Shown here piece by piece: positions 1 through 46,806 of a stretch of DNA of 46,806 nucleotides. Under the pieces are notes generated by a model that saw only the letters and a program-made list of their open reading frames with translations, searched no databases and was not told where the DNA came from. Origin of the DNA: Candidatus Argoarchaeum ethanivorans (lineage in GTDB: Archaea; Halobacteriota; Methanosarcinia; Methanosarcinales; EX4572-44). The stretch's first letter is position 1. Each line of letters opens with the position of its first letter. Where the stretch lies: positions 1 to 46,806 of the forward strand of contig CAJHIS010000004.1 of NCBI GenBank assembly GCA_905067555.1. Reading direction: 5' to 3'. A program made the position numbers and the translations under genes.

Positions 1-2
1 CT

Positions 3-925
3 GAAGAGAAAAAAACGAAGCTCGTTTGGGTAGTTGAAGAAGCAGGAACAATAAGGAATAAAGCAGAGAAACTGGAATCATCATCAGTCAAACAGAAAAT
101 TGAGCAATTGAATAAGATACTGGATGAGAACATCGAAGAGAAAAATGGTTATGTCCAGAAGAAAAAAGGGCATGTAAAGGACAAGTTAGTGAGTCTTGTG
201 GATGAAGATGCAAGACATGGAGCCAAATCAGATTCAAAACCTTTCACAGGATATAAATGCAATATAATGAAATCAGATGATGGATTTGTGACAAACATCA
301 TCGGAACACCTGGAAATACATACGATTGGGATATACTTGTGCCTCTTGTCGATGAAAAGACAGAAAACAGTTCTAAACCGCAAAAGATCAAGGGAGATAC
401 TCACTATGGAAGTGCAGAAAACAGGTATCAGATGTCCACGAGAGGAATTACAATCATTGCTCCTCTAAAAAAGGATTTTAATCCGGCAGGGCTTTTACCC
501 GGGAAAAGTTCATTCCGGATAAGACCGGGGTCACTTGCCCTGCCGGAAACAGAACCATGAATTCAAATTACAATGAAAAAAACGGAACGACAGCATTCTA
601 TTTCAAGAAGGAAATCTGTAAGGAGTGTATTTTGAAATACCAATGCACAAAACAAAAGAGAAGGACTATTACAATAGGAAAATGCCATGAATTGGTGATG
701 GAGGCAAAAGAGTACAATAAGACTCAGGAGTTCAGGGACGATATGAAAGAAAGAGCCCATATCGAGCCAAAACATGCTGAAATGAAGAGATTCCATGGAA
801 TGACAAGAGCGAAATATTAGGGACTGCCCAAGGTGAATATTCAATTCATTATCAATGCTCTTACTGTCAATGTTAAGAGGCTTGCAAACGTTCTGGGTAG
901 CGTAGGCTATCTAAAAACATGTTGA
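3..925 (+). pseudogene. IS1182-family transposase, 5' end outside window, broken
   Basis: The reading frame is open at the left edge, so the N-terminus lies outside the window. The first part (3-560) carries the DDE-type core with DEDARHGAK, GYK and a GDTHYGS segment. Around 515-520 the frame shifts: the continuation reads DKTGVTCPAGNRT and then a cysteine-rich ECILKYQC segment, as expected for IS1182-type transposases. A TAG at 818-820 interrupts the C-terminal block; reading through it gives GLPKVNIQF and NVKRLANVLG, ending at TGA 923-925. One frameshift plus one in-frame stop make this an inactive remnant. The family call rests on motif order and is fairly secure; the exact IS subgroup is not determined. 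Confidence 0.8.
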
Positions 926-1092
926 AAGCGGGGAAAATCAGGAATATTGAGGAAAATCATGGGCTAATATGGTTTTTTTGATGAAAAATCATATTTTTTC
1001 TGAAAAAAATCCTCAAAAGCCTGAAAAAATAGAAAAAATTGAGGGGAAATCTGACAGTCCCCATAAGCAATATATATTATGAAAATATGTAG

Positions 1093-1142
1093 AATATTGC
1101 CCAACTCAAGCAATGTTGTTAGATATTGGAACAATTTATATA
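1093..1142 (+). promoter_or_regulatory. Inverted-repeat operator candidate plus TATA box
   Basis: Half-sites AATATTGC (1093-1100) and GCAATGTT (1110-1117) are separated by 9 bases and followed by a TATA-like TTTATATA at 1135-1142. The element lies upstream of a winged-helix gene. The same arrangement (AATATTGC, 9 bases, GCAATATT) occurs at 40564-40588 next to another regulator. The TATA box is an archaeal-type promoter candidate; the operator role is inferred. Confidence 0.4.
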
Positions 1143-1184
1143 TGATAGGAATATAGACATGAAATACCAAAGAAGGTGTAACAT

Positions 1185-1430
1185 CTGTCTAAGAGGAGAA
1201 CAGAACTTGAGCTAATAAATGACGTTCTTGATATTGTTAAGAAAAGTCAGGAAATAAATAAGACGGGGATTGTATATGGTGCGAACTTGAACTTTGAGCG
1301 TGCATCGAGAATAATAAAATTGCTAACCCAGAAAGGATTGATAGAGTCAAGATATAATACATACAAAATAACAGGTAATGGTGAGATTGCTTTGGGCGAG
1401 ATTTCCAAACTCTATACGTTATTCAAGTAA
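1185..1430 (+). CDS. Small winged-helix regulator (HTH_45-like)
   Basis: This roughly 81-residue frame contains SKRRTELELINDVLDIVKK, then KTGIVYGANLNFERASRI and a C-terminal winged-helix segment with KGLIESRYNTYKIT. That is the pattern of the short archaeal HTH_45 winged-helix family, which usually acts as DNA-binding regulators of about 80-100 residues. No ATG, GTG or TTG is available at the N-terminus because TAA lies just upstream in frame. The only near-cognate start is CTG at 1185, preceded by an AAGGTG-like purine stretch; an ATG at 1159 is in another frame. Either a CTG start is used or the 5' end is damaged by a frameshift. The targets are unknown. Confidence 0.55.
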   Translation: MSKRRTELELINDVLDIVKKSQEINKTGIVYGANLNFERASRIIKLLTQKGLIESRYNTYKITGNGEIALGEISKLYTLFK

Positions 1431-2008
1431 TATTTTTTTATTATCACCAATTTTCATACACCGGCAACTCATCATAATTGTTCCCTAAAATTTCACACTA
1501 TCTCAGCCGAGTAAGGTTCATAGTGCACATTTTACCATGATATTAGCTCAGAAGTTACTACTAACTCACTAACAGAACGTGACTCGAGTCTTTCCTCATT
1601 CGACTTTTCAAGAGTATACTCTCTTCGTAGAGTTGTGGACAATAGTTTTGTTGTCACATTCTGTCCACATCCGGGTGTGGAAGGTGTCATCAAAACGCTA
1701 CATTGTGCTCATGCAAGCTCCCTCTATCTACATGCATTACACTGTTTCAACCTACGATGAAGAATATCACCAAAGGCAATATCTAATGGTACGTAATCAA
1801 AATAGTGAGAGTTTGCGGCAAACTGTACTAAACCTACCCCACCTTAATCTTTATTACAACGCATAACATATCTGCTGTGGTTGATATAAGTGACAGAATC
1901 AGCTTAAACTATTGAAACAGGGACAGCTGAGTGAAACATACAATGCTATTTTATTTTGGAGTAGAGTTAAAGCTTTTAAGTTTAATTGCATGTTATTGAT
2001 GGACTTGT
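1431..2008. other. Intergenic region without recognisable gene
   Basis: About 580 bases separate the winged-helix gene from the VanZ-like gene. One open frame at 1579-1866 encodes a composition unlike the neighbouring proteins and shows no motif, so it is not called. The last 90 bases are A+T-rich and probably hold the promoter of the downstream gene. I see no RNA gene or repeat here. Confidence 0.5.
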
Positions 2009-2503
2009 ATGATACGGTTTGATAAATTTCGGGTGCTCGTTTTTTTGACGTGCGGATATGCACTATTTATCTTTTTCCTGTCTTCGCTATCTTCACCACC
2101 GTCTCCTCATGATATTGGTTTCCTCCGTGAGTTCATGGGTGAACTTATGGGTTTATTTGAGGATAACAGGCTTAAATTCCTTCTCTCTCCTCTCTACATT
2201 GCATATCTGCATCCTGATAAGTTTGCACATGTAGTTTTGTACATGGTACTTGGTTTGTTGTTAAATAGGACATTAAGCTGTGCCGATAATGCTTTTTTGA
2301 AGAGGTACCCGGCACTCTTTGCTATTTTCATAGGCACTCTTTACGGTGTTACAGATGAATTTCATCAAATGTTCGTACCGTACCGTACATCAAGCTCGAT
2401 TGACCTGTTTGCAGATTTTCTTGGCTTGCTCTTTGTTCAACTACTCATTGTTTTTTATTCAGGAATTATAAGATTATTAAGCAAGGAGTATGAGCGTCAT
2501 TAA
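2009..2503 (+). CDS. VanZ-like family membrane protein
   Basis: The 164-residue protein has a hydrophobic N-terminal segment, then DKFAHVVLYMVLGLLL, GTLYGVTDEFHQMFVPYRT and SIDLFADFLG. These are the characteristic blocks of VanZ-like proteins: an H-containing second helix, an E-FHQ motif and a D-x-x-A-D-x-x-G motif. The length is typical. The biochemical role of the family is poorly defined; it is linked to cell-envelope functions and, in VanZ itself, teicoplanin resistance. Here it stands alone upstream of a large surface-protein gene, with about 150 bases between them, so co-transcription is uncertain. Confidence 0.8.
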   Translation: MIRFDKFRVLVFLTCGYALFIFFLSSLSSPPSPHDIGFLREFMGELMGLFEDNRLKFLLSPLYIAYLHPDKFAHVVLYMVLGLLLNRTLSCADNAFLKRYPALFAIFIGTLYGVTDEFHQMFVPYRTSSSIDLFADFLGLLFVQLLIVFYSGIIRLLSKEYERH

Positions 2504-2654
2504 CCTATAATTTTGCTAAATATGAGTTCTGTTGCTTTTTCGCAATGTTTTGGCGTGGATACATTCCTGTGGATAAGATTTAGCACAAAGTATAAGTCCA
2601 TTATAATAATATAATGAAACGTCGGGAGTATTGCATATTTAGTCGGTGTTTTGA

Positions 2655-5216
2655 ATGAAAGGTGTAAAAAGTCTTCAATGGATTAGATCCAATGAAGCAT
2701 TGTTCTTTGATCTCATACTTGTTATTATATTCACATTTTTAGCTTACCTGTTCGTTCTCATACCTCCTTTCAACCAGACACCACTGCGAGTAATCTTTAG
2801 CCTTCTTATTCTCCTCTTCTTGCCAGGTTATCTCTTGATATCAGCGATGTTCCCAAGAAAAAAAGAGTTGAGCAGTATTGAACGGTTCACATTGAGTATT
2901 GGATTGAGTATAGCAATATTCGTTTTTGATGGATTTATTATAAGCATCACAGTCTGGCGGTTTAGGCCCGCACCGATTATTTATTCACTTTCCCTGATAC
3001 TTTTAATCCTTATGCTGATTACCCTGGTTGTGAGATTGAGAGTTCCAAAGAAAGAGCGGTTCTCCCTTGATCCTTCAGTTATATCAGATTTTTTTACATC
3101 GTTGAGGAAGTCGAAAGAAGAGCCAAGTGATATTGAAAAGGCACTTGTGATAGCACTTGTAGGGTCGATCATAATAGCATCTGGAATGCTGGCTTATGCA
3201 AAACTCACCTTTGAAGATGAGGAGTTTACTGCATTATACATACTCGGCGAGGATGGGAAAGCAGAAGATTATCCTTCTGCCCTATATATCCTGGAGCCCA
3301 GTTCCATGATAGTTGGCATAGAAAACTATGAGCATGCTCGAGTAGATTATACTTTAAAAGTTAGATTGGGAGGTCGTTTACTTAAAGAGCAGAAAACAAC
3401 GCTTTCACATGAAGAAAAATGGGTGGATAAAGTTTATTTCACTCCGAAGCACCCGGGTAAACACATGAAGCTTGAATTTCTGCTGTACAGGGATGATTCA
3501 ACCATTCCGCATCGATCTGTGCATTTATGGGTTGATTCGATCATTGATTATAATAACCTCACTATGATAAGAAGGTATGCTATATTGGATACGCCGAAAA
3601 TCGGTAACCCAGATATGGAAATGGAGTGCAGTTGGGAGTTTGTAAAGAGCGCTGGATATTTCAGAGGATATTATACAAAGTTTCATCAACAGGTTGAGAA
3701 TGCCACAATCTATGGATATGTGAGCGATAACAAAACAGGAAAGATGATCGAGAATGCTCATGTAGCTGTGAAAAATCGTTATGGGTATAAGGAACACAAT
3801 ACAACAGACGCAAGCGGGTATTACGAGATCGGGGCGATTGCAGATCATTTTTGGATTGAGTCAAGTGCTAATGGGTATGAAAAAAGTGGGGCCGAGTTTG
3901 ATATAAAAGGTGGGGAAAGATTGGTTGTTAACCTGACAAATGATCCGAAATTCTTCTTCAACATGACCTTAGAAGAGCTTTCGGTTGTGAATGAGACATT
4001 GGAGACAACAGTCCCAACAGAACTGGCTGAAAAAATGTCGACAATCAGGGGATACGTAACCGACAATGTAACATGGTTACCGATTGAAGGTGCACGTGTC
4101 AAGATTCGTGATGCATACGGATTTGAGAGGCATGCAATAGCAGATGAAGACGGATACTTTAGGTTGAAAACACTATTTGGTCGCTCGAGTATAGAAGTCA
4201 GATACGATGGCTATACGACAAATACAACAACACTTGAGGTAACAGGTGATTACATTATCAAAGTGAGACTGGATCCTGTGGTATCCCTTGTTGAGGGCCA
4301 CATTTATGATAACACGACTGATGCTCCAATCTCAAGCGCATATATACAAGTTGAAGGCAATGAATATTCCGATCATACAAGAAGCAACGAAGCTGGTTAT
4401 TATGAGATGAATACTGTTGCAGGACCCATAATTATCAAGGTAAGTAAGACAGGTTATTTCGAGTGGGAAGAATCGATTAACATACCTTATGGCGAAGTGC
4501 AAACCCTTGACTTGAGACTTGACTCCCTGCCACCGATTGATCCTATGCTACCCCTTTCTACAATTAGCGGGTATGTACACTATAATGAGATACGACTTGC
4601 AGGTGTGAAGGTTACAGTAACCGACAATGAGGAATACGAAAAATCAACGCTTACTGATAGCAACGGATACTTCGAGATGGAGGTAATCCCGGGACATCTG
4701 ATGCTCTTTGCAATGTCGAGTGCTTATATGGAGAGCAGTATTGAATTTGATGCGGAAAGTGGGGAGCGTATGAGTATAGGTGGAATCAGACTTGATGCAC
4801 TCCCGGAGAGCACATATCAAATCAAGTATCCATCAGAAACACTTATACGAAAGGGATATTATGGCGGAATATACCAGGATGTCCAATCAGAAGAAGGTAT
4901 TGCAGTCATATCGTTTAAGGTGAGAGACTCATACACCTCCAACAGAAGCAAAGGTTGCATGTTTAAGCAAGTTTTAATAAACAATCTTGTTGTGTGGGAG
5001 GATGATGTCGAAGACGATGAAGAATGGCAGGCTGTCAAAGTTCCTATCACACTGGATAATGGAACAAACCAATTGATGCTTCGAGTATACGCAAAGCAAG
5101 ATTCAAGGGGCTTTCCTTTGAGTGTCTGGTGGGATGACGTGAAGATAAAACACGTAAACGAGCTTTCAGAGGCTGATGATAGATCAACACGAAATGATGT
5201 TGGTGCTGAGATATGA
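2655..5216 (+). CDS. DUF1616 membrane protein with four carboxypeptidase-regulatory-like repeats
   Basis: Residues 1-130 form several membrane helices with RVIFSLLILLFLPGYLLISA and SIERFTLSIGLSIAIFVFDG, matching the DUF1616 N-terminus. Another helix near 170-185 is followed by a DUF1616-like extracellular part. After that come four carboxypeptidase-regulatory-like beta domains at about 350-425, 460-535, 543-620 and 634-705. Each opens with a GYV/GHI segment and contains a D-G/S-GYY/GYF motif. Residues 720-853 look like a jelly-roll-type domain ending in WWDDVKI. The protein is probably anchored in the cytoplasmic membrane with a long exposed stalk. Its stop overlaps the start of the next gene by ATGA, so the two are translationally coupled. 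The function is unknown; a surface or glycan-linked role is inferred from context. Confidence 0.8.
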   Translation: MKGVKSLQWIRSNEALFFDLILVIIFTFLAYLFVLIPPFNQTPLRVIFSLLILLFLPGYLLISAMFPRKKELSSIERFTLSIGLSIAIFVFDGFIISITVWRFRPAPIIYSLSLILLILMLITLVVRLRVPKKERFSLDPSVISDFFTSLRKSKEEPSDIEKALVIALVGSIIIASGMLAYAKLTFEDEEFTALYILGEDGKAEDYPSALYILEPSSMIVGIENYEHARVDYTLKVRLGGRLLKEQKTTLSHEEKWVDKVYFTPKHPGKHMKLEFLLYRDDSTIPHRSVHLWVDSIIDYNNLTMIRRYAILDTPKIGNPDMEMECSWEFVKSAGYFRGYYTKFHQQVENATIYGYVSDNKTGKMIENAHVAVKNRYGYKEHNTTDASGYYEIGAIADHFWIESSANGYEKSGAEFDIKGGERLVVNLTNDPKFFFNMTLEELSVVNETLETTVPTELAEKMSTIRGYVTDNVTWLPIEGARVKIRDAYGFERHAIADEDGYFRLKTLFGRSSIEVRYDGYTTNTTTLEVTGDYIIKVRLDPVVSLVEGHIYDNTTDAPISSAYIQVEGNEYSDHTRSNEAGYYEMNTVAGPIIIKVSKTGYFEWEESINIPYGEVQTLDLRLDSLPPIDPMLPLSTISGYVHYNEIRLAGVKVTVTDNEEYEKSTLTDSNGYFEMEVIPGHLMLFAMSSAYMESSIEFDAESGERMSIGGIRLDALPESTYQIKYPSETLIRKGYYGGIYQDVQSEEGIAVISFKVRDSYTSNRSKGCMFKQVLINNLVVWEDDVEDDEEWQAVKVPITLDNGTNQLMLRVYAKQDSRGFPLSVWWDDVKIKHVNELSEADDRSTRNDVGAEI

Positions 5217-6349
5217 ACAGCCGCAGGAGACTCTTATTTCTATGGATAGGCTTCACAGTACTGATGGTGGTGGCAGGTGAGGCAGCAGGACGAATGATCG
5301 GTGTTGAGTTTCTTGGCATGATCGTTATGTTTGCATTCATATCTCTTCTTGCGCTATCAGTCTACTTTTACAGCGACAGGATATTGCTGCGATGGTACCA
5401 TGCAGAAGGGGTAAAGAATGATGTGTATCCATCACTTCACGAGATTATAGCCAAGCTTTCAAAGAAGATGGAACTTCCAATTCCACGGGTCTACGTCGTC
5501 GATTCACCGATGCCAAATACCTTTACACTTGGCAGAAATACAGAGCATTCATCGATCGTTGTGACTGATGGATTGATGGAGCTTCTTGATCATGGAGAAA
5601 TAGAAGCTGTACTCGCTCATGAGCTTGCACACATCAAAGAGGGGGGGACTCCTGTTGCAGGCGAGGTCGGAATACTGGCAGGATTTCTCACAGCATTAGC
5701 AAGTGTTGCTTTCTGGGCATCCATATTCACAGGTTTCGGGCAGGAAGATGACCCAGCACCAAACCTGATACGATTCTTTGTGACCGCTCTCGTTGCCCCT
5801 CCAGCAGCAACGATTATTCAGGTCGTAATGTCAAGATCACGTGAATACATGGCAGATGAAAAGAGCGCTTCCATACATGGTAAAGGAGATGAACTTGCAT
5901 CTGCTCTGCAAAGAATCGATAACAAACTGAAAACAGAAGACTCTTACAGTTTTGGTGTAAATCCATCACATGCGCATCTTTTTATTGTAAATCCATTCCA
6001 TGGCAATGAGTTTAGATTGATGGATATTAGTCTTCCAACATACTACTCGCTCTTCTGCACACACCCGCAAACTGGTGAGAGAGTAAGACGCTTGAAGAAG
6101 ACTGAACGCGATGATGAGCCAATGAGATCTTCAGGAGAATATGAAATACGTGGACTAATTAAACCATTCTTCTTTAGTTCTATCGCATACATATCTGTTT
6201 TGTTTGCTATCATCGTAATAGATACATTCAGTATGAAAGATTTTGTCTTTGCACGGGCTCTTATCATCTCAGTTGTTTATTTGGGTATTCTCCTTCTGCT
6301 TTTTGCGTTTATGTCTCTTACTTTCAGGTCTAAGTTGAAGACTGTGTAG
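5213..6349 (+). CDS. htpX: M48-family (HtpX-like) membrane zinc metalloprotease
   Basis: The 378-residue protein has two N-terminal membrane helices (about 8-55), then a protease domain with the zinc motif HELAH at residues 136-140. The third-ligand region is SREYMADEKSA about 75 residues later. Further membrane segments lie at about 155-200 and at the C-terminus (about 320-370). This is the HtpX/M48B layout of membrane proteases that degrade damaged membrane proteins. It overlaps the DUF1616 gene by four bases, which suggests co-expression and possibly processing of surface proteins. Its 3' end overlaps the convergent archaeosortase gene by 20 bases. Orthology to HtpX proper is likely but not proven. 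Confidence 0.85.
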   Translation: MNSRRRLLFLWIGFTVLMVVAGEAAGRMIGVEFLGMIVMFAFISLLALSVYFYSDRILLRWYHAEGVKNDVYPSLHEIIAKLSKKMELPIPRVYVVDSPMPNTFTLGRNTEHSSIVVTDGLMELLDHGEIEAVLAHELAHIKEGGTPVAGEVGILAGFLTALASVAFWASIFTGFGQEDDPAPNLIRFFVTALVAPPAATIIQVVMSRSREYMADEKSASIHGKGDELASALQRIDNKLKTEDSYSFGVNPSHAHLFIVNPFHGNEFRLMDISLPTYYSLFCTHPQTGERVRRLKKTERDDEPMRSSGEYEIRGLIKPFFFSSIAYISVLFAIIVIDTFSMKDFVFARALIISVVYLGILLLLFAFMSLTFRSKLKTV

Positions 6350-7175
6350 CCTCAGCAATCCTGTTCAGTACAGATAAGAGCACTGCTACAACAACCACGA
6401 ACACGATCCACCCGAGATGCACATGGAACAAGAACATTAATTCTTTACCATAGTAAAACCCGACAAGATACAGGATCGTAACCCGCATGATGTTTGCAAG
6501 GTATGCAACAGCGATACAGATGAAGAGCAATGAATAAAACTTAGCCTTTTTGATATTTTCTATCTGTGTGTAAGCTACCATTATGCCTATCAAAAGAAAC
6601 ATCGAGTACAAACCTGAGCAGGGCCCACCGATTATAACAGTTATCTCTTCTACACCAGCGATACGAACTGTCTCAGTGGAGATTACTTCAACCGGGATTC
6701 CCATTGCTTTGATGATGAAAACCGATGGGAGAAGGACAAAGTAATGATCGAATATGTGCATAAAATTGATATCGAACTTACCAAAGACGATAAAGAATGG
6801 TATAAAGAGTGCAAGGAATGTAGCAGACATATATGCACCAAACTTGCCCATCCTGTTTATCTCTTCGTTGTCTATACTGTATGCGATCAATGAGACTCCA
6901 AGAAGAAAGGTCATGATATCAAGTGTGCCAAGTCCACTCTGGGTTAAGATGTTGTAGGTGATGTCAGATGCAATGATCAGTCCACCTGATAGCATACGCA
7001 ATTTTGATCCTGTTATTATGTGCGATTTACCTACTTTTATTCTTGAAATAAGTGCAACTGCGATTATAAAGAGTAGAATGCCAAGAAAAACAGAGCCTTC
7101 ACTGATCTCGATGGTTGCACCGAGAAAGAGTGCGAATATCAATAAAAACAGGACGATGTTCCTAGACTCAGTCAT
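6330..7175 (-). CDS. artC: Archaeosortase, PEF-CTERM type (ArtC-like)
   Basis: The 281-residue protein has about eight membrane helices and carries the exosortase/archaeosortase signature: GGPCSGLYS with Cys186, NIMRVTILY with Arg231 and HVHLGW with His251/His253. These form the Cys-Arg-His active site of the family. Such enzymes cut C-terminal sorting signals and attach the protein to the membrane or cell surface. Three genes directly upstream in the opposite orientation encode proteins ending in PEF-x-TIALP-helix-basic tails, and a fourth lies at 37.9 kb, so this is most probably the PEF-CTERM-specific archaeosortase. A TATA-like TTATAAATAA lies 26-35 bases upstream of the ATG with no clear Shine-Dalgarno, suggesting a nearly leaderless mRNA. 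Confidence 0.85.
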   Translation of the reverse strand: MTESRNIVLFLLIFALFLGATIEISEGSVFLGILLFIIAVALISRIKVGKSHIITGSKLRMLSGGLIIASDITYNILTQSGLGTLDIMTFLLGVSLIAYSIDNEEINRMGKFGAYMSATFLALFIPFFIVFGKFDINFMHIFDHYFVLLPSVFIIKAMGIPVEVISTETVRIAGVEEITVIIGGPCSGLYSMFLLIGIMVAYTQIENIKKAKFYSLLFICIAVAYLANIMRVTILYLVGFYYGKELMFLFHVHLGWIVFVVVVAVLLSVLNRIAEATQSST

Positions 7176-7200
7176 CTTTATTTGTTATATCCTATCCCTG

Positions 7201-7210
7201 TTATTTATAA
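7201..7210 (-). promoter_or_regulatory. TATA box of the archaeosortase gene
   Basis: On the minus strand the sequence reads TTATAAATAA, a near-consensus archaeal TATA element. It is placed so that transcription would start within a few bases of the ATG at 7175. No purine-rich ribosome-binding site is visible between them, consistent with a leaderless or very short-leader transcript. Confidence 0.55.
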
Positions 7211-7362
7211 GCTTTTGTTTTACCGGTGGAATCACTCTACCATTTACTACAAATTTCGCCAGGATTTGAGTGCCTGGCATGACATGTCCTGGATCAGGTT
7301 CTGTGCCACGAAACACGAAACGGATGTTCAATTCAGGCGCTCTTCGATTTGGAAGCAACAGG

Positions 7363-7641
7363 TGAGGGGTCCACCAGATCCTCTATGAGCTGCAACTTCT
7401 ATTACATCCAGGACGCCAGAGTAATTTTTCCAACAACGTATCAGTACCATAAGTACGTACCACAGGTTCGAATTATAACTACTAACCTCTCGTTCTTAAC
7501 CTCTTTTATTGAATCGAAACATAATGCGATTTGTTAACAATTTGGAGGTAAACTTTGAATGAATAGATATAAAGAAAAAATGGCAATGGTCTTTGTGTTG
7601 AGTATGGCAGTATTCACCGTGATGGCAGGAACGGCAATGGT
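7363..7641 (+). repeat. Upstream region and signal-peptide start of PEF-CTERM gene 1; inverted copy at 38301-38579
   Basis: This 279-base segment contains roughly 195 bases upstream of the first PEF-CTERM gene plus its first 28 codons. The reverse complement of 38301-38579 matches it closely across the whole length, including the ribosome-binding site GGAGGT and the ATGAATAGATATAAAG start. Conservation of the non-coding half suggests either recent duplication or a preserved regulatory region. A palindrome-like stretch GTACCATAAGTACGTAC lies near 7446-7462. Confidence 0.8.
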
Positions 7642-8140
7642 AGCAGGTATTATCCAGTCAACCGACAGTATAGGAAACCAAGAAATAAATGACTTTATTG
7701 TTGGTCAGTCGGTATACGTGCGTGGATTTGATCTTGTAGACTCTGACGATAAAGCTGATATCTATGTGGTGATAGATGGTTCGAAGCCAGAGAGCTGGGA
7801 TGATGGCGAAGTAATTGACAATTCTACAGACCACCCAATGGTACTTTTGTATACGGATGTAGCGCGATCCGAGGTCGATAAGGGCCTTACTGGCTACACT
7901 GGTCCTAAATTATTAGGTGTAGTTGGCAACAATCCAGGCGAGATACCAGCCCCAGGTAGTTATGATATTGTATACGACCGCGATCAGGATGGCTATTTCA
8001 ATGCGAGTGTTGACTGCGTAGACTATGGGGTGTGTTCTGGTTTCAATACAGAAATCCCAGAGTTTGCAACGATCGCACTACCCGCTTTAGCTGTGCTCGG
8101 GCTGTTCATGTTCTTCAACCGAAGACGAAACCAGAAATAA
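7559..8140 (+). CDS. PEF-CTERM surface protein 1
   Basis: The 193-residue secreted protein has an N-terminal signal peptide (basic MNRYKEK, then a hydrophobic stretch to about residue 30). The acidic ectodomain is rich in Asp and Gly. The C-terminus carries EIPEFATIALPALAVLG, a hydrophobic helix and the tail FNRRRNQK. This three-part end is the PEF-CTERM sorting signal recognised by archaeosortases of the ArtC type. GGAGGT about nine bases before the ATG is a good ribosome-binding site. The ectodomain has no recognised fold. It is the first of three tandem PEF-CTERM genes with almost identical C-terminal signals. Confidence 0.85.
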   Translation: MNRYKEKMAMVFVLSMAVFTVMAGTAMVAGIIQSTDSIGNQEINDFIVGQSVYVRGFDLVDSDDKADIYVVIDGSKPESWDDGEVIDNSTDHPMVLLYTDVARSEVDKGLTGYTGPKLLGVVGNNPGEIPAPGSYDIVYDRDQDGYFNASVDCVDYGVCSGFNTEIPEFATIALPALAVLGLFMFFNRRRNQK

Positions 8141-8244
8141 GATTGGATTTGAGAAACTGATTTTTCTCAACTCTAATTTTTTTATTTTATTCGAATATTG
8201 GCTAAATAGCCTTGATATTAACGTAACAAAACGAGGTGATCTAT
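8141..8244 (+). repeat. Intergenic module between PEF-CTERM genes, copy 1 (terminator, palindrome, RBS)
   Basis: The segment is nearly identical to 8836-8939. It holds a hairpin followed by T-rich DNA, a perfect palindrome GGCTAAATAGCC at 8200-8211, and a GAGGTGAT ribosome-binding site before the next ATG. The genes and their flanks appear to have been duplicated as a unit. Confidence 0.75.
8149..8170 (+). terminator. Hairpin with T-tract after PEF-CTERM gene 1
   Basis: TTGAGAAA pairs with TTTCTCAA around a six-base loop and is followed by a T-rich run (TTTTTTTATTTTAT). It lies just after the stop codon and is repeated after gene 2. Confidence 0.55.
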
Positions 8245-8835
8245 ATGAATAAAGAAAAAATGACAAAACTATTTGTAATGGGTACAAAAAAAAGAGCAGC
8301 ACTGAGGTTGCTAATTGTAGCATTTGCCCTGTTGGTATCTTCGTCAGTCATATCTGCATATTCGATAACTGATGGTGCAGTTAGCTATAATTCCATAGAG
8401 GATGAAACAACGTGGACATTCAATGTATCCTGTGCTTCCGGGGATCCCCATGACATAAGTCACTTTACCGTTGCATGGTGCAGTGAAAGCGCCATCAGAA
8501 ACGTTTCTGTTGAAGGAACTGAACTCTATTATAAACAGGATCCTGGTTGGGATTATGGAGATCACGATGGTGTGCATGGAATAAAAATCGATTATCAAGT
8601 TAACACGAACAATACAGTCATTGTTACAATTGTATTAAAGGGTGACTATGGTACCCCTATTGCTACTGTTGCTTACGGGATAAAATATGATGGTTTTGTA
8701 GATAATGGTAACGATCTGACAGGGCCGCTTGCATCATCATGCACTGAAATCCCAGAATTCACCACAATCGCACTACCAGCTTTAGCTGTGCTCGGGCTCT
8801 TCATGTTCTTCAACCGAAGACGAAACCAGAAATAA
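8245..8835 (+). CDS. PEF-CTERM surface protein 2
   Basis: I place the start at ATG 8245, five bases after GAGGTGAT, because MNKEKM matches the start of the third paralogue; a GTG at 8236 would overlap the ribosome-binding site. The protein (about 196 residues) has a signal peptide with KKRAALRLLIVAFALLV and a beta-rich ectodomain with several N-glycosylation sequons (NVS, NNT). Its PEF-CTERM signal (EIPEFTTIALPALAVLG, then FNRRRNQK) is almost identical to its neighbours. No fold is recognised for the ectodomain. The identical sorting tails with unrelated ectodomains show module sharing within the tandem set. Confidence 0.85.
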   Translation: MNKEKMTKLFVMGTKKRAALRLLIVAFALLVSSSVISAYSITDGAVSYNSIEDETTWTFNVSCASGDPHDISHFTVAWCSESAIRNVSVEGTELYYKQDPGWDYGDHDGVHGIKIDYQVNTNNTVIVTIVLKGDYGTPIATVAYGIKYDGFVDNGNDLTGPLASSCTEIPEFTTIALPALAVLGLFMFFNRRRNQK

Positions 8836-8939
8836 GATTGGATTTGAGAAACTAATTTTTCTCAACTCTAATTTTTTTATTTTATTCGAATATTGGCTAA
8901 ATAGCCTTAATATCAACGTAACGTAACGAGGTGATTTGT
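8836..8939 (+). repeat. Intergenic module between PEF-CTERM genes, copy 2
   Basis: This is a near-identical copy of 8141-8244, with the palindrome GGCTAAATAGCC at 8895-8906 and the same GAGGTGAT ribosome-binding site. The few differences include GATATT to AATATC after the palindrome. Confidence 0.75.
8844..8865 (+). terminator. Hairpin with T-tract after PEF-CTERM gene 2
   Basis: The same TTGAGAAA/TTTCTCAA stem as after gene 1 is followed by a T-rich run. Confidence 0.5.
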
Positions 8940-9752
8940 GTGAATAAAGAAAAAATGGCAAAACTATTTGTACTGGGTATAATAGCGCTAACAGTGATGA
9001 CTGGAACAACAGTGGCATACAGTATCGATGGGGATCTTGATGATTGGGGTGTTAATCCTACTAATAACAGCTGGTATGCCACTCTCCCAGCCATGAGTGA
9101 AGTTGAGAACTGGCCTGGTGCCGGTGGTGACCCAGGCATCGAAGCGTGCGATATCGAAGCGATGTACGTGGATGAAGATGTAGTGGATGAAGATGTAAGT
9201 GGTCCATACATCTATATAGCGATCATCACATCGATGCCACCAGATGGTATAGATTACCCATGCGGTAGTAGCTCTATTCACCTTATATCTGGAGATTTAG
9301 CCCTTGACTTCGACAATGACGGCACCTATGAATACGGTATTAAACTGACAAATGATGGCAGGACTATAAGCGGTAGTATAGGAGATGTCTTTGGCAATCC
9401 AACGTGGGAGAAGATTACCACAGACTGTGCCCAGTCTCAGTTAGCCTTCAGTAATATGGTTAGCGGAACCTATACCGGGCATGCTGAGATTGTTTATCAA
9501 ATATATAGCGATTGGTCATGGGACAATGGTGCAGCCAACTATGTTATCGAGATGAAAATCCCCAAGTCAGCGCTCGGAATATCCGCTCCTGGCGAAGTTG
9601 ACCTGTGTGCTACTATAAGCTGTACAAACGATGTGATAACGATCGAAGACTTCCAATACAGTGAGATCCCAGAGTTTGCAACGATTGCACTACCGGTTTT
9701 ATCTGTGCTCGGGCTGTTCATGTTCTTCAACCGAAGACGAAATCAGAAATAA
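8940..9752 (+). CDS. PEF-CTERM surface protein 3
   Basis: I chose GTG 8940 because it aligns with the ATG of gene 2 after the same GAGGTGAT box; an in-frame GTG at 8931 would sit inside that box. The protein (about 270 residues) has a signal peptide ending near GTTVAYS. The ectodomain begins IDGDLDDWG and contains LALDFDNDGTYEYGIK and VIEMKIPKSALG. That pattern resembles the cellulose-binding/DOMON-like (CBM9-type) fold found in sugar-binding surface proteins; this is a tentative fold call. The PEF-CTERM signal EIPEFATIALPVLSVLG plus basic tail ends the protein. Carbohydrate binding would fit the neighbouring glycan clusters. Confidence 0.85.
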   Translation: MNKEKMAKLFVLGIIALTVMTGTTVAYSIDGDLDDWGVNPTNNSWYATLPAMSEVENWPGAGGDPGIEACDIEAMYVDEDVVDEDVSGPYIYIAIITSMPPDGIDYPCGSSSIHLISGDLALDFDNDGTYEYGIKLTNDGRTISGSIGDVFGNPTWEKITTDCAQSQLAFSNMVSGTYTGHAEIVYQIYSDWSWDNGAANYVIEMKIPKSALGISAPGEVDLCATISCTNDVITIEDFQYSEIPEFATIALPVLSVLGLFMFFNRRRNQK

Positions 9753-9761
9753 GTAACAGAT

Positions 9762-9781
9762 TTTGTGATCTTTATCACAAA
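9762..9781 (+). terminator. Hairpin after PEF-CTERM gene 3
   Basis: TTTGTGAT pairs perfectly with ATCACAAA around CTTT, and a TTTTTT stretch follows about ten bases later. It closes the tandem PEF-CTERM set. Confidence 0.5.
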
Positions 9782-9886
9782 TCCTGTAAATTTTTTACAT
9801 GCAAAATGCTGCTCTTGCAATATGTGCAGCACAGCAACATAGATAAATGAACTCATTTTCACCAAGTTTCTGGTTTGGACAAAATT

Positions 9887-10681
9887 TCAGATAATCCACG
9901 GCAAGACTGCGACTCCAATGGTAATGAGCCCGAGGATGATGCAGAACTTTGAAAAATTCAAACGCTCTGAAAACCTTAAAAGAACATCTATCGCGGCGTA
10001 GCCAGCAAGAAATGAAACAGAGATCATCACAATAGCATTTTCTAAAGATACTACTGGTTGAGAAGAGGATGTAAGAAGACTTAATGCAACAGCCCCCAGT
10101 ACTGCAGGAACACTGATCAGGAATGAGACCTCCAGTGCAGCCCTTTGATTCAACTTCCTGAGCAGTAAGAAAGTTATGGTTGTCCCGGATCGGGAAACAC
10201 CAGGAAGGATTGATAAACCCTGTGCAAGCCCAAGGAATATCATATCGCGCATCTTCATATCTTCTATCTGCTTGTATTTATCGATCGTTGAGTCCGGAGC
10301 CCTCAGAAGAATTCCAGTAAGTATAAGCATCAGCCCTATAAGAAACATGATAATATCGCCCTGATTGAAGCTTTTTAGAAGAAAGAAAAGCGGGACCCCG
10401 GTTATCCCTGTCGCAAGCGTTGAAATGACGATTATCCTTAAGAGAGTTTGATCAGACTTCGAGTGCCGTCCAATGACATTAAGAAATTTGATTCTGAACT
10501 TCAGGATAACGGCGAGCATGGTTCCAAGGTGTAGAAAGATCGCAAGAGAAAGCGCATCTGCAGGGCTAAGTCTAAGAAACTCCACCATGAATAACATAGC
10601 CTGCCCTTCACTACTTATCGGAAGCCACTCCACGATGCCCTGTATCAAACCCAGCAGAACCGATTGAATTAGCTCCATCAT
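9887..10681 (-). CDS. uppP: UppP/BacA-type polyprenyl-diphosphate phosphatase
   Basis: The 264-residue integral membrane protein carries both family motifs: GIVEWLPISSEGQ near residues 15-27 (Glu18, Ser23/Ser24) and PGVSRSGTT at about 161-169. UppP removes a phosphate from undecaprenyl diphosphate in bacteria. Archaeal members presumably recycle the polyprenyl or dolichyl carrier used in glycan assembly. The usual His in the first motif (SSxGH) is Gln here. The gene stands alone on the minus strand between PEF-CTERM genes and the glycan cluster, so lipid-carrier recycling for that cluster is a reasonable inference. Confidence 0.9.
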   Translation of the reverse strand: MMELIQSVLLGLIQGIVEWLPISSEGQAMLFMVEFLRLSPADALSLAIFLHLGTMLAVILKFRIKFLNVIGRHSKSDQTLLRIIVISTLATGITGVPLFFLLKSFNQGDIIMFLIGLMLILTGILLRAPDSTIDKYKQIEDMKMRDMIFLGLAQGLSILPGVSRSGTTITFLLLRKLNQRAALEVSFLISVPAVLGAVALSLLTSSSQPVVSLENAIVMISVSFLAGYAAIDVLLRFSERLNFSKFCIILGLITIGVAVLPWII

Positions 10682-10886
10682 CTCACCTGAAAATATAGAA
10701 TCCTGACGTCGTATAACATGCCATCAACAGGATATTCTTTCATAAAGTTACCTTATTATAGAGGTACCAAAGGAGGATTTCAAGGCACATCATCGCGAAT
10801 ACTTTATTAATACCACCATTTTACTTATAAAGCCACTGCTGGATTAATGATCATGAGTAACACAAAAATTTATTAGCAAGAAGAGA
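10682..10886. other. Intergenic promoter region
   Basis: This segment between uppP and the small pseudogene is A+T-rich and contains a TATA-like ACTTATAAAG near 10830. No gene is seen. Confidence 0.35.
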
Positions 10887-11116
10887 ATGTATATAGGTGT
10901 GCTTAAGAAGTTCAGATACCAGAGTATCTTCCAGACATTCAGAAAAGGACTCAGGAACGGTAACTGGCGCAAACTTGATTGATTGGAGAGAGCATTATAG
11001 CAACACTATGGTATGCACTGGTTCAGAGCGTTATAGTAAATGAGCTGGTTATGAGTAAACTATTCCTGCTTATGGATAAACTGACAGAGACTGTAGGAGA
11101 AACGAGTTCAAGATGA
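10887..11116 (+). pseudogene. Broken small basic protein gene
   Basis: ATG 10887 opens MYIGVLKKFRYQSIFQTF and continues to GNWRKLD, then meets TGA at 10980-10982. Reading on gives LERAL, and after a frameshift ATLWYALVQSVIV and LVMSKLFLLMDKLTETVGE, ending at TGA 11114-11116. The joined pieces would make a protein of about 76 residues with a basic N-terminus and a helical C-terminus. I recall similar short proteins in related archaea but cannot name a function. One in-frame stop and one frameshift show it is not functional as annotated. Confidence 0.5.
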
Positions 11117-11196
11117 GGGAAACATGGATGAATACGCTTATAATTCAAACAACCCAATATTTTGCTGCATTACACACTTGAGAACCGAGGTATTTT

Positions 11197-11967
11197 ATGC
11201 TGGACTTCACACTTGATAAATATATAGAACTCTGTAAAACAATCATAGATTCTGGTTATACATCAGTGAGTGTTCGCACGTATTTGGAGGATCGACAAAA
11301 CAGATGTGTTGTTATCCGCCACGATGTGGACAGGAAACCTGAACATGCAATGAAAATGGCAGAGATAGAAAAGGAATTTGGGATAAACTCCACTTATTAC
11401 TTCAGAACCACAGCCAGTGTATTCAAGTCAGATATTATCATGGCGATAAATAACCTTGGACAGGAAATTGGCTATCATTATGAAGTGCTGGACAAAACGA
11501 AAGGTGATTTTGAAGAAGCAATAAAATTATTTGAAAATGAGCTGAAAGAATTCAGGAAAATGTGTGATGTTAAAACGATATGTATGCATGGAAATCCATT
11601 AAGCAAATGGGTGAATAAGGATTTGTGGAATGAATACGATTTTAGAGATTTTGGTATTATCGGTGAACCTTATTTGTCAATTGACTATGAAAAGGTCTTA
11701 TATCTCACAGATACCGGGCGGGGATGGAACAACACAAGGTATAGTGTGAAAGATACTGTGGATGCAGATTCTGTTTATCGTGTGAAATATACAGATGATG
11801 TTATCGATTTATTAAAAAATGAGACTCTGGGACAGATATGCATCTCCGCGCATCCAGAGCGATGGAGTGATAATTTTGGTAGTTGGTTGTGGGATATGGT
11901 ATGGCAGAATGTGAAAAATGTCGGTAAAGCAGGAATCGTAAAGTATAGAAAGAGTTTTCATGATTGA
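11197..11967 (+). CDS. Polysaccharide-deacetylase-like (NodB-type) protein
   Basis: The 256-residue protein contains VVIRHDVDRKPEHAMKMAEI, whose HDVD resembles the metal-binding D-D motif of NodB-type deacetylases. STYYFRTT and GQEIGYHYE (the H-x-x-E region) follow, then ICMHGNPLS and ICISAHPERW. No signal peptide is present, so it would act on a cytoplasmic or lipid-linked sugar. It opens the first glycan cluster; GAGGT about seven bases before the ATG is the ribosome-binding site. Its last codons overlap a remnant FemAB start at 11960. The substrate cannot be told from sequence. Confidence 0.75.
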   Translation: MLDFTLDKYIELCKTIIDSGYTSVSVRTYLEDRQNRCVVIRHDVDRKPEHAMKMAEIEKEFGINSTYYFRTTASVFKSDIIMAINNLGQEIGYHYEVLDKTKGDFEEAIKLFENELKEFRKMCDVKTICMHGNPLSKWVNKDLWNEYDFRDFGIIGEPYLSIDYEKVLYLTDTGRGWNNTRYSVKDTVDADSVYRVKYTDDVIDLLKNETLGQICISAHPERWSDNFGSWLWDMVWQNVKNVGKAGIVKYRKSFHD

Positions 11968-12049
11968 AATAACCGATTCCCCTGATATAAAACAGTGGGG
12001 TGAATTTATATATAACCACCCACATGGTAATATATTCCAGACAATATAG
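11960..12049 (+). pseudogene. N-terminal fragment of a FemAB-like gene
   Basis: The fragment reads MIEITDSPDIKQW and ends IFQTI followed by TAG. It matches the first 29 residues of the intact FemAB-like protein starting at 12643, with diverged but clearly related DNA. The rest of the gene is missing and is followed by the DUF4258/DUF2283 pair. It may be the start of a former tandem paralogue truncated by that insertion. Confidence 0.8.
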
Positions 12050-12129
12050 ATGACACATAAAAGAACTAATGAGTCTTCAGTCACCTGTTGTCACAAAAAT
12101 GATGAAACTGTCACGGATTCTGTGAATGA

Positions 12130-12387
12130 ATGATTGAAAATGAGAAGGAAATAATTTTTCACCCATATGCTTTGTACAAGATGAATAAAAGGAACATAAG
12201 CAAGCAGGAAGTAATAAAGACGCTGAAAGAACCTCATTCAGGCATGGATGGTCAGTATGGAAGAAGAATATCGCAGAGAGTATATGGTCATCATGTGCTC
12301 AGGGTTATATTTGAAGAGTATGAAGACCATATATTGGTAATAACTGCATATCCAGCAAAAGCAGAACGGTATCTGGGAAGGATGTAA
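12130..12387 (+). CDS. DUF4258 protein, probable RelE-like toxin
   Basis: The 85-residue protein reads IIFHPYALYKMNKRNISKQEV near the start and ILVITAYPAKAERYLGRM at the end. This is the DUF4258 pattern (FHPHA-x-x-R-M-x-x-R-x-I-S, then a V-I-T-A-Y strand). DUF4258 proteins are often paired with DUF2283 proteins and are thought to be toxin-antitoxin modules with a RelE-like fold. The partner gene starts two bases after this stop, so they are an operon. mRNA interferase activity is inferred only. Confidence 0.75.
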   Translation: MIENEKEIIFHPYALYKMNKRNISKQEVIKTLKEPHSGMDGQYGRRISQRVYGHHVLRVIFEEYEDHILVITAYPAKAERYLGRM

Positions 12388-12389
12388 GT

Positions 12390-12605
12390 ATGGAAATAAA
12401 GTATTTAGAGGATATAGATATCCTGAATATAGAATTAGAGCGTGGAGAGTTTGAATACAGCAAGGAGGTTGCCGAAGGTGTAATTGTTGACATAGGCAAG
12501 GAAGGAGAGATACTTGGTATCGAGATAATAGATGCGAAGAGAAGATTAAAAGAAGATCCTGAAAACAAAATAGCGAAAAAATATGCGACGGGCATTCGCG
12601 TATGA
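12390..12605 (+). CDS. DUF2283 protein, probable antitoxin partner
   Basis: The 71-residue protein reads MEIKYLEDIDILNIELERG, then GVIVDIGKEGEILGIEIIDA. This is the DUF2283 signature (Y-D-x-x-x-D-x-L-x-I, then V-D-x-x-x-x-G-x-x-x-G-I-E-I-x-x-A). It lies two bases after the DUF4258 gene. In many prokaryotes the two families co-occur as a putative toxin-antitoxin pair with DUF2283 as the antitoxin. Which member is toxic has not been shown here. Confidence 0.75.
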   Translation: MEIKYLEDIDILNIELERGEFEYSKEVAEGVIVDIGKEGEILGIEIIDAKRRLKEDPENKIAKKYATGIRV

Positions 12606-12642
12606 AATCTAAAAAACTTGAGCTACATGATGAGATTTTTCT

Positions 12643-13665
12643 ATGATTGAAATAACTGATTCTCCCAACATCAAACAATGGAGTGAGTTTGTATATAACC
12701 ATCCACAGGGAACTATATTCCAGACACCAGAGATGGCTGAGGTTTATAAACGAACAAAGAACTATGAGCCAATATCGCTGGCAGCTATTGATAGTAATAC
12801 TGGAGAGATACTTGCGGTTCTCCAGGCGGTAGTGATAAAAGAGATGGATGGTATACTGGGGTCGTTCTCTGCTAGGTCAGTAATTCAAGGCGGACCAATA
12901 TTTATTGAAGATGAAAATGGTATCAAAGTGCTTAAACTCTTGATGGAACATTATAATAAAGTAGCACAGAAAAAGGCACTTTATACGCAGATTCGGGATA
13001 TGTGGGATACATCGAGTATTACTGGTTTTTTTAATGGAACTGGTTATGAATACGAAGAGCGACTTAATTTTTTGATTGATTTGAACAGACCTGAGGAGGA
13101 AATATGGCGGGATATACACAAATCAAGAAGAAAGGGCATTAATAGATCAACCAATAAAGGAGTAGTTATAGAAGAACTCTGTGATAAGGAGCTCATCCCA
13201 ATTTTTTATGATATAGTGGACGAAACATATAAAAATGTGAAGGTACCAGTAGCAGATATCAGTCTAATGGAATCGGCTTTTGAATTATTATCGCCAAAGA
13301 TGGCTACATTTTATTTAGCAAGATGTGACGGCAAATATGTGGGGGCAAGAGCCGTCCTTAAATATAAAGAACTGATCTACGATTGGTACGCTGGTGCATC
13401 ATCAGATCACTTATCGCTATATGTGAATGAGGCTTTAGTCTGGCACATTCTGAAAGAGGGCGCAAATGGATTTGCTACATTTGATTTTGGTGGGGCAGGT
13501 AAACCAAACGAAGAATATGGTGTAAGGGAGTTTAAAAGGAGATTCGGTGGCAAAACAGTAAATTTTGGGCGATACAAAAAGGTGCATTCGCCTGCTAAGA
13601 TGAAGATTGCAGAGAAAGGGTTTGAAATGCATAAGAAGTTGCAGAAGATGCGTTCAAACCATTAA
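12643..13665 (+). CDS. FemAB/GNAT-type acyltransferase-like protein
   Basis: The 340-residue protein has IFQTPEMAEVYKRTKNYEP near the start, then SARSVIQGGPIF, EIWRDIHKSRRKGINRSTNKG, and a second half with FYLARCDGKYVGARAVLKY and DWYAGASSDH followed by FDFGGAG. This is the double-GNAT layout of FemAB/BacA-like (peptidoglycan bridge) family proteins. In archaeal glycan clusters such proteins are thought to transfer acyl or aminoacyl groups to surface glycans. The gene is preceded by a 5' fragment of a paralogue (11960-12049) and the toxin-antitoxin pair. The donor and acceptor are unknown. Confidence 0.75.
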   Translation: MIEITDSPNIKQWSEFVYNHPQGTIFQTPEMAEVYKRTKNYEPISLAAIDSNTGEILAVLQAVVIKEMDGILGSFSARSVIQGGPIFIEDENGIKVLKLLMEHYNKVAQKKALYTQIRDMWDTSSITGFFNGTGYEYEERLNFLIDLNRPEEEIWRDIHKSRRKGINRSTNKGVVIEELCDKELIPIFYDIVDETYKNVKVPVADISLMESAFELLSPKMATFYLARCDGKYVGARAVLKYKELIYDWYAGASSDHLSLYVNEALVWHILKEGANGFATFDFGGAGKPNEEYGVREFKRRFGGKTVNFGRYKKVHSPAKMKIAEKGFEMHKKLQKMRSNH

Positions 13666-13680
13666 AAAAAATCTTATATC

Positions 13681-14472
13681 ATGATTTTGAGAGATACCAT
13701 GAAAGAAAAAAAATATTTTCCCGATTTTGCAAATTCAACACCAATGGGGCACTATATTACTAATAGAGAAGAGGAAATTATTAATTTATACTTGGGAAAT
13801 AACCATGATAATAAAATTTACTTAGACGTTGGGGGTGGTAGTGGTAGATTTTCAGTTCCTTTTTTTAAAAATGGAGCCGATATCATTTGTTTAGATTATA
13901 ATTTAACTCCTCTTCAAATTCTTCAAGAGAAAGAGAGTTCAATACCTTTGACAAGAGGTGATGGTCAAAAACTTCCTTTCAGAGAATCCGTTTTTGATGC
14001 CATATTGATTATCGAAGCAATAGAGTACATGACTGATAAAAATCTTTTTATTAAAGAGTGCCATAGGGTACTAAAAGATGAGGGATTGTTATTGATTACG
14101 ATTTTAAATAGAAATAGCTACAAAATTCTCCATCCAAATCGTCGAAAGCGTCCTTCATTTTATTTCACTACATGTCGAAGTTTTGAAATAAAATTGGAGA
14201 GGTTAGGTTTTGTTATAGAAAAATCTATTGGATTCAACTGGATACCTGCAAAAAGAGCATCCAATAGCAAGTTGATACCTTACGCAGATGCATCCGGCGA
14301 TATATGGGAAGTCGGGGACGCAAAAAGAGCATCCAATAGCAAGTTGATACCTTACTTTGCAGCTTTAGAAAGACTCTTTAGATTAGAATATTTACCTTAC
14401 ATAAGCCCCTGGGTTTTCATTATAGCTAAAAAATATAAACGTAGTGACGCTTTAAGTATTCTACAAAAGTAA
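13681..14472 (+). CDS. Class I SAM-dependent methyltransferase with a 24-residue insertion
   Basis: Motif I is YLDVGGGSGRF (residues 48-58), followed by ICLDYN and RGDGQKLPFRESVFDAILIIEAIEY, typical of the Methyltransf_11 family. A second in-frame ATG at 13699 (MKEKKYF) is an alternative start. Near residues 190-225 the sequence AKRASNSKLIPY occurs twice, with ADASGDIWEVGD between. Removing 24 residues restores a continuous sequence from GFNWIP to FAALERLFRLEYL, so this is an insertion (see the repeat entry). The insertion is in frame, so the enzyme could still be made. It probably methylates a sugar or lipid-linked glycan, judged by context. Confidence 0.8.
   Translation: MILRDTMKEKKYFPDFANSTPMGHYITNREEEIINLYLGNNHDNKIYLDVGGGSGRFSVPFFKNGADIICLDYNLTPLQILQEKESSIPLTRGDGQKLPFRESVFDAILIIEAIEYMTDKNLFIKECHRVLKDEGLLLITILNRNSYKILHPNRRKRPSFYFTTCRSFEIKLERLGFVIEKSIGFNWIPAKRASNSKLIPYADASGDIWEVGDAKRASNSKLIPYFAALERLFRLEYLPYISPWVFIIAKKYKRSDALSILQK
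14248..14355 (+). repeat. Exact 36-bp direct repeat flanking a 36-bp insert
   Basis: Bases 14248-14283 and 14320-14355 are identical over exactly 36 positions, and the bases on both sides differ. Between them, 14284-14319 is also 36 bases long, about 58% G+C against 39% in the repeat, and resembles neither flank. The 72-base addition keeps the methyltransferase frame. This is a target-site-duplication geometry, not a simple tandem duplication. Confidence 0.95.
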
Positions 14473-14495
14473 TTTAAAAAAGAGAGTATAGAAAA

Positions 14496-15671
14496 ATGAA
14501 ACCAATGCCAAATTTAATACCAAGATTTAATCTGGATTACACTTTTAAAGATTTTTGCTATGGGGTTAAATCGGCTTTTGCAAGTGGCGAATTTGATTTG
14601 AGCCCATTAAAATCTATATTTGGTGAAAAAACATTTTTGTTCACGAGCTATGGTAGAAACTCGTTGTATGTGATATTGAAAGCACTAAATCTACCAAAAG
14701 GTTCAAAAGTGGGGGTACCTTTGTATTCATGTACGGTTGTGTTCGATGCAATTGTTAAAGCTGGACATATCCCCTGTTTTGTTGAGATAGATGATAATTA
14801 CACGGTTGACCCCCACGATTTAAAGGAGAAAATTGAAGATTTAGAAGTGGTTGTTGTGATACACACGTTTGGACGACCCACAGACATGGATAAAATCAAG
14901 AAAATAGCAGGGGATAAACCTGTTATTGAAGATTGTGCTCATTCACTGTTAAGCGAATACAAAGGCATGAAAACAGGCACGTTAGGCGATGCTTCATTCT
15001 TTAGTTTGGCGAAATATATATCCGTTGGTGGTGGGGGGATGGTCATCGTGAACAACGATGGTCTGGCAGATAGACTCCAAAAAGAGATGGATTATTTGAA
15101 AAAGCCATCCGTCTTAAACAACATCAAACATTCATTTATCGTTTACATGCGGTCTCTTTTTTATCATAGGCCGTGGTTTGGTCTTTTTGCGCTTCCTATA
15201 GGGTTATCGATCGAGGATAAAGTAGATCTGATGACCAAAAGAAGCTTTGAAGTGGCGAGTATCAATAAGAATGATTTGAGTCTGATGCTAAAGAAAATAG
15301 TAGTTTTCAAAAGGAAAGTAGAAATACAAAGGAAAAACTCGTTTTTTTTAATCAATGAATTAAAAGACACTTCTCTGAGATTGCCATATGAAAGCAAAGA
15401 TACTTATTGTAATTACTATTTATTTCCAATTCGATTTGATAGCATGGAGGAAAGAGATTCAGTGAGTGATTATTTGAGGAACAGAGGTGTAGATACTTCT
15501 AAATTGTATAGCGGAACACCTTTAAAGAGTGAACAACATTATGGATATAAAAGGGATTGTCCAAATACTGAGAACATTGCAGATACCATACTGGTTGTAC
15601 CTAACCACTATACACTTGGGGAACGTGAGATAGTAAAAATAGCAGAACATGTGAAGGGAGTAGTTAAATGA
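14496..15671 (+). CDS. DegT/DnrJ/EryC1/StrS-type aminotransferase
   Basis: The 391-residue PLP enzyme has FTSYGRNSLYVILKAL, then VPLYSCTVVFDAIVKAGHIPCFVEID, PVIEDCAHSLLSEY and SFFSLAKYISVGGGGMV, where the Lys is the probable PLP-binding residue. The family makes amino sugars on nucleotide or lipid carriers. It ends in ATGA overlapping the start of the DUF354 gene. The substrate keto-sugar is unknown. It is more divergent from the WbpE type than the enzyme at 31.5 kb. Confidence 0.85.
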   Translation: MKPMPNLIPRFNLDYTFKDFCYGVKSAFASGEFDLSPLKSIFGEKTFLFTSYGRNSLYVILKALNLPKGSKVGVPLYSCTVVFDAIVKAGHIPCFVEIDDNYTVDPHDLKEKIEDLEVVVVIHTFGRPTDMDKIKKIAGDKPVIEDCAHSLLSEYKGMKTGTLGDASFFSLAKYISVGGGGMVIVNNDGLADRLQKEMDYLKKPSVLNNIKHSFIVYMRSLFYHRPWFGLFALPIGLSIEDKVDLMTKRSFEVASINKNDLSLMLKKIVVFKRKVEIQRKNSFFLINELKDTSLRLPYESKDTYCNYYLFPIRFDSMEERDSVSDYLRNRGVDTSKLYSGTPLKSEQHYGYKRDCPNTENIADTILVVPNHYTLGEREIVKIAEHVKGVVK

Positions 15672-16705
15672 GGATTTTGGTGGATGTAGGACATCCAACG
15701 GATGTGAACTTATTTAGGAATGTTATAGGGGAATTGACAAAGCGTGGCCACGTTATCAAAATAGCTGCAAGAGACAAAGAGAATGTCACAGAGGTTTTAG
15801 ATGGATACAATTTCGAGTATGACATGGGCAAGCACTACAAACACCTCCTCGCCAAAGCTTATGGTGAAATCATAAATGATATCTGGATATACAGAATCTC
15901 AAGAGAGTTTAAACCAGATATTTTTATAAGTTCTGGGTCTCCTTATTCAGCACAGGTTAGTAAAATATTTAGAAAACCACACATCGCTTTTACAAATACC
16001 GAACGAGCAAATTTAGCTATTCGGCTCATGCTGCCTTTTACTGATGTTGTCTGCACCCCATCCTGTTTTACAAGAGATCTGGGGCCAAAGCAAGTGAGAT
16101 TTAATGGGTACTATGAACTTGCTTATTTGCACCCAAACCATTTCACTCCAAATGTATCCACATTAGAAAGATTAAATATAGGTATGGATGATAAATATGT
16201 ACTGCTAAGATTTTCTTCATTGGAATCACATCATGACATCGGTGTAAAAGGATTTGACTTTGATTCAAGTGAGGATATGTTAGAATTCATAAAGAAAATT
16301 GAGGATTACGGACGTGTTTTCTTGACTTCAGAGATACCTTTAACTGAAGAACTCGAAAAATATCGGATAAACGTTCCTATAAAAGATTTTCACACTTTTG
16401 TTTCATATGCAACGATGTATATCGGAGAAGGAGCTAAAACCGCTTCAGAAGCGGCTATACTGGGCGTACCATCTATCTATGTATCAACATCGAGGCGTGG
16501 TTATCTCGATGAATTAGAAGAGACATATGATTTGGCCTATACGGTCACAAATCGAGAAGAAGCTCTCGAAAAAGCAATAGATCTCCTGAAAGATGAAAAT
16601 CTCAAGAGTAAATGGCAAGACAAGAAGGAAAAAATGTTAAATGAAAAGATAGACGCTGCAAAGTTTATGGTGGAGTTCATAGAAGAATATGCAAAAACAC
16701 CCTAA
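15668..16705 (+). CDS. DUF354 glycosyltransferase-like protein
   Basis: The 345-residue protein begins MRILVDVGHPTDVNLFRNVI and has SSGSPYSAQVSKIF, LRFSSLESHHD and YIGEGAKTASEAAILGVPSIY. These blocks match DUF354 (PF04007), which has the GT-B fold of glycosyltransferases and is common in archaeal and bacterial glycan clusters. The start overlaps the previous gene by four bases (ATGA). The G-E-G-A-K-T-A-S-E-A segment sits where GT-B enzymes bind the nucleotide sugar. Donor and acceptor are unknown. Confidence 0.85.
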   Translation: MRILVDVGHPTDVNLFRNVIGELTKRGHVIKIAARDKENVTEVLDGYNFEYDMGKHYKHLLAKAYGEIINDIWIYRISREFKPDIFISSGSPYSAQVSKIFRKPHIAFTNTERANLAIRLMLPFTDVVCTPSCFTRDLGPKQVRFNGYYELAYLHPNHFTPNVSTLERLNIGMDDKYVLLRFSSLESHHDIGVKGFDFDSSEDMLEFIKKIEDYGRVFLTSEIPLTEELEKYRINVPIKDFHTFVSYATMYIGEGAKTASEAAILGVPSIYVSTSRRGYLDELEETYDLAYTVTNREEALEKAIDLLKDENLKSKWQDKKEKMLNEKIDAAKFMVEFIEEYAKTP

Positions 16706-16747
16706 TTACTTAGCACATAATCTTCGAGCTTCGTGTAGGTATTAATT

Positions 16748-17629
16748 TTGAGTTACATTCTTGTTACGCCTGCGAGGAACGAAGAAAATAATCTGCCTAA
16801 ACTCATACAATCTGTAGTAGAGCAAACAATTAAACCTTTAGTATGGGTGATTGTGGATGATGGAAGTACTGACAATTCACATAGTATAATTAGAAACGCA
16901 CAGAAAATACATAAGTGGATTTATAGTATTAGATTAAAAGAAGGTCCCAGGGACTTGGGTAAACATGTTTATCACGTATATAATATTGGATTTAACATAG
17001 CAATTAATTATTGTACGATTCACAATATAAGCTTTGATTATATAGGTAATATAGATGCCGACATGATATTAGAAACAGAGTTTTTTGAAAAACTAATCAA
17101 GGAATTTGAAAAGAACCTAAGAGTAGGTATAGCCAGCGGCAGTGTATACTCCAACATTAGCAATAAATTATTTTTGGAGGAGAATCGCGAAGACTTGCCA
17201 ATGGGCAGCCTACGATTGTGGAGAAAAGAATGCTTTGAGGAAACAGGAGGATATCTTATCAGTTATTCCTCAGATTCGGTATCGAATGTGCTTGCAAAAT
17301 TGAAGGGTTGGGAGACGAGAAGTTTTGAGGGGATAAGAGCGGTGCAGACAAGAAGGACGAGCAGTGCAGAAGGGCTTTGGAATGGATATAAATATCATGG
17401 TAAATCCTGTTATTTCAGAAATTATCATCCTCTTTTCGTGTTAGCGAAAGGGATTAAATTAACATTTGAAAAGCCCAATTATACAGGAATTGCTTATCTG
17501 TATGGGTATTTATGTGCTGCTATAAAAAGGATGGATAAAATAGACGATAAAGAGGTTGGAGATTACTATTACCATCAAAAATATAAAGAAGTAGTAGAAT
17601 ATTATAAGAATAAACTGAGAAAAAAATAG
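16748..17629 (+). CDS. Glycosyltransferase family 2
   Basis: The 293-residue GT-A protein begins SYILVTPARNEENNLPKLIQ and carries WVIVDDGSTDNS and the metal-binding D-x-D as GNIDADMIL. LRLWRKECFEETGGY follows, a typical acceptor-side block. No membrane helices are obvious, so it is probably a peripheral enzyme acting on the cytoplasmic face. The start is TTG at 16748; no better start lies nearby. About 40 bases separate it from the previous gene. The sugar is not predictable. Confidence 0.85.
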   Translation: MSYILVTPARNEENNLPKLIQSVVEQTIKPLVWVIVDDGSTDNSHSIIRNAQKIHKWIYSIRLKEGPRDLGKHVYHVYNIGFNIAINYCTIHNISFDYIGNIDADMILETEFFEKLIKEFEKNLRVGIASGSVYSNISNKLFLEENREDLPMGSLRLWRKECFEETGGYLISYSSDSVSNVLAKLKGWETRSFEGIRAVQTRRTSSAEGLWNGYKYHGKSCYFRNYHPLFVLAKGIKLTFEKPNYTGIAYLYGYLCAAIKRMDKIDDKEVGDYYYHQKYKEVVEYYKNKLRKK

Positions 17630-17645
17630 GATAGGTGATAGATAT

Positions 17646-18341
17646 ATGAAGAGAATATGGCAAATTATTGACGAAATGGTTTGGAAATATAGTGCATATG
17701 TGCCTTTTTATCTTACGAATACGATATTGAGAAGTTTGAATAAAGGATCAGAAAACATCTTGGAGTTAGCCTGTGGACGGGGCGAAACTATGAAAATCCT
17801 GCAATCCAATAAGCATAAGTTTTATAGCGTAGGTGCGGACATCTTTGAGTCCGATCTAAAAGAAGCAAAAAGAAATAAAACTCACGATGAGTATGTTTTA
17901 TGCGATGTTAGGAAACTACCTTTTAAGGAGAATAGTTTTGATATAGTTTTATGCATGGAGTTGATAGAACATTTCGAGAGGGAGAATGGTATGAAATTGA
18001 TCGAAGAAATGGAGAAAATTGCTAAAAAGCAGGTGATTATTACTACCCCTGTAGGCTTTTTACAACAGGATCCATGCGATGGAAATCCCCATCAAGAACA
18101 TAAGTCGGGCTACTATCCCTTCGAGTTTAAGAAAGTGGGTTATAATGTAAGTGGCTTTGGAGTTAAGATAAGTTGGTGGTTAACACCCTCTCATTCATAC
18201 CTCAAAAAGATAATTAAAAGGGTTCTAAGAGTCATATTCAGTCCATTTAGTTACTACTTCCCTAATTTGGGAGAACGTATGATCTGCATCAAGAATATAG
18301 ATGCTTCTTCTGATGAAAAATTTAGTAGTGCATCTTTATGA
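17646..18341 (+). CDS. Class I SAM-dependent methyltransferase
   Basis: The 231-residue protein has motif I as ILELACGRGETMKIL, then GADIFESDLKEAK and CDVRKLPFKENSFDIVLCMELIEHF, which identify a Methyltransf_11-type enzyme. VIITTPVGFLQQDPCDGNPH resembles methyltransferases in O-antigen and S-layer glycan clusters. It overlaps the next gene by four bases (ATGA). The acceptor is probably a sugar of the glycan built here. Confidence 0.8.
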   Translation: MKRIWQIIDEMVWKYSAYVPFYLTNTILRSLNKGSENILELACGRGETMKILQSNKHKFYSVGADIFESDLKEAKRNKTHDEYVLCDVRKLPFKENSFDIVLCMELIEHFERENGMKLIEEMEKIAKKQVIITTPVGFLQQDPCDGNPHQEHKSGYYPFEFKKVGYNVSGFGVKISWWLTPSHSYLKKIIKRVLRVIFSPFSYYFPNLGERMICIKNIDASSDEKFSSASL

Positions 18342-19456
18342 AGATTGCTTTTATCCATCCAGCTCTTATGGATTATAGATTGGAACTTTTTGATAAATTA
18401 AATGAAACACACGATATAACATTCATCTTTACTCAACAAAGTCGAGGCCAAGATAATGCTAAGGAAAAACATTTGGAGAAAATCCCACAGAAATGGAACC
18501 ACAAAATACTAAAAAGTGATAAATTACTGGTGAGAGGGCGGTCCATTATTATGTATCTGAGATTAATAAGAGAATTATCTAAGAGAAATTATGATATTGT
18601 TTTAACATCAACTTCCCGGTATATTTGCTTCCCAATAGCAAAAATCACAGGAAAAAAGTTTATATTTTGGACAGAATTTTGGTCTCTGCCCTCCAACTCT
18701 TTTATTAAAAGATTGCTGAATATCTCTACAAGATTTATTGCAAAACATTCTGACGCTGTTATTGCTACGGGAACTAAAGCTTATAAGACGTATCTAAAAC
18801 TTGGTGTACCAGTTGAGAAGATCTTTACGTGCCCTCAGTGTGCGATTGACTATAGTAGAACACCAACCAAAGACCTGAGAGAAGAATTGGGGTTAGAAGA
18901 TAAAAAAATTATTTTATTCGTTGGTCGAATCGTTCGGATGAAAGGCTTGGACTACTTAATTAAATCCTTCGCACTACTCGAGAATATAATGGATAATGTT
19001 GTACTTGTAGTTGTTGGTGATGGACCATATAGAAAAGAATGTGAATATTTAGCTAAAGAATTAGGTGATGAAAATATTATCTTTTCTGGCTTCCAAGATA
19101 AAATGAGAGCATCTTACTATAAAACTTGTGATGTTTTTGTTTTGCCTTCAATTCTCTTTGGGGATGAATACGAAGCTTGGGGCTTAGTAATAAATGAAGC
19201 TATGGCTTTTGGTAAGCCTATTATCACTACTGATGCCGTTGGCGCCGCGGATGATTTAGTAAAAGAGGGTTATAATGGCTACGCAGTCAAAAATAAGAGC
19301 GTTGAAGAATTGCATGAAACATTGTATAAAATTATTTCAAATCCTGGATTAGCAAAGATGATGGGAGAAAATTCAAGAAGAATATTTGAAGAAATAAACG
19401 ATTATGAGAACATGTTTGGAATATTTAGAGATGCAATAAATTATGTACAGAAATAA
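18338..19456 (+). CDS. Glycosyltransferase family 4 (GT-B)
   Basis: The 372-residue protein has the GT4 C-terminal domain: IILFVGRIVRMKGLDYLIKSF, VVGDGPYRKECEYLA, IIFSGFQDKMRASYYKTCDVF, then WGLVINEAMAFGKPIITTDAVG with the conserved E-x-x-x-x-x-x-x-E region. The N-terminal domain reads MKIAFIHPALMDYRLELFDKL. It is coupled by overlaps on both sides (4 and 14 bases). It is expected to add a hexose or similar sugar to a lipid-linked glycan. Confidence 0.9.
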   Translation: MKIAFIHPALMDYRLELFDKLNETHDITFIFTQQSRGQDNAKEKHLEKIPQKWNHKILKSDKLLVRGRSIIMYLRLIRELSKRNYDIVLTSTSRYICFPIAKITGKKFIFWTEFWSLPSNSFIKRLLNISTRFIAKHSDAVIATGTKAYKTYLKLGVPVEKIFTCPQCAIDYSRTPTKDLREELGLEDKKIILFVGRIVRMKGLDYLIKSFALLENIMDNVVLVVVGDGPYRKECEYLAKELGDENIIFSGFQDKMRASYYKTCDVFVLPSILFGDEYEAWGLVINEAMAFGKPIITTDAVGAADDLVKEGYNGYAVKNKSVEELHETLYKIISNPGLAKMMGENSRRIFEEINDYENMFGIFRDAINYVQK

Positions 19457-20996
19457 ATTTACGAACCGTGTTCGATTTACGCTATGGACATGTTTAATAG
19501 CTCTTAATATAATTCTAAGGATTCCAACTACACCACATGAGATTGGATGGGATACATTTGCAATACACATACTGACAAATTCAATATCAGAGTTTGGCTG
19601 GGCGATGTGGTGGGTGAATCCGTTATCAATAGGAGGTTTTTATCCTTATTCTTATGCGAGTGTAGTTCCTTTTCTTGTTTCTGGTATTTCGCAGTGCACT
19701 GGCATTGGTATGGAACGGACTGTGTGGCTATTTTGTGCATTTATAGGAGTTTCTAGCGCGTTTTTTGCATATATAATGGCTGGAGCGATAAAGAACAACG
19801 ATATTTTCAAATTTTTAGTAGCATTTGGCTATTCTGTTGCGCCTGGAATATTGAATTTTTCGACATGGCAACTATCTGCAAGGGGTTGTTTTATGGTATT
19901 GCTACCCCTGTTTGTTTATCTACTTTTAAAAACGCGCACTTCTATAATAAGATGGAGTTCACTTAGTTTTATACTGCTTGTGGTACTTACCTTAACACAT
20001 CATTTGTTTTACTTCGCGGCTGCTGTTGCCTTCAGTTATGTTGCCGCTATAGCATTTTACAAACTAAAGACACACATAAAAGTTTCTGAGAACTTCGTTA
20101 ATCTCGCTTTCATTATTTTCTTTATCGCCGTGCTACTGCTGCCATTTTTTACACGCAACTTCATTCAGGGTGGAAGATATAATTGGTTATTTGATTTAGT
20201 TCCCATCTACATGAGATATACAGGAGTTCTTTTGGTTTTTGTCATTGGAGGGTTTGCGTATTTATTACTTAAATATGATAAAGGGGTTACCGAATGGTTT
20301 TTACTGTTTGCTATGCTTTGTCTTGCGCCTTTCCTTTACATCCAAACTTACGCTGTGTGGTTCTTTATTCTTTTTGCATTTATTCTGGCTGGTATAGGCT
20401 TAACGAACATTACTAAGGTGTATAGGCAGAAGGGAAGGGTTGTATTCTCAATAATAATTATTTGTTTGTTACTTTCTGTCAGTTTTTCGGGGTTTTATCA
20501 ATATTCGCGTACAAATATGGAGGGTATTCACTACTACAATGAGTGGTATATGGAAGATGGAACATACGTTGCAGGATTATGGATTAAGAATAACATAGAC
20601 AAAGCCCTTGTCTGTAATGACGGGCTTATATCAATGAGGACGTTCGCTATATCTGGAATACCAACTCTCACGGGTTTTGGTACAAGTGATTTAGCTTATG
20701 GTTTCACTAACATGAGCGAATTGAACATATCAAAAGTTTCACCGTTATCTACCGTATTTTATCTTGAAGGTCCATATATAAGGACCCCTCATACTGCCTA
20801 TACGGGATATTATGTTTCTATGCTTAATGAAAATGATTTTGATGGCTATTATGGGACGCCAATTATTTCTAAATTTAATTTGTCTTACGTAATAGAAAAC
20901 GAAGATATCGGTGATAATCCGTTTATCAGATCTGTTCATCGGGAAAAGAATAATATATATGATAATAGGAAGATTCAAATATGGGCGTTAGATTGA
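19443..20996 (+). CDS. Multi-pass membrane protein, GT-C-like glycosyltransferase
   Basis: The 517-residue protein has about ten membrane helices. The first external loop has RIPTTPHEIGWDTFAIHIL with acidic residues, the arrangement seen in GT-C enzymes such as PMT/ArnT/OST-like proteins. A soluble C-terminal domain (about 365-517) follows the last helix and contains EWYMEDGTYVAGLWIKNNI. The start overlaps the upstream GT4 gene by 14 bases. It may transfer or polymerise a lipid-linked sugar outside the membrane. A GT-C role is inferred from topology and context, not from a diagnostic motif. Confidence 0.6.
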   Translation: MYRNKFTNRVRFTLWTCLIALNIILRIPTTPHEIGWDTFAIHILTNSISEFGWAMWWVNPLSIGGFYPYSYASVVPFLVSGISQCTGIGMERTVWLFCAFIGVSSAFFAYIMAGAIKNNDIFKFLVAFGYSVAPGILNFSTWQLSARGCFMVLLPLFVYLLLKTRTSIIRWSSLSFILLVVLTLTHHLFYFAAAVAFSYVAAIAFYKLKTHIKVSENFVNLAFIIFFIAVLLLPFFTRNFIQGGRYNWLFDLVPIYMRYTGVLLVFVIGGFAYLLLKYDKGVTEWFLLFAMLCLAPFLYIQTYAVWFFILFAFILAGIGLTNITKVYRQKGRVVFSIIIICLLLSVSFSGFYQYSRTNMEGIHYYNEWYMEDGTYVAGLWIKNNIDKALVCNDGLISMRTFAISGIPTLTGFGTSDLAYGFTNMSELNISKVSPLSTVFYLEGPYIRTPHTAYTGYYVSMLNENDFDGYYGTPIISKFNLSYVIENEDIGDNPFIRSVHREKNNIYDNRKIQIWALD

Positions 20997-21019
20997 AATA
21001 TGCACGAGAGGTATAATAA

Positions 21020-22144
21020 ATGAAAATATTAATTGTTAGTCAATGGTTTGTATCAAAAGGTTCAGATGGAATGGTTATTCCTGGGGGGACCGAACGGTAT
21101 TCGTATGGGTTGGCAAAACAGCTTCAGGAAGATGGTCACACTGTTATGGTTTTATCTACAACTACAGATAAAGAGTTGGCGGGACTTAAAGTTTTGAATG
21201 GAATAAGTATATATAGGTTCAAAATACCGGAGAGATTCTATGGATACCTTGCAGATTTTTTATGTTTTATAAATCTGTTAAAACAAAAAGAATTCAATCC
21301 TGACATCATTCATATTGTTAGTACAGGATACCGTTTTGCATTTGGTGGGATAATTGCTTCAAAGATTATGAAGAAGAAGACAGTATATACGATAACACTA
21401 ATACCATTTAAAGAAGGAAGAGGGCGATTGCCAATCTTTTTGGATAAATTTATTTTTAGTAAAACAGTTGGATGGAGTGACGTCATCATTGCACTTAGTA
21501 AAGAGATGAAGGAAATTTTGGCAAAGGAGGTTCATCATAAGAAAATTGTGGTAATACCGAGCTTCTTTACGGAAAGTTATTGCGAGGAAGGAAATAAAGA
21601 TAAGGCCCATAATTCTATTTTATTTGTTGGTAGGTTAGCGGTAGCACATAAAGGAGTTGATTTTTTAATAAAAGCAATGAATTATGTGGTGAAAGAAATA
21701 CCCTCTGCAAAACTAAATCTTGTTGGAGAAGGCCCATCATTGAACTATTTAAAAGAGTTGGTATCTGAGTATGGATTAGGAAATAATATTATTTTCTGTG
21801 GTCACATAGATGAAGATCAACTGTTTGAGATGTATTTTAAAAACGAGATTTTAGCCATGCCATCTCTCCGAGAAGGTATGCCAATGGTTTTGTTGGAAGC
21901 GATGAGTGCCGGACTACCAATAGTTGCATTTGATATTGAGTGCATTAAAGAGGCATTAGAGGATGGAAAACATGGGATATTGGTCAAAAAAGGAGAAATA
22001 AAAGAATTGGCAAATCAAATCATAAGATTGCTAAATAATGATGAACTTAGAGAATATTATTCGAGAATGAGTTTAGAAAGGAGTAAAAGGTATTCACAGG
22101 ATGAAGTTGTGAGGGATATTGAGAAGATATATCTAAGTATATAA
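21020..22144 (+). CDS. Glycosyltransferase family 4 (GT-B)
   Basis: The 374-residue protein begins MKILIVSQWF and has PGGTERYSYGLAKQLQEDGH (donor-side loop), SILFVGRLAVAHKGVDFLIKAM, LVGEGPSLNYLKEL and SLREGMPMVLLEAMSAGLPIV. This is the standard GT4 pattern with the E-G-M-P-x-x-L-L-E-A-M motif. GAGAGGT before the ATG is the ribosome-binding site. It is the last forward gene of the first glycan cluster and faces the flippase gene 34 bases away. Confidence 0.9.
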   Translation: MKILIVSQWFVSKGSDGMVIPGGTERYSYGLAKQLQEDGHTVMVLSTTTDKELAGLKVLNGISIYRFKIPERFYGYLADFLCFINLLKQKEFNPDIIHIVSTGYRFAFGGIIASKIMKKKTVYTITLIPFKEGRGRLPIFLDKFIFSKTVGWSDVIIALSKEMKEILAKEVHHKKIVVIPSFFTESYCEEGNKDKAHNSILFVGRLAVAHKGVDFLIKAMNYVVKEIPSAKLNLVGEGPSLNYLKELVSEYGLGNNIIFCGHIDEDQLFEMYFKNEILAMPSLREGMPMVLLEAMSAGLPIVAFDIECIKEALEDGKHGILVKKGEIKELANQIIRLLNNDELREYYSRMSLERSKRYSQDEVVRDIEKIYLSI

Positions 22145-22178
22145 CTCTATTTAACCCTACTATTTTTATTTCCATATT

Positions 22179-23624
22179 TTATCTCTTGAGTACTTTTTTA
22201 GCCATCTCCCAATCTTCTACAGTAAATGTTTTCAAAGCTAATAGTGCTACTAAATATATAACTACGGCTAAAGGAACTAACAAAAATATATTGACATTTA
22301 TAAAATAATATACAAAAGTGCCCATCATCAACCCAGCAATTACTGGTTTTATTATTATTTCGTGTACTGGTAGCACGAATAAGTGCTTAGAGACGAAATA
22401 GAAACTTGCTATGAATAGCACTGCATTTGTAACCAGTGTTGCAATAGCAGCGCCATTATAACTTAATATGGGAATCAAGATTAAATTAAGGATTACATTA
22501 ACAATTGCACATATCCCCATACTCAGGGCGTGTAATTTTTGTTTGTTGATTGAGATCAAAAGATTCAATAACAAAAAATTTATAAAGGTGAACACAATTG
22601 CACAGATCAATATTTGAAGTACAGTTGCGGATTCAGCAAACTCTGCTCCGTAAATCAGCAGGATGATTTTATCGGATAGAATCGCTATACCAATGGTAAT
22701 AGGTAACGCAATAATTAAAAGATACTTCAGACCGAGTTTATAACTTTTAATTAATCTTTCTTCCGATGTTTTGAAGGCTTCGGACATTATTGGAAATAAT
22801 GAAATCATAAATGCATATGGGATAACTATAAAAGGTTCGAATAATTTATGTGCCGCTGAATATATTCCAACTGCGGTATCTCCTTGCATCGGCGAAAGCA
22901 TTAACATATCAATCTGGTAGTATATTATCCAGATAACGCTGGAAAGTGCAAGTGGTAATGCGGCCTTAAATAGATATTTCCAGAGCTCAAAGTCAATGCT
23001 AAACTGTGGTCGGACAAATTTTCGCGAAAATGAATAGCTAATCAGTGTTTTGACCATTTCTGAGAACACAAGTACAATAAATACTTCCATGAGCCTTCCA
23101 TGTGAAAAGATAATCCAAAGTATTAAGGCGGCGGACAAAACTTTAAAAACTAATTTTGCAATTATATTATACGCCATTCTGAGATTCGCCTGGAATATGG
23201 TGGCATAGAGGTCACTAAAAGACCCGAATAGTATCGTAAAAGCTCCTATATAGATATAAGTCGTTGTATCTGCGGGATATGACATCAGTGTTATCACAAT
23301 CATTGATAGAGCCACGGCAAAAACAGCCAATATTAACTTTATAATATACGCATTTCCAATCAATTTGGGTGCTATTGCTGAATCACGCGCCATCTCTCGA
23401 ACAAGAATTGATTGAAGCCCTAAATCCGTTATAATACCAAAGAAAGCAAGATATGCGAATACGAAACTGTATTTGCCAAAACCAACCGTGCCGAGATACC
23501 TCGCAAGGTATATCATTATAACTAAAGATATTATCTTGAAGATGACATCTCCAACAATAACGACTCCAGTGTTTCTTGTAACTCTTTGTATCGTGCTCAA
23601 GTGTGAATCCCCCCACTCATACAA
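22179..23624 (-). CDS. Wzx-type polysaccharide flippase (MOP superfamily)
   Basis: The 481-residue protein has 12-14 membrane helices. It begins with RNTGVVIVGDVIFKIISLVIMIYLARYLG, then GFGKYSFVFAYLAFFGIITDLGLQSIL, the diagnostic start of oligosaccharide flippases. Such proteins move lipid-linked glycans across the membrane. Being convergent with the last glycosyltransferase, it probably exports the product of this cluster. Its start region faces the divergent beta-helix gene with 263 bases between. Confidence 0.9.
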   Translation of the reverse strand: MYEWGDSHLSTIQRVTRNTGVVIVGDVIFKIISLVIMIYLARYLGTVGFGKYSFVFAYLAFFGIITDLGLQSILVREMARDSAIAPKLIGNAYIIKLILAVFAVALSMIVITLMSYPADTTTYIYIGAFTILFGSFSDLYATIFQANLRMAYNIIAKLVFKVLSAALILWIIFSHGRLMEVFIVLVFSEMVKTLISYSFSRKFVRPQFSIDFELWKYLFKAALPLALSSVIWIIYYQIDMLMLSPMQGDTAVGIYSAAHKLFEPFIVIPYAFMISLFPIMSEAFKTSEERLIKSYKLGLKYLLIIALPITIGIAILSDKIILLIYGAEFAESATVLQILICAIVFTFINFLLLNLLISINKQKLHALSMGICAIVNVILNLILIPILSYNGAAIATLVTNAVLFIASFYFVSKHLFVLPVHEIIIKPVIAGLMMGTFVYYFINVNIFLLVPLAVVIYLVALLALKTFTVEDWEMAKKVLKR

Positions 23625-23887
23625 TAAATATGGTCGGTATTACTAATTAGCTCAGTCCAATATATAGCAGACTGTTTAGGTTACTCAAAAGGCAACAAAC
23701 ACATCCTACTTTTTCAGTCCTTATCTTTTATGTTTCGCTATTTTGAAACAAAATTTACTAAATTATTGCTATAATATATCAATATTATAGATTATTTTTC
23801 GTTACTATTTATAAATATTTAAAATATCTGTTAAACAATTCACAAAATAGCAGAGACTTTATAGTATTGAGTTCGTAAAATAGAATC
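23625..23887. promoter_or_regulatory. Divergent promoter region between flippase and beta-helix protein
   Basis: The 263 bases are very A+T-rich. A strong TATA-like TTTATAAATATTT lies around 23808-23820, upstream of the forward gene. The reverse-oriented flippase presumably has its promoter near 23650. No gene is seen. Confidence 0.45.
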
Positions 23888-26554
23888 GTGAAGATGCAGG
23901 ATATCGAAAAAGGGATACTCCAGAAAAATGATGTTCATTCATTTTTGGGAGTAGCTTTAGCTATTATCTGCTTTATACTGTTACTCGCTGGCATAAACGT
24001 AGCAGGCGCCACAGACTACTACGTATCAATATCAGGTGATAATACATATCAAGGAAACATCACACATCCATGGCAGAATGTTTCATACGCTACACAGCAG
24101 GCAACAGCGGGAGATACAATACATCTCTTCAATGGCACTTGGTACGATGAGCATGTTGTTTTTGCTAATTCCGGCAACGCTACACACCCGATTACAATGG
24201 ATATGCATAATGGTACGCCAACACTGGATGGCGCTGATAAATTGGGTATTGGAATTTATATTAATGGAAAGGATCACATACTAATTGACGGCATAAAGAT
24301 AGCTAATTACATGAATAGTTTAGATATAATCTCTCCATACGCAACCAGTATCACCATTAGGAATTGTGAATTTTCTGATGCTGGGATGAACGGGATGCTC
24401 GCAAGAACATCCAATCTAACCTTATATAATTGTACAGTCCACGATACGGGTGACCATGGACTATTAATCATAGATCACTCGATAGCGGAGAATCCTCGTT
24501 GCTTCAATAATAATATAAGCCATTGCACTGTTTACAACGCACCACACAACCTGATTGATATACATACAAGTGTGATGAACACAACGATTGAATACAATGA
24601 GCTATATTTTACAGATGACTATTCAGGATCAAAGCAAGTAGGGATTTATCTACATAATCATCATACACACAATACTATTGTAAGAAATAACAACCTTCAT
24701 GATCAACCCAGACCACTTGAAATCCTTAACTGCAATAACACATTAGTTGAAAATAACACATTTACGAATATTACAAACCGAGCCATAATGTTTTACGCGG
24801 ATATGCCACCATATATAGTAGATACTGCCACAATACGAAATAACACAGTCCAAGACTGTGCTGAAGGTTTTAGGTTCTTCTCTAATAACGTAAACTTCTA
24901 TGACATATTTTTTGACTCTAACATCATCTCCAATACTACCTATTATGAATATTACTTTGAATCCGGAACACTCGATAATATAACAATACGAGATAACTTA
25001 CCGATAGGAAATGTTTTATCACTTGGAGCGGGTTGGAATGAGACTGGTGACAATCAGGTCTTTGTTGAATATACTGATGGTCGAGTTTTTAAGAAGGAAT
25101 ATGGAATTGGTATACCGTATTGGTATCATGATAAGAGCGAAGTTCAAATGGAATTTATTCTCGGTGAGCAAGGAGCAGGGATGTATTCAAGAATAGATAT
25201 TACAACCTACAACATGACCGCAGTCCCAGTATCTGATTATATTACGATAATTGTGGACAAATTCAACACATCGTTTCCACAAGGACAAATATTGGTGGAT
25301 TTCACAGTAAACACGACTGATGGGAACAATGTGGACTTTACCATCTGGGGTTTAAAACCAAACTACTATTATCTAATCAAAAGAGACGATACGAACTTTA
25401 CCACAGAACACGCAAACTCTTCTGGCTATATCCAGTTCAACAATTCGGAATGGTCTGCACGTAGATTTACAATAGAAGAAGATAACATCCCACCAACAAC
25501 CACTGCTATAATTACACCGACTCCAAATGAAGCTGGATGGAACAATGCTCTAGCGGTGGTGACATTCTCACGTGGCGATAATGGAGGTTCTGGCGTTAAT
25601 TACACTAATTTATCGTCATCGCAAGAAATAGCTGTAAAAATTGACGGAGTTGATATTACAATCCCGAAAAAAGGAGAGGGCAACCTCACAATACCGTTAA
25701 ATGCATCTTACGGTGATTCGTTTAATGTAACGATATCCAACGAAGGAATTACAGAAATATGGGATTACTCAATAGACAATAACTCCAATGTCGAACTCAC
25801 AAAAAACGTAACTGTAAAGATAGACTTCACACCCTCTGTAACTTATTCAAATGTTACAGTACCAGATATAGCCAGCTATTCAGCCACCATTTTATGGACA
25901 ACTGATGAATTAGCTGATAGTTTGGTTAAATATGACACATTATCTGGTAGCTACACCAAAAATGCAAGCGATACGTCTTATGTAACTTCACATAACGTCA
26001 CTCTTACCGGATTAACACCAAACACAACTTATTATTTTGTTGTAAACAGCACAGACCAAGCAGGAAATTCCAATCAGAGCATTGAATACAACTTCACTAC
26101 GCTACTCTTTGGCACCATCTCAGGCAGCGTCACCCATACCTGTAACGAAACAGGAATTGCAGGAGTAGCTGTTAACCTCACTCAAAACGGAACTTCGATC
26201 AATTCGACAGTAACAGATAGCAGTGGTAGCTACACGTTCACTGACATTCCACTTGACACTTATAATGTAACAGCATCAAAAATCCGATTCTGGTCTAATT
26301 CAACCTCTGTGACTGTTAATAGTGGTGCCTGTATAATAACAAATCTTACTCTTTGGCTAAAGGGAGATCTAAACAATAATGGAATATCTGCTGATGGTGG
26401 AGATGGTGGAGATGTTACAGCAATGTGGAGTGCCTGGAGAGGAGAAATTACACCAGATTACAGATTTGATTTAAACAACAATGATGAACTTGCTGATGGT
26501 GGAGATGTTACAGCAATCTTGAGTGCTTGGAGAGGAGAAATTATATTAGAATGA
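23888..26554 (+). CDS. Secreted beta-helix protein with FN3-like, carboxypeptidase-regulatory and dockerin-like modules
   Basis: The 888-residue protein starts with a signal anchor (hydrophobic 18-41). A right-handed parallel beta-helix region (about 45-390) holds repeats of N-x-x-I/V-x-x-N, as in NosD/pectate-lyase-like proteins. Beta-sandwich segments follow, then an FN3-like domain (about 650-735), a carboxypeptidase-regulatory-like domain (about 745-815) and a C-terminal dockerin-like pair beginning GDLNNNGISADGG and DLNNNDELADGGDVTAILSA. I count roughly 40 N-glycosylation sequons by hand, fitting the adjacent glycan genes. Start is GTG 23888; ATG 23894 is possible. From 26136 the DNA is duplicated 2,023 bases downstream. 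Confidence 0.8.
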   Translation: MKMQDIEKGILQKNDVHSFLGVALAIICFILLLAGINVAGATDYYVSISGDNTYQGNITHPWQNVSYATQQATAGDTIHLFNGTWYDEHVVFANSGNATHPITMDMHNGTPTLDGADKLGIGIYINGKDHILIDGIKIANYMNSLDIISPYATSITIRNCEFSDAGMNGMLARTSNLTLYNCTVHDTGDHGLLIIDHSIAENPRCFNNNISHCTVYNAPHNLIDIHTSVMNTTIEYNELYFTDDYSGSKQVGIYLHNHHTHNTIVRNNNLHDQPRPLEILNCNNTLVENNTFTNITNRAIMFYADMPPYIVDTATIRNNTVQDCAEGFRFFSNNVNFYDIFFDSNIISNTTYYEYYFESGTLDNITIRDNLPIGNVLSLGAGWNETGDNQVFVEYTDGRVFKKEYGIGIPYWYHDKSEVQMEFILGEQGAGMYSRIDITTYNMTAVPVSDYITIIVDKFNTSFPQGQILVDFTVNTTDGNNVDFTIWGLKPNYYYLIKRDDTNFTTEHANSSGYIQFNNSEWSARRFTIEEDNIPPTTTAIITPTPNEAGWNNALAVVTFSRGDNGGSGVNYTNLSSSQEIAVKIDGVDITIPKKGEGNLTIPLNASYGDSFNVTISNEGITEIWDYSIDNNSNVELTKNVTVKIDFTPSVTYSNVTVPDIASYSATILWTTDELADSLVKYDTLSGSYTKNASDTSYVTSHNVTLTGLTPNTTYYFVVNSTDQAGNSNQSIEYNFTTLLFGTISGSVTHTCNETGIAGVAVNLTQNGTSINSTVTDSSGSYTFTDIPLDTYNVTASKIRFWSNSTSVTVNSGACIITNLTLWLKGDLNNNGISADGGDGGDVTAMWSAWRGEITPDYRFDLNNNDELADGGDVTAILSAWRGEIILE

Positions 26555-27855
26555 GGGGGAAGATTGGGTAGTGACTCGCCATCCTACTCATATTTAGCTC
26601 TCATCGGTTGATTCCGGAGAATACATATCCTATACCTTACGCCATTATATGGTTGACGCGATACTATAAGATAAATGTGCCGAATATTTTAAAGAGAACA
26701 GAATCTATTTTTACGGATTGTGAAGCGAAAGAACGATAAGGGCAGTGATAACGAGTACGGGTTCAATGACACTCTGAAACACGATGTAAAATTGCCAAAA
26801 GACCTGATCAACTTGTTCGTATTTTGTGTTTTGAATCTTAAATCAAAGCTTCTTAAGATTAATAGTGAACTGGATGATGGGTCTTTGAAAGAGGTAAAAT
26901 CTATGGCATTCGTAATAAAAAATGTTATATATGATCGAGCATAGTTAATAACATAAAGGTGTATTCGAGCATCCTACCTTCATTTCAAACTCAACTCTCT
27001 CCCTATAAAGTGGTGGCTAATCAAGTCAACTCATTCGTGGGAATTTCTAAAGTAACATCTGCAAACATCGAAAAATCGGAGAGGTTGCAGCAGCGAAGAT
27101 TAACAAAAGGAGAAAAACAAAAGTGGATAGTAGAAGAATAAAGACAGCATTGGTGGTAATATTTTCAGTCTTTGCAGTCACCACTTTATTAGCTTTGGCT
27201 CAGCCCACCGCTACAAAATTATATGTTGAGGATGCGAGCGGGTATAAGAATACTACTATATCATTACCTGTTAACATAGTAGATACACAAAATGGAGTTG
27301 CAGGTATCGAATTTGAATTAGTGTATAACAAGAGTGTTCTAAATCTCACACAGATACGAAAAGGTGACTTATTTGATGATTCTTCTTCAATGCTGGACAA
27401 AAAAGGTGAACAAGGCGATTATACCATATTAGTTACTGGTTATAGCTTAACTGATGGCTCAAATGGCTCGATAGTAGTGTGTGACTTCAGCATTACAGGT
27501 GAACCAGGTGAAACAAGCCTGGTGAATCTTAGTAACATAAATTTATATAATAAAATGGGTGAAACAGGAACAGCATCAGCAAATAATGGGACATTCACAG
27601 TTCTTACACCATTAGCGCCAAATATTAATTCCTTCGTTCCTCTATCACCAGTTGAAGATATAGTTGGCAGCCGGAGAGTTTTTAACCTGTCTGTGAATCA
27701 AACAGTAAACGTGAGCTGGCGGATAAACGGCACCGAGGTACAAACTAATACGAGCGTAACAGAATCCTCATACACGAATGCAAGTGCGGTTATTGGAACC
27801 TGGAACGTTTCTGCAATCGTCATGAATCAGAATGGTACTGATATACAGACGTGGA
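26136..27855 (+). repeat. 1,720-bp direct repeat, copy A
   Basis: This segment matches 28159-29878 with a constant offset of 2,023 bases and only about six substitutions. It spans the last 140 codons of the beta-helix gene, the whole intergenic region and the first 244 codons of the next cohesin gene. It is a recent tandem duplication that built the middle gene as a chimera. Confidence 0.95.
26555..27122 (+). other. Intergenic region, duplicated at 28578-29145, with two small open frames
   Basis: This 568-base region is identical to 28578-29145. It contains two possible small frames. The first, 26720-26944 (GTG start, 74 residues), is hydrophilic with KLPKDLINLFVFCVLNLKSK. The second, 26959-27141 (60 residues, weak start), overlaps the start of the next gene. 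Neither has a recognisable family or a good ribosome-binding site. AAAAGGAGAAAAAC just before 27123 is the ribosome-binding site of the cohesin gene. Because the copies are identical, conservation cannot be used to judge coding status. Confidence 0.4.
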
Positions 27856-28577
27856 TATGGTATGTACCTGTACCACCAAACGTTACTTCCTTCGCGCCAG
27901 CAAACACGACCCCTTCGCAAGATGAGGGAACTACAAATACCTTCAATGTAACAATTGATCAGGTTGTATCGAATGCGTGGTATCTAAATGGCAATCAACA
28001 ACCTGAAACTTCGCAATCATTTACCCATACATGGACTTACACAGATGCGGGCGTACACAATATAACTTATGTTAGTGTAAATGTGAATGGAACAGCAATC
28101 AAAACATGGATGGTTACAGTTATTGATATATATGGTTCTATCTCCGGCATCATCACTAATACCTGTAACGAAACAGGAATTGCAGGAGTAGCTGTTAACC
28201 TCACTCAAAACGGAACTTCGATCAATTCGACAGTAACAGATAGCAGTGGTAGCTACACGTTCACTGACATTCCACTTGACACTTATAATGTAACAGCATC
28301 AAAAATCCGATTCTGGTCTAATTCAACCTCTGTGACTGTTAATAGTGGTGCCTGTATAATAACAAATCTTACTCTTTGGCTAAAGGGAGATCTAAACAAT
28401 AATGGAATATCTGCTGATGGTGGAGATGGTGGAGATGTTACAGCAATGTGGAGTGCCTGGAGAGGAGAAATTACACCAGATTACAGATTTGATTTAAACA
28501 ACAATGATGAACTTGCTGATGGTGGAGATGTTACAGCAATCTTGAGTGCTTGGAGAGGAGAAATTATATTAGAATGA
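27123..28577 (+). CDS. Chimeric secreted cohesin protein with dockerin-like C-terminus
   Basis: The 484-residue protein has a signal peptide (to about residue 26). A cohesin-like domain spans about 27-155 (KNTTISLPVNIVDTQNGVAG, GIEFELVYNKSVLNL, then an NNGTFTVL ending). Two Ig-like segments follow, then a carboxypeptidase-regulatory domain and the same dockerin-like pair as the upstream protein. Its first 244 codons match the next gene and its last 140 codons match the previous gene; only about 300 bases in between are unique. Cohesins bind dockerins in cellulosomes, so one chain carrying both could self-assemble. Start is GTG 27123 after AAAGGAG. The cohesin call is by motif; binding is untested. 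Confidence 0.75.
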   Translation: MDSRRIKTALVVIFSVFAVTTLLALAQPTATKLYVEDASGYKNTTISLPVNIVDTQNGVAGIEFELVYNKSVLNLTQIRKGDLFDDSSSMLDKKGEQGDYTILVTGYSLTDGSNGSIVVCDFSITGEPGETSLVNLSNINLYNKMGETGTASANNGTFTVLTPLAPNINSFVPLSPVEDIVGSRRVFNLSVNQTVNVSWRINGTEVQTNTSVTESSYTNASAVIGTWNVSAIVMNQNGTDIQTWIWYVPVPPNVTSFAPANTTPSQDEGTTNTFNVTIDQVVSNAWYLNGNQQPETSQSFTHTWTYTDAGVHNITYVSVNVNGTAIKTWMVTVIDIYGSISGIITNTCNETGIAGVAVNLTQNGTSINSTVTDSSGSYTFTDIPLDTYNVTASKIRFWSNSTSVTVNSGACIITNLTLWLKGDLNNNGISADGGDGGDVTAMWSAWRGEITPDYRFDLNNNDELADGGDVTAILSAWRGEIILE

Positions 28578-29878
28578 GGGGGAAGATTGGGTAGTGACTC
28601 GCCATCCTACTCATATTTAGCTCTCATCGGTTGATTCCGGAGAATACATATCCTATACCTTACGCCATTATATGGTTGACGCGATACTATAAGATAAATG
28701 TGCCGAATATTTTAAAGAGAACAGAATCTATTTTTACGGATTGTGAAGCGAAAGAACGATAAGGGCAGTGATAACGAGTACGGGTTCAATGACACTCTGA
28801 AACACGATGTAAAATTGCCAAAAGACCTGATCAACTTGTTCGTATTTTGTGTTTTGAATCTTAAATCAAAGCTTCTTAAGATTAATAGTGAACTGGATGA
28901 TGGGTCTTTGAAAGAGGTAAAATCTATGGCATTCGTAATAAAAAATGTTATATATGATCGAGCATAGTTAATAACATAAAGGTGTATTCGAGCATCCTAC
29001 CTTCATTTCAAACTCAACTCTCTCCCTATAAAGTGGTGGCTAATCAAGTCAACTCATTCGTGGGAATTTCTAAAGTAACATCTGCAAACATCGAAAAATC
29101 GGAGAGGTTGCAGCAGCGAAGATTAACAAAAGGAGAAAAACAAAAGTGGATAGTAGAAAAATAAAGACAGCATTGGTGGTAGTATTTTCAGTCTTTGCAG
29201 TCACCACTTTATTAGCTATGGCTCAGCCCACTGCTACAAACTTATATGTTGAAGATGCGAGCGGGTATAAGAATACTACTATATCATTACCTGTTAACAT
29301 AGTAGATACACAAAATGGAGTTGCAGGTATCGAATTTGAATTAGTGTATAACAAGAGTGTTCTAAATCTCACACAGATACGAAAAGGTGACTTATTTGAT
29401 GATTCTTCTTCAATGCTGGACAAAAAAGGTGAACAAGGCGATTATACCATATTAGTTACTGGTTATAGCTTAACTGATGGCTCAAATGGCTCGATAGTAG
29501 TGTGTGACTTCAGCATTACAGGTGAACCAGGTGAAACAAGCCTGGTGAATCTTAGTAACATAAATTTATATAATAAAATGGGTGAAACAGGAACAGCATC
29601 AGCAAATAATGGGACATTCACAGTTCTTACACCATTAGCGCCAAATATTAATTCCTTCGTTCCTCTATCACCAGTTGAAGATATAGTTGGCAGCCGGAGA
29701 GTTTTTAACCTGTCTGTGAATCAAACAGTAAACGTGAGCTGGCGGATAAACGGCACCGAGGTACAAACTAATACGAGCGTAACAGAATCCTCATACACGA
29801 ATGCAAGTGCGGTTATTGGAACCTGGAACGTTTCTGCAATCGTCATGAATCAGAATGGTACTGATATACAGACGTGGG
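28159..29878 (+). repeat. 1,720-bp direct repeat, copy B
   Basis: This is the second copy of 26136-27855. The two copies differ only between about 27136 and 27231 (copy A numbering), apart from the boundaries. The junction at 29878 marks where the third surface protein departs from the chimera. Confidence 0.95.
28578..29145 (+). other. Second copy of the intergenic region with small open frames
   Basis: Identical in sequence to 26555-27122. The corresponding small frames are 28743-28967 and 28982-29164. It probably carries the promoter and ribosome-binding site of the downstream cohesin gene. No other feature is seen. Confidence 0.4.
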
Positions 29879-30663
29879 TGTGGACTGTTCTTGCAAACCA
29901 GCCAGCAGACAAACCAGATAATCCAGCCCCCTCGAACGGTGCAACCTCTGTGAGTATATCTACAGACTTGAGTTGGATTGGAGGAGATCCGGAGGGGGAT
30001 TCTGTGGTCTATGATGTGTACTTCGAGAAGGGAGACTCCATACCGGATGTGCTTGTATCGGATGACCAATCGGGAACAATGCACGATCTTGGAACGCTAT
30101 CGTACAGCTCCACGTACTACTGGAAGGTAGTGGCAAAGGATGAGCATGGTTCAGAGACGGAAGGGGATGTTTGGATGTTTACCACACGTTCTGCGCCAAC
30201 GCCGCCACCAACAAACCAGCCACCAACCGTTTCGTTCACATTCTCGCCCTCGTATCCTTTTGTAGGTTATCTCGTAACCTTCAACGGATCCGATTCTTCA
30301 GATCCGGATGGATTCATCACGAGTTACGAATGGAACTTTGGCGATGGAAATACGTCAACAGGAATGGCAGTAACGCATTCGTACTTATCGGCTGGAACTT
30401 ATGCGGTAATGTTGGAAGTAACGGATGACGGTAAGAGAACCGAAACAAAAACGATCGATGTGCAGTACAGAGAACAACCGACACGCGAAGACGTTAATGA
30501 TGACGGCTGCATCACCCCAGCAGACGCTACTATCGCGCTCGAAATCGCAGTCGGCAGCCGCCAGTTCGATGATGCTGCTGACATGAACAGGGACGGCACG
30601 GTCACATCGCTCGACGCTCTGGTGATCCTGCAGGCAGCGGTTGGAGGTATAGCAATTGGTTAA
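29146..30663 (+). CDS. Secreted cohesin-FN3-PKD-dockerin protein
   Basis: The 505-residue protein has a signal peptide, a cohesin-like domain (about 27-155), an Ig-like segment, then an FN3-like domain (about 250-345, with YYWKVVAKDEHGSET). A PKD domain follows (about 352-440, with YEWNFGDGNTSTG and VTHSYLSAGTY). A classical type I dockerin closes it: DVNDDGCITPAD and DMNRDGTVTSLD are two complete calcium loops. After 29878 the DNA becomes visibly more G+C-rich, marking the end of the duplicated part. The protein combines cohesin and dockerin in one chain and is probably a surface scaffold. GTG start after AAAGGAG. The protein has no PEF-CTERM tail. Confidence 0.8.
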   Translation: MDSRKIKTALVVVFSVFAVTTLLAMAQPTATNLYVEDASGYKNTTISLPVNIVDTQNGVAGIEFELVYNKSVLNLTQIRKGDLFDDSSSMLDKKGEQGDYTILVTGYSLTDGSNGSIVVCDFSITGEPGETSLVNLSNINLYNKMGETGTASANNGTFTVLTPLAPNINSFVPLSPVEDIVGSRRVFNLSVNQTVNVSWRINGTEVQTNTSVTESSYTNASAVIGTWNVSAIVMNQNGTDIQTWVWTVLANQPADKPDNPAPSNGATSVSISTDLSWIGGDPEGDSVVYDVYFEKGDSIPDVLVSDDQSGTMHDLGTLSYSSTYYWKVVAKDEHGSETEGDVWMFTTRSAPTPPPTNQPPTVSFTFSPSYPFVGYLVTFNGSDSSDPDGFITSYEWNFGDGNTSTGMAVTHSYLSAGTYAVMLEVTDDGKRTETKTIDVQYREQPTREDVNDDGCITPADATIALEIAVGSRQFDDAADMNRDGTVTSLDALVILQAAVGGIAIG

Positions 30664-30882
30664 ATTCGAGGTACGTGTTTACATGAAGATATAGACGTGC
30701 TGCGTGATTTCAGAGACGAATACCTGATGACAAATCCAATTGGAAGAGCTTTCGTTAAAATGTATTATACCACAAGTCCACCCATTGCCGATGTGATAAG
30801 CGAGAACGAATACTTAAGAATTATTGTGAGAGAGGGGTTAGTTAAACACTTGGTTTATATTTCGAGGCTGTTTGTAGGCTGA
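30664..30882 (+). pseudogene. Remnant of a CFI-box-type C-terminal domain
   Basis: In the same frame as the preceding gene, directly after its TAA, the sequence reads RGTCLHEDIDVLRDF, then YLMTNPIGRAFVKMYYTTSP and IADVISENEYLRIIVREGL. This resembles the archaeal and bacterial C-terminal domain named after a CFI box (C-F-I-A-T-A-A-Y-G-T); the CFI motif itself is missing. An internal GTG at 30697 could in principle restart translation, but the domain is normally a tail on a larger protein, so this is probably a leftover from a gene replaced by recombination at about 30661. Confidence 0.55.
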
Positions 30883-30933
30883 GTGCCTTTGATGAAAAAT
30901 GAGCGAAGAAAAGACAGTACCACAATGCTGCCT

Positions 30934-30945
30934 AAATATTTATAT
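30934..30945 (+). promoter_or_regulatory. TATA-like element upstream of 31017 gene
   Basis: AAATATTTATAT lies about 75 bases before the ATG at 31017. A second TATA-like GTATATAAAAG sits just 10-20 bases before the ATG and seems too close to act for that start. Confidence 0.35.
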
Positions 30946-31016
30946 GTACCATCATACCATCTGTTCATCTTCATCCAGTGCAAGACAGCATAAAGTATAT
31001 AAAAGAGATGTGAAAC

Positions 31017-31496
31017 ATGAAAAAAATGATGGTATTGATATTGTGTTTTGTAATGCTTACAGGTATCGCGAGCGCAGGATATGAACACGAGGAATTGAAG
31101 AAATATGTCGACTACTATAACAAGCATGCTGAGAAAGTCCCGAAATTCTTTAAACCGATCTTCGGGGATCATGAGATTAACGTGCATATATTAAACGACA
31201 ATGATACCGTTTTTGGTGTGCGAACCGATGGAACGTTCGTTTCGGAGTTCAATAAAGAGCCTTTCGAGAAACCAGATATGGACGTGTACGTCAACCAGTC
31301 ACTGATCGATCGGGTGCTTGCGGAAGATCGGTCGGTGACCAGGAGTGCAATCAAGCATGAGCTTGCAAAAGAGGATTCCGGTCTTGCGGCATCTCGCGCT
31401 GCATACAATGAGGCACTGGACACAGGAGATCTCAGGTGCGTGTCGCACAGGATGGGGCTGAAAGTCCGGATGTTTGTCTTGAACTTGTTAATGTGA
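31017..31496 (+). CDS. Secreted hypothetical protein
   Basis: The 159-residue protein has a clear signal peptide (MKKMMVLILCFVMLTGIASA) and a mature part with HEINVHILNDNDTVFGVRTDG and MDVYVNQSLIDRVLAEDRSV. I do not recognise a named family with certainty. The mixed alpha-beta pattern, with FGVRTDGTFVSEF then a DVYV strand and a helical tail, resembles small extracytoplasmic proteins of methanogen relatives. Twelve bases separate it from the downstream nucleotide-sugar operon, so it may share the transcript. Confidence 0.6.
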   Translation: MKKMMVLILCFVMLTGIASAGYEHEELKKYVDYYNKHAEKVPKFFKPIFGDHEINVHILNDNDTVFGVRTDGTFVSEFNKEPFEKPDMDVYVNQSLIDRVLAEDRSVTRSAIKHELAKEDSGLAASRAAYNEALDTGDLRCVSHRMGLKVRMFVLNLLM

Positions 31497-31508
31497 AATC
31501 ATTCATTT

Positions 31509-32675
31509 ATGCAGCAGTGTAATGATGTTATTGAGATGATACACGAAAGAGTGCTAAAAAGATCAGGGCCAATTCCCATCGCAAGACCAGATATACGAGA
31601 CGAGGAGATAGGTGCTGTTATAGATGTGTTAAGGTCTGGGATGCTTGCACAGGGAAAGGTGGTTGATCAATTTGAGTCAATGTTCTCTGGTTATATTGGT
31701 GTTAAGAATACGATAGCTGTTAGCAGCGGTACGGTTGCTCTGGATCTGGCACTAAAAGCACTGGGAATCGATACCGGAGATGAGGTAATCACAACACCAT
31801 TTACTTTTATATCAACAGCAAATGCGATCCTGTACCAGGGAGCAAAACCCGTATTTGCCGATATCGATGATAGAAGCTTCAACATCGATCCGGGTGATGT
31901 CTTGAATAAAATAACCGGTAAAACAAAAGCGATAATAGGGGTGCATCTCTTTGGCCACCCGTTCGATCTTGAAGCTATCCAGGAGATCTGTGAAGATCAT
32001 AACTTGCTTCTGGTCGAGGACTGTGCACAGGCGCATGGTGCTGAGTATAACAGTGTAAAGGTCGGAGGCTTTGGATTAGCAGGCTGCTTTTCGTTTTATC
32101 CCACAAAGAATATGACCACTGGCGAGGGGGGAATGATAACATCTAATGATGATGAGATTGTAAAGGTGTGTGGCCTCCTCAGAAACCATGGGCAGGATGA
32201 GAAGTATCTCCATACGATGCTTGGATATAATTACAGGATGACAGATATCCAGGCTGCGATTGGCATTGTGCAATTAAAGAAGGTGAATAGATTGAATGAG
32301 ATGAGGATAAAGAATGCAGAATATCTTAATAAACATATAAAAGTGTCAGGTCTCAAATTACCACAGAAAAGAACTGCAGTTAAACATGTTTATCACCAGT
32401 ATGCAGTTACAGTTAACATGGAAAATGGATTTCCATTATCAAGAGATGAGTTTATGACATATTTAAGGAAGAAAAATATTGGATGTGCTGTTCATTATCC
32501 ACGTCCAGTCCATAAACAGCCGTTGTACCAGGGGTTGGGTTACACAGATAAAGAGGTTAACTGCCCTGTTGCAACCAAGACATCAACCCAAATTTTAAGC
32601 CTGCCAATTCATCCAGCATTGAGCAGAGAAGACCTGACGTATATCGCAGAGACAGTGAACTCGGTGGGTGAATAA
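31509..32675 (+). CDS. DegT-family aminotransferase, WbpE-like
   Basis: The 388-residue PLP enzyme has IPIARPDIRDEEIGAVIDVL, IAVSSGTVALDLALKALGI, ITTPFTFISTANAIL, LLVEDCAQAHGAEY and FSFYPTKNMTTGEGGMI with the Schiff-base Lys. This is the canonical family pattern, close to WbpE, which makes the 3-amino group of UDP-2-acetamido-3-amino-glucuronic acid. The next three genes match WbpB, WbpD and WbpA, which strongly supports the role. Two bases separate it from the oxidoreductase gene. Confidence 0.85.
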   Translation: MQQCNDVIEMIHERVLKRSGPIPIARPDIRDEEIGAVIDVLRSGMLAQGKVVDQFESMFSGYIGVKNTIAVSSGTVALDLALKALGIDTGDEVITTPFTFISTANAILYQGAKPVFADIDDRSFNIDPGDVLNKITGKTKAIIGVHLFGHPFDLEAIQEICEDHNLLLVEDCAQAHGAEYNSVKVGGFGLAGCFSFYPTKNMTTGEGGMITSNDDEIVKVCGLLRNHGQDEKYLHTMLGYNYRMTDIQAAIGIVQLKKVNRLNEMRIKNAEYLNKHIKVSGLKLPQKRTAVKHVYHQYAVTVNMENGFPLSRDEFMTYLRKKNIGCAVHYPRPVHKQPLYQGLGYTDKEVNCPVATKTSTQILSLPIHPALSREDLTYIAETVNSVGE

Positions 32676-32677
32676 AG

Positions 32678-33595
32678 ATGAAAGTTGGTGTTATCGGTAC
32701 TGGTGTGATGGGGACCAATCATATCAGGGTCTATTCAGAACTTAAAGATGTTGATAAAGTCTATGCCTTTGATACCAATAAGGAGAGTGCATCGGTTGTC
32801 AAGGCAGATGGTTTAATCGTCTGTGATTCCGTGGAAGAACTGCTGGATATGGTCGATGCGGTGAGTATCTGTGTCCCAACAAGATATCATTTTGATCTTA
32901 CCAAAAGAGTGATTGAAGAAGGTGTTTCATGCCTGATAGAGAAGCCAATGACATTAACCGTGGAGGAGGGAGAAAAACTGGTGGAGTTGCTGGATAATAG
33001 TGATGTAATAGCTGGAGTTGGACATATTGAGCGGTTCAATCCAATTATAGGAGTTATTGAGAGTATAATTAAAAAACCACTCTATGTTGAGATGAAACGA
33101 CATAATCCCGTATCTGCAAGAATGACTGATAGTACTGTAGTCGAAGACTTGATGATCCATGACATTGATATACTCTTCAATCTTATATTTCATAGTGATT
33201 ATGAAATTGTAAGTGCAGGAAATGCTGATCTGTGTATGGCATTAATCAAATTTGGTCAAGCCGTTGTTGCAGTCTCTGCAAGCAGGAAAGCTTCCAAGAA
33301 GATCAGGTCAATATATATCGAGGAAGAGGATTTTACTATCGAGGGAGATTTCATGAATCAGGATGTGTACATCTATAAAAAGCCTGGAAAGTATAGCATA
33401 GAAAATGGCTGGAGATACAGACAGGAGAACATTATCGAGAAAGTCATGGTAAACAAGACAGAACCACTGAGAGATGAGTTAAAGACATTTATAAGATGTG
33501 TTAAGGGCGGCGAGGAGTTCACAGTTACACCCGCCCAGGCACTGAAAAACTTAAGAATATGTGAGAAGATAAACAGGTTAAATGGCATTCTTTAA
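32678..33595 (+). CDS. Gfo/Idh/MocA-family oxidoreductase, WbpB-like
   Basis: The 305-residue protein starts with the Rossmann motif VGVIGTGVMGTNHIRVYSEL, then AVSICVPTRYHFDLTKRVIEEG and the family EKP motif in CLIEKPMTL. GVGHIERFNPIIG follows, the segment that usually holds the catalytic region. In the WbpA-B-E-D pathway WbpB oxidises C3 of UDP-GlcNAcA. It overlaps the acetyltransferase gene by 14 bases. The pathway role is inferred from the operon. Confidence 0.85.
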   Translation: MKVGVIGTGVMGTNHIRVYSELKDVDKVYAFDTNKESASVVKADGLIVCDSVEELLDMVDAVSICVPTRYHFDLTKRVIEEGVSCLIEKPMTLTVEEGEKLVELLDNSDVIAGVGHIERFNPIIGVIESIIKKPLYVEMKRHNPVSARMTDSTVVEDLMIHDIDILFNLIFHSDYEIVSAGNADLCMALIKFGQAVVAVSASRKASKKIRSIYIEEEDFTIEGDFMNQDVYIYKKPGKYSIENGWRYRQENIIEKVMVNKTEPLRDELKTFIRCVKGGEEFTVTPAQALKNLRICEKINRLNGIL

Positions 33596-34067
33596 AGACC
33601 CTACAGCAATCGTTGAGAGTAAGAAAATAGGAGAAGGGACAAAGATATGGCACTTTGTACACGTGAGAGATGGCGCAGAGATCGGGTGTGATTGTGTGAT
33701 TGGGAAGAGTGTGTATATCGATGCAGACGTTATGATAGGGGATCGTGTGAAGATTCAGAATTTCGTCTCGGTGTATAGGGGTGTGCAGATAGAAGATGAT
33801 GTTTTTATTGGGCCCTCTGTGACATTTACGAACGATCTATATCCAAGGGCAGATAGCTGGGATACATGCAAGATAATCCCTACCATGGTTAAGCGTGGTG
33901 CATCGATTGGTGCCAATTCAACTATCGTCTGCGGTATTACAATCGAGGAGTGTGCAATGATAGGAGCAGGTTCTGTTGTCACGAGAGATGTCCCACCTTT
34001 CACGCTGGTCTATGGAAATCCTGCCAAGGTGCAGGGACGCGTTGAGAGAGATGGGGTGAAAGTATGA
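33582..34067 (+). CDS. Hexapeptide-repeat N-acetyltransferase, WbpD-like
   Basis: The 161-residue protein is made of left-handed beta-helix hexapeptide repeats (GAEIGCDCVIGKSVYIDADV, IGDRVKIQNFVSVYRG, VFIGPSVTFTNDLYPR). These match the WbpD/WlbB-type acetyltransferases that acetylate the 3-amino group of the uronic acid. His in KIWHFVHVRDG is near the N-terminus. It overlaps both neighbours (14 and 4 bases), showing tight translational coupling in the operon. Confidence 0.85.
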   Translation: MAFFKDPTAIVESKKIGEGTKIWHFVHVRDGAEIGCDCVIGKSVYIDADVMIGDRVKIQNFVSVYRGVQIEDDVFIGPSVTFTNDLYPRADSWDTCKIIPTMVKRGASIGANSTIVCGITIEECAMIGAGSVVTRDVPPFTLVYGNPAKVQGRVERDGVKV

Positions 34068-35245
34068 GAATTGCAGTGATCGGTTTAGGCAAAGCAGGAC
34101 TCCCGCTCGCAGGTGTTATTGCAGAGCGCGGCTTTGATGTTATCGGAGTAGATATCGACGAGAGAAGATGTGAGGCTATCAACAGTGGGGAGAACCCAAT
34201 TCCTGAAGAGACTGGGCTGGGTGATCTGATCAGGAATCGCGGTGGTAAAGAACTGTTTGCAACAACAAGATATGAGGGTGCAAGGAAATGCAACGTCTTT
34301 ATCATCATAGTCCCGTTATTCATCGATGAAGACCGGAATCCTGATTTCAGGATTTTGGAGGGCGCTTTCAGAAGTGTTGGTAAAATACTAAAGAAGCATG
34401 ATGTTGTGGTTCTGGAGACAACTGTTCCGCCGATGACAACCGAGAAACTTGCGAGGATGTGGCTCGAGGAAGCTAGTGGGCTGTCACTTGAATCAGGTGA
34501 ATTCTACCTTGCACATTCACCCGAGCGAATAATGACTGGTTTCAGTATCTCACGGCTCAAAAAATTTCCAAAGATCGTTGGTGGTGTGAATAGGGAGAGT
34601 GGGGTTAAGGCGTTTGATGTGTATAAGGAATTTATACCGAGTTTGCACATGGTTTCATCTGCGAAGGTTGCAGAGTTTGTGAAAGTTATTGAGGGTTGTT
34701 ACAGGGATGTCAACATAGCACTTGCCAATGAGTTATTTAAGATAGCAAATGAGATCAACATCGATTTTTTGGAGGCGAGAAAATATGCAAATCATGAGTA
34801 CTGCAATATTCATTTACCATCGACAGGCGTTGGAGGGCACTGTATCCCATTATATCCCTGGTTTCTCATAAAAGAGATGGAGAAAAGGGAAAAATATGAT
34901 TACTCAACCCTTTTGAGAACTTCAAGAGTGTTAAACGACCAGATGATTAACTATTGGGCTGAGAAAATCGTTCTGGCGTGTATGAAGATAAAAAAACCCT
35001 TAGCAGATATAGAAATCTGTATCAGCGGGATAACATTCAGAGATGGTGTGAAAGAGCTGTATCACAGCAGAAATCTCGCTTTAGCAAAAGCTTTGATGGA
35101 TAAAGGTCTTAACGTTCAAGTCTCGGATGAACTTTTCACAAGAGATGAGATCGAGGGTATGGGATTGAAATTTGGCAACGCAAAGGAAGCAGATATTGTA
35201 TTCGATTCTTTCAAGCTTGAGATAACAACGAAGGGGGGAATTTGA
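34064..35245 (+). CDS. UDP-N-acetylhexosamine 6-dehydrogenase, WbpA-like
   Basis: The 393-residue NAD-dependent enzyme has the N-terminal Rossmann GLGKAGLPLAGVIAERGFDVIGVDID, then SSAKVAEFVKVIEGCYRDVNI with the conserved Lys and the catalytic-Cys block TGVGGHCIPLYPWF. These are the UDP-glucose/UDP-GlcNAc 6-dehydrogenase motifs. It would oxidise UDP-GlcNAc to UDP-GlcNAcA, the first step to the diacetamido uronic acid. Coupled by ATGA to the acetyltransferase. Whether it prefers GlcNAc or ManNAc is not visible. Confidence 0.85.
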   Translation: MRIAVIGLGKAGLPLAGVIAERGFDVIGVDIDERRCEAINSGENPIPEETGLGDLIRNRGGKELFATTRYEGARKCNVFIIIVPLFIDEDRNPDFRILEGAFRSVGKILKKHDVVVLETTVPPMTTEKLARMWLEEASGLSLESGEFYLAHSPERIMTGFSISRLKKFPKIVGGVNRESGVKAFDVYKEFIPSLHMVSSAKVAEFVKVIEGCYRDVNIALANELFKIANEINIDFLEARKYANHEYCNIHLPSTGVGGHCIPLYPWFLIKEMEKREKYDYSTLLRTSRVLNDQMINYWAEKIVLACMKIKKPLADIEICISGITFRDGVKELYHSRNLALAKALMDKGLNVQVSDELFTRDEIEGMGLKFGNAKEADIVFDSFKLEITTKGGI

Positions 35246-35246
35246 A

Positions 35247-35432
35247 ATGCAGGCGGTTATACTTGCAGCAGGAGAGAAGCAGCGACTTGAGCCTTTCACA
35301 GCAACAAAGCCAAAAGTGATAATAAATGTTGCAAATGGGCCAATTCCGGAGTATGTTGTGAACACGCTAAAAAGGATCGGATGTGCGATAGACAAGCCGA
35401 AGAACTTTACAAAGAGTGTTACTGTTGAATAG
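35247..35432 (+). pseudogene. Truncated sugar nucleotidyltransferase
   Basis: The 61-residue frame starts MQAVILAAGEKQRLEPFTAT, then KPKVIINVANGPIPEYVVN, the N-terminal pattern of glucose-1-phosphate thymidylyltransferase/GlmU-like enzymes. The normal G-x-G-T-R nucleotide loop has become AAGEKQRLEP. It ends after about 60 residues with CAIDKPKNFTKSVTVE; the family normally has over 230. This looks like an internally deleted relic between intact operon genes. It keeps a start two bases after the previous stop and does not interrupt the operon. Confidence 0.75.
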
Positions 35433-35444
35433 GAGTAGATAATA

Positions 35445-36449
35445 ATGAAAGAGATTGAGCTGATCGCAGTTATGGTAATGCTGGTAGCATCTTTTATAAT
35501 GGCAATGGTATCAACGCCTCGACTAATACGGAAGTTAAAAGAGAGGGGAGAAGTTGTAACCGACTACTACAAGTGCAATCACAATGAGGTTCCAACAAAA
35601 GGGGGCATCCTGATTCTTGGTGTTGTCTTCACGATTCTTGCCATCGTAACTTTCATCGAACACTTCCAAGCTTTCGATCTCCCGGTTCATATCACCGGTG
35701 CTGATTGGGCGATTATAACTGTTGCGGGTCTTTTTGGGGCATTCGGACTGGTTGATGACTTTGTAGATGTTGGAAGACCACTAAAAATAATCCTTCTCTT
35801 CTTTTTCTCCTTTCGGCTGATCTTTGAGATAGGATCAACAATGATCACGCTCCCATTCATTGGAAGCTTTGACGCTGGTATTTTTTATCTTTTTCTAATC
35901 ACTCCCCTTTATGTGCTGGTAACAGCAAACCTCACAAACATGCACTCAGGGTTCAATGGTCTGGCGTCCGGACTCTCTACGATTGTTATCGCATGTTTAC
36001 TTATCAAATTCATTATGGCAGGATGTGCCGGCGTTCTAACAATTGGCTGTTTGTTTGGGGCTACTTTGGGCTTTTTATGGTATAACAGGTATCCAGCTCA
36101 AATATTTTGGGCAAATGTGGGCTCTTTATCCATAGGTGCTGCTATTGGTGCTGCTATTGTGGTTTCAGGCTTTCTGGTATCTGGTTTTATTATGCTGATA
36201 CCACATACGATCAATTTCCTGATGTATGCTTACTGGAGGGTAATGCACAAGCTTCATCCAGAGGATAAACGGTGGAGGCTGGTGAAGTTCGGGAAGGTTC
36301 GGGAAGATGGAACACTTGAAGTTCCAAATCGTCTTACATTGAAATGGGTACCGCCATACTACTTCAAAATGACTGAAAAGCATGCAGTTATTGCAATGTA
36401 TATGGTAACAACAATCTTTTGTGTTGTAGCGTTGTTTGTACCTTATTAG
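35445..36449 (+). CDS. Polyprenol-phosphate GlcNAc-1-phosphate transferase (archaeal AglH/GPT-like)
   Basis: The 334-residue protein has about ten membrane helices and belongs to the MraY/WecA/GPT family. GLVDDFVDVGRPLK holds the Asp-Asp pair at 104-105 and NMHSGFNGLASG (165-176) is the archaeal/eukaryotic-type substrate motif. The enzyme transfers GlcNAc-1-phosphate from UDP-GlcNAc to a lipid phosphate, starting N-glycan or S-layer glycan assembly. The next family block, usually x-G-D-x-G-S-L, reads FWANVGSL (221-228), so the expected Asp is Asn. That could be a lineage variant or a defect. It follows the uronic acid operon by about 200 bases, with a pseudogene between. Confidence 0.8.
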   Translation: MKEIELIAVMVMLVASFIMAMVSTPRLIRKLKERGEVVTDYYKCNHNEVPTKGGILILGVVFTILAIVTFIEHFQAFDLPVHITGADWAIITVAGLFGAFGLVDDFVDVGRPLKIILLFFFSFRLIFEIGSTMITLPFIGSFDAGIFYLFLITPLYVLVTANLTNMHSGFNGLASGLSTIVIACLLIKFIMAGCAGVLTIGCLFGATLGFLWYNRYPAQIFWANVGSLSIGAAIGAAIVVSGFLVSGFIMLIPHTINFLMYAYWRVMHKLHPEDKRWRLVKFGKVREDGTLEVPNRLTLKWVPPYYFKMTEKHAVIAMYMVTTIFCVVALFVPY

Positions 36450-36994
36450 AGGTGATCGTTGACAAGCACTCTTTTGAGAGGTATCCTATTTTGAATTTGA
36501 CTTACAGGCAAAGAAAACGTTTGATGATGCGAAAAAAAATGTTCATAATACCATATCTGCACAACAGAAATAAAAATCTGCTCGATTCCATGTACGAGTT
36601 CTTCATGGAAACATGTCTGCACAGTAGTCTCGTTTTCGGAGGTATCTTTTCTGATTGACATCTTGCAGGAGATTAAAGTCGGATTCTTTTAAGTCAAAGA
36701 AGTTATTTTACGAAAACCATGCACTGCCTATGGAAAGAGCAATATCCAAAAGATGGATAAATGGAGATCAGAAAAGAGATAATCAGGATAATTTCTACGT
36801 TAGAGACCTCGATGAAAAAGCACGGAACAGATCATGATTTTGCGAGACTCGAATGGAGGATAGATGGAACTCAAAAACCGTAATGCTGTTAAATTCATTC
36901 AGAGGACTGCTGGAAAAGTAACACTCTTTGCAGAATTGACAGGAAGAGGAATACAGGTTCATGACAACAACAATCACGTTGAAAATCCCATGCA
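36450..36994. other. Degenerate intergenic region
   Basis: About 545 bases lie between two convergent genes. Fragments with protein-like composition appear in different frames: FEFDLQAKKTFDDAKK near 36490-36560, and MEIRKEIIRIISTLETSM then KKHGTDHDFARLEWRID at 36761-36883 (40 residues). Neither has a clear ribosome-binding site or a family I recognise. They may be remnants of decayed genes. No RNA gene is seen. Confidence 0.35.
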
Positions 36995-36995
36995 A

Positions 36996-37832
36996 TCAGA
37001 AGAAACCCCATTTACCTGTGCAGACCACATACACAAGCAGCAGAAGGTTTGCGGTTGCATGTGCGGCCACGCATGAAGACAGGTTCTTTGTTCTGTACAG
37101 CAGCAAATTCAAAAGCACCGCTGTCAGTATGCCAGGAAGCCACCTGAAATGCGAGAAACCAAAGAACAGTGTCACGATAATGAATGATCCAAGCGTGTAC
37201 GCGCCGATCGGCACAGCCTGCCATTTCGAATCAATCAAATACCGCATCAGAAACGACCGGCAGAAGAGTTCTTCGACAAACGGTGCAACAAGCACGCTGC
37301 CTGCGAATCTAACGAGGATCAGGAATCCAAACGCGGCTGTATCGAATATGGTTGGATCATAATGGACGTCTGCGGAAGAGAACATGGGATAGATCCCTTC
37401 CAATCCAACCCACAGGAGAAATATGACCACTCCAATGAGAATCGAGATGCCATCAAGCCGCCTGCTGGCAAGTTCCGTGTACATGCTCCGGTATCTGATC
37501 AGGATGTAGCCGACAGCAACGGTTCGCAGGCAGTAGGTAATGTAGATGTGGTAGTCCTCAAAACCCGGGAGTAGTGTGCGTGTCAGATCACCCATCACGA
37601 GATAAATCGCAAACGGGAAGACATAACTCCATGCGCCGTCAAGATGCCAGACCTTATCGAGGAGTTTGTAACGCGCGTGGCTACGCTGGACTATAAAGTA
37701 GAGCGGGATTACCAAGAGGAGAGCGATGATGGATAAAGCCGGGTGAATATAAGAACAAATGTAAGCGAGCGCTATGCTTGTGAGTGTGGCAACCGATGTT
37801 GTATTCAGGCGTTTGTCGAGAGAAATCATCAA
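36996..37832 (-). CDS. CPBP-family intramembrane protease
   Basis: The 278-residue protein has about eight membrane helices. It carries the CPBP (CAAX protease and bacteriocin processing) motifs: PFVEELFCRSFLMRYLI with E-E-x-x-x-R, FFGFSHFRWLPG with F-x-x-x-H and CVAAHATANLLL with the second His and Asn. The layout resembles the CAAX-protease-related proteins found with bacterial exosortase systems. Here it lies 54 bases downstream of a PEF-CTERM gene on the same strand, so it may process the same class of surface protein. The substrate link is inferred from this pairing. Confidence 0.8.
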   Translation of the reverse strand: MMISLDKRLNTTSVATLTSIALAYICSYIHPALSIIALLLVIPLYFIVQRSHARYKLLDKVWHLDGAWSYVFPFAIYLVMGDLTRTLLPGFEDYHIYITYCLRTVAVGYILIRYRSMYTELASRRLDGISILIGVVIFLLWVGLEGIYPMFSSADVHYDPTIFDTAAFGFLILVRFAGSVLVAPFVEELFCRSFLMRYLIDSKWQAVPIGAYTLGSFIIVTLFFGFSHFRWLPGILTAVLLNLLLYRTKNLSSCVAAHATANLLLLVYVVCTGKWGFF

Positions 37833-37886
37833 TTATTATGTGGGAAAAAAGAAAAGTGGAGGGGAACTATGGTTTGTTTCCCGAGT

Positions 37887-38384
37887 TTACTTCTTCTGCT
37901 TTCTGCGGCAGAGTGCAAAGAATCCGAGAATCGCGATGACAGGGATTGCGATTGTGGTGAATTCCGGGATAGGTACGTCGACCGTCGCTGAAACACGCTC
38001 GGAAGTGATGGCATCAGTGGGGTTTGAGTTTGCGCTCCCTCCCTTAAACAACCAAACCGTCCATTCGCCAGTAGTATTGGTCGCGCCCGAAGACACTACG
38101 TTGAAATACTCTGTATGCGGAGGGCTGTTCTTATTTGCAAGCCAGATCGTACTGTTAAAATAGCTATCACCATTCGCATAGCTTGTCCCTGGTTCATAAT
38201 ACCTGAATTGATAATACTTATCCCCGTTAAACGAAAAGTCCCAAGCTGTAGCATTGATGCATTCGCCTTCCATCGTAGCACTCATATTCTCAGCAGGAGG
38301 GGCCACCGTTGTCCCCGTCATCACGGTGAATACTGCCATACTCAACACAAAGACCATTGCTATTTTTTCTTTATATCTATTCAT
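37887..38384 (-). CDS. PEF-CTERM surface protein 4
   Basis: The 165-residue secreted protein starts MNRYKEKIAMVFVLSMAVFT, almost identical to PEF-CTERM protein 1 (7559-8140). Its ectodomain is a short beta-rich domain (NGDKYYQFRYYEPGTSYANG, several sequons). It ends with IPEFTTIAIPVIAILGFFAL and a basic RRKQKK tail. This is a PEF-CTERM signal somewhat diverged from the tandem set. A GGAGGT ribosome-binding site lies upstream. It is 31 kb from the archaeosortase but shares promoter DNA with protein 1, so the same enzyme probably processes it. Confidence 0.85.
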   Translation of the reverse strand: MNRYKEKIAMVFVLSMAVFTVMTGTTVAPPAENMSATMEGECINATAWDFSFNGDKYYQFRYYEPGTSYANGDSYFNSTIWLANKNSPPHTEYFNVVSSGATNTTGEWTVWLFKGGSANSNPTDAITSERVSATVDVPIPEFTTIAIPVIAILGFFALCRRKQKK

Positions 38385-38579
38385 TCAAAGTTGACCTCCA
38401 AATTGTTAATAAACTACACTATGTTTCGATTCAATAGAAGAGGTTGAGAACGAGAGGTTAGTAATTATAATTCGAACCTATGGTACGTACTTATGGTACT
38501 GATACGTTGTTGGAAAAATTACTCTGGCGTTTTGGATATAATAGAAGTTGTAGCTCATAGAGGGTCTGGTGGACTCCTC
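38301..38579 (-). repeat. Inverted copy of the PEF-CTERM promoter and signal-peptide region
   Basis: The reverse complement of this segment matches 7363-7641 at a high level over its whole length. It covers the upstream region and about the first 28 codons of PEF-CTERM gene 4. The pair forms a 280-bp inverted repeat about 31 kb apart. Confidence 0.8.
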
Positions 38580-38669
38580 AATCTTTGTTGATTTGATTCC
38601 GTTACTATCATACAGTTCCACTGTCTTGGGTTGGTTTAAATCGCGAGATTTAATTTTTTTCTCCCAAGT

Positions 38670-39596
38670 TCATGCAAACTGGGTAAGTATGGCTGCCAAT
38701 ATTACCACAGGTATCCATTCGCCATCCACGAGTAAATCCAATGATTTTCCCGTGTTCTCTTCCCTGCAAAAATATAAGATGTACCAGTATCCATGTCCAA
38801 TAGAAAAGACTAAAACGATAAAATAGATATGAAAACAACCTGAAAGATATGAGTATACAAGCCAAGGTATGAGTGTTGAGTTAAGAGTAAGCAGAATATT
38901 TTTCGTTCTTTTTCTCCCAAAAACTACTGGAATCGTTTTCACTCCGTTCATTTTATCGCCTTTGATGTCTCGAACGTCGAATAATACTGTGTTGATGAAT
39001 AGTTTTGTAAAAAAGAAATAAAAAATCAAGGAGATTACACTGAAATCCCGAAAAGAAATGGCCAAAGGAATAAAAGCTCCTATTACAGCCCAGCACAATG
39101 CAACTACAATGTTTTTTATGCCTGTTATGTCTTTCAATCTGAAATTTGATATTTTTATGCTGTACACAATTCCGATGCAGAATGGGAAAAGGATTATAAA
39201 AATAGCAAAAGGGTTTTGTAAAAAAGATAGAAACAGGGCAACAATGTAAGCTGCTATTGTAGCAAACGTAACAGATTTCTTATTTTTTTCAATAAATCCA
39301 GCCCTTTCCGGCACATTTACCAAATCTTCCTCTATGCCAGTTAGTTTATCCAGATTGTAAACAGTGAAAGTGAGAAGGCCAGAAGCAAGAAGCAGTTTAA
39401 AATCAACTCTTACTCCATAAAGCAAGAAAGAAAAATAAGGTAGTAAAGAGCCAGTTATTGCAATGAATATAGAACTTATTGTTAATAAAGATACGAATTT
39501 ATCAAGCACTGTGTAGAAACGTTTGAACAGATGAGATACTAAACAATCACCTTTATCAAATCTGCTGTTTACACAGGCATCTTCTATATTGGTCAT
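38670..39596 (-). CDS. UbiA-family prenyltransferase
   Basis: The 308-residue protein has about eight or nine membrane helices and two Asp-rich motifs. One is TVYNLDKLTGIEED (N-x-x-D) and the other FDVRDIKGDKMNGVKTIPV (D-x-x-D-x-x-x-D). These bind the diphosphate and magnesium in UbiA enzymes. The archaeal family covers lipid biosynthesis (digeranylgeranylglyceryl phosphate synthase), quinone synthesis and others; the exact acceptor is not visible. It is followed by the regulator gene 34 bases upstream on the same strand, possibly as one transcript. Confidence 0.8.
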   Translation of the reverse strand: MTNIEDACVNSRFDKGDCLVSHLFKRFYTVLDKFVSLLTISSIFIAITGSLLPYFSFLLYGVRVDFKLLLASGLLTFTVYNLDKLTGIEEDLVNVPERAGFIEKNKKSVTFATIAAYIVALFLSFLQNPFAIFIILFPFCIGIVYSIKISNFRLKDITGIKNIVVALCWAVIGAFIPLAISFRDFSVISLIFYFFFTKLFINTVLFDVRDIKGDKMNGVKTIPVVFGRKRTKNILLTLNSTLIPWLVYSYLSGCFHIYFIVLVFSIGHGYWYILYFCREENTGKSLDLLVDGEWIPVVILAAILTQFA

Positions 39597-39629
39597 AGAT
39601 CTGCAATTGTGAAGGGGACATAAAGTCCA

Positions 39630-40520
39630 TTATAAACTAAGAACCCTTTCAGCTTGCTTGCGATAACACTCGAAGAGTTCCTCCCCCCATTCAATTGCTT
39701 TTTTATCAGAGCTCACGAAGTCCCTATTATAGTCGTAAGTTCCATCAACATGAAACAAGCCGAAAGAAAGGGAGCACTCAGTAATTACAAAAGCAGCTTT
39801 TGCATCTTTTTCTGTTACGTATAATTTAAGCTTAGAGCTTTTGTCTGCGAAAATTTTTTTTAAGATCTCATCATCTATTGTCTTCAGTACTTCTTTTGTT
39901 ATTACGAGTTCCACATCAGCTTCTTTCTTTAGTATTAGTTTCTCAAATAATGCAGGATACTCGGGAACGAAGATAGATGAGACCCCTCTTATCTTTTTAG
40001 CATTCATTAACAAGTTAATGAAATTTGTGTGGACTTTAAAAATCTCAGTGGCCGTGTCTTCGAAAAGAGTTGAACCACGTAACGCTCCAATTTTCTCTAT
40101 CAGATGCTCTGGAATGCCGCTGAGATCATGTGTAAGCCAGAAGTCTTCATGTGTTTTCATTACCTCTATCGCATCAATAAAATCAGCCAATTTTAGTGCA
40201 ACGACTTCACCGATTTTTGTTAGTACATAATTTCTGTCTTCGTCCTGGAAAATGAGATTGTCTTTCTCAAGTTCTCTTAATGCATGTATAGCGGTTGTAG
40301 AGCTTACGCCAAGATCAGTGCGAAAATTTCTTAGCTCTTTTCTCCCACTCTTCAAACTAATAAGAATATCACTTCGCAGTTGTGAACATGTCGAAAGACG
40401 AATGGTAGTTTGAAAAGCTGTCGGCTTCGTTTTTTTATATGGCATTGAGATTAATGATGCATGTTGCTCAACTATATTAATATGTTCATTTGTTGTGCTT
40501 ATATCTATCATTGTCATCAC
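39630..40520 (-). CDS. Winged-helix regulator with FilR1/DUF1724 domain
   Basis: The 296-residue protein has an N-terminal winged-helix domain (about 45-115, with RNFRTDLGVSSTTAIHALREL and a LTKIGEVVAL wing). A C-terminal domain (about 125-290) has FVPEYPALFEKLILKKEADVE and LYVTEKDAKAAFVITE, then a C-terminal WGEELFECYRKQA. This is the layout of the methanogen regulator family with the FilR1-type middle domain (DUF1724). It is divergent to the archaellin remnant, and an inverted repeat at 40564-40588 lies between them, a plausible autoregulatory site. The signal it senses is unknown. Confidence 0.85.
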   Translation of the reverse strand: MMTMIDISTTNEHINIVEQHASLISMPYKKTKPTAFQTTIRLSTCSQLRSDILISLKSGRKELRNFRTDLGVSSTTAIHALRELEKDNLIFQDEDRNYVLTKIGEVVALKLADFIDAIEVMKTHEDFWLTHDLSGIPEHLIEKIGALRGSTLFEDTATEIFKVHTNFINLLMNAKKIRGVSSIFVPEYPALFEKLILKKEADVELVITKEVLKTIDDEILKKIFADKSSKLKLYVTEKDAKAAFVITECSLSFGLFHVDGTYDYNRDFVSSDKKAIEWGEELFECYRKQAERVLSL

Positions 40521-40563
40521 TTACTATTTTACTTAAGCATTACCCATATAGTTAATCTGTTAA

Positions 40564-40588
40564 AATATTGCTAAACCAAAGCAATATT
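40564..40588 (+). promoter_or_regulatory. Inverted repeat between regulator and archaellin remnant
   Basis: AATATTGCT and AGCAATATT face each other across AAACCAA. A TATA-like TTTATAGA begins two bases later for the forward direction. The motif has the same half-sites and the same spacing as the element at 1093-1117. Operator function for the FilR1-like regulator is inferred. Confidence 0.5.
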
Positions 40589-40725
40589 ACTTTATAGATA
40601 GAAGTATTTAACATGAATTATAATGTAACTACTTGCTGCAAGGAGGATTAATTATTATGTCGAGAGGTCGGATTGAACAGGCATTTGATGATGCACCACC
40701 TGTGAAAATCCATAGAGGAGGGGAT

Positions 40726-41079
40726 ATGAAAAAATCAAAAACTTTATCCAGAAATGAAGAAGGTGTGGTTGGTATAGGGGCACTCATCATCTTCACTGCC
40801 ACGATATTGGTAGGTGCGGTAGCAGCAGAGGTGATGATCGACATCTCATCTACGCTGCAGCAGAAAGCAGAGAAAATGGGATCAATAGAAGGACAGAAGG
40901 TGTATCATGTAAGATCGAAGACAGTGGAACGTGTGTTCAGGCATATCAAGCAAAAACATCGGACTACGAGAGTTTTTAACAAGAGGTTTGGAAAACGTGA
41001 TAGCAGAATCCACCCTAACATGCATAGCACACAACTTAAAGCGAATACTGAAAATAAAAAGCCAAATCAAGGATATTAA
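40726..41079 (+). pseudogene. Archaellin N-terminus fused to transposase tail
   Basis: ATG 40726 follows the strong ribosome-binding site GAGGAGGGG and opens MKKSKTLSRNEEGVVGIGAL, the class III signal and N-terminal helix of archaellins (type IV pilin-like), continuing with an LQQKAEKMGSI segment. Upstream in-frame starts (ATG 40657) exist but the archaellin start is the one with the good site. From about residue 56 the frame turns into VYHVRSKTVERVFRHIKQ, the C-terminal region of an IS1182-type transposase, and ends out of frame at 41079. The gene is therefore interrupted by a mobile element remnant and can only encode a short chimera. Confidence 0.75.
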
Positions 41080-41176
41080 AGCGAATATTGTTGAAAATAG
41101 ACGTTATAATCACACTCCACTCAAGAAACTGTGCGAAAAACTAAGAAGACATGGTCTAACCTCCTGTGTTCCATAA
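40891..41176 (+). pseudogene. IS1182-type transposase 3' remnant
   Basis: The first part (to about 40955) reads RSKTVERVFRHIKQ in the archaellin frame. After a one-base frameshift it continues NIGLREFLTRGLENVIAES and CIAHNLKRILKI in another frame, ending at TAA 41174-41176. Only the last 90 residues of the transposase remain; no 5' part or clear terminal repeat is visible. It differs from the transposase at the left edge of the window. Confidence 0.7.
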
Positions 41177-41370
41177 GCGAAAGTTTGAGACGTGAACCAA
41201 CTATTCAGTACCATTAAACTCGGTTGTGAGACGGGCTCTTCAATCGAGAGTGACACGGCTCTCTGACTTTCATCTAAAAATCAAGTTGTTGCGACAACAG
41301 TCCCGTAGTCCGGGCTTGAAACAAGTACGAGCAAAGATTAATACACTTGTATTTCATTTATCTCGAAGCC

Positions 41371-43251
41371 ATGAACGATCATTTCCCAGAACTTAAATGT
41401 GGGATTGAAATCCACCAGCAACTTAATACAAAAGAAAAGCTATTCTGCAAATGCCCGACAAGACGCAGAGATACGGTTGAGTCAAATCTTGAATTCCACC
41501 GATTCCTTCGAGCGACAACAAGTGAAATGGGGGAAATAGATAGAGCAGCACTCGAGGAAACAAAGATACAAAAGAAATATATCTATAAAGCGTACGATTC
41601 CACCTGTCTGGTTGAAAATGATGAGGAGCCACCCGGGAAGCTGAACATGGATGCTCTTGATATTGCTCTTACCATGAGCAAGATGCTTCACATGCACCCT
41701 GTGGATGAGCTTCACAGCATGAGAAAAATCGTGGTTGATGGATCCAATACTGCTGGATTCCAGCGCACCGGGCTTGTTGCAACCGATGGATATATTGATG
41801 CTGGTGGCAGGGTTGGAATCAGTGTAATCTGCCTTGAGGAAGAAGCAGCACAGAAAATCGAAGATTCCGGAGAGAGCGTCATCTATTCACTTGATCGGCT
41901 TGGAATACCACTAGTAGAGATTTGTACTGCACCGGATATTAAAACGCCAGGGCAGGCACGCGATGTTGCGGCATATATAGGAATGCTTCTTCGCTCAACA
42001 GGCAGGGTTAAACGAGGACTTGGCACGATACGCCAGGATGTTAATATATCTACAAAGGAGGGGGCACGTGTCGAAATAAAAGGCGTGCAGGAATTGGACC
42101 TCTTACCTCTAATACTTGAACAGGAAGTGCAAAGACAGGCAAATCTTATTGACATAAAAAATGAACTTAACGAGCGGGGGGCTGCGATAGATGGAATTAT
42201 CACAGATGTTACCGATCTATTTAAAAATACAGATTCGGCGATACTCAAACGTGCACTTGATAATGGTGCAATACTTGCAGTAAAACTTAAACGGTTTGCA
42301 GGAATCGTTGGAAGAGAGATACAACCCGACAGGCGGCTTGGTACCGAATTCTCTGATCGTGCAAAAAAGTCAGGAGTGGGTGGAATATTTCACACCGATG
42401 AACTGCCAAACTATGGTATTACCAAAAGCGATGTAAACGAGCTAAAGAAGACCTTAAACGCAGATGAAAAGGATTGTATAGTAATTGTTGCAGACAGAAT
42501 AAACCGCGCGCGAGGTGCTCTTGAATCGGTAATAATACGAGCACAAGAGGCTCTCGTATGTGTGCCAGAGGAAACTCGCAGGATGCTTCCGGACGGAACT
42601 TCAGCTTATATGCGACCTCTCCCGGGAGCTGCCCGCATGTATCCTGAAACCGATGTACTGCCAGTACCAATCACACAAGAACACCTTGAAAAAATCAAAC
42701 TTCCGGAGCTTCTAACAATAAAAAAAGAGCGATTCAGGAAACAATATAATCTCAACGACGAGCTTGCAAATCTTATCAGCCAGTCAGAAAATGCTTGTCT
42801 GTTTGAACAAATAATGAAAGCAGTTCCTGGAGCAAAACCCACAATAGTAATAAAAGCACTTCATACAACTATTGGTGAATTGCAAAAAGAAGGATACAAC
42901 ACACACGGAATCACCCTCGACCACCTGGTTGACCTGTTCAACTTTAGTGCAGAAGGAAACATTCCAAACGAGGCAATAAAAGAAGTGCTTAAAGCAATTA
43001 CCATCCACCCACAGGCATCGTTAAGAGATTTACTGACCAAACTGAGACTTGCAGGCTCCGATATTGCAGGCGCTGGAATACTGATAGGAAAAATAGTCAA
43101 AGAGCGAGAGGAATTTGTAAAAGAGCGAAGGCTTGATGCAGCAGGACCACTGATGGGAGTTGTTATGAAAGAACTGCGTGGAAAGGTGGGAGGACAGCAG
43201 ATCAGCCAGATACTGAAGCGAAAGATAGAAGAAATATTGAAAATTAAGTAA
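41371..43251 (+). CDS. gatE: Glutamyl-tRNA(Gln) amidotransferase subunit E
   Basis: The protein (about 626 residues) begins MNDHFPELKCGIEIHQQLN and has CKCPTRRRD (zinc-binding region), STCLVENDEEPPGKL, VVDGSNTAGFQRTGLVATDG and VKRGLGTIRQDVNIS. These are the GatB/E catalytic and tRNA-binding blocks. The insertion around 280-410 is the AspRS-like domain that distinguishes archaeal GatE from GatB. With GatD it converts Glu-tRNA(Gln) to Gln-tRNA(Gln) in archaea. I chose ATG 41371; a TTG at 41347 would add eight residues not typical of the family. The gatD gene is not in the window. Confidence 0.95.
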   Translation: MNDHFPELKCGIEIHQQLNTKEKLFCKCPTRRRDTVESNLEFHRFLRATTSEMGEIDRAALEETKIQKKYIYKAYDSTCLVENDEEPPGKLNMDALDIALTMSKMLHMHPVDELHSMRKIVVDGSNTAGFQRTGLVATDGYIDAGGRVGISVICLEEEAAQKIEDSGESVIYSLDRLGIPLVEICTAPDIKTPGQARDVAAYIGMLLRSTGRVKRGLGTIRQDVNISTKEGARVEIKGVQELDLLPLILEQEVQRQANLIDIKNELNERGAAIDGIITDVTDLFKNTDSAILKRALDNGAILAVKLKRFAGIVGREIQPDRRLGTEFSDRAKKSGVGGIFHTDELPNYGITKSDVNELKKTLNADEKDCIVIVADRINRARGALESVIIRAQEALVCVPEETRRMLPDGTSAYMRPLPGAARMYPETDVLPVPITQEHLEKIKLPELLTIKKERFRKQYNLNDELANLISQSENACLFEQIMKAVPGAKPTIVIKALHTTIGELQKEGYNTHGITLDHLVDLFNFSAEGNIPNEAIKEVLKAITIHPQASLRDLLTKLRLAGSDIAGAGILIGKIVKEREEFVKERRLDAAGPLMGVVMKELRGKVGGQQISQILKRKIEEILKIK

Positions 43252-43281
43252 CGGAATATTAATATTAATGGAGGGATTAAC

Positions 43282-45648
43282 ATGCCACCTTCTAACATTG
43301 AGATAGAAGCTTTAAAAAATGTAGTAATAAATATAGGCGGGATTGAAGAGGAAGAAGAAGAATGGGAGACAATGGGCCCAACACCGATGCCAGGTATAGC
43401 TGATCTCAGGAACTGGGATTACAAGCTGTTAAAGCGATACAAACCGTTCTATGCTCCCTACTGTGAGATGTGCTGCTTCTGCACATTCGGAAAGTGCGAT
43501 CTTACCGGAGGAAAAAAAGGCGCATGCGGTCTCGGTATGGCTGCCCAGCAGGCACGGTTTGTGACGATTGCATGTCTTATGGGGTGCTCTGCACACACAG
43601 CACACGGCAGGCACCTGCTTCGCAAGGTTCTAAAGATTGTGGGAGATCGTGAGATTAATATGGGAACAGGTATTAATATCGAAGCACCGCTTACGAGGCT
43701 TATCACAGGAATTAAACCAGAGAAATTGAGTGATTTCATTCCTGTGCTTGAGTATCTGGAGGAGCAGATTGCCCAGTTGCTGGATTCAACGCACACTGGT
43801 CAGGAAGGCTCTAATCTCGACTATGAGTCAAAGGCGTACCATGCTGGAATGCTCGACTCACTCGGTAAGGAGGTTGCAGACCTCATCCAGATCGTTGCAT
43901 TCGATCTTCCCAAAGGAGACCCCGATGCTCCTCTGGTTGAGATCGGGATGGGATGCGTTGATGAAAGTAAGCCAGTAATACTTGTCATCGGTCACAATGT
44001 TGTGCCGTCTGTTGCTGTTATGGATTACATGTCTGATCATGGACTTGATGAACGGATTGAAGTTGCGGGAATTTGCTGTACTGCCATTGATACGACACGA
44101 TACTCCCAAAAAGCGAAGATTGTTGGCTCAATCGGGAGGCAGCTTCGTTTTGTCCGTTCAGGGGTTGCAGATGTTATAATGGTTGATGAACAGTGCATCC
44201 GTGCAGACATTCTTGAGCAGGCAAAACGAATTCATGCCCCCCTTATTGCAACAAACGACAAGGCACTCTATGGGCTTGTTGATCGAACAAATGATTCGGT
44301 AGATGATATTGTTGCCATACTCGCAAGTGGCAAGGAACCTGGTGTAGTGATCCTTGATCCGGTCAAGGCAGGAGAGGTGGCAGTACGAGTTGTGCAGATC
44401 ACGCATGAAAAGCGAAAGGAACTTGTTAATATTCTAACCGATGAAGAGTTTAAAGAGTACGTTACGATGTGCCAGAACTGTGATGCAAACTGCATAGTTG
44501 CATGCCCGCAGGGGCTTCCGATTGGTGAAGCAAATAAAGCTGCTGCGAAAGGGGATACTGCACCGCTTGCCAGCCTGTTTGACCCGTGTGTCGGATGCGG
44601 AAGGTGCGAACAGGTGTGTAAAAAACACATTCCAATTGTTGATGTAATCCTGAAAGCATCGCTTCCTTATGTAAAATCAGAGAAGGGAATGATACGTGTT
44701 GGAAGAGGTCCTGTGCGTGATACGGAGATTAGAAAGGTTGGTGCTCCACTTGTTCTTGGAACAATTCCCGGAATTATTGCCATTGTCGGGTGCGGCAACT
44801 ACCCCAACGGAACAAAAGATGTGTACAGAATAGCAAAAGAGTTTGCTGAACGGAAGTACATCGTTGTTTTGACCGGGTGCGGCGCTATGGATGCTGCACT
44901 CTACCGTGATAAGGATGGAAAAACACTCTATGAGAAATATCCGGGAGACTTTGATGGCGGATGCGTTCTCAATATTGGTTCATGCGTTTCAAATGCACAC
45001 ATTCACGGTGCAGCTATCAAAGTGGCAGCGATCTATGCAAGACGAAACATCAGGGGAAACTATGCAGAGATTGCCGACTACATCTTAAACAGGGTTGGTG
45101 CGTGCGGTGTGGCATGGGGTGCAATGTCCCAGAAAGCGGCATCGATTGCATCAGGTGTAAATCGAATAGGTATTCCTGTTGTTATCGGTCCACACGGCTG
45201 GAAGTACAGAAGAGCATACCTTGGACGAAAGTATGTTGATGAGGATTGGGTGGTCTATGATGCAAGAGACGGCTCTAAAGTGCAGATTGAGCCTGCACCG
45301 GAACACATGCTTGTGGCAGCAGACACGTATCAAGAGGCGATCCCACTCATTGCAAGACTCTGCTTCCGTCCAACCGATAACAGCATGGGTAGGCAGGTAA
45401 AGCTCACGCATTACATGGACCTGTCGATGAAGTATCTTGGCGTGTATCCTGACGATTGGCACATCTTTGTGAGAGGCGAAGCAGATCTCCCGCTTGCAAG
45501 AAAAGAGGAGTACCTTAGAATTTTGAAAGAAGAACATGGCTGGGATGTCGATCTTGAAGCAAAGAAGATACTTTCAGGACCTGTGCGAAAGATGGATGTC
45601 GGGTTTGACGCAACAAACCTTGAAGAACTCATAAAGAAGAACAAGTGA
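43282..45648 (+). CDS. cdhA: Acetyl-CoA decarbonylase/synthase alpha subunit (CO dehydrogenase)
   Basis: The 788-residue protein has the N-terminal cysteine cluster CEMCCFCTFGKC (61-72) followed by GACGLGMAAQQ and MGCSAHTAHGRHL, ligands of the iron-sulfur clusters and proton-transfer histidines of the Ni-Fe CO dehydrogenase. Two ferredoxin-type clusters lie at about 397 (CQNCDANCIVACPQG) and 436 (CVGCGRCEQVCKKHIP), which are specific to the archaeal alpha subunit. VVLTGCGAMD and NIGSCVSNAHIHGAA carry C-cluster ligands. It oxidises or makes CO in the Wood-Ljungdahl pathway. AATGGAGGGATT before the ATG is the ribosome-binding site. cdhB follows by ten bases. Confidence 0.97.
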   Translation: MPPSNIEIEALKNVVINIGGIEEEEEEWETMGPTPMPGIADLRNWDYKLLKRYKPFYAPYCEMCCFCTFGKCDLTGGKKGACGLGMAAQQARFVTIACLMGCSAHTAHGRHLLRKVLKIVGDREINMGTGINIEAPLTRLITGIKPEKLSDFIPVLEYLEEQIAQLLDSTHTGQEGSNLDYESKAYHAGMLDSLGKEVADLIQIVAFDLPKGDPDAPLVEIGMGCVDESKPVILVIGHNVVPSVAVMDYMSDHGLDERIEVAGICCTAIDTTRYSQKAKIVGSIGRQLRFVRSGVADVIMVDEQCIRADILEQAKRIHAPLIATNDKALYGLVDRTNDSVDDIVAILASGKEPGVVILDPVKAGEVAVRVVQITHEKRKELVNILTDEEFKEYVTMCQNCDANCIVACPQGLPIGEANKAAAKGDTAPLASLFDPCVGCGRCEQVCKKHIPIVDVILKASLPYVKSEKGMIRVGRGPVRDTEIRKVGAPLVLGTIPGIIAIVGCGNYPNGTKDVYRIAKEFAERKYIVVLTGCGAMDAALYRDKDGKTLYEKYPGDFDGGCVLNIGSCVSNAHIHGAAIKVAAIYARRNIRGNYAEIADYILNRVGACGVAWGAMSQKAASIASGVNRIGIPVVIGPHGWKYRRAYLGRKYVDEDWVVYDARDGSKVQIEPAPEHMLVAADTYQEAIPLIARLCFRPTDNSMGRQVKLTHYMDLSMKYLGVYPDDWHIFVRGEADLPLARKEEYLRILKEEHGWDVDLEAKKILSGPVRKMDVGFDATNLEELIKKNK

Positions 45649-45658
45649 GGTAATTAGG

Positions 45659-46183
45659 ATGGAAATACCATTTGATATCGGAAATATTTCAGGCCCTGAG
45701 AATGCAAGAGTAGCACAACCAGAAGCGCTTGGAAGAGCGATTAAGAATGCAAAGAGACCGCTTCTCGTCGTTGGCTCCGAGATTCTTGATGATGACTTGA
45801 TAGAAAAAGCGATTGCCATCGGGAAAAAAGGAATTCCCATAGCAGCAACAGCACACAGCATGAAAGGCTTTGTGGATAGAGGGTACACAGAGAATGTCCA
45901 CCTGACAGGTCTTCATGAACTTGCAAATAACATTGAAAGCAGGGATTGGATGGGTTTTGATAAAACGGGTGGGTACGATCTTATAGCAGTGCTTGGTGGT
46001 ATTTACTATTCAACCTCACAATTCCTGATTGCTCTAAAAAACTTTGCAACCGATCCGATCGTTCGATGCATTTCGATTGATCGATATTATCACCCGGCTG
46101 CACGAATGAGTTCTGTTAACATAAGTCGGAAGCATACAGACGAGTTTAAGAAAATGCTTGACAAGGTTATTGAGAATATTTAG
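45659..46183 (+). CDS. cdhB: Acetyl-CoA decarbonylase/synthase epsilon subunit
   Basis: The 174-residue protein begins MEIPFDIGNISGPENARVAQ and has RPLLVVGSEILDDDLIEKAI and IPIAATAHSMKGFVDRG, the epsilon-subunit pattern. It forms an alpha2-epsilon2 unit with CdhA and may bind FAD or a nucleotide in its Rossmann-like fold. The gene follows cdhA by ten bases with a GTGAGGTAA ribosome-binding site. cdhC, D and E do not follow; the next gene encodes an unrelated membrane protein. Confidence 0.95.
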   Translation: MEIPFDIGNISGPENARVAQPEALGRAIKNAKRPLLVVGSEILDDDLIEKAIAIGKKGIPIAATAHSMKGFVDRGYTENVHLTGLHELANNIESRDWMGFDKTGGYDLIAVLGGIYYSTSQFLIALKNFATDPIVRCISIDRYYHPAARMSSVNISRKHTDEFKKMLDKVIENI

Positions 46184-46234
46184 ATTTGTATAAAATGAGC
46201 TCTATTGAAATGTGATAGAAAAGCAGGACATGCT

Positions 46235-46806
46235 ATGAGTAGCAGAAGAAAACCATTGAGTCGCGGCGAAAAAGAATTGGGGCAAAAAGCGATCGTCCTT
46301 CTATTTCTTGTTTACATAGTTTGGGTATATGCAATTCAACCTATTATTGAATGGGTAAACCAAAATATAACAACAATAATTACTATTTTCATTGGTCTAA
46401 TGGTATTGGCAATGGTGATATGTATTTTGTATTGGAAATATAAAACGAAAAAAGAAGCGGAAGAACGAGCTTATGAAGAGGGGCAAAAAGCGAAAGGTTT
46501 TGTTAAATTTGTGGACCGATTTGGATCCAAAAGATGGGGAAAACCAAATGAGGTAGAAAAGTGGGAAAAAGAAGATGAAGAAGCGAGAGAAAAAGAAAAA
46601 CTAATCAATCAAATAATTGGTGAAATAGAGAATTTCAAACAATCACGAAACCATCGTAATGAATTCCCATATCAGCTTGAATTAATGGGCTGTCTTAAAT
46701 CAAAATTTCCTAATGCAGATATTGAACAGCAAAAAGGTTCATCTAGGCCTGATATTGTTGTTGGAGATATAGCAATCGAAGTAAAAGGACCGACGAGAAC
46801 CACAGA
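46235..46806 (+). CDS. Membrane-anchored nuclease-like protein (partial)
   Basis: ATG 46235 opens MSSRRKPLSRGEKELGQKAI. Two membrane helices follow (about 18-35 and 45-66) joined by a loop with NQNITT, then a charged coiled-coil-like segment. The end of the window reads SRPDIVVGDIAIEVKGPTRT. The D-x-(about 8)-E-V-K arrangement is the core of PD-(D/E)XK nucleases and related restriction-like folds. The protein is cut at the window edge, so length and full domain are unknown. It is not a cdh component by sequence. Nuclease activity is only suggested by the motif. Confidence 0.65.
   Translation, partial: MSSRRKPLSRGEKELGQKAIVLLFLVYIVWVYAIQPIIEWVNQNITTIITIFIGLMVLAMVICILYWKYKTKKEAEERAYEEGQKAKGFVKFVDRFGSKRWGKPNEVEKWEKEDEEAREKEKLINQIIGEIENFKQSRNHRNEFPYQLELMGCLKSKFPNADIEQQKGSSRPDIVVGDIAIEVKGPTRTT

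Follow-up and report, generated by a model that had tools for sequence, protein, structure and literature searches.

A repeat-sized target duplication around a spacer-sized, viral-looking insert in an archaeal methyltransferase gene: probable off-target CRISPR spacer integration

How does a chromosomal gene come to carry an exact 36-bp duplication on either side of 36 bp that look foreign to it? The question is posed by a stretch of 46,806 nucleotides from Candidatus Argoarchaeum ethanivorans (hereafter, the window), within a gene for a SAM-dependent methyltransferase (13681..14472, + strand; 263 aa as listed; Methyltransf_11 match with E 1e-18; homologues L034 and L003). An inner ATG at 13699 is a possible alternative start of this gene, and its neighbours (FemAB-like, DegT-like, DUF354, glycosyltransferase and polysaccharide-export genes) make up a cluster of the surface-glycan type. 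Near the 3' end, the same 36-mer, GCAAAAAGAGCATCCAATAGCAAGTTGATACCTTAC, is found at 14248..14283 and again, as an exact duplicate, at 14320..14355 (both +), at a spacing of 72 (36+36) and with bases that differ at both borders of the pair. The 36 bp enclosed by the two copies (14284..14319, +) have a GC content of 58%, vs 31% for the gene without the insertion, and resemble neither flank. The reading frame of the 263-aa ORF is kept through the 72-bp gain; that the altered methyltransferase still works is an inference of ours. The initial annotation had described the exact duplication with mismatched borders, the GC-rich segment unlike its flanks and the retained frame, and all three were confirmed. 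The site is the sole non-tandem pair whose copies match exactly over at least 30 bp in the geometry scanned across the first 963 kb of the window's metagenome-assembled genome (MAG). A scan of its surroundings against Rfam gave no credible match.

Insertion sequences and casposons also leave exact direct repeats around an insert. The insert in the window, unlike these elements, is without terminal inverted repeats and contains no gene. Known target duplications of these elements are much shorter than 36 bp, about 14 bp in the case of casposons. An insertion sequence or MITE was rejected as a candidate: the insert is unique in the MAG, where it occurs once, its longest stem is 4 and terminal inverted repeats are lacking. 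Allowing up to 3 mismatches, it was also absent from the other genomes of the class that were searched (238 in all).

An arrangement of this kind could be an old part of the protein, and the annotation had named relatives carrying the same 24 residues as the outcome that would refute an insertion. The relatives that we compared lack them. In the alignment, the homologues in G169 (53% identical) and G011 (45% identical) each show the motif once and miss exactly 24 residues; the segment is thus derived and not ancestral. This comparison with empty sites is made at the protein level, without a close empty allele at the nucleotide level; a search of the genome contigs for a close relative of the methyltransferase gene found none.

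Integration of a CRISPR spacer at a non-CRISPR site was the explanation first put forward, and it calls for a duplication of repeat length and an insert of spacer length. Like its relatives, the MAG of the window (G000; 1.22 Mb in 84 contigs, 57% complete) encodes a methyl/alkyl-CoM reductase alpha subunit. No Cas1 was found in this 57%-complete MAG, nor a match to the Cas3 of G003 used as query, nor the repeat core of the genus type; no CRISPR array was seen in the about 1.18 Mb of it that were read (about 97% of its letters). Apparent arrays there were discarded, as they look like tandem or coding repeats. Cas1 is found in G001 and G003, of the same genus, and in G004, of the same family. 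Arrays in these three genomes have 37-bp repeats ending GGATTGAAAC, spacers mostly of 35-38 bp and a period mostly of 72-76, and the CRISPR locus of G003 is of type I-B, with Cas1, Cas4, Cas3, Cas5, Cas6, Cas7 and Cas8b. An apparent second repeat type, AATCCCTCTAAGGTCTGATTTTAAC, is also present in G003 (L132 529-621, G003:C6). Since its own MAG shows no cas1 or array, the repeat length of the window's host is inferred from its sister species. The proposed match to host repeat and spacer lengths holds, then, at the level of the genus, and its own MAG offers no array to compare.

With these lengths the site agrees closely: its 36-bp insert falls inside the spacer range of the genus, and its 36-bp duplication is one base short of the 37-bp repeat. 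The target itself is repeat-like in the + orientation. Like the genus repeats, it has G as its first base and AC as its last two, and its alignment to those repeats ranks in the top 0.05-1.7% of random 36-mers from the same genome (P 0.0005-0.017, depending on the repeat), in one orientation only. These probabilities cover the repeat alone, and for the leader side of the target we have no statistics. The site thus shares with canonical type I-B acquisition a 37-bp unit with a spacer of about 36 bp and the G...AC ends of the repeat, yet differs from it in being a single unit in a host gene, with no leader and a target that is only partly repeat-like.

If the insert is a spacer, what does it hold? 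Shifted by one base with respect to the host frame, it reads QMHPAIYGKSG, which with the next residue, T, makes a P-loop. A comparable P-loop reading arose in 0.045% of shuffled inserts, and IYGKSG in 0/60,000. The last 21 bases of the insert (14299..14319, +) are identical to the Walker A codons at L114:11262-11282, in the gene for an AAA_24 / Sak4-like annealing protein on IMG/VR contig IMGVR_UViG_3300031952_000036; a caveat to this match is that codons there are strongly conserved. The motif YGK[SP]G[TSA]G was absent from 963 kb of the window's own MAG and from 631 kb of G003, despite 17 and 14 other P-loops, respectively. IMG/VR had no exact match to the whole insert, to 20-21-mers from its 5' part and middle, or to the back-translated pattern MHPAIYGKSGT, and outside the 21 bases the insert had no match in the databases searched. 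Matches of the insert to phages and plasmids by blastn were dismissed as chance only. A search of this segment for a viral or plasmid origin hence succeeded in part, with an exact 21-nt match to a viral Sak4-like gene and no full-length source. The P-loop reading and this match give the insert the look of coding DNA from a virus; its full protospacer was not found in the collections searched. Since no database match covers the remainder of the insert, it is not assigned to a particular virus, and any exact attribution is inferred.

A second exact case was found in G003, where a 37-bp duplication with a 35-bp insert (L051 9152-9260, G003:C5) spans the start of cas6 in the type I-B locus, about 0.65 kb from cas1. 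In the orientation of the array, the duplicated target ends CCTTGAAAC (a TTGAAAC end), vs GGATTGAAAC for the repeat, and 7/8 of the last bases match; apart from this end, the whole target resembles the repeat only weakly (P 0.05-0.3). At the cas6 start of G004 the ATGCCCCTTGAAAC part is present once. The insert of this twin reads VMSEHLGRPLT and aligns in frame with a podovirus gene annotated as an HNH endonuclease (blastn against phages; 34 bases, 88%, E 7e-4). IMG/VR had no match to a 20-mer of this insert or to a back-translated HNH pattern. The twin adjoins two small extra genes in the cas operon, one of them nucleotidyltransferase-like.

The twin also bears on whether the window merely holds an assembly artefact or a strain chimera. 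A MAG in 84 contigs, 57% complete and without reads leaves room for one. Against it, no second copy of the insert exists in the MAG, the reading frame is intact, and the same geometry occurs independently in G003. We regard an artefact as very improbable.

Are these two sites isolated? We surveyed G000 over 1.19 Mb and G003 over 0.63 Mb (631 kb) for non-tandem duplicated segments flanking an unlike insert. At spacings of 70-74, G000 has 11 loci vs 1.7 expected from other spacings, and G003 has 8 vs 0.9; no locus at these spacings was found in E. coli (250 kb scanned) or in other loci (215 kb). Only spacing 70-74 was used, because spacing near 66 partly reflects apparent coding repeats. The duplication at the peak loci is most often of 36-38 bp and the insert of 34-36 bp, and AC borders are found at 10/19 of them, compared with 3/43 of the loci spaced otherwise (Fisher P 1.5e-4). 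Some caveats apply: both the 70-74 spacing window and the AC border motif were picked after seeing the data, the expected counts assume a flat background, some loci of G000 and G003 are orthologous (e.g. L059/L120 and L080/L155), and the survey is limited to two genomes of the genus.

This recurrence weighs on break repair or template switching, in which a staggered break would be filled, doubling 36 bp, and a 36-bp filler of foreign or host origin joined in. Such repair is able to yield duplicated flanks with filler, and the insert is indeed foreign-looking. It predicts, however, no preferred geometry of 36-38 and 34-36 bp and no repeat-like G...AC borders; the 70-74 excess in two genomes and the two spacer-length inserts of viral look are not predicted either. 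We consider this origin unlikely.

Several loci of the peak, on the other hand, have inserts with dispersed palindromes and not recognisable viral DNA. A short palindromic mobile element of this genus that makes unusually long target duplications (about 30-37 bp), with an enzyme other than Cas1 or its kin, would account for them, with the window as a variant: in G000 and G003 there are duplication-insert-duplication loci with dispersed hairpins such as CTGCACAACGAAGTTGTGCAG, some of them close to other dispersed copies. Since some inserts carry such palindromes, the element remains a rival. But the two exact cases, in the window and at cas6, are viral-looking and have no such hairpin, and the borders resemble the ends of CRISPR repeats. 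Nor do we know of any element that makes target duplications of 37 bp, which we also count against it, and overall we find this explanation quite unlikely.

We conclude that off-target spacer integration by Cas1-Cas2 is the likely origin of the structure in the window, with the enzyme and the exact source inferred, in the absence of read data. The explanation first proposed is therefore supported: the outcomes that would have refuted it and could be tested did not occur, and the cas6 twin of G003 and the genome-wide spacing excess with CRISPR-repeat-like borders add to it. The Cas1-Cas2 integrase of the lineage would have captured a viral piece of ~36 bp, from a gene for a Sak4-like P-loop ATPase, and misplaced it at a repeat-like site of the chromosomal methyltransferase gene. 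Both strands would be attacked about one repeat length apart, as in an array, and gap filling would then double the 36-bp target on either side of the new 'spacer', with the frame kept through the 72-bp gain. The same process would have occurred repeatedly in the genus.

Precedents for such events come from other settings. PMC11788318 cites Nivala et al. 2018 for over-expressed Cas1-Cas2 putting spacers outside arrays. Off-target sites of type II-A Cas1-Cas2 in vitro resemble the leader-repeat junction, with guanine preferred (PMC6895254). Like these cases of non-canonical integration, the window has a spacer-sized, foreign-looking insert outside arrays and repeat-like target borders, and the repeat-sized target duplication that is expected from the mechanism. 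Unlike them, obtained by over-expression or in vitro, the case in the window occurs naturally in an archaeon, in frame within a gene and with sister cases across the genus. The Cas1 of Sulfolobus islandicus binds stem-loops, and it has been proposed that an accessory factor keeps integration from occurring outside arrays (PMC9456107); by analogy, this work could bear on the palindromic inserts.

Most discussion of off-target integration has so far rested on over-expression and in vitro work. If true, a natural in-frame case, its cas6 twin and a genome-wide excess would mean that CRISPR adaptation can reshape the host chromosome outside arrays. Whether Cas1-Cas2 has done so as a recurrent and fixed process, scattering tens of 37+35-bp insertions of viral and host palindrome origin, some at positions shared between species, some as in-frame protein segments or gene starts, seems to us evenly balanced; the capture of palindromes in the other copies is inferred. 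A test usable on any genome follows from the survey: is there an excess of duplication-insert-duplication loci whose spacing equals the lineage's own repeat plus spacer?

Further duplications were observed along the way. L080 11252-11362 (G000) and L155 14666-14775 (G003) are at orthologous gene starts in the two species and have the same 38-bp duplication with different inserts of 34-35 bp. Another orthologous duplication, at L154 4876-4977 (G003) and L067 about 9750-10300 (G000), encloses 40 bp with one hairpin in the former and a longer insert with several hairpins in the latter. At L132 19182-19336 (G003:C6), a near-exact duplication of 58 bp flanks a 39-bp hairpin insert, exceeding the CRISPR geometry. 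The dispersed palindromes of G000 are of the CTGCACAACGAAGTTGTGCAG and TCGATTGCGAAGCAATCGA types, several of them between duplicated segments (e.g. L088 14654, L103 5834 and L108 744), and the palindrome core CAACGAAGTTGTG has 41 copies in 963 kb of this MAG. Within the window itself, 26402-26543 and 28425-28566 hold identical duplications with a 93-bp period, in stretches 2,023 bp apart, probably a duplication of a coding region.
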